DNA from: a virus
Direction: 5' to 3' (one strand)
Length of the DNA: 23,580 bases
IMG/VR virus record: IMGVR_UViG_3300020401_000094
Span: 1 to 23,580 of that record
The notes under the pieces are model-generated. The model was given only the letters and a program-made list of their open reading frames with translations. It made no database searches and was not told where the DNA came from. The position numbers were made by a program, and so were the translations under genes. This document shows, piece by piece, positions 1-23,580 of this stretch (its first letter is position 1; each line of letters opens with the position of its first letter).

Positions 1-195
1 TTTGATCAAAGTTCTCTAATGTCAGATCCAAAATTAAGGCAACAAGATACTATGAATCAAGGGAATATGGTTAGTGCCCCTTACTTTCAAGCAAATAAAA
101 GGGCGGCTGAAAAAACTAATCCCATGAACGCAATATCACAGGAGACTCCAGTTGGTGATAGAGTTGCTGATTTTTTAAATAGGATGGGTGCATAA
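1..195 (+). CDS. C-terminal part of a small protein, 5' end outside the window
   Basis: The reading frame is open from base 1 to the TAA at 193-195 and gives 64 residues; the start lies upstream. It is hydrophilic and rich in Gln, Asn and Met. It ends in RVADFLNRMGA, which resembles the end of the gene at 18041-18244 (RAADFLQAMKQQGM). In both cases a further small gene follows within 3 nt. I do not recognise the family. Its place just before tail-fibre genes suggests a virion-related role, which is inference. Confidence 0.6.
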   Translation, partial: FDQSSLMSDPKLRQQDTMNQGNMVSAPYFQANKRAAEKTNPMNAISQETPVGDRVADFLNRMGA

Positions 196-196
196 T

Positions 197-382
197 ATGG
201 GTGATAACGATTTTCCAGCAGTGATGGCAAATGGAGGAGGTAAGACCTTCTTATCAGGATTTGTAAAAGGAATGAATAAATATAGTCAAGCGGGAACAGA
301 CGTAGATGATTTTGAAATAGAAAGAGAATATGAACAGGAATTAGGTAAACCAATGATGGAAACAGTAAGATTTCGTAAATAA
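197..382 (+). CDS. small acidic hypothetical protein
   Basis: This encodes 61 residues. I chose the ATG at 197, one base after the preceding stop, over the in-frame GTG at 188 that would overlap that gene. The protein has a Gly-rich stretch (ANGGGK, about residues 10-15) and a charged C-terminal half (EIEREYEQELGK). There is no signal peptide or membrane segment. It is probably co-transcribed with the gene in front of it. The function is unknown; a small virion or scaffold-related protein is only a guess from position. Confidence 0.55.
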   Translation: MGDNDFPAVMANGGGKTFLSGFVKGMNKYSQAGTDVDDFEIEREYEQELGKPMMETVRFRK

Positions 383-398
383 AGTTATCGTAAAATTG

Positions 399-417
399 AC
401 TTAACAATTAAGTTTTT
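399..417 (+). terminator. weak AT-rich hairpin with T-run
   Basis: ACTTAA, a 3-base loop and TTAAGT form a 6-bp stem running into a run of T residues (413-417), between the small gene ending at 382 and the fibre gene starting at 426. The stem has only one G-C pair per arm, so termination would be weak. It may be chance in AT-rich DNA. Confidence 0.25.
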
Positions 418-425
418 AATAATAA

Positions 426-1244
426 ATGACACAGACTAAGGCACAATTAATAGACTCATCGGTAGACGGTTTAAATGCTAATGATTTAAATACAGGAACT
501 ATACCAGACGCAAGATTTCCTGCAACTTTACCTGCTATATCAGGTGCCAATTTAACAAACTTACCTTCAGGGGGTATTAGTAATGTTGTTGAGGACACGA
601 GTCCACAGCTTGGAGGAAATTTAGACGTATTAACAAGAGAAATAACTACAAGTACAGCTAATGGAGATATAGTATTTACTCCAGATGGAACAGGAATTGT
701 AAAAATAAAAGGTGCAGGGTCTACAGACGGTACCCTCCAATTAAACTGCTCGGCACAATCACATGGTGTGAAGCTAAAGTCACCTGCTCACAGTGCTGGT
801 CAATCATACACAATGATTTTGCCAGATAATAATGCGACAGCTAGTAAATTTTTACACGTAAAAAGTATAACTGGCAGTGGAGCGACAGCAGTAGGGCAGC
901 TAGAGTATGCAGACACTTTTACAGGTTCAATTACTTTCGAAGATGCAATAAACGAAAATGTATTTGCTATTACTGATGCTGCTTCTGTTGCTTTAGATCC
1001 TGATAACGGAATGGTTCAGACTTGGACATTAGGAGCAAATAGAACTGCAACCGATAGTTTAACCAGTGGTCAATCAATGCTACTTATAGTAACAGCAACT
1101 GGATCTAACTATACTTTGACATGGCCTACTATGAAGTGGCGAGGTGGGTCTGCTCCAGACTTAGCAGGTTCCGACCCTACAGCGATAGAGTTATTCAAAG
1201 TGGGTAGTCAATTATATGGTGCAACAGTCGGAGATTTATCTTGA
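426..1244 (+). CDS. tail-fibre-like virion protein
   Basis: This is a 272-residue protein rich in Gly, Ser, Thr and Ala with a repetitive beta-strand character. Residues about 17-75 carry motifs common in marine phage fibre proteins: TGTIPDARFP, ISGANLTNLPSG and VEDTSPQLGGNLD. These are typical of the N-terminal part of trimeric fibres and of pyocin-like structural proteins. The C-terminal half (TWTLGANRTATDSLTSGQ and TLTWPTMKWRGG) matches the terminal domain seen in the same proteins. It would form part of the adsorption apparatus. The next gene begins inside its stop codon (TTGA overlap), so the two are probably translated together. Family membership is from motif recognition; the exact position in the virion is unknown. 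Confidence 0.72.
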   Translation: MTQTKAQLIDSSVDGLNANDLNTGTIPDARFPATLPAISGANLTNLPSGGISNVVEDTSPQLGGNLDVLTREITTSTANGDIVFTPDGTGIVKIKGAGSTDGTLQLNCSAQSHGVKLKSPAHSAGQSYTMILPDNNATASKFLHVKSITGSGATAVGQLEYADTFTGSITFEDAINENVFAITDAASVALDPDNGMVQTWTLGANRTATDSLTSGQSMLLIVTATGSNYTLTWPTMKWRGGSAPDLAGSDPTAIELFKVGSQLYGATVGDLS

Positions 1245-2113
1245 CATTATCTCATCGTCTCAGAGTTGCTTCTTCAACAGGGGGTCTTACTACAGATGGA
1301 TTGGTTTTTCATGTAGATGCTGGAAACTCTAGTTCATATTCTGGTTCTGGATCTCAAGTAAATTCTTTAGTAGGTAGTATAAGTAGTGTTTATTATGACA
1401 CAAATATAACTTATACTGCTGCATCTGGATCTAACCCTGCATATTTTAAATACCCAGAAACTAATTATCCTACTTATACAGCTGGTCAAGTATTTAGAAG
1501 TAGTGACTTTGATTTAGTTACATATCCAAATCATAGCGTGGATATGTGGTTTTATCTTGGTACTAATGGGGAGGTTACTTGGCACGCATCATTTATAATG
1601 TATAAATACCCGACAAGTTTTACTATAGGAAGTATTGGTGATAGTACAGCTAGAAATTACCGTTTAGGTGTTGTTGCGATCAATGCTTCTTCACCAGGTA
1701 GTGGTGGAAATCCTGGCGTTTCTTGGTTTCATAATTATTCTGGAGGTGGTAATACTGGTACTAATTATATTAATGATGATGTAACAGTTCCAAATTTGGG
1801 AACTGGCGGATGGTTACAAAACAGGTGGCATCATTTTGCTTTTGTGAATGATGCTAGTAATGGTAAAAAAAGATTTTATATAGATGGTGTGAGATTAAAC
1901 AATACTGAATATTCTAGTAATAATTATACTAATTACCGTAATCCTACTATATACGGAGGTTCTGATTTTTACTTATATCTTGGTGGTAGTGAAGGTGATC
2001 TTTCTGAATTTTCAGGACGTTATTCCATATACAGATTTTATAAAAATAAAGTATTATCAGACGTAGAAGTATCTAATAACTGGAACGCAGAAAGAGCCCT
2101 ATTCGGGCGTTAA
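1241..2113 (+). CDS. LamG/concanavalin-like adhesin, probable tail or receptor-binding protein
   Basis: This is a 290-residue protein. Residues about 15-280 read as a LamG-type jelly roll: the opening strand TTDGLVFHVDAGNSSSYSGS is followed by HSVDMWFYLG, WHHFAFVNDAS and KKRFYIDGVRL. That order is characteristic of Laminin_G_3/concanavalin-like domains in phage virion proteins, which usually bind glycans. The start is taken as the TTG at 1241, which overlaps the TGA of the fibre gene. No ATG or GTG lies before the domain begins, so a TTG start is the simplest reading. It probably decorates or tips the fibre encoded just upstream. Confidence 0.7.
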   Translation: MTLSHRLRVASSTGGLTTDGLVFHVDAGNSSSYSGSGSQVNSLVGSISSVYYDTNITYTAASGSNPAYFKYPETNYPTYTAGQVFRSSDFDLVTYPNHSVDMWFYLGTNGEVTWHASFIMYKYPTSFTIGSIGDSTARNYRLGVVAINASSPGSGGNPGVSWFHNYSGGGNTGTNYINDDVTVPNLGTGGWLQNRWHHFAFVNDASNGKKRFYIDGVRLNNTEYSSNNYTNYRNPTIYGGSDFYLYLGGSEGDLSEFSGRYSIYRFYKNKVLSDVEVSNNWNAERALFGR

Positions 2114-2131
2114 ATTTTACCTATCATCATC

Positions 2132-2578
2132 ATGAATTATGCAATTATAGATGGTACTACCGTAAAAAACACTGGTACTATTCAAAAACTATTTCCTAAT
2201 ACAAGTTTTAGTGCTGCTGGCCTTAATGCAGATTTTTTGACAGCAAATAATGTTGTTGAACTTGTGCAGACTCTTCCCTATACAACACCAACACAAAAGC
2301 TATCTTCTGTAGATGCTTATGTTAAAAATGGTAAAGTATATACTGTAAAGGTAGAATCCACAACTTCAGATGAGCAGACTGCTCTCATAAATCAACAATG
2401 GGCAAATGTAAGATCAGAAAGAGATCGTAAATTACAAGGAACAGATTGGGTGGCTGCAAGAGCATCTGAAACAGGAGTTGCGGTGAGTGATGATTGGAAG
2501 ACTTATCGTAAAGCACTCAGAGATGTGCCAACACAATCCGATCCATATAACATCACTTGGCCTACAGAACCACAATAG
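2132..2578 (+). CDS. tail assembly chaperone-like protein
   Basis: This is a 148-residue protein. The C-terminal region (about residues 92-140) has the pattern WANVRSERDRKLQGTDW followed by WKTYRKALRDVP. That R-x-x-R-D..L...DW...W..YR.aLRD.P signature belongs to the phage tail assembly chaperone/tail-fibre assembly family (PF16778-like). The N-terminal part is beta-rich and probably a small fibre or baseplate-binding domain. Its position right after two fibre/adhesin genes supports a role in fibre folding or attachment. The ATG at 2132 lacks a clear Shine-Dalgarno sequence, as do most genes here. Confidence 0.6.
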   Translation: MNYAIIDGTTVKNTGTIQKLFPNTSFSAAGLNADFLTANNVVELVQTLPYTTPTQKLSSVDAYVKNGKVYTVKVESTTSDEQTALINQQWANVRSERDRKLQGTDWVAARASETGVAVSDDWKTYRKALRDVPTQSDPYNITWPTEPQ

Positions 2579-2626
2579 AGACAAAATTATAAATATGTTT
2601 AAGATGTAAATATTTAGGTTATTTAT

Positions 2627-2830
2627 GTGTTAAATAATGTGATTTGCTGGCATTTAGCCTTTCATTTTAGAGTAAGTCAAATATTATATGAGAAGATGGT
2701 TGATCTTTATGATCTTGAAAAAACCAATCATAGACTTCTTTATATATTTAAAGAAGAAAAATCAATTAAAAAAGCATCACAAGGTGTTTGGACAAAACTC
2801 TTAAATGAACTAAAGGTATCAAAATTATGA
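2627..2830 (+). CDS. small basic hypothetical protein
   Basis: The longest reading is 67 residues from a GTG at 2627. An in-frame ATG further on would give about 44 residues (MVDLYDLEKTNHR...). The stop TGA at 2828-2830 overlaps the ATG of the next gene (ATGA), which supports genuine translation and coupling to the membrane protein downstream. It is basic and mostly helical in appearance (EEKSIKKASQGVWTKLL). The start choice is uncertain and the function unknown. Confidence 0.45.
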   Translation: MLNNVICWHLAFHFRVSQILYEKMVDLYDLEKTNHRLLYIFKEEKSIKKASQGVWTKLLNELKVSKL

Positions 2831-3168
2831 ATTATTTTTTATCTTGTCCCCCAATGTATACTTTACCAGGTACATGGGCAGATGCAGAGAAAATTGAAAA
2901 ATGCAAAGAAACTCTTATTCCTCACGGGAATTTAGGCCAAGGTGCAGCTTTTGCTGTATTTATTGGTTTACTGGTTTTACTTTTATTGATCTATGGAATT
3001 TATATGACTTTTGGCAAAGGAGGTAAAAATTTAAGAGATGAAATTAAAGAACACTCAAGATTACATGAATTAGGAATAGCTCATGGACATGAAGGTGGTG
3101 GAGATACTTTTAATTTATCTAAAAAAGCAATGGCTAAAGATTATCCTCAACATAAACACAAAAAATAA
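2827..3168 (+). CDS. small single-pass membrane protein
   Basis: This is a 113-residue protein. A hydrophobic segment at about residues 41-63 (AFAVFIGLLVLLLLIYGIYM) is a clear transmembrane helix. It is preceded by a short region with two cysteines (C7, C26) and followed by a charged tail rich in Lys and His, ending HKHKK. It starts inside the stop of the upstream ORF. The topology would fit a holin-like or envelope protein, but one helix is not diagnostic and I do not recognise the family. It is the last gene of the plus-strand tail block, converging on the minus-strand hli block. Confidence 0.6.
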   Translation: MNYFLSCPPMYTLPGTWADAEKIEKCKETLIPHGNLGQGAAFAVFIGLLVLLLLIYGIYMTFGKGGKNLRDEIKEHSRLHELGIAHGHEGGGDTFNLSKKAMAKDYPQHKHKK

Positions 3169-3172
3169 ATAT

Positions 3173-3274
3173 TTATACCTCTAAAAAACCATACATTCCT
3201 GCTATTGTACCTACAATAACAAAGAAAATAAACTCATATAACGAGTAATACGGGCTGTAAAAAATTCTGTTCAC
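3173..3274 (-). CDS. possible 33-residue membrane peptide
   Basis: A minus-strand frame from a GTG at 3274 to the TAA at 3173 encodes 33 residues. Residues about 14-31 are hydrophobic (EFIFFVIVGTIAGMYGFL), the size and character of the tiny single-helix subunits found in photosynthetic complexes, though no specific subunit is recognised. It lies downstream of the hli cluster on the same strand. There is no ATG and no good Shine-Dalgarno sequence, and a short open frame also runs on the plus strand here, so the call is tentative. Confidence 0.35.
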   Translation of the reverse strand: MNRIFYSPYYSLYEFIFFVIVGTIAGMYGFLEV

Positions 3275-3341
3275 GCAAATACAACAGATCCTACATTACT
3301 AAAAATGTATAAAGAAATTAAAAGTGTGAAATAAAGGTGAT

Positions 3342-3512
3342 TCATTTTGCTTTTTGAAAAATAGGAGTCATGATACCGCCACTTTGGTCATCATCATCGT
3401 CACCATCGATGGCACGTAAAACTAATTCTATAAGAATTAAACAACCTATGGGATAAAACACCCATAGGATTGAAGAAAAATTAGATATTAGATAAGAATC
3501 TTCTAATATCAT
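3342..3512 (-). CDS. small membrane protein with an acidic Asp-run tail, coupled to hli genes
   Basis: This is a 56-residue protein. Residues about 13-34 form a hydrophobic helix (FSSILWVFYPIGCLILIEL), followed by LRAIDGDDDDDQSGGIM, a strongly acidic linker with five Asp in a row, and a short tail (TPIFQKAK). The ATG (cat at 3510-3512) shares one base with the TAA of the upstream hli gene (TAATG), the same junction used between the hli genes. It is therefore very likely part of the hli operon. The single helix plus Asp run suggests a thylakoid or inner-membrane protein that binds metal or a basic partner on the soluble side; that is inference. No name is recognised. Confidence 0.7.
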   Translation of the reverse strand: MILEDSYLISNFSSILWVFYPIGCLILIELVLRAIDGDDDDDQSGGIMTPIFQKAK

Positions 3513-3655
3513 TAAACAAAACCAGGGATTAATTGACCAGTAGTTAAATAAGCTCCTACTGCTGCAATTACACCTAACATTGCTAATTGACCATTAAGTC
3601 TCTCAGCAATTATTTTTTGTTTTTCAATTGGTTTAGAATAAGATTGAATGTCCAT
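3512..3655 (-). CDS. hli: high-light-inducible protein (Hli), 47 aa
   Basis: This is a 47-residue single-helix chlorophyll-binding-type protein. The Hli core is AERLNGQLAMLGVIAAVGAY followed by LTTGQLIPGFV. The usual ExxNGRxAM chlorophyll-ligand motif is here ERLNGQLAM, so Glu and Asn are kept while the Arg after NG is Gln. Phage Hli proteins are thought to protect photosystem II and associated pigments in the host thylakoid during infection. The start codon overlaps the stop of the upstream hli by one base (TAATG), and its own stop overlaps the next gene in the same way. Confidence 0.9.
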   Translation of the reverse strand: MDIQSYSKPIEKQKIIAERLNGQLAMLGVIAAVGAYLTTGQLIPGFV

Positions 3656-3768
3656 TATACAAATCCGGGTATAAGTTGTCCTGTAAAGCTATAAACTGCA
3701 CATATAACGATGAATCCCATCATTGCTGCTCTGCCTTGTGCTTTAAGAAAAATATCTTTGTTATTCAT
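3655..3768 (-). CDS. hli: high-light-inducible protein (Hli), 37 aa
   Basis: This 37-residue Hli is among the shortest forms, essentially only the transmembrane helix. Its core is KAQGRAAMMGFIVICAVY and its C-terminus is FTGQLIPGFV. The GRAAM part of the ligand motif is kept, but the position usually occupied by Asn is Gln (AQGR) and the upstream Glu is replaced by Lys. This may weaken or alter pigment binding. It is joined by TAATG overlaps to the hli genes on both sides, indicating one polycistronic message. Confidence 0.88.
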   Translation of the reverse strand: MNNKDIFLKAQGRAAMMGFIVICAVYSFTGQLIPGFV

Positions 3769-3875
3769 TAGAAAATGCCAGGAATTATGTTACCTGTAGT
3801 TGCATATGCACCTACTGCTGCAACGAAACCAAGCATTGCTGCCCAGCCATTAAATCTTTCTGCTTCAGGAGTCAT
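3768..3875 (-). CDS. hli: high-light-inducible protein (Hli), 35 aa
   Basis: This is a 35-residue Hli consisting of AERFNGWAAMLGFVAAVGAY and a TTGNIIPGIF tail. The Arg of NGR is Trp (NGW), a variant I recall from short picocyanobacterial and phage Hli proteins. It starts at an ATG 18 bp after the stop of the first hli gene, with no Shine-Dalgarno sequence (the leader is C-rich). Its stop overlaps the start of the following hli (TAATG). With only a handful of residues before the helix, it is likely to act as a dimer or with another Hli or photosystem II assembly partner. Confidence 0.88.
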   Translation of the reverse strand: MTPEAERFNGWAAMLGFVAAVGAYATTGNIIPGIF

Positions 3876-3893
3876 GATAATAAAGGGGGTAAT

Positions 3894-4085
3894 TTAGAAA
3901 ATGCCAGGAATAATCTGACCAGTTGTAGTATAAGCACCTAATAAAGCAACAATACCGATCATTGCCCATCTTCCATTTGCTTTTTCAGCTTCTAACGGAT
4001 AACCTTCATAATTAGGATCTATTTGAGTGCGAGGCTCAACAGAGTAAATATTCTGGCGACCACCTGATTCTGTAACTGTTGTCAT
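3894..4085 (-). CDS. hli: high-light-inducible protein (Hli), 63 aa, first of the cluster
   Basis: This is a 63-residue Hli with a longer soluble N-terminus (MTTVTESGGRQNIYSVEP), then AEKANGRWAMIGIVALLGAY and TTTGQIIPGIF. It has the complete ExxNGRxAM chlorophyll-binding motif. I chose the ATG at 4085; an in-frame GTG at 4136 would add 17 residues but overlaps a palindrome and promoter-like sequence, and MTTVTES resembles the starts of other phage Hli proteins. It is the promoter-proximal gene of the four-gene hli cluster, so it is probably the most highly expressed. Confidence 0.9.
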   Translation of the reverse strand: MTTVTESGGRQNIYSVEPRTQIDPNYEGYPLEAEKANGRWAMIGIVALLGAYTTTGQIIPGIF

Positions 4086-4118
4086 TAGGTTGTTTATATC
4101 TTCTTTATATTTTACACT

Positions 4119-4156
4119 TGTTACATTTTGTAACACTACTTAATATTACTTAACAA
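4119..4156 (-). promoter_or_regulatory. candidate promoter with overlapping palindrome upstream of the hli cluster
   Basis: On the minus strand, TTGTTA (4151-4156) and TACAAA (4127-4132) are separated by 18 bp and each match the sigma-70 consensus at four of six positions. The -10-like element lies inside the inverted repeat TGTTAC/GTAACA (4119-4124 and 4130-4135), an arrangement expected if a dimeric repressor controls the operon. It sits between the primase-helicase gene and the first hli. The promoter match is weak; the palindrome is exact. Confidence 0.35.
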
Positions 4157-4193
4157 AAATAATATATAATATCAGTTTTTTTTATATCCCTTC

Positions 4194-6761
4194 CTACGTC
4201 TGCTTTTCTGGGAGTATAGTTTCTGAAGATTTATATTTTTGATCACTATTTCTTATTACTAATCCTTTAATAAATGGTCTTCCTTTTTTACTAAAACTGT
4301 AGATTTCCTTCATTCCAAGTTGATTTTTGCAACAATCTAATAACAAAGCTATAAACCTTTTTTGGCCTACTGGTTTTGATCCTGTATCTTCACAATATGA
4401 ACAGTAAGAAGCATATAGATGAAAATTACTGTTTACATATCTTTCTTTTGCGTCTTTTGCAGCTGGTATTTTTTTACCTACAGCAGACACTGATTCAGGA
4501 GAATGAACTACTTCAGACTGTAACCATTCAACTAGATTGTTGCTTGTAAGAAGAATATTATTTCTAACCGCTTTGAGGTGGGTTACTTTTTCATATGTAT
4601 CAAGAAGATATTCTCTCATTTGTTTCGTTTCCATTTGCAGTACCCAATTTACTAATCCTGGCAAATAAGACTTCCATAACCCTTTTACTTCTCCGTTTTC
4701 AAGCTTTATCATTTCTATTGCTTCAGAATTTTTGTCCCATAAAGGTCTGTTAAATTCAACAGTGAGTCTTCTTCTAGTAAGGCCAGAAGTATTATCTGTG
4801 GTTTGAATAGGTTCGTTAGCACAGACCATAACCATTCCTGTATAAACAAAAGGCTCACCAACATTTTTATTTTTTTCTTCAAATCTTAAATTATCTCCTC
4901 CTGTTAAAGCTTTAAAAATTTGTGCGGAACCTCCATATCGTTCAGAGTCATTTATTAAAGTAAGTCTTTTTCCTTTTATTGAGGCTATTTCAAAACGACT
5001 TTGTTCTAGTTGATTAAGCGTTGTAGAGGCATAGTTTCCATTACCTATAAGAGCACAGCATAGGTTAGCAAAAGTAGATTTTCCTCTACCACCAGGGCCG
5101 ATGACTTCTAAAAACCGTTGTAATTCATGACCTTTACCAACAAGACAAGCTTTAAGCCAAGCTCTCAAAACCTGTACTCTTTCTTCATCATTGTATTGTG
5201 TCTTCTTAAGCCATTGAATTATAGGACCAGACTCAGCATTAGGATCATATTCAAAGTCAAGACCCCAAGTTAAATAATTTTCTTGGTCATGAGGTAAAAA
5301 TTCTCCAGTGCTCATTTCTAATACCCCATTTAAAAAAGCTAATTTATCAGGATCGTCATTCCAATAAGGTTGAGTAATATAGGCTTTTGTTAAATTTGTT
5401 ACATCAGATAAAAGATGAGATGTGAAACCACCTGGAGTAGGAATACTTTCTCTTAAAAATAAATCTTGAACGAAGTGTTTATATTCATCTTTATATTCTT
5501 CTCTCCTCCAAGTGCCTTTTTTACGTTGATAAAACATGAAAGTATCATATTTAGGATCATATCTCCAGCCACATTCAATAACCATCCCTGTGACCATTTC
5601 GGCTAATTCCGAAGCAGGTGGTGTTTTTGGTTTACCTTTACTATTTATATTTTCTCTAATTGTTTTTCTTTCAACATTAGAAGGTTCACCTATTAACTCT
5701 GTTAATACTTGATTTACGAAAGGAATAGGTAGTTCTGCATTATCTTGTTTAAAGGCTTTTTTTGCCTTTTTAGCTAAGTTTTCTGGAGATTCAACGACAA
5801 AACCACCAACATCTATATAACCATCTTCTTTAGCCATTGCTCTAAGATGATGTAAACCACAATGATTCTCTGGAGCAGGACCACCACTTACAATTTCGAA
5901 TGTGTCCCACTTTCTTTCACATACACCATCTTCGAAATTTTCTGCTTGCTTTGACCAATCAATCCAGTCAGCTAATAAACTCTCATCTATTTGTTTTAAA
6001 CTCATACCTACTTTTAACCAGTCGTCATAGTCAGCCGATCTTGCAGGATTTAAATGATCAAGATATATCTTGGCTTCATTGACACATTCTTCTAATTGAT
6101 ATTCTGACCCTTCTTCATAATCAAGATTCACTTGTTGAGTGACAATCCCAGATTTAATAGGTTTTTTATATTTTGTTGTAGGGTAAGATTTTGCTATTGC
6201 TTCATATAACCATTCAGGGATTTCTGGAGGATTCTTTGCATATTCAAATCCACCATGAGAGGTTGTAAAATAGCCATCAGTATCAGGATGACTACCCATT
6301 ATTGCTCCTTGCCTTGATCTAAAAAGAATTTCAAAAGCAGGTATCCCTATTTTTATTGTTGCTTTATCAGGTAAAAGATTTAATTTTGTTGAAGGAATAC
6401 TGAATAGCATTCTTTGCCTATCAGGTTTACCAGAAGATATAGTGAGGGTAGGAGGAAAAGCAGCCGATATAGGAGCCCCTGCGAGCTCCTCAAGACCCTT
6501 TATAGCCTCTGATCCATCTATATCTACCCATATCAATCCACCACTGTTAGACCAGACACCTGTTATTAATCCAATTCCTGTTGCCTTTCCCTGATCAAAC
6601 TCACGTTTTATTTCTTCCACTGAGTAGGGTTGAGTAGTCCAACCAGCTATATATGCTCTTTTACCTTGCAGAGGAGTTAACGCCCAATCCTTTGGGATAA
6701 GGTCAAAATTAATCTCTCCCGCTTTTAAATGATTATTTGGTTCTTGGGGTGCAGTTGGCAT
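4194..6761 (-). CDS. bifunctional Prim-Pol primase / SF3 (D5-like) DNA helicase
   Basis: This 855-residue replication protein has three recognisable parts. Residues about 20-190 resemble a Prim-Pol domain (PF09250-like): GIGLITG, the acidic pair in WVDIDG (D80, D82), SSGKPD at about 109-114, and EILFRSRQ. Residues about 228-290 match PriCT-2. The C-terminal part is a superfamily 3 helicase with Walker A GPGGRGKST (555-563), Walker B-like KRLTLINDSE (598-607), a motif C Asn in VMVCANEP (N649) and an arginine-finger region GLTRRRLTVEF (660-670). It should prime and unwind phage DNA in the cytoplasm. The His often seen after the SGK-type motif is not obvious here. It is the last large gene of the minus-strand replication block, before the hli genes. 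Confidence 0.88.
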   Translation of the reverse strand: MPTAPQEPNNHLKAGEINFDLIPKDWALTPLQGKRAYIAGWTTQPYSVEEIKREFDQGKATGIGLITGVWSNSGGLIWVDIDGSEAIKGLEELAGAPISAAFPPTLTISSGKPDRQRMLFSIPSTKLNLLPDKATIKIGIPAFEILFRSRQGAIMGSHPDTDGYFTTSHGGFEYAKNPPEIPEWLYEAIAKSYPTTKYKKPIKSGIVTQQVNLDYEEGSEYQLEECVNEAKIYLDHLNPARSADYDDWLKVGMSLKQIDESLLADWIDWSKQAENFEDGVCERKWDTFEIVSGGPAPENHCGLHHLRAMAKEDGYIDVGGFVVESPENLAKKAKKAFKQDNAELPIPFVNQVLTELIGEPSNVERKTIRENINSKGKPKTPPASELAEMVTGMVIECGWRYDPKYDTFMFYQRKKGTWRREEYKDEYKHFVQDLFLRESIPTPGGFTSHLLSDVTNLTKAYITQPYWNDDPDKLAFLNGVLEMSTGEFLPHDQENYLTWGLDFEYDPNAESGPIIQWLKKTQYNDEERVQVLRAWLKACLVGKGHELQRFLEVIGPGGRGKSTFANLCCALIGNGNYASTTLNQLEQSRFEIASIKGKRLTLINDSERYGGSAQIFKALTGGDNLRFEEKNKNVGEPFVYTGMVMVCANEPIQTTDNTSGLTRRRLTVEFNRPLWDKNSEAIEMIKLENGEVKGLWKSYLPGLVNWVLQMETKQMREYLLDTYEKVTHLKAVRNNILLTSNNLVEWLQSEVVHSPESVSAVGKKIPAAKDAKERYVNSNFHLYASYCSYCEDTGSKPVGQKRFIALLLDCCKNQLGMKEIYSFSKKGRPFIKGLVIRNSDQKYKSSETILPEKQT

Positions 6762-6809
6762 TATTCAATATTTTTTGTCTAACAGTATGAGAGTAACTCT
6801 TATTTTTGA

Positions 6810-6851
6810 CTAAGAAACCCCTATATATAGGGAAATTTTCTTTTTTCTTAG
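6810..6851. promoter_or_regulatory. nested inverted repeat in the primase-helicase leader
   Basis: CCCTATATATAGGG (6819-6832) is a perfect 14-bp palindrome. It is flanked by a second inverted repeat, CTAAGAAA (6810-6817) and TTTCTTAG (6844-6851). The structure lies in the 149-bp gap between the nuclease gene and the start of the primase-helicase at 6761, about 50 bp before that start. It could be an operator or an mRNA leader hairpin. No run of T follows on the minus strand, so a simple terminator for the nuclease is less likely. Confidence 0.45.
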
Positions 6852-6910
6852 GATTTGTACCCCACAGTTAGTGTTGATATCCTTTAATTTATGCTACATA
6901 GACCTACCTA

Positions 6911-7735
6911 TTACGTGTCTGTGTTATCTCCATTTATCCCCTCCATCTCAAGCTCTGACTTCTTTTTTGAAGGGAGAACCTCTTCGTAATACTTTGTAAC
7001 TATATCTTTCCATTTCTTCTTGTATTTATCAATAGTATGTTTCTGAATTACAAAGACTTGAGATATCTCTCTTGTAGCAACGAATGTCATACATAAATCA
7101 GGAACTATATTAATTGTGTGTTCAAGTCCTAACGCATAAGCAGCAAGTTGTAATTGACATTTTTGATATTTCATAAACCCAGATCTCTTCTTACCATATT
7201 CATGTTTTGGTGTACTTGAGTCAGGCCATTTTGAGCAATAAGGATTTGTAGATGTCTTTAAATCACCTAAAACTATTTGGCCTTTATATTCAGCGACAAT
7301 GTCAGGAGCTCCAGCCCATCCATATGTCTCATCTTCTTTAAAGCCTGGATGCCAAACACGAGATACACCATCTGATCCTTTAGTCCAAGCATAATCGTCA
7401 ACATTTGCTGGGTTTTCTGCCCAGATAACATTGTTCAATTTACTTAAATTCTTAGGTAATCCTTCCCAATATTCAGCTATTTCTTTGTCTTCAATGACTG
7501 GTTCTTTGTCAATACCCAGTAAATATTCTTCCATTAAGGAATGAACTTTTGTTCCTCTCGCAGCTGCAGCTTCTCGACCTCCGGGATTTTTTTTAGCCCA
7601 TCTTTCTAACGCTGCTTTATTGCCTTGTGTTGCCGAGAGGATTGTGGTTACAGATGGTAGAGCACCGTAAGGAGTCTTATAGTGCCTTGACCCATTTATA
7701 GTAACTCTTGTGTCGCCTTTAGAACGATAATCCAA
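6911..7735 (-). CDS. RecB/Cas4-like PD-(D/E)XK nuclease
   Basis: This is a 274-residue protein with the ordered motifs of RecB-family exonucleases: ARGTKVHSLMEEYL (59-72, His65 being the GxxH motif), GAPDIVAEYKGQIVLGDLKT (142-161, D145 and the catalytic D158-x-K160) and YQKCQLQLAAYALG (190-203, the QxxxY helix). In phages of this type it processes DNA ends during replication and recombination or degrades host DNA. There is no ATG before the conserved N-terminal motif (PYGALPSVTTIL), so I take the TTG at 7735 as the start; a further upstream non-ATG start cannot be excluded. The gene lies between small unknown genes and the primase-helicase, all on the minus strand. Confidence 0.8.
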   Translation of the reverse strand: MDYRSKGDTRVTINGSRHYKTPYGALPSVTTILSATQGNKAALERWAKKNPGGREAAAARGTKVHSLMEEYLLGIDKEPVIEDKEIAEYWEGLPKNLSKLNNVIWAENPANVDDYAWTKGSDGVSRVWHPGFKEDETYGWAGAPDIVAEYKGQIVLGDLKTSTNPYCSKWPDSSTPKHEYGKKRSGFMKYQKCQLQLAAYALGLEHTINIVPDLCMTFVATREISQVFVIQKHTIDKYKKKWKDIVTKYYEEVLPSKKKSELEMEGINGDNTDT

Positions 7736-7770
7736 GAATAAATAGTCAGCTGTTGACAGGATATCGCCCC

Positions 7771-8082
7771 CTAATCTTGGTCTACTTCTGGCGGCCTTTC
7801 CTCAAAACAGTCTTCAATTTTGGAAGCAAATTGTAAATTTTGATATTTAGCAACATGGTGTTGAATCCTCTTATGTATATCAAAAGCAGATTTAATTGCA
7901 TCATCAGGACTGATCATCAGTTTAGAGTTTGATAAAAGACCAGCTGTGAGCATAGTTATTGCCAGTTCTTGAGGATTTATAGTAAAACCTCTTAATGATC
8001 TACCATTATCGGTAAAAGAAGATAGTAAAAAATCAAGATGTTCTATATAAGGATCATGTTGTGGATTTTTTTCTGTAGTCAT
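7771..8082 (-). CDS. hypothetical protein in the replication operon
   Basis: This is a 103-residue, mostly helical acidic protein without a membrane segment or recognised motif. Translation starts at the ATG at 8082, whose A is the last base of the previous gene's TAA. The Shine-Dalgarno sequence GGAGG lies within the last codons of that gene, one of the best ribosome-binding sites in the window. The coupling implies that it works with the winged-helix candidate upstream and the nuclease downstream. The function is unknown. Confidence 0.65.
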   Translation of the reverse strand: MTTEKNPQHDPYIEHLDFLLSSFTDNGRSLRGFTINPQELAITMLTAGLLSNSKLMISPDDAIKSAFDIHKRIQHHVAKYQNLQFASKIEDCFEERPPEVDQD

Positions 8083-8345
8083 TATTCCTCCTGATTTAGT
8101 ATTTGATAAAGAGTTATTGTATGTCTCTTTATCACTGGTATAAGTAATCCTTCATCCTTTAAGGCAGCAATCCTTCTTTGAATAGTCCTATGATTTCTTT
8201 GAAATTTTTTTACAACATCAGTAATAGGAACTAACACAAAATGATTACCTTCAAATTCTGTTGAAGATTCATAAAGATATTTATAGATACCTTTAGCTAA
8301 ATCATCCATTAAATTACTCATCAGTGACCTTTCAATAGTTAACAT
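8082..8345 (-). CDS. winged-helix DNA-binding candidate
   Basis: This encodes 87 residues from the ATG at 8345, or 79 from an internal ATG at 8321. The internal ATG is preceded by GAAAGG at good spacing, so it may be the true start. The region HRTIQRRIAALKDEGLL (about residues 51-67), preceded by VPITDVVKKFQ, looks like the recognition and turn helices of a helix-turn-helix. It is followed by VIKRHTITLYQI, a plausible wing hairpin. It could regulate early genes or bind the replication origin. It shares stop/start overlaps with the genes on both sides. Confidence 0.6.
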   Translation of the reverse strand: MLTIERSLMSNLMDDLAKGIYKYLYESSTEFEGNHFVLVPITDVVKKFQRNHRTIQRRIAALKDEGLLIPVIKRHTITLYQILNQEE

Positions 8346-8581
8346 TATTTAAAAGTTTTTTTGTTTTTGGTTTGCTGTAAGAATTTTTCTACCCCTGTTT
8401 TAGCACTTTCTATACAACTAGTCCAACAACCTTCCCATTTATAAAGTTTATTTGGATACTTATATAAAACTAATCCTGTATTCCCATGTTTCAAACTTTT
8501 AATTTCATACCCCTCATAAAAAATAGATTCAAGTGGTAATGAGGTGCCACCAAATACTTTTGGTTTTTTTTGACCAGACAT
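8345..8581 (-). CDS. small basic hypothetical protein
   Basis: This is a 78-residue Lys-rich protein (ending QQTKNKKTFK) with several aromatic residues and two cysteines (in EGCWTSCIES). There is no membrane segment or recognised domain. The stop TAA shares its last base with the ATG of the winged-helix candidate, so the two are translationally coupled. The function is unknown. Confidence 0.6.
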   Translation of the reverse strand: MSGQKKPKVFGGTSLPLESIFYEGYEIKSLKHGNTGLVLYKYPNKLYKWEGCWTSCIESAKTGVEKFLQQTKNKKTFK

Positions 8582-8628
8582 GTTATTCCAAGTAGGTATG
8601 TCTAGGATAGACGCTCTGTATTTTGGAT

Positions 8629-8772
8629 TTATCTGTCGAAAAGTTGGTAATTTTCGATAGTTCCCTTTTTAAGATTCTGTTTGTAGTTTTTTAACATATT
8701 TTGAATTGAAACAGATTCAGTTTCTACAGCTGCATCTTCAATAAATTTGTTAAATTTTTCTTTTTTTGTCAT
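8629..8772 (-). CDS. 47-residue hypothetical protein
   Basis: The minus-strand ATG at 8772 opens a 47-residue frame (MTKKEKFNKFIEDAAVETES..., ending NYQLFDR) with a TAA at 8629. The composition is ordinary for a small soluble helical protein and it fills the gap between the Gp157-like gene and the gene at 8345-8581, all on one strand. There is no Shine-Dalgarno sequence. A hairpin-like CGAAAA/TTTTCG (about 8637-8656) lies in its 3' end. The function is unknown. Confidence 0.55.
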   Translation of the reverse strand: MTKKEKFNKFIEDAAVETESVSIQNMLKNYKQNLKKGTIENYQLFDR

Positions 8773-8816
8773 GATTTTTTTTTACTATTTTAGTTGTAGT
8801 TAATGTAAATTCAATA

Positions 8817-9416
8817 TTAGACACCCTTTTTTAATCTTTTTCTTAAGTTGTATGTCAGTGACACTCTCTGTACTAATTTCGCCTTCGAGGGGGCAGCTGC
8901 TGGGTTTTCGATTAATGCCCTTCTTAAGTGCTCTTTATCAGGTAATTTTTCTTGTGATTTATTTAACATTTCACCATTAAATATTCTTTTTAAAAAAGTC
9001 TCTTTTACTAAACCAAATTTAATTTTTTCTTCATTTGACCAATTATCAAAATCATCAATTAGTTTGGATTTAACGGATTTTATTGTTGCCTGATATTTAT
9101 TTCCAGTAGGCATAGAACTTATTAATTTGTTTTCGTAAGCATTTTTAATGATATTAATAATAGTTTTTCTTTTACTTTTCCAATAATCTTGGTTCTTTTT
9201 TAATTCTAAAATTTCTTTTTCCCTTATAGAAATTTGTTTATCACAATCTTTTATGACACTAATTATTGCGTCAAATTTCGATTCTTCTCTAGATTTCAGA
9301 CAATTCCAAATGTATTCTAATTCTTCTTTTTCTTCAGCATCATTAGTTGATTGTAAGATTTCATCAATCTCTTTACTTTTTTCAAGTAATTGAACAAAAC
9401 TTAAAGGGTCAGCCAT
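8817..9416 (-). CDS. Gp157-like coiled-coil protein
   Basis: This is a 199-residue protein. Residues about 20-110 are a long charged helix with a heptad-like pattern (SIREKEILELKKNQDYWKSK), followed by IINIIKNAYENKLISSMPTG and KYQATIKSVKSKL. This order of coiled coil, short helix and small beta unit is that of siphovirus Gp157-type proteins (PF05565), which usually lie beside phage SSB and recombination genes, as here. Their biochemical role is not well defined. It has its own promoter with a near-consensus TTGACA about 45 bp upstream. The assignment is by pattern and could be a different coiled-coil family. Confidence 0.55.
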   Translation of the reverse strand: MADPLSFVQLLEKSKEIDEILQSTNDAEEKEELEYIWNCLKSREESKFDAIISVIKDCDKQISIREKEILELKKNQDYWKSKRKTIINIIKNAYENKLISSMPTGNKYQATIKSVKSKLIDDFDNWSNEEKIKFGLVKETFLKRIFNGEMLNKSQEKLPDKEHLRRALIENPAAAPSKAKLVQRVSLTYNLRKRLKKGV

Positions 9417-9435
9417 TGTAAAGTGTTTTGGTCAA

Positions 9436-9463
9436 ATTGTAAGTTGTGTACGGTTTCTGTCAA
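9436..9463 (-). promoter_or_regulatory. sigma-70 promoter for the Gp157-like operon
   Basis: On the minus strand there is a perfect -35 box TTGACA (9458-9463) and a -10 box TACAAT (9436-9441) with 16 bp between them. The predicted transcript would start about 13 nt before the ATG at 9416. It lies in the divergent gap between the Gp157-like gene and the small plus-strand gene at 9500. This is the best promoter match in the window. Confidence 0.6.
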
Positions 9464-9499
9464 TATGTAACGTAGAATAATAAATATATCCTCATAATT

Positions 9500-9745
9500 A
9501 TGGCATCTTTTGATTTAATTGAATTAACTCTAGATCCTTTAGATTGTACACCAACACTAGAGGATGAGTTTACAGCTACTGTTGTAAAAAATGAAATAGA
9601 AAATTTAAATGATATAAAAAGTGTAAAGATAGCATCAAAGCAATTAGTAAACCTAGTCATGCAGAGACAAGCAATGATAAGAGCTTTGGTTAAACGTCTT
9701 GCGGTCGATAATAAAAATGTACGAGTACAAAGTTACGAGGGTTAA
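9500..9745 (+). CDS. small hypothetical protein, divergent from the Gp157-like gene
   Basis: This is an 81-residue protein starting at ATG 9500. The first part is acidic (LELTLDPL-type, EDEFTATVVK) and the C-terminal half helical and basic (QRQAMIRALVKRLAVDNK). There are no membrane segments. It is one of two overlapping plus-strand genes inserted between minus-strand replication genes. The leader is AT-rich with no Shine-Dalgarno sequence. The function is unknown; size and position fit an early regulatory or host-takeover protein, which is speculation. Confidence 0.55.
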   Translation: MASFDLIELTLDPLDCTPTLEDEFTATVVKNEIENLNDIKSVKIASKQLVNLVMQRQAMIRALVKRLAVDNKNVRVQSYEG

Positions 9746-9887
9746 TTTGTCTGTTGAATTAAAAACATCTAAACTTGTAAAAATTTTAGAAAAAGCTACT
9801 GCTTGTGAGGATAGAGACTCCGCAAAAAAGCTCATAAAAAAAGCGGATAAAATTACGAGAAAGTTATCCGCTTTATCAGATTTTTAA
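9717..9887 (+). CDS. small basic helical protein
   Basis: This encodes 56 residues from ATG 9717, overlapping the end of the preceding gene by 29 bp; a TTG at 9747 would avoid the overlap. It is Lys-rich and helical (VKILEKATACEDRDSAKKL). Its last codons form one arm of an 11-bp inverted repeat that also works as a terminator for the opposite strand. The function is unknown. Confidence 0.5.
   Translation: MYEYKVTRVNLSVELKTSKLVKILEKATACEDRDSAKKLIKKADKITRKLSALSDF
9836..9874 (-). terminator. intrinsic terminator of the SSB/DUF5895 transcription unit
   Basis: Read on the minus strand, AAAGCGGATAA and TTATCCGCTTT form a perfect 11-bp stem (9864-9874 and 9840-9850) with a 13-nt loop, running directly into T residues (complement of the A-run 9836-9842). 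It lies about 20 bp beyond the stop of the gene at 9894. It is unusual in sitting wholly inside the 3' coding end of the convergent plus-strand gene. Confidence 0.65.
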
Positions 9888-9893
9888 ATTTTT

Positions 9894-10835
9894 TTAACTT
9901 AAACCACCAACTAATTCACCAGTTTCTACGTTTCTTTCGCCAAGATTGTCAGCAGCTGGAAGAACAGGAGCAGTGCTTATATCGACCCCAGGGGCTAATG
10001 CATTGATCCCTACCTCCTCTTGCATCTGTTTAAAGAAGTTCTTACCGTAAGCCTCTACAGGGAAGCATTCGTGAATGTTTTCATAGTTATCTATGTCCTC
10101 ATCCTTTTTCGGCCAAAAATTAGCAATTGTTGATGGTGTAGGTTCAACCCATTTATTAGGTGAAAGTACTTTCGCATCAAACTCCCCATATTTAACAACA
10201 CCGAAAGTTGGTGTCCATATGACAGAGGCACACATTTTTTCTCCAAATCCCTCAGCATTTGTATCTCCTGTAGCCTTTGCATAGGAACTTTCTAGCTGTT
10301 CTAGAAATTGAGAATATTTTTCTACAAAGTTTTTCTGGGCACCACCACCTAATGAAAGAACTAATGGTTTGTTATGGGCTGGTTTACCATCCTTATTAAC
10401 TAAATAAACCAACATAATTCTTCTTACTTTAAAAGGTGAAGTCTTATGAGATCCTTTATGTTCCTCTTTCCAACTATCCCATTGGTATTTAGCATCCTCA
10501 TAAAAACCCATAATCGTACTTTTATTTCTTCCAGTAACAGGATCTTTATCACTTCTTTCTAAGAATGTTGGGTCAGTATTGTGAGCTCCACGAAGCATAA
10601 TTAAACGTGGAGTTTTAAACATGATGCCATCTTTTACAGTGCCATCTCCAAATTCATATTCTTCTTCAGAAGCATTTGGAAAGTCAGTAATATCGCCATG
10701 CCAACCACAACGATCCATTTCTTCTTTTTTTAGAAATAATGCTTTCTCATCTCTGAGTCCAATTAGTGTGGCAAATTTTTCTCTAAGGCGACGAGGATAC
10801 TTATCAGTATCTTTAAAACGATCTAATACAGTCAT
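9894..10835 (-). CDS. DUF5895-like protein, probable nucleic-acid-metabolism factor
   Basis: This is a 313-residue soluble protein. The N-terminal third matches the pattern I know for cyanobacterial DUF5895 proteins: RDEKALFLKKEEMDRCGW, then YEFGDGTVKDGIMFKTPRLIML. A central part (about 170-245) includes PLVLSLGGGAQKNFVEKYSQ and CASVIWTPTFGVVKYGEF. The last 40 residues are low in structure. It lies directly downstream of an SSB-like gene on the same strand with a 46-bp gap and ends at a strong terminator, so the two probably act together on single-stranded DNA. The family assignment is from memory of motifs; its function in cyanobacteria is unknown to me. Confidence 0.6.
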   Translation of the reverse strand: MTVLDRFKDTDKYPRRLREKFATLIGLRDEKALFLKKEEMDRCGWHGDITDFPNASEEEYEFGDGTVKDGIMFKTPRLIMLRGAHNTDPTFLERSDKDPVTGRNKSTIMGFYEDAKYQWDSWKEEHKGSHKTSPFKVRRIMLVYLVNKDGKPAHNKPLVLSLGGGAQKNFVEKYSQFLEQLESSYAKATGDTNAEGFGEKMCASVIWTPTFGVVKYGEFDAKVLSPNKWVEPTPSTIANFWPKKDEDIDNYENIHECFPVEAYGKNFFKQMQEEVGINALAPGVDISTAPVLPAADNLGERNVETGELVGGLS

Positions 10836-10881
10836 AATTTAAGAAAGTAAAGTTTTTGTTAAGGTCATCGAACATACCATA

Positions 10882-11565
10882 TCAAAATGGAACATCTTCG
10901 GCAACAGGGTCTTTTTTATCTGAAACAAGATCTTTAATTTCTTTGTCAATCTTGTTAATAATCTCTTCTTCCTTTTGATTTTTACCAAAGAAAGAATATT
11001 GTTGAGATCTTATTTTTACTTTGTAATTTGATCTTAGTTTTCCTTCTTTATCTTTCCAAGCTTCAAATTTTAAAACACCCCCTAAAGATAATTGACGACC
11101 TACAAATAAGAATTTTTTCATTCTATCTGCATCATTTCCCCAGCTTTCTATAAGAAAACCTAGGCTATCTTGCCAAGTGTGTCCTATTCCTTTTTGAGGT
11201 GGAGCCTGACACATTAATCCGAAATTAAATGCATCTTCTCTTTTTTGGTTTCCAATAAAACCAACACCACCGGCTAGTGATAGTTGATTAAGCTTAATGG
11301 ATTTATTTACCCCAATTAAAGGTTGGGTTGGGACAATGTACATGACACCATCCATTGGGTAAAGACGACCATTAATAAGAATATTAGTATCCTCTTCAAA
11401 AGCATTAGGAGCTGTTGTCTCTCCTGCAGCAAAACTTGGTAGTAGCTTAATAGGAATACTAAGAGGTTTTTTACCTACCCCAGGGATTTCAAATGACATG
11501 GTTCTAAGACCACGATCAGTGACTGTATCTCCTTTGTATACAGCACAGCAGATGATTAAATTCAT
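10882..11565 (-). CDS. single-stranded DNA-binding protein-like (OB fold with acidic tail)
   Basis: This is a 227-residue protein. The C-terminus DPVAEDVPF is a good match to the acidic SSB tail (…DDIPF) that recruits replication partners. Two regions look like OB-fold strands: INGRLYPMDGVMYIVPTQPL (about 64-83) and FVGRQLSLGGVLKFEAW with KEGKLRSNYKVKIRS (about 153-185). It would coat single-stranded phage DNA and tether polymerase or recombination proteins. The ATG at 11565 overlaps the TGA of the small gene upstream (ATGA), so the two are coupled. It is larger than bacterial SSB. The identification rests on the tail, the strand pattern and the neighbours. Confidence 0.6.
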   Translation of the reverse strand: MNLIICCAVYKGDTVTDRGLRTMSFEIPGVGKKPLSIPIKLLPSFAAGETTAPNAFEEDTNILINGRLYPMDGVMYIVPTQPLIGVNKSIKLNQLSLAGGVGFIGNQKREDAFNFGLMCQAPPQKGIGHTWQDSLGFLIESWGNDADRMKKFLFVGRQLSLGGVLKFEAWKDKEGKLRSNYKVKIRSQQYSFFGKNQKEEEIINKIDKEIKDLVSDKKDPVAEDVPF

Positions 11566-11726
11566 GATTTAACTTGATGTTCTAAACGGGCATGCACAAT
11601 GTTTGCAATCTTTTCGAGATAGCGGTTTGCATGTAACCTTAGCTGAATAAAGCCATCCTGCAATTCAAGTAGTTCATCGTTAGACATGTCTTCTAACTTC
11701 TCTTTGTGTTTTAAATTCTGCTTCAT
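11562..11726 (-). CDS. 54-residue helical protein coupled to the SSB-like gene
   Basis: This is a 54-residue, highly charged, helical protein (NLKHKEKLEDMSNDELLELQ, then LHANRYLEKIANIVHARLEH). Its TGA overlaps the ATG of the SSB-like gene (ATGA), and a promoter-like TTGTCA/TATAGT lies just upstream. It is therefore the first gene of the SSB/DUF5895 unit. The size and charge suggest a small regulator or an SSB partner. No family is recognised. Confidence 0.62.
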   Translation of the reverse strand: MKQNLKHKEKLEDMSNDELLELQDGFIQLRLHANRYLEKIANIVHARLEHQVKS

Positions 11727-11747
11727 AAACTTTACTCTGGCGGTTCT

Positions 11748-11775
11748 ACTATACTTATTTATCCTAATATGACAA
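11748..11775 (-). promoter_or_regulatory. promoter for the SSB/DUF5895 unit
   Basis: On the minus strand, TTGTCA (11770-11775) and TATAGT (11748-11753) are separated by 16 bp, each one mismatch from the sigma-70 consensus. The predicted start lies about 15 nt before the ATG at 11726. The divergent small gene at 11805 begins close by on the other strand. Confidence 0.5.
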
Positions 11776-11804
11776 GAGAGTATTTTATTCTATTAAGTAT
11801 TATT

Positions 11805-11936
11805 ATGATTTCACAATATGATGATCTGACTGGAAAGAATAATGAGCTACAGGATCTTTTCCGTTTAATTAAAGAAAAAAATGTAAAGTTTGATAAATTT
11901 AAACGGATTATAAAACTTCAAAATAATAAGTTTTAA
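11805..11936 (+). CDS. 43-residue basic protein
   Basis: ATG 11805 to TAA 11936 encodes 43 residues, helical and strongly basic at the C-terminus (KFDKFKRIIKLQNNKF). It is divergent from the SSB unit and convergent with the membrane protein gene at 11933. The two stops share the four bases TTAA, an economical arrangement also seen at 12775-12778. The function is unknown. Confidence 0.5.
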   Translation: MISQYDDLTGKNNELQDLFRLIKEKNVKFDKFKRIIKLQNNKF

Positions 11937-12148
11937 ACGGACAGTTTTTCAGAAAGCTGAGTAATAATACTTACGTCTATGTCCATGAAAGGTGGTATCA
12001 CTCCTAAGACTCTAAATAATCCGTCTGCAAAAGCTCCCATAAATATAAATCCTAATGTGGCACTAATCATTGAAGCGTTACGATTATGCCTATTGATTGC
12101 TATTGCGATGGATTGATCAATTAATTCTTGAATCTCTTGATTAGACAT
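11933..12148 (-). CDS. small membrane protein
   Basis: This is a 71-residue protein. The N-terminal part is amphipathic (QEIQELIDQSIAIAINRHNR), then residues about 26-52 are hydrophobic (MISATLGFIFMGAFADGLFR, VLGVIPPFM) and give one or two membrane helices. Proteins of this appearance occur in other marine cyanophages but I know of no function. It could be a holin or an envelope-modifying protein; a single copy with one probable helix and a Pro-Pro break does not decide. Confidence 0.6.
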   Translation of the reverse strand: MSNQEIQELIDQSIAIAINRHNRNASMISATLGFIFMGAFADGLFRVLGVIPPFMDIDVSIITQLSEKLSV

Positions 12149-12166
12149 AGATTTAAAATGTAAATA

Positions 12167-12191
12167 AGGTCAGCACAAAAAGCACTGACCT
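12167..12191 (-). terminator. hairpin after the outer-membrane-like gene
   Basis: AGGTCAG and CTGACCT form a perfect 7-bp stem with an 11-nt loop (12167-12173, 12185-12191). The hairpin sits 20 bp after the stop of the gene at 12211-12576. On the minus strand it is followed by an interrupted T-rich stretch (TATTTACATTTT), so termination may be partial and allow read-through to the membrane protein gene. Confidence 0.45.
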
Positions 12192-12210
12192 ATGAGTTTG
12201 AGGGTGTTAT

Positions 12211-12576
12211 TTAAAAATTATATTTTACCCCTAACTTTGTACCCCAATTATTATCGGTTGTATCGTTTGTAACAACAGAAAGTTCACCATATACATTTGT
12301 ATTTTCGGCTAACTCATAACCAGCACCAACTTTACCAGATCCTCTTGTTTCGGAGTCCCCATTTTTAGGGTTATCTAGGAAAGGTCCTCCTTGGATATAG
12401 AAAGATCCTTTTTCCCCAAATGTCCCTTCATAGCCGATATGAAGATCTATGGCATTGCCATTCCACTCTTTCCCTTGGCTTTGTTGATTAAATTCCCCAT
12501 TTAAATACAGGCCAGCAAAGGCAGGAGTTGACAAAGTACAGCAAGCAGCACTTGCTAAAAGAAGTTTGTTAAACAT
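12211..12576 (-). CDS. secreted outer-membrane beta-barrel-like protein
   Basis: This is a 121-residue protein with a clear Sec signal peptide: MFNKLLLASAACCTLSTPAF, cleaved after AFA (residue 21). The mature part shows alternating strand patterns with aromatic and Gly residues (IDLHIGYEGTF, FYIQGGPF, GKVGAGYEL, TNVYGELSVV) and ends in GVKYNF, a terminal Phe as in the beta-signal of outer-membrane proteins. It would be inserted in, or lie at, the host outer membrane. Phage-coded outer-membrane proteins can alter receptor availability (superinfection exclusion) or permeability; which applies is inference. At about 100 residues it could form only a small barrel (about eight strands at most). 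Confidence 0.65.
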   Translation of the reverse strand: MFNKLLLASAACCTLSTPAFAGLYLNGEFNQQSQGKEWNGNAIDLHIGYEGTFGEKGSFYIQGGPFLDNPKNGDSETRGSGKVGAGYELAENTNVYGELSVVTNDTTDNNWGTKLGVKYNF

Positions 12577-12643
12577 AATTAATTTGTGTTTTAAGAAATT
12601 GTACTCAATGTATTTTTAATGTGTAGTGATGTAAAGTGTTGAT

Positions 12644-12778
12644 ATGAAAACAAAAGATCCAATCGATTTGTATTTTGAATGTATATCATCTTGTCCAATT
12701 CAAGGTGACGACAACGATTGTATAAATAAATGTGTTGAATTTCTTAAATTAGAACATGGTGAAAGTGACAATAATTAA
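12644..12778 (+). CDS. 44-residue protein with twin CX3C motifs
   Basis: ATG 12644 to TAA 12778 gives 44 residues. Four cysteines are arranged as C13-x3-C17 and C26-x3-C30, the antiparallel helix-loop-helix spacing used by twin CX3C proteins, or a possible metal site. The rest is acidic (GDDND, EHGESDNN). The stop shares TTAA with the stop of the DNA polymerase gene on the other strand. The frame is too short for statistics, but the symmetric Cys spacing and exact boundary make it credible. The function is unknown. Confidence 0.5.
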   Translation: MKTKDPIDLYFECISSCPIQGDDNDCINKCVEFLKLEHGESDNN

Positions 12779-14610
12779 TGTGTCTCCTGCCAATTTTTTC
12801 CCTCATTTACCTCTCCTGTTAGAGGACATCGCAATTTAAAATACTCTCCAGATTTTCGAAAGCAATCCACTGCAAGTTTTTTGTAGAGGCTAACGTGTTG
12901 TGGTTTTACAAGTGCTTGTATCTCATCATGAATGTGAGCTACAAATGCATAATGGATTCCCCAACGTAAATGATTATCTTTACAATCTTCATAAAGAATA
13001 CACGTTGCTTTCTTTACACAAAGACTACCAGTAGATTGAAGTAATTGATTTAGAGCTGAATGTCTTGACCTGATTTGTAAATGTCTACCATCAATCCCAA
13101 TAAGATATCCTCTTTGAGTTACCTTTTCATCTACTTTATCTTTTAATTTTTTTATAGCAGGTAGGTTTCTATAAAAAGTGTCAATTGTTTCTCTTCCCAT
13201 ATCTTGTCGATCTTGCTGTTTTAAACTTGAATCAAGGATTGAGCCTATACGATTTGGACCACCACCATAAAGAACTGCGTAAATTAGTGTTTTTGCTAAT
13301 TCTCTTGTCCGTTTTTCTATTTTTCCTTGACCATCATATATTCCAAACAATTTGGCGTTATGAGTATGAATATCAAAACCTGGCGTACTAACTAATTTTG
13401 AATATTCTCCACCATCAAAGTATGCCAACTGAGCACCTAATGCTCTTAATTCAAGGCCAGAGGCATCACAACCTACTTGTCTCCAACCATTAGGAGCATA
13501 GAATAAAGCTCTACATTCGGCTCCATAAGGTTGACCAACACGAGGTGTCTGAGCAAGATTTGGACTACGATGTGAACATCGTCCCGATACACAGGCATTA
13601 GTTATTACTGAACCATGTATTCTTCCGTCATGATATCTTTGACTATGTTTTAACCAAGCTTCTTTACCCTCAGATATTTGTCCTAACCTTTTATTAAGCA
13701 ATTGGTATTTAGATAACAGTGCAGCTTCTGAATATTTTTTACCTAAATCATCTAGTACATCATCATCTAATTTGACATTACCCTTTTCAGTTTTATCAAA
13801 TGTAATCTCTGGATATTTTTCTTTTAGTCTTTCAGATGTTTGTTTTCGTGATGCTGGATTAAATTTTGTAATTTTTGTTTTTAATTGTTTTCCTGTTTTT
13901 TCAGAAAACCTTTCTACTGAGATTGGTGGGAATACTTTTTGTAGCTGATCATCTATCTCAGCTCTTTGTTTTTTTAATTCGTTAACCAGTGCAAATGCTT
14001 TTTTCTCATCAAAAGGAAATCCAAAAGCTTCCTGCCTAGCCATAATTCTCGCAAAATCATGCTCTAAGTCATAACATCTTGAATCAAGACTTTGAGTTTC
14101 AAAATATTTAAAAAGTTCTAAAGAAACTAAAGTATCTCCTTCACAATATTTTTGCATCTCTTCAGACCATATATCCCACCTTTCTTCATACTTGTCTGCA
14201 CCTTCAAAATTAATTTTTTTTACATTTAACCTTTCACCCCATGCAGCAAGACTGTGTTTACCTCTGTACTTTCGTGGTATGTGAGAAAATTTTGCTTCAT
14301 CCACTGGCTCTAACTCAGGCCATAGTACTCGACTTACTATTAAAGTATCATTGATTTTACAATTTTTCTTTAATTTAAAGCTGTGATATACCTTTTTAAG
14401 AGCTCTAAAATCAAAGTTAATGACGTTATGGCCTACAAGCAGATCGGCTTGAGACAACATATATAATCCATTTACTATTGGTTCGTATCCGTCATGATCG
14501 GAACAGCTAGTAATATCACCCGAATCTATATCTCTTAATACAAGAGAATGCACTGTATTTAATTCGTGAAGTAACCCGTTAGTTTCACAATCAAATACGA
14601 ACCTTAACAT
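12775..14610 (-). CDS. family A DNA polymerase with 3'-5' exonuclease
   Basis: This is a 611-residue T7-like replicative polymerase. Exonuclease motifs: FDCETNG (D7, E9), GHNVINFDF (D67) and YCEGDT (Y155, D159). Polymerase motifs: A, DASGLELRALG (D382); B (O-helix), RTRELAKTLIYAVLYGG (K440, Y444, Y448); C, HDE (561-563). All catalytic residues are present. Tyr444 occupies the position of E. coli Pol I Phe762, a residue associated with fast replication in virulent phages. It is shorter than T7 gp5 (704 aa). I see no obvious thioredoxin-binding loop. The start overlaps the upstream stop (TAATG), and the 3' end overlaps a tiny convergent gene by four bases. Confidence 0.95.
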   Translation of the reverse strand: MLRFVFDCETNGLLHELNTVHSLVLRDIDSGDITSCSDHDGYEPIVNGLYMLSQADLLVGHNVINFDFRALKKVYHSFKLKKNCKINDTLIVSRVLWPELEPVDEAKFSHIPRKYRGKHSLAAWGERLNVKKINFEGADKYEERWDIWSEEMQKYCEGDTLVSLELFKYFETQSLDSRCYDLEHDFARIMARQEAFGFPFDEKKAFALVNELKKQRAEIDDQLQKVFPPISVERFSEKTGKQLKTKITKFNPASRKQTSERLKEKYPEITFDKTEKGNVKLDDDVLDDLGKKYSEAALLSKYQLLNKRLGQISEGKEAWLKHSQRYHDGRIHGSVITNACVSGRCSHRSPNLAQTPRVGQPYGAECRALFYAPNGWRQVGCDASGLELRALGAQLAYFDGGEYSKLVSTPGFDIHTHNAKLFGIYDGQGKIEKRTRELAKTLIYAVLYGGGPNRIGSILDSSLKQQDRQDMGRETIDTFYRNLPAIKKLKDKVDEKVTQRGYLIGIDGRHLQIRSRHSALNQLLQSTGSLCVKKATCILYEDCKDNHLRWGIHYAFVAHIHDEIQALVKPQHVSLYKKLAVDCFRKSGEYFKLRCPLTGEVNEGKNWQETH

Positions 14611-14834
14611 TACTCTGCCCTATAGAACTCTTGAATATTTACTACTATTAAATCTTTTACTAATTTTTTTTCTTTAAATTTTTCGTAAATAGATTTTACA
14701 GCAGACATGTTATTTAAACAAAAAGCTTTTTCTATATTCTCTTTGTTTGAGGTTATCATTCTAACTTGTTTATCTTTTGTTAGGGTTAAGATCTTAGATC
14801 TATTCTGGTTACATAATACGTATCCAAATTGCAT
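14610..14834 (-). CDS. small basic hypothetical protein upstream of DNA polymerase
   Basis: This is a 74-residue protein with a beta-strand-rich first half (MQFGYVLCNQ, KILTLTKDKQVRMIT) and a helical second half (AVKSIYEKFKEKKLVKDL). Its TAA shares a base with the polymerase ATG (TAATG), so expression of the two is coupled. It could be a polymerase accessory protein, but only position suggests this. Confidence 0.6.
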   Translation of the reverse strand: MQFGYVLCNQNRSKILTLTKDKQVRMITSNKENIEKAFCLNNMSAVKSIYEKFKEKKLVKDLIVVNIQEFYRAE

Positions 14835-14835
14835 C

Positions 14836-15123
14836 TTAATAGTCCTTTATTGATTTTTCATCCATACTTGCTTTTAATAAAAACATATCCAATGCTATAT
14901 GTAATAGATAGGGAGCCATTATGTATGCTTTTTTTGGTAAACCACCAAATAAACCGGCAAGTTTATCTTTTAAATCTGTTCTATGTAATTCTTCGAATTC
15001 TAATTCAAGCATTTTACCAACACTTTCAAAAAATTCCATAGGTTCCTGATCAGGATGTTTTGCATTCTCAACTATTTCCCATAGTTCGGGATCATTTTGA
15101 ATAATTTTAAGTAACTCTTCCAT
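14836..15123 (-). CDS. hypothetical protein, first gene of the polymerase unit
   Basis: This is a 95-residue acidic helical protein (EELLKIIQNDPELWEIVENA) with a moderately hydrophobic helix near the C-terminus (KKAYIMAPYLLHIALDMFLL), which may be a buried or membrane-associated segment. The start ATG is separated by a single base from the ATG of the divergent gene at 15125, so the promoters of both genes must lie inside the coding sequence of the other. The function is unknown. Confidence 0.6.
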   Translation of the reverse strand: MEELLKIIQNDPELWEIVENAKHPDQEPMEFFESVGKMLELEFEELHRTDLKDKLAGLFGGLPKKAYIMAPYLLHIALDMFLLKASMDEKSIKDY

Positions 15124-15124
15124 A

Positions 15125-15694
15125 ATGAAAAATTATCGTCGTCGCAAGTTTACTACCTATAAATTTTTTGTCGAGGGGCAAATGTGTAAAATCTTCTTTA
15201 CACCACAAAAGGAATTTGAAAAAGGGTTTTGGCTTTGGCATGTCGGATTTGCTGTTGGCAAGTCAAATAGGCAGTTAAACGATTGGTATCATAGAAAAAA
15301 TAATAAAAGAACGAGATCTATAGAGAAAAGAATTACAGGTAAAAATGGAATAAAAACTTATTTTAGAGCTTTTAAAGAAGTTTTAAAATTAAGATGGATG
15401 TTACATCCTGGTGATGTTTTATATTGTGATAGTACTTCATTAAAAGCAGATAAACAGTATAACGCTGGAATGAGATGGCATAAAAAATATCCAGAATGGG
15501 CTATTGATAGAGAAAATAAAATATTTTTCTGGCATAGACCTCCATATTTTTTTGATCCAATATGGAAAACTCACATTATTTTAGAAAAAGAACCTGTTAA
15601 TCCTCTACAGAACACGGGGAGCAATCAATATTTTGATTGTTTTTCTGCAATTCCAATAGATCAATATAAGGCCATATCCAAGGATCAAAATTAA
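15125..15694 (+). CDS. hypothetical basic protein, 189 aa
   Basis: This is a 189-residue protein, strongly basic in the first 90 residues (NYRRRKFTTYKFF, YHRKNNKRTRSIEKR) and rich in Trp and aromatic residues (GFWLWHVGF, MRWHKKYPEW, FFWHRPPYFF). The pattern LHPGDVLYCDSTS at about 93-105 could be a catalytic or binding site. There are no membrane segments. It stands alone on the plus strand, divergent from the polymerase unit and overlapping the 3' end of the convergent gene at 15597 by 98 bp. I do not recognise it. Confidence 0.6.
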   Translation: MKNYRRRKFTTYKFFVEGQMCKIFFTPQKEFEKGFWLWHVGFAVGKSNRQLNDWYHRKNNKRTRSIEKRITGKNGIKTYFRAFKEVLKLRWMLHPGDVLYCDSTSLKADKQYNAGMRWHKKYPEWAIDRENKIFFWHRPPYFFDPIWKTHIILEKEPVNPLQNTGSNQYFDCFSAIPIDQYKAISKDQN

Positions 15695-15929
15695 TTTTTA
15701 TGTCTTCTTCTTTAGACCATAAGATTAAAGATCCCAATGCAGTTTTTAAAAAATTTTTTGCTTTTTCGTCGCCAGCTACAGCTTTATCTAAAACATCATG
15801 AAGAGTGCTGCGTAACCATTTTCTATAATCTTCTCTAGGATCTATTCCAGCCGTTTTATTGGATATCAATAATGATTTTGCGAAGTCCTCCTGCGTCATC
15901 TCGACATTCGTAGATGTTGTACTCTCCAT
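15597..15929 (-). CDS. hypothetical acidic protein
   Basis: This encodes about 110 residues from the ATG at 15929 (TTG/GTG codons lie just upstream; an internal ATG at 15899, MTQEDF, would shorten the overlap with the upstream gene). It is helical in the middle (YRKWLRSTLHDVLDKAVAGD) with an acidic tail containing DCSPCSVED. The 3' end overlaps the convergent plus-strand gene by 98 bp and the 5' end overlaps the gene at 15856, so part of the DNA is coding in two frames. The function is unknown. Confidence 0.55.
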   Translation of the reverse strand: MESTTSTNVEMTQEDFAKSLLISNKTAGIDPREDYRKWLRSTLHDVLDKAVAGDEKAKNFLKTALGSLILWSKEEDIKINFDPWIWPYIDLLELQKNNQNIDCSPCSVED

Positions 15930-16086
15930 CACCAATTTCCGTATTTATAGATGTATACAAATTATAACTAGGAAGATTAATTTCACCACCTTTACTAACT
16001 TTTATGTGTGTTGCATCTATAACAGAAATTACTCCAGAATCTACGGCCACTTTGCCAATACATTTTGGCTTAAATATTGCTGTCAT
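15856..16086 (-). CDS. small beta-rich hypothetical protein
   Basis: This is a 76-residue protein. GKVAVDSGVISVIDATHIKV (about 11-30) and GDGEYNIYEC with GLRKIIIDI at the end resemble the DUF4241-like pattern of a VDSG...DP turn and a DG.Y.VY....G...L.I.F hairpin. The usual Asp-Pro-Cys triad is replaced by DAT. This is a weak family suggestion. The upstream region contains TATAAT on the minus strand. The end overlaps the start of the next gene. Confidence 0.5.
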   Translation of the reverse strand: MTAIFKPKCIGKVAVDSGVISVIDATHIKVSKGGEINLPSYNLYTSINTEIGDGEYNIYECRDDAGGLRKIIIDIQ

Positions 16087-16159
16087 GGGAGGTAGATAAA
16101 ATCTATATTGATACTATTATAGAACAGGGGCGAAGAAGAACAGTGGCAGCCCCAGAGGA

Positions 16160-16188
16160 AGGTGTAATTTTTACTGTTTCTTACACCT
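16160..16188. repeat. 8-bp perfect inverted repeat at a gene end
   Basis: AGGTGTAA (16160-16167) and TTACACCT (16181-16188) are exact inverted copies with a 13-nt loop. On the minus strand the hairpin lies directly at the stop codon of the small gene at 16187-16357, but it is followed by a C- and G-rich sequence, not T residues. It could be a pause, an RNA processing site or part of the next gene's leader. Confidence 0.4.
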
Positions 16189-16357
16189 AGCAAACGATCG
16201 CACTGCCTTGAGGGACAGGAGGTGGTGCGACTCCTCTTTTTATTTCTGTTTGTAAATAAATCATGCAGATAGTTTTATTTTTGCCAATATAAATTTGTAC
16301 ACAGCTGCCTCCTAGCTCTGTGACTCTTCTAAGAAAATGATCTCTCTTAGAAGGCAT
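16187..16357 (-). CDS. 56-residue hypothetical protein
   Basis: The minus-strand ATG at 16357 is preceded by a purine-rich GGAAGGGG at about 10 nt and opens 56 residues to the TAG at 16187. The N-terminus is basic (PSKRDHFLRRVTELGG), the middle a likely beta hairpin (VQIYIGKNKTICMIYLQTEI), followed by a Pro-rich end (GVAPPPVPQG). Apparent hairpins in this stretch (for example 9 bp at about 16325-16352) fall within the coding sequence. The function is unknown. Confidence 0.55.
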   Translation of the reverse strand: MPSKRDHFLRRVTELGGSCVQIYIGKNKTICMIYLQTEIKRGVAPPPVPQGSAIVC

Positions 16358-16367
16358 ACAAAAGTTT

Positions 16368-16400
16368 CCCCTTCCTGCTTGAACACCAGAGAGGGGATTC
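16368..16400. promoter_or_regulatory. leader hairpin holding the ribosome-binding site
   Basis: CCCCTTCCTG and CAGAGAGGGG can pair with one mismatch. On the minus strand this places the purine-rich ribosome-binding sequence of the gene at 16357 in the stem, which could limit its translation. On the plus strand the same hairpin is followed by ATTCTTTTT and would look like a terminator, but no plus-strand gene ends nearby. Confidence 0.3.
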
Positions 16401-16510
16401 TTTTTATATATAAGATATATTAATATTTTCTTAAGATTTAATGTATCTTCACAAACGGTAGCGGTTGTTACAAAAATGTTATATTAAATATTGTCTACAG
16501 GGTATAACCT

Positions 16511-16663
16511 ATGAAAAAACTTACTTATCGTGGTGTTGCCTATCAAAAAAAGGATCAGGATCATTCAAAATTAGTTCTTGTACCTGGCAAAAATACACAT
16601 GTCTATCGTGGTTCTATTTATCACTACGAAATTAAAACTAAAGACAAGAAAACATCTGTCTAA
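16511..16663 (+). CDS. DUF4278 family protein
   Basis: This is a 50-residue protein. It opens with KKLTYRGVAYQ and has a second VYRGSIYHYE after the middle. The repeated YRG-x-x-Y near both ends is the signature of DUF4278, a small family common in cyanobacteria and also found in cyanophages; the function is not known. The ATG at 16511 follows an AT-rich region with a possible promoter. A strong terminator follows 23 bp after the stop, so it is a one-gene unit next to psbA. It may have come from the host with psbA; that is inference. Confidence 0.75.
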   Translation: MKKLTYRGVAYQKKDQDHSKLVLVPGKNTHVYRGSIYHYEIKTKDKKTSV

Positions 16664-16686
16664 TCACTGATTAACACAGTAAAATT

Positions 16687-16708
16687 GAGGGTTTTAGCCC
16701 TCTTTTTT
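16687..16708 (+). terminator. intrinsic terminator after the DUF4278 gene
   Basis: GAGGG and CCCTC form a 5-bp GC stem with a 6-nt loop, followed by six T residues (16703-16708). It lies 23 bp after the stop of the DUF4278 gene and is a textbook intrinsic terminator. Confidence 0.85.
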
Positions 16709-16748
16709 ATGTCACGAGTTCAAGACATCTGTATTGTATAGTTATGTT

Positions 16749-16772
16749 AAGTCATCTCGGATGGCTTTTTTT
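16749..16772 (+). terminator. second terminator-like hairpin, in front of psbA
   Basis: AAGTCATC and GATGGCTT pair over 8 bp (one G-T pair) with a 3-nt loop and run into a T-tract (16766-16772), only 22 bp before the psbA ATG. A TATAGT box (16737-16742) lies just upstream of the hairpin without a good -35. If transcription starts there, the hairpin is a leader attenuator; otherwise it is a back-up terminator insulating psbA. Confidence 0.6.
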
Positions 16773-16794
16773 ATATTCAATACAACGGACTATT

Positions 16795-17885
16795 ATGGCA
16801 ACATCAGTTCTACAGCGTCGGAATCAATCCGAGTTGTTAGCAGGCTGGCAGTCCCTGTGTAAGTGGGTAACATCAACAGACAACAGATTATATGTTGGTT
16901 GGTTTGGTGTTTTAATGATCCCCTGCCTACTTACAGCAGCGACATGCTTCATAATTGCGTTCATAGCAGCTCCTCCTGTAGACATTGACGGTATTCGTGA
17001 ACCAGTAGCTGGTTCTTTCTTATATGGAAACAACATCATCTCAGGAGCAGTCGTTCCAAGCTCAAACGCAATCGGACTCCACTTTTACCCAATATGGGAA
17101 GCCCTCACAGTTGATGAGTGGCTATACAACGGAGGACCATATCAATTGGTCATCTTTCACTTCCTCATCGGTATCTCAGCTTATATGGGACGCCAGTGGG
17201 AACTTAGTTACAGACTCGGAATGAGACCTTGGATCTGTGTAGCTTACTCAGCTCCAGTTTCAGCAGCTTTTGCAGTATTCCTAGTTTATCCATTTGGACA
17301 GGGTTCATTCTCTGACGGAATGCCTTTAGGTATTTCTGGTACATTCAATTTTATGTTTGTATTCCAAGCCGAACACAACATTCTTATGCACCCATTCCAC
17401 ATGGCTGGCGTAGCTGGAATGTTTGGTGGAGCATTATTCTCAGCAATGCATGGTTCATTGGTAACATCATCTCTAATTAGAGAAACAACTGGTCTTGAGT
17501 CACAAAACTATGGCTACAGTTCGGTCAAGAAGAAGAAACATACAACATCGTTGCAGCTCATGGCTACTTCGGTCGTTTGATCTTCCAATATGCTTCATTT
17601 AATAACAGTAGAAGTTTACACTTCTTCTTAGCTGTATTCCCAGTAGTTTGCATATGGCTTACTTCAATGGGTATCTGCACAATGGCATTCAACCTAAATG
17701 GTTTTAACTTCAACCAGTCAGTTGTAGACGTTAACGGCAAAATTGTTCCTACATGGGCAGACATCCTTAACAGAGCTAACCTTGGTTTTGAAGTAATGCA
17801 TGAGCGTAACGCTCACAACTTCCCACTTGATTTAGCTTGTGCAGAGTCTACACCAGTTGCTCTATCAGCTCCAGCTATAGGTTGA
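16795..17885 (+). CDS. psbA: photosystem II D1 protein, interrupted by a one-base frameshift
   Basis: This is the D1 core subunit of photosystem II. Residues 1-241 read normally from ATG 16795 and include TyrZ (Y165, standard 161), D174 of the Mn cluster (170), E193/H194 (189/190), H202 (P680 ligand, 198) and H219 (215). After Y241 (tac 17515-17517) one base is missing: the frame reads AGTTCGGTC where AAGTTCGGT is expected. The truncated product ends at the TGA 17578-17580 after 261 residues. The other frame continues perfectly as [20 protein letters not shown] through the SLHFF region to [17 protein letters not shown] and APAIG at 17885, so intact D1 would be about 363 residues. There is no slippery heptamer at the site. 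The gene is more GC-rich than its neighbours and has terminators on both sides, as expected of an acquired cassette. A sequencing error is possible. Confidence 0.95.
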
Positions 17886-17965
17886 CTTTAAAGGTTTATA
17901 ACCGCTAGTGTAGAAAAGTGCATGGTTCATCGAAACATGTATGTGTGCAAAGTAAAGTGATTTCC

Positions 17966-17996
17966 GACCTAGAGGTGGTGCTCTAGGTCTTTTTTT
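17966..17996 (+). terminator. strong intrinsic terminator after psbA
   Basis: GACCTAGAG and CTCTAGGTC form a perfect 9-bp stem with a GTGGTG loop, followed by seven T residues. It is the strongest terminator in the window, closes the psbA unit about 80 bp after the stop and separates it from the small-gene run that starts at 18041. Confidence 0.92.
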
Positions 17997-18040
17997 ATGT
18001 AAATACTACTAGTAGAATTGAGAAAATAGTAATTAAAACA

Positions 18041-18244
18041 ATGCCAGGCACTATAGGTCACTCTTACGAAGACACTTTACGCAAAATGAACGGACAGGCT
18101 TTTAGTAATCCTCCAATGGGTAGTTTATCTATGAGAAGCCCCGGAGATCAACAATTAGCTCAAAGACAAGTAGAGAATGCAAAAACTAGTGTTTCACAAA
18201 GAGCAGCTGATTTCTTACAAGCTATGAAACAACAGGGAATGTAA
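18041..18244 (+). CDS. small hypothetical protein, first of a virion-type gene run
   Basis: This is a 67-residue protein rich in Gln, Met, Ser and Pro, ending RAADFLQAMKQQGM. That end resembles the C-terminus of the truncated gene at 1-195, so the two may be paralogues. There are no membrane segments. It starts the compact plus-strand run after the psbA terminator, and the next gene begins 2 nt after its stop. The function is unknown. Confidence 0.6.
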   Translation: MPGTIGHSYEDTLRKMNGQAFSNPPMGSLSMRSPGDQQLAQRQVENAKTSVSQRAADFLQAMKQQGM

Positions 18245-18246
18245 TA

Positions 18247-18639
18247 ATGTTTTCTAATAAAAATTTTGGAAATATGATGTTAGCTCATCATGTAAACCCT
18301 AACGCTCCAGCTGGGGACATACCTAATACTGAACCATCTTTAGAAAATATGGTCGATATGGTATTAAGCGGTGAGATGCCCAAAGAACTTCTAGGAGATA
18401 ATCCAGATCGGACAATACAAAATGTACTTGACAGACGATCAAGAAAACCTATTCCTACTATACAAGTCAATCCAAAAAATTATAAAATGCCTAGTGAATT
18501 TCCTGGGACTATAGAGGAATTTAACAAACTATATCCTGATGAAAAAGAAATCGACGATAGACCAGAGTTTATGGAGATTCCAGTAATACCTTTCCTTAAA
18601 TCATATATAGAAGATAATTTAAATAATAAGATGGGATAA
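18247..18639 (+). CDS. hypothetical protein
   Basis: This is a 130-residue acidic protein with many Asn and Pro. It has a likely helix at LENMVDMVLSGEMPKELLG (about 32-50) and a Pro-rich later part (EFMEIPVIPFLKSY). There are no recognised motifs. Its TAA shares a base with the next ATG (TAATG), so translation is coupled. It is probably a small virion or assembly protein, judged only from its position among small basic proteins. Confidence 0.6.
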   Translation: MFSNKNFGNMMLAHHVNPNAPAGDIPNTEPSLENMVDMVLSGEMPKELLGDNPDRTIQNVLDRRSRKPIPTIQVNPKNYKMPSEFPGTIEEFNKLYPDEKEIDDRPEFMEIPVIPFLKSYIEDNLNNKMG

Positions 18640-18920
18640 TGAGATTTGCTGGTAGTCAAGGTTATTATCCTAGTTTTCCTGTAAAATATTCGAATATGTA
18701 CAATGATTATTCGATGGTTACAGCAGGATTTGCAGATCCATTTTTGCCACAAAAAAAAGAAAAATCCGATAAATGTAATTTTGTAGTTTCATATATAGGA
18801 CGAAATGAACCAAAATTTGAAATGAATAATCCTCATTATATGAGAGAGGTATCGAGGTCATATTCTGATAGTATTCCCCCTGTTATTCTTAATAAAGAGC
18901 CAATACAAAACAGATTTTAA
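18639..18920 (+). CDS. hypothetical protein
   Basis: This is a 93-residue protein rich in Tyr, Ser, Asn and Pro (GSQGYYPSFPVKYSNMYNDY). It has low hydrophobicity and no evident domain. Its start overlaps the previous stop, and the next gene starts at the base after its own stop. The composition is typical of small virion-surface or scaffold proteins; the function is unknown. Confidence 0.6.
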   Translation: MRFAGSQGYYPSFPVKYSNMYNDYSMVTAGFADPFLPQKKEKSDKCNFVVSYIGRNEPKFEMNNPHYMREVSRSYSDSIPPVILNKEPIQNRF

Positions 18921-19172
18921 ATGGCACAAGACGATTCAAAATACACAAAACCTGCATTAAGAAAACGAATATTTAATCAGGTAAAAGCTGGATCTAAAGG
19001 AGGAAAACCTGGTCAATGGTCAGCTAGAAAAGCACAGTTAGTCGCACAAAAATATAAAGCTCAAGGAGGAGGTTACAAGGGAGGTAAGGGTAAGAAACAA
19101 AAAGATCTCAAGAGATGGGGTAAAGAAAAATGGATGACTAGAAAAGAATATGAGAAAAAGAAAAAAGATTGA
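18921..19172 (+). CDS. DUF5872 family basic protein
   Basis: This is an 83-residue, very basic protein. KYTKPALRKRIFNQVKAGSK, KGGKPGQWSARKAQLVAQKY and GGGYKGGKGKKQKDLKRW give the complete pattern I know for DUF5872, a family found in algal giant viruses, cyanophages and some bacteria. The function is unknown; the charge implies nucleic-acid or virion packaging contact. It starts immediately after the previous stop and its TGA overlaps the next ATG (TGATG). Confidence 0.75.
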   Translation: MAQDDSKYTKPALRKRIFNQVKAGSKGGKPGQWSARKAQLVAQKYKAQGGGYKGGKGKKQKDLKRWGKEKWMTRKEYEKKKKD

Positions 19173-19384
19173 TGAATTCAGTAACTTGGGCATTAAGATT
19201 AGTTTTTGTTGTAGTAATCTTTGAACTACTTATAGTAGGAGGTACTGTTATTAAATGTTTAGAGAGTGATGTCTGTGACGAAAATGATTCTAATAACATT
19301 ACCTTAATTTTGAATAGTATTGCTGCAAAATCATTTGCTTTATATGCAGCTGAGAAGGGGAGTGCAGTTAGAATAAAGAAATGA
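19172..19384 (+). CDS. small single-pass membrane protein
   Basis: This encodes 70 residues from ATG 19172 (a TTG lies one codon upstream). Residues about 6-27 (WALRLVFVVVIFELLIVGGT) are a transmembrane helix near the N-terminus. It is followed by an acidic, Cys-containing segment (KCLESDVCDENDSN) and a short helix. The two Cys could form a periplasmic disulfide. The 3' end overlaps the next ATG (ATGA). It may be a spanin- or holin-like protein, but the evidence is only topology. Confidence 0.58.
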   Translation: MNSVTWALRLVFVVVIFELLIVGGTVIKCLESDVCDENDSNNITLILNSIAAKSFALYAAEKGSAVRIKK

Positions 19385-19803
19385 AAGCAAAAGTAGTAAT
19401 CCTTCTCAATAAAACAACGACTAAAGTCGGAGAATCATGCCCTACAGCAACAAAAGATGTAGATGAGAATGTAAAGAATAGAAACTATACTATTCGAAAG
19501 TACGGTTATGGGCCTTTAAATCCAGCCAACCCTGATCCTGGTTTTTGGGAAAAGAAAGCTAAGTTATGGAAAAGTGATGTGAGGACTGTAAGGACAGCTC
19601 TCTGTGCAAATTGTTCGGCCTTTGACCAATCTGACAAAATAATAAATTGCATAATTGAAGGTATAAATGAAAATAAAGCAGCTGATCCTTATGATGTACA
19701 AAGAAGAGCTGATTTAGGTTACTGTCAATTATTTAAATTCAAATGTGCCAGTGCAAGGACATGTGATGCTTGGTTGTTTGGAGGACCTATAAAGGATTGC
19801 TAA
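19381..19803 (+). CDS. cysteine-rich phage protein, possible Fe-S or Zn binding
   Basis: This is a 140-residue protein with eight Cys (20, 75, 78, 90, 115, 122, 128, 140). YGYGPLNPANPDPGFWEKKA is followed by LCANCSAFDQ, then LGYCQLFKFKCASARTCDAW and GGP. This C-x2-C...C...FxC...RTCDAW...GGP pattern occurs in many marine phages and resembles a HiPIP-like metal site; a 4Fe-4S or zinc centre is likely. I do not know its role. The start is coupled to the membrane gene by ATGA overlap, and the next gene starts 1 nt after its stop. Confidence 0.65.
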   Translation: MKAKVVILLNKTTTKVGESCPTATKDVDENVKNRNYTIRKYGYGPLNPANPDPGFWEKKAKLWKSDVRTVRTALCANCSAFDQSDKIINCIIEGINENKAADPYDVQRRADLGYCQLFKFKCASARTCDAWLFGGPIKDC

Positions 19804-19804
19804 T

Positions 19805-20026
19805 ATGGCTGATAAAGCAATAAAAAAAGGTAAGAAGGGTACTTCAAGATATTTACCAGAGGCTGCGTGGGCAGCCATGTCAAAAGCTGAAAGAAAAAAA
19901 ACTGATGATAAAAAGAAACGTGAAAGTCGAAAAGGTAAACAGTTTGTAAAAAATACACCGAAAGCTAGAAAAGCTAGAAAGATGGCGAGTAAAAGAGCTG
20001 CAAAAAGTATGAAGAAAAATGATTAG
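19805..20026 (+). CDS. small Lys-rich basic protein
   Basis: This is a 73-residue protein, about a third Lys (KKGKKGTSRYLPEAAWAAMS, RESRKGKQFVKNTPKARKAR). It has a histone-tail-like composition with a single Trp-containing segment (LPEAAWAAMSKAERKK) that may be the folded part. Probably it binds DNA or another acidic partner in the capsid; this is inference. It overlaps the next gene by 8 bp. Confidence 0.6.
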   Translation: MADKAIKKGKKGTSRYLPEAAWAAMSKAERKKTDDKKKRESRKGKQFVKNTPKARKARKMASKRAAKSMKKND

Positions 20027-20168
20027 ACCAAATACAGAATTATTACGAGAAGAGGTAAACCAAGGTCAGCCTAGATATGTAGATGTATCTAAAGGTACTC
20101 TTACAGCAAAAACTAAAAGAGCTGAAGCCGTAAACAAAGCTACTTTAAGAAAAAAATTAAAAAATTAG
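20019..20168 (+). CDS. 49-residue basic protein, last of the plus-strand run
   Basis: This encodes 49 residues from ATG 20019 to TAG 20168 (RPNTELLREEVNQGQPRYVD ... KATLRKKLKN). It is charged and helical with a basic C-terminus. It overlaps the previous gene by 8 bp and the convergent minus-strand gene by 4 bp at the stops (TTAG). It is too short for a family call, but the exact gene boundaries support it. The function is unknown. Confidence 0.55.
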   Translation: MIRPNTELLREEVNQGQPRYVDVSKGTLTAKTKRAEAVNKATLRKKLKN

Positions 20169-20320
20169 GTTTTTTTTGGATTTTTTTTGCCATGAGCCTT
20201 GTAATCCATTGCAAGACCTATAGCTATTGCTTGTTTTCTTTTCTTTACTGTTTTATCTCCTCCTGATTTTAGTTCGCCTGCTTTAAATTCAGACATAACT
20301 TTTTCCATTTTATGAGGCAT
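20165..20320 (-). CDS. small basic protein with KRKQAIAIGLA motif
   Basis: This is a 51-residue protein. MSEFKAGELKSGG is followed by VKKRKQAIAIGLAMDYKAHG and a Lys-rich tail. The VMxEFKxGxLKSxxGxxVxxRKQAIAIGL pattern is that of small basic proteins found in many phages and bacteria (DUF6496-like); the function is unknown, possibly DNA binding. The TAA shares three bases with the stop of the convergent plus-strand gene. Confidence 0.68.
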   Translation of the reverse strand: MPHKMEKVMSEFKAGELKSGGDKTVKKRKQAIAIGLAMDYKAHGKKNPKKT

Positions 20321-20340
20321 TTTTTCTTATAGTTCTTTAG

Positions 20341-20487
20341 TTATTTTAATTTATCTATGTTTTTCATAACTTTCTTATAAAGTTTAATTTTTATTTTTTT
20401 GTGTTTTAAAAGTATTAATTTTGTTTCTGTCATTTCCTCACAATAAAAAATAATTGGTTCATTATGTAAACCTACATCTCCACTCAT
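20341..20487 (-). CDS. 48-residue basic hypothetical protein
   Basis: The ATG at 20487 is preceded by GGAGG at 5-6 nt, one of the two strongest Shine-Dalgarno sequences in the window, and opens 48 residues to the TAA at 20341. The protein goes from an acidic N-terminus (SGDVGLHNEPIIFYCEE) to a Lys-rich helix (KHKKIKIKLYKKVMKNIDKL). The strong ribosome-binding site supports real translation. The function is unknown. Confidence 0.62.
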   Translation of the reverse strand: MSGDVGLHNEPIIFYCEEMTETKLILLKHKKIKIKLYKKVMKNIDKLK

Positions 20488-20511
20488 AAACACCTCCTAA
20501 GAGACTTAATG

Positions 20512-21576
20512 TTACTTAATCTCTTGTAGTTCTTTTACAAAGTATGCTACTTCAGCTAAGTCATCACGCATTAAATTCATACTTGTAAGTAATGAAATAT
20601 CAACTTTACATCTTAAATCACACTTTTTTCCTCTTTTACTTTTTTTATTTCGAGCTTTATTTCGAGCTCTAGCTCTAGCTTTCATTCTTGCTTTGTTTCT
20701 CGCATTAACACCAGAAACAGTTTGACCAGCTGCTTTCCTTGCTTTTGCTGCTGATTGAGCTTTACTTTTAGCTGCTGACTTACCTCTGGCAACTCCACCT
20801 TCCCGAATATTAGCATCAGCAATATTTCTGGCTCTTTCTGCCCCTGTACCCATTCCAGCTTCCATAGGTGATTGAACACGAGGTTGTGGTTTACCAAATC
20901 TACTTTGAGGGAAACTTATTCCACCTATTCTTACTGTTCTTCGCTGAGATGGTTCTGACACACTTAAACCACCAATACCACCATCGTCAAAAGCTGCACC
21001 AACATCTCTAACCATATCATCAACATTTGGTATGTCACGATTAAATATATTTGAAGTTAATTCTCCAGAAAAATCAGATACAAAGTCACGGTTTTCATCT
21101 AAAGTGCCTGCTACTGCAGGTGGGGTAAATATCTTAGATATAAAATCTGTTACTCTGTCAGTAAGGTTGCTTTGTTTATTTTTTTCTGTATCTATTCTAA
21201 AACTGTCTTTTAAATCCCTTTGTAAGTGTCCAGGCATTCTGCGATATATTTTATCCTCTCTGGTAAACCCATATGTATCTCTTAAATACTTATCAAAATC
21301 TCCTGAATTTCCGCCTTGTGCTATTTTTGTATCTACTTGAGCTATTTTTCGAAAGGTATCAAAGTCCTCGTTTGTACTTGCTCGGTCAACTGGCGGACCA
21401 AATACGTCTCGCATGGTATAACCTTCTTTTGGTCTTACATTATTTACCCGACCTGCACCAAAATCTTGCATGTAGCCCATTCCTTTGTAAAACTTAACTG
21501 GAGTACTAGGCCCAGCATTTGCCATTCTTATATTTCTATCGTTACTGTTAGTGAAATAAGTATTATTAAATGACAT
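20512..21576 (-). CDS. large basic-tailed protein, probable virion component
   Basis: This is a 354-residue protein without recognised catalytic motifs. Residues 1-230 are mixed and Gly/Asn/Asp-rich. Residues about 264-325 are Ala/Lys/Arg low-complexity (KSAAKSKAQSAAKARKAAGQ, then NKARMKARARARNKARNKK), visible in the DNA as short repeats of the Arg/Ala codons. Then comes a Cys pair (CDLRC) and a final helical segment (LMRDDLAEVAYFVKELQEI). The basic section suggests DNA contact inside the capsid or a tail-length-type protein, which is inference. The stop region (LQEIK) is part of a 6-bp hairpin. Confidence 0.6.
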   Translation of the reverse strand: MSFNNTYFTNSNDRNIRMANAGPSTPVKFYKGMGYMQDFGAGRVNNVRPKEGYTMRDVFGPPVDRASTNEDFDTFRKIAQVDTKIAQGGNSGDFDKYLRDTYGFTREDKIYRRMPGHLQRDLKDSFRIDTEKNKQSNLTDRVTDFISKIFTPPAVAGTLDENRDFVSDFSGELTSNIFNRDIPNVDDMVRDVGAAFDDGGIGGLSVSEPSQRRTVRIGGISFPQSRFGKPQPRVQSPMEAGMGTGAERARNIADANIREGGVARGKSAAKSKAQSAAKARKAAGQTVSGVNARNKARMKARARARNKARNKKSKRGKKCDLRCKVDISLLTSMNLMRDDLAEVAYFVKELQEIK

Positions 21577-21621
21577 TACTGAATTAAGTTTTACTGTTTC
21601 CTTGATCTATTCTATCTTTAC

Positions 21622-21816
21622 TCAACAATCGAATACTCTAAGATCTTTTCTATACTCATTTAATCCTCTTTCATAACATAATAATTTGAATTGAGATATG
21701 CTTGTTTGAGGTGGTATTAATCTATTTTCTTTTAACTCTGTAAAAAAATCATGAAGTTGCAGCAGCTCTTCTTGATTAGATGTTTGTTGGAAAGTAGGAG
21801 TGATCACAACTTTCAT
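21622..21816 (-). CDS. small hypothetical protein
   Basis: This is a 64-residue protein. KVVITPTFQQTSNQEELLQL is followed by a helical part (HDFFTELKENRLIPPQTSIS and FKLLCYERGLNEYR). There is no membrane segment. It lies between the basic 354-residue gene and the ribbon-helix-helix candidate, all on the minus strand with small gaps, so it is probably in the same unit. The function is unknown. Confidence 0.55.
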   Translation of the reverse strand: MKVVITPTFQQTSNQEELLQLHDFFTELKENRLIPPQTSISQFKLLCYERGLNEYRKDLRVFDC

Positions 21817-21847
21817 ACAATTATCACTGTGTTTACTTTAGTCTAAT

Positions 21848-22099
21848 TTAATTATCTTGTTCAAACCATGCAAACTTTTTAACTTCTTTATCATTCGCAC
21901 CAACCATTGCCTGTATAAGCTTTAATTTTTTTTCAGCAGCTAGAGCTCTAGAACTCCAATGTTGAAGATGTTTATTCTTTCCATCAAGTTGAGTTTCTAA
22001 AGCTATTTGAAAGATTTGTGATGGACTTATCTTTAAATCTGATTGTTTCCATTTAGCATTTAAATCATCAGGAACGGAAACACTTACTACAACTGCCAT
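21848..22099 (-). CDS. ribbon-helix-helix DNA-binding candidate
   Basis: This is an 83-residue protein. The N-terminus has the ribbon-helix-helix form: a strand VVVSVSVPDD, a helix LNAKWKQSDLK, then ISPSQIFQIALETQLD. It resembles CcdA-type antitoxin and regulator domains (S-V-P-D-x-L-x-x-W...S.S.I...AL). The second half is a helix with Trp (KNKHLQHWSSRALAAEKKL). It could repress the minus-strand small-gene operon; no toxin partner is evident next to it. The family is inferred by pattern. Confidence 0.5.
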   Translation of the reverse strand: MAVVVSVSVPDDLNAKWKQSDLKISPSQIFQIALETQLDGKNKHLQHWSSRALAAEKKLKLIQAMVGANDKEVKKFAWFEQDN

Positions 22100-22141
22100 C
22101 TGCTTGAATGTATTCTATAACTCAAGATAGCATAAAAATTA

Positions 22142-22339
22142 TTAATCACCAGTATTAAGTTTAGATTTCACTTGCTCTGTCATAATTACAGGTATTGGTT
22201 CACTAACGGTTAAGGATGTTGTAGCTCTTATAGAATTAGCAAAATTTTCAGCGTCATCAATTTTTTCAAATTGTGGAGCGTGAGCACCAATTGTTTGATT
22301 ATGAACAAAAACCACGTAAGAAGTGATAGGAAATTTCAT
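22142..22339 (-). CDS. small hypothetical protein
   Basis: This is a 65-residue protein, a mix of strand (TSYVVFVHNQTIGAHAP) and helix (FEKIDDAENFANSIRAT). It looks like a small single-domain alpha/beta protein. There is no signal peptide. Same strand as its neighbours with short gaps. The function is unknown. Confidence 0.52.
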   Translation of the reverse strand: MKFPITSYVVFVHNQTIGAHAPQFEKIDDAENFANSIRATTSLTVSEPIPVIMTEQVKSKLNTGD

Positions 22340-22387
22340 TAAATCTAATAACTCTCTTATGAAAAGATAGCGAATTTTTTATGAATT

Positions 22388-22561
22388 TCAACTTATGTAG
22401 AAAGGACCTGACTTATAAAATTTATCTGGTGCTTCTGCTACAGTCCTGTCCGCATCTTTATATCCAGTAACCTTAATTACCTGACTTAGTTGACTACCCG
22501 TGGCTTTTGATAACACTGCCCAAGCTAATTGTTTTATAGTTTTTTGATTTGTGTCTTCCAT
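22388..22561 (-). CDS. 57-residue hypothetical protein
   Basis: The ATG at 22561 to the TGA at 22388 gives 57 residues: a helical segment (NQKTIKQLAWAVLSKATG), then SQLSQVIKVTGYKDADRTVA and a tail FYKSGPFYIS. It is not hydrophobic enough for a membrane helix. It fits the strand and spacing of the small-gene run. The function is unknown. Confidence 0.5.
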   Translation of the reverse strand: MEDTNQKTIKQLAWAVLSKATGSQLSQVIKVTGYKDADRTVAEAPDKFYKSGPFYIS

Positions 22562-22563
22562 AA

Positions 22564-22707
22564 TTATTTTTTATCGAGTACTTTATTATGAAGTAGATAT
22601 ACTTGCATCGCACAAGTATTTGTACATAAGAAAACCATTGCTATTACTAGTGTCTGGAACTCAAGCGTAGCAATGGTAAGGGTTGTTGAAAATGTCTGTT
22701 ATAAAAA
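22564..22707. other. non-coding gap with two stable hairpins
   Basis: Between two minus-strand genes there are 144 bp that hold only a possible 24-residue ORF (22564-22638, minus). Two exact inverted repeats occur: ATACTTG/CAAGTAT (22599-22605, 22613-22619) and CCATTGCTA/TAGCAATGG (22635-22643, 22668-22676). Neither is followed by a T-run. They may form a structured RNA or a leader element. Confidence 0.4.
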
Positions 22708-22860
22708 TTAATATTCTGTTAAAGATCCTGCTATTGGAGGCATACTTGGCATCTCTGGAAGAGGAATAAAATCATCATAAGTATCATTTCCAAAATTATA
22801 TTCGTATTCAAAATCCTTATTAGAGTTAGGATCTGAATATTCAATTTTGATTCTTGGCAT
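22708..22860 (-). CDS. 50-residue acidic protein
   Basis: The ATG at 22860 to the TAA at 22708 gives 50 residues, strongly acidic and aromatic: RIKIEYSDPNSNKDFEYEYN, then DTYDDFIPLPEMPSMPP, ending GSLTEY. It is probably unstructured with a short Pro/Met motif that could be a docking segment. The function is unknown; small acidic phage proteins often act as DNA mimics or inhibitors, but this is only suggestive. Confidence 0.52.
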   Translation of the reverse strand: MPRIKIEYSDPNSNKDFEYEYNFGNDTYDDFIPLPEMPSMPPIAGSLTEY

Positions 22861-22883
22861 TTTTATATAAGTAAAGTGCCTTT

Positions 22884-23159
22884 CTATGATACATCAAAAG
22901 AGTTAGTTTCGAAACCTGCAGCTAACTCTGGTGGAGCATTTGGTGGTAGAAAATGGGATCTTATACCATTTAATAATTCTATTGTCTGATCAAGATTTAA
23001 TTCCTGTTCACCATGTATCTTATCTATGAACAAAGCATCTTCTCTAAGTTTGTCAATTGTAGAAAGAACACCATCAAGTTTTTTTAAAACATTTGCATGA
23101 TGTTTTTTTAGATCAGTTTTTTCTTTAAGTTGCATGATAAAAAATGTATGTATATTCAT
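22884..23159 (-). CDS. coiled-coil hypothetical protein
   Basis: This encodes 91 residues from the ATG at 23159, or 83 from an ATG at 23135 (MQLKEKTDLKK), which may be the true start. The helix HHANVLKKLDGVLSTIDKLR and the following EDALFIDKIHGEQELN suggest a coiled coil. A Pro-rich end (LPPNAPPELAAG) follows. The function is unknown; it could be a small virion protein given the neighbours. Confidence 0.55.
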   Translation of the reverse strand: MNIHTFFIMQLKEKTDLKKHHANVLKKLDGVLSTIDKLREDALFIDKIHGEQELNLDQTIELLNGIRSHFLPPNAPPELAAGFETNSFDVS

Positions 23160-23207
23160 ACTAAAGGTATTTATTCTATTAAAACACCTTTTAAAATTTT
23201 GTCTTTA

Positions 23208-23580
23208 CTATGACCCTAAAATATTACCAAGATTTCCTACAGATCCACGATCCCCTTGCACATCTCCAATATTTATTTCCCCTCCATCATTATCTCTTCT
23301 GTTTTTTTCTCGCTTATTCATTCCACTTATAGACTTTCTCTCTTCTTTTCTCATTTGTCTTTTCTCTCTTTTGACTTCTGCTCTATCAAATAGCATCTCA
23401 TACATTCTATTTTTTGCTGCCTCATAACTTGGGGCTTTATAAGGATTTTCACCTTTTGGATCAAAAGTTCTGAATGGATCTCGTCCTTTGTATGGATCAG
23501 GCTTAGGAGTAGGAGTAGGAGTAGGAGTAGGAGTAGGAGTAGGAGTAGGAGTAGGGGTAGGAGTAGGAGTAGGGGTAGGA
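23208..23580 (-). CDS. Pro-Thr repeat protein, 5' end outside the window
   Basis: The minus-strand frame is open from the right edge to the TAG at 23208 and covers 123 residues. The first part is a (Pro-Thr)n repeat of about 12 units (23505-23580), then KPDPYKGRDPFRTFDPKGEN and YKAPSYEAAKNR, a charged helix (RAEVKREKRQMRKEERKS) and a Gly/Asn-rich tail (GDVQGDRGSVGNLGNILG). The Pro-Thr part is probably a flexible linker between an unseen N-terminal domain and the helix. Within the linker ACT is sometimes ACC, so the repeat is kept at the protein level. The function is unknown; such linkers are common in virion proteins. Confidence 0.65.
   Translation of the reverse strand, partial: PTPTPTPTPTPTPTPTPTPTPTPTPKPDPYKGRDPFRTFDPKGENPYKAPSYEAAKNRMYEMLFDRAEVKREKRQMRKEERKSISGMNKREKNRRDNDGGEINIGDVQGDRGSVGNLGNILGS
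23505..23580. repeat. hexanucleotide tandem repeat (AGGAGT)n
   Basis: About 12.5 copies of the 6-bp unit AGGAGT (AGGGGT at two places) run to the edge of the window. In the minus-strand gene they code the dipeptide Pro-Thr; the two variants are synonymous (ACT to ACC). Copy number may vary between strains by slippage. Confidence 0.9.

Follow-up and report, generated by a model that had tools for sequence, protein, structure and literature searches.

A known hli gene cassette with a small acidic membrane protein gene in a marine relative of cyanophage S-EIV1

The sequence studied (hereafter the window) is the whole of a 23,580 nt stretch, positions 1 to 23,580 of IMG/VR virus record IMGVR_UViG_3300020401_000094. 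Its minus strand carries a cassette of four hli genes in a row followed by a gene for a small acidic protein (Table 1). All five reading frames had been predicted from the letters with the lengths given in the table, and all were found, as were the TAATG overlaps said to chain the last four genes. hli1 lies outside this chain and is separated from hli2 by 18 nt. In comparisons with PHROGs, all four proteins matched Hli families (phrog_178 or phrog_20629, E 1e-12 to 4e-26); an Rfam search of the window gave no match. Selection was analyzed with relatives in which 30–70% of synonymous sites had changed (pS 0.3–0.7). The dN/dS ratio was ~0 to 0.3 in most comparisons for the hli genes and 0.10–0.50 for the acidic gene. 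Since all five frames are under purifying selection and unrelated phages have the same overlaps, we consider the frames real and beyond chance. The 56-residue frame, whose integrity had been raised as a check on the prediction, was intact in all close relatives.

Table 1. Features of the hli cassette and the adjoining primase gene in the window
Feature	Position	Strand	Description
Primase	4194..6761	-	Prim-Pol/D5-type, directly upstream of the cassette; Pfam Prim-Pol, PriCT_2, D5_N
hli1	3894..4085	-	63 aa, long Hli, full ExxNxR, arm TESGGRQNIYSVEP; phrog_178, E 3.7e-26
hli2	3768..3875	-	35 aa, short, NGW class with Trp in place of the Arg of ExxNxR; phrog_178, E 1.6e-19
hli3	3655..3768	-	37 aa, short E-less class; phrog_178, E 1.3e-12
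hli4	3512..3655	-	47 aa, ExxNxQ; phrog_20629, E 3.1e-21
Acidic gene	3342..3512	-	56 aa, single helix; T4-GC 437 / phrog_7843 family, E 2.5e-21
TAATG junction hli2/hli3	3768	-	1-nt stop/start overlap
TAATG junction hli3/hli4	3655	-	1-nt stop/start overlap
TAATG junction hli4/acidic gene	3512	-	1-nt stop/start overlap

The ligand motifs of the four Hlis differ: EKANGRW in hli1, ERFNGWA in hli2, LKAQGRA, which is without Glu, in hli3 and ERLNGQL in hli4. The motif ExxNxR is complete in hli1, whereas hli2 has ExxNxW, hli3 LxxQxR and hli4 ExxNxQ. The original prediction had described these variants as NGR, NGW, AQGR and NGQ; they are present, but hli3 loses Glu besides Asn and thus departs further than the description AQGR conveys. 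We refer to hli2 to hli4 as Hli homologs, in which pigment binding is putative and cannot be assumed.

The primase points to the lineage of this virus. Synechococcus phage S-EIV1 was the only phage record that covered most of the primase (34% identity over 98%), and matches between the window and S-EIV1 extended to PolA (39%), the product of the gene adjoining the primase gene (42%) and two small proteins (64%). In a megablast search, psbA alone was common to the window and known phages among the matches listed. Because replication genes are shared, we assign the window to an S-EIV1-like lineage: it is a marine relative of S-EIV1 and is unrelated to T4. Seven IMG/VR contigs encode primases that are 81–100% identical to that of the window, and a further contig (L025) encodes one that is 93% identical over a part. 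In each of them the hli run and the acidic gene lie beside the primase gene, which is a fixed neighbor of the cassette in at least eight contigs of the lineage. In S-EIV1 itself no acidic gene was found, and Hli gave at best a marginal match (E 0.011). Marine genomes of the S-EIV1 group that carry hli and ptoX were reported by Nishimura et al. (2017), together with a further singleton group that has psbA and hli (PMC5332604); the passages concerned give gene names and do not describe the cassette, its Hli classes or an acidic gene.

Several other genes of the window were also noted. A frameshift close to codon 262 (~17530) breaks psbA (16744–17885) in two. In three relatives (G001, G003 and G006) the gene is open over 386–403 codons, and the break stems either from an error in sequencing or assembly or from a lesion of recent origin. 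A 113-residue single-helix protein, encoded at 2827–3168 on the plus strand and therefore convergent with the cassette, showed a sub-threshold match to PsbN (E 2e-4) and falls in phrog_8051; many cyanophage contigs encode homologs of it close to the acidic gene. The product of positions 12211–12576 (minus strand) matched the Pfam family of outer-membrane-like beta-barrel proteins of cyanophages (PF24653, E 1.3e-35); in many other cyanophage contigs, a relative of it is encoded upstream of hli.

The arrangement of the cassette is not new. It is the same in the T4-like Prochlorococcus phages P-SSM4, P-SSM3, P-HM1, P-SSM2 and P-SSM7, in which, as in the window, a long Hli, a short NGW Hli and further short Hlis are followed by a T4-GC 437 protein, with 1-nt overlaps. 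For example, in P-SSM4 (PSSM4_177-181) Hlis of 68, 35 (NGW), 36 and 44 residues precede a T4-GC 437 protein of 57 residues, and 1-nt overlaps occur at two junctions. Similar cassettes were detected in P-SSM3, P-HM1 (PHM1_199-203), P-HM2, MED4-213, P-RSM6 and metaG-MbCM1. In P-SSM2 (PSSM2_272-279) and P-SSM7, the 35-residue NGW, 37-residue E-less and 47-residue Hlis are chained as in the window. The window differs from the T4-like phages in that its E-less Hli gene, 47-residue Hli gene and acidic gene are all directly chained, and in that the cassette stands beside a Prim-Pol primase gene in an S-EIV1-like phage and is convergent with a PsbN-like gene. It is ~12.7 kb from psbA, compared with a distance within ~6 kb in phage isolates. 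Hli clusters 270, 271, 274 and 436 were tabulated previously by Sullivan and colleagues in 2010 (PMC3037559). Podovirus NATL1A-7 (L015, 4824–5111) has a version with two genes right after psbA; one encodes a long Hli and the other, which is unannotated, an E-less Hli with Gln. What is new is the finding of this known cassette in a little-known, under-studied phage lineage. The presence of one cassette in two unrelated phage lineages leads to the natural inference that it moved horizontally between S-EIV1-like and T4-like phages, in either direction.

We then compared the short Hlis across cassettes; motifs were read by eye at loci L018 and L137 and in the long Hli of P-SSM3 and P-SSM4. All 42 distinct short MTPEAE proteins of the NGW class have Trp where the motif has Arg; the class is present in Prochlorococcus too. 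In the alignment of the E-less class, Glu is replaced by Leu, Phe, Ile or Val and Asn is replaced by Gln or kept, with Arg invariant. In every distinct case with upstream sequence (36/36), the start of the E-less gene and the stop of the gene before it overlap by 1 nt. It might be argued that tandem Hlis are redundant and simply raise the amount of Hli, without division of labor and with the motif variants as tolerated drift. Hlis are indeed multicopy in hosts and phages, and the length of the hli run differs between phages. This explanation is improbable, however, given that the variants are fixed by class, both in the Trp of NGW proteins and in the invariant Arg of E-less proteins, that each Hli is under purifying selection and that the NGW class occurs in hosts as well. 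Judged by these alignments, the ligand variants are conserved classes and not products of decay. No biochemistry on Hlis with NGW or E-less motifs was found in the literature. In LIL3, mutation of the Asn of ExxNxR abolished pigment binding (PMC8617258), and the loss of ligands in the variant Hlis could likewise mean that these proteins do not bind pigment.

A more specific possibility, which we regard as speculative and rather unlikely, is that NGW and E-less Hlis are complementary half-sites, forming an obligate heterodimer with an asymmetric chlorophyll site whose stoichiometry would be set by translational coupling. NGW proteins keep Glu without Arg and E-less proteins keep Arg without Glu; therefore, neither could form Glu-Arg contacts by pairing with itself, and the two together would form exactly one. 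Among 83 distinct E-less cassettes, 72 also have an NGW Hli. The other 11 comprise six that are apparently cut short upstream and five that have NGR or NGQ instead. NGW occurs without E-less in 33 cassettes, and NGW is common anyway. These counts fit the half-site proposal without proving it; a strict Glu/Arg complementarity between the two classes was rejected, as the counts show that pairing is not strict.

The long Hli appears to have a different function. The N-terminal arms of long phage Hlis share, with small variations, the pattern T-E-x-G-[GK]-R-Q-N-x-[FY]-x-x-E. When a profile of 16 arms was searched against the whole PDB, the sole sequence matched was Tsl0063 (Psb34; 7dxa, 7dxh, 7nhp and 7nhq) with an E-value of 0.0039, in a short alignment of 19 residues (TTESGGRQNMFAAEPRIE against TTDEGGRLNNFAIEPKVY). 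The arm of hli1 alone found nothing in the PDB. Of 12 long phage Hlis, 10 matched the NCBIfam Psb34 model with an E-value of 0.1 or lower, the best being 2.2e-6; hli1 of the window matched it with an E-value of 0.014 and 15.3 bits, which is under the curated cut-off of 45 bits. In Synechocystis, a similar arm of HliA and HliB binds CP47, and both of these proteins pair with the short HliC (PMC9458560, PMC12142464). By its sequence, hli1 looks like a CP47-docking Hlip of the HliA/HliB type. The cassette also resembles the HliA/HliB-HliC and Psb34 systems of Synechocystis and Thermosynechococcus in combining a long-arm Hlip, with a GGRxNxFxxEP arm, and a short one-helix Hlip, and the set of one long and several short phage Hlis looks like the same design as HliA/HliB plus HliC. 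Synechocystis Hlips are not known to depart from the complete ExxNxR motif, whereas the short Hlis of phages are without its Arg (NGW, NGQ) or its Glu (E-less). Hlips need dimerization to bind pigment (PMC12142464, PMC8617258, PMC9458560), and the proposal of a multi-subunit Hli assembly in the original prediction fits this known dimer biochemistry (PMC12142464).

The acidic protein of the window has the marks of its family, namely a WxxYP helix with Glu, an Asp run and a GGxMxP tail. In an AlphaFold2 model, residues 11–36 form a helix and the tail is unstructured. Trp17, Tyr20, Pro21 and several Asp were invariant in an alignment of 22 rows, and among 126 family members the Asp/Asn run was present in all, Glu29 in the helix in 120 and Arg33 in 101. 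As Arg33 is usually the sole positive charge near the helix, the tail probably faces the cytoplasm, as predicted from the positive-inside rule. No family was found for this protein in Pfam or NCBIfam and no sequence relative in the PDB. For Psb34 and Psb35, the comparison covered NCBIfam models and PDB entries, and neither gave a match. The original prediction suggested a role in pigment or Mn handling, and no test pointed to either. The related idea that the Asp run binds a metal (Mn, Fe or Ca) could draw on the presence of the Asp/Asn run throughout the family, but its length varies, Asn is accepted in hosts, an electrostatic contact would fit equally well and there was no match to a metal-protein family or structure. 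We therefore consider metal binding very improbable.

A host homolog of the acidic protein was described previously. Steglich and colleagues (2008) reported PMED4_15491 of Prochlorococcus, a transcribed ORF that is homologous to PSSM4_181 and PSSM2_278 and is found in many Prochlorococcus but in no other cyanobacteria (PMC2518516). It belongs to the same small acidic family as the protein of the window; the passages of that paper dealing with this ORF give no function for it and no linkage to PTOX or hli. The reported restriction to Prochlorococcus agrees with our host survey, in which the acidic protein was present in 43 of 151 genomes of the family; all 43 are of a Prochlorococcus-like size of 2.0 Mb or less.

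To what extent the acidic gene is tied to hli depends on the genomes considered. When viral loci were picked by the acidic protein alone, hli was directly upstream in 46 of 47, and the 47th was cut at the contig end. Conversely, P-TIM40 has a run of Hlis with no detectable acidic gene, so the acidic protein is dispensable. Among 15 Prochlorococcus loci with the acidic gene, eight had no hli within a flank of ~5 kb; in one Prochlorococcus genus, an NGW-Hli motif was located 2.05–2.2 kb upstream of the acidic gene on the same strand (26 genomes). The second check raised on the prediction, occurrence of the frame without hli, thus told partly against it. The proposal of a fixed partnership with hli is partly supported: in viruses the acidic gene is a conserved part of the hli cassette, but hosts vary and a stable complex with Hlis is unsupported. 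In seven Prochlorococcus loci without hli nearby, a homolog of T4-GC 272, a small membrane protein of the P-SSM2 and P-SSM7 cassette (L004, 4575–4703; L147, 7101–7322), is encoded at a distance of ~2 kb from the acidic gene.

The main rival for the role of the acidic protein is a partnership with PTOX in place of Hlis, for example in membrane anchoring or in the regulation of plastoquinol oxidation, in which case adjacency to hli would reflect a common light-stress set. In the same Prochlorococcus genus (41 genomes), the acidic gene is present in 28 genomes and PTOX in 23, and in all 23 of the latter PTOX is directly downstream of the acidic gene on the same strand. At locus L148, an NGW Hli gene is followed in turn by a long Hli gene, the acidic gene and PTOX. 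In phages, eight loci have PTOX downstream of the acidic gene as well, at a distance of 1.4–3.2 kb. However, most phage cassettes with the acidic gene had no PTOX in the flanking sequence examined, and hli is the fixed neighbor in phages. In addition, in a second Prochlorococcus genus (acidic gene in 44 and PTOX in 46 of 61 genomes) the two genes are not adjacent but far apart. On balance, we view an exclusive PTOX partnership as unlikely, yet the least unlikely of the alternatives considered. Host hli and PTOX were among the most enriched host transcripts during infection in the light by P-HM2 (PMC5082946), a phage that carries the hli/acidic cassette. Locus L148 also encodes, near its hli genes (2380–2556, minus strand), another small host protein, which has a single helix and a tail reading NNDDDDMDGGM; several weaker relatives in Prochlorococcus genomes have only the acidic GGxM tail in common with it.

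Taken together, we somewhat favor a reading in which the cassette serves during infection as a largely coupled unit for photoprotection of PSII. The overlapping genes would be translated largely as a unit. hli1 would be the docking subunit, its arm resembling the arm of HliA, HliB and Psb34 that binds CP47, and the three short Hlis would be HliC-like, minimal one-helix partners that dimerize with hli1 or with each other. Such dimers may keep chlorophyll and carotenoid quenched around PSII under repair and act alongside phage-encoded D1 (psbA). The acidic protein may be a small thylakoid protein that, like Hlips and the plastoquinol terminal oxidase (PTOX), is part of a common light-stress set; its most likely task would be to stabilize or recruit Hlip or PTOX in the membrane, as an accessory or assembly factor. 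It should be noted, however, that the shortness of the arm match, the loss of ligands in the short Hlis, the separation of PTOX from the acidic gene in the second genus, the host loci without hli and the Hli run of P-TIM40 with no detectable acidic gene speak against this reading.

Among the photosynthesis genes of ocean viruses, phage hli genes rank with the commonest. Our analysis turns what was a list of hli copies into a set of distinct conserved parts: an Hli that appears to be of a CP47-docking type, two candidate partner types with variant ligands and an acidic membrane protein, the last being common to phages and Prochlorococcus, where it adjoins the PTOX gene. The cassette probably protects the host photosynthetic machinery during infection. 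Since the proteins involved are few and small, and two unrelated lineages of viruses carry them, the protection of PSII by phages becomes directly testable.
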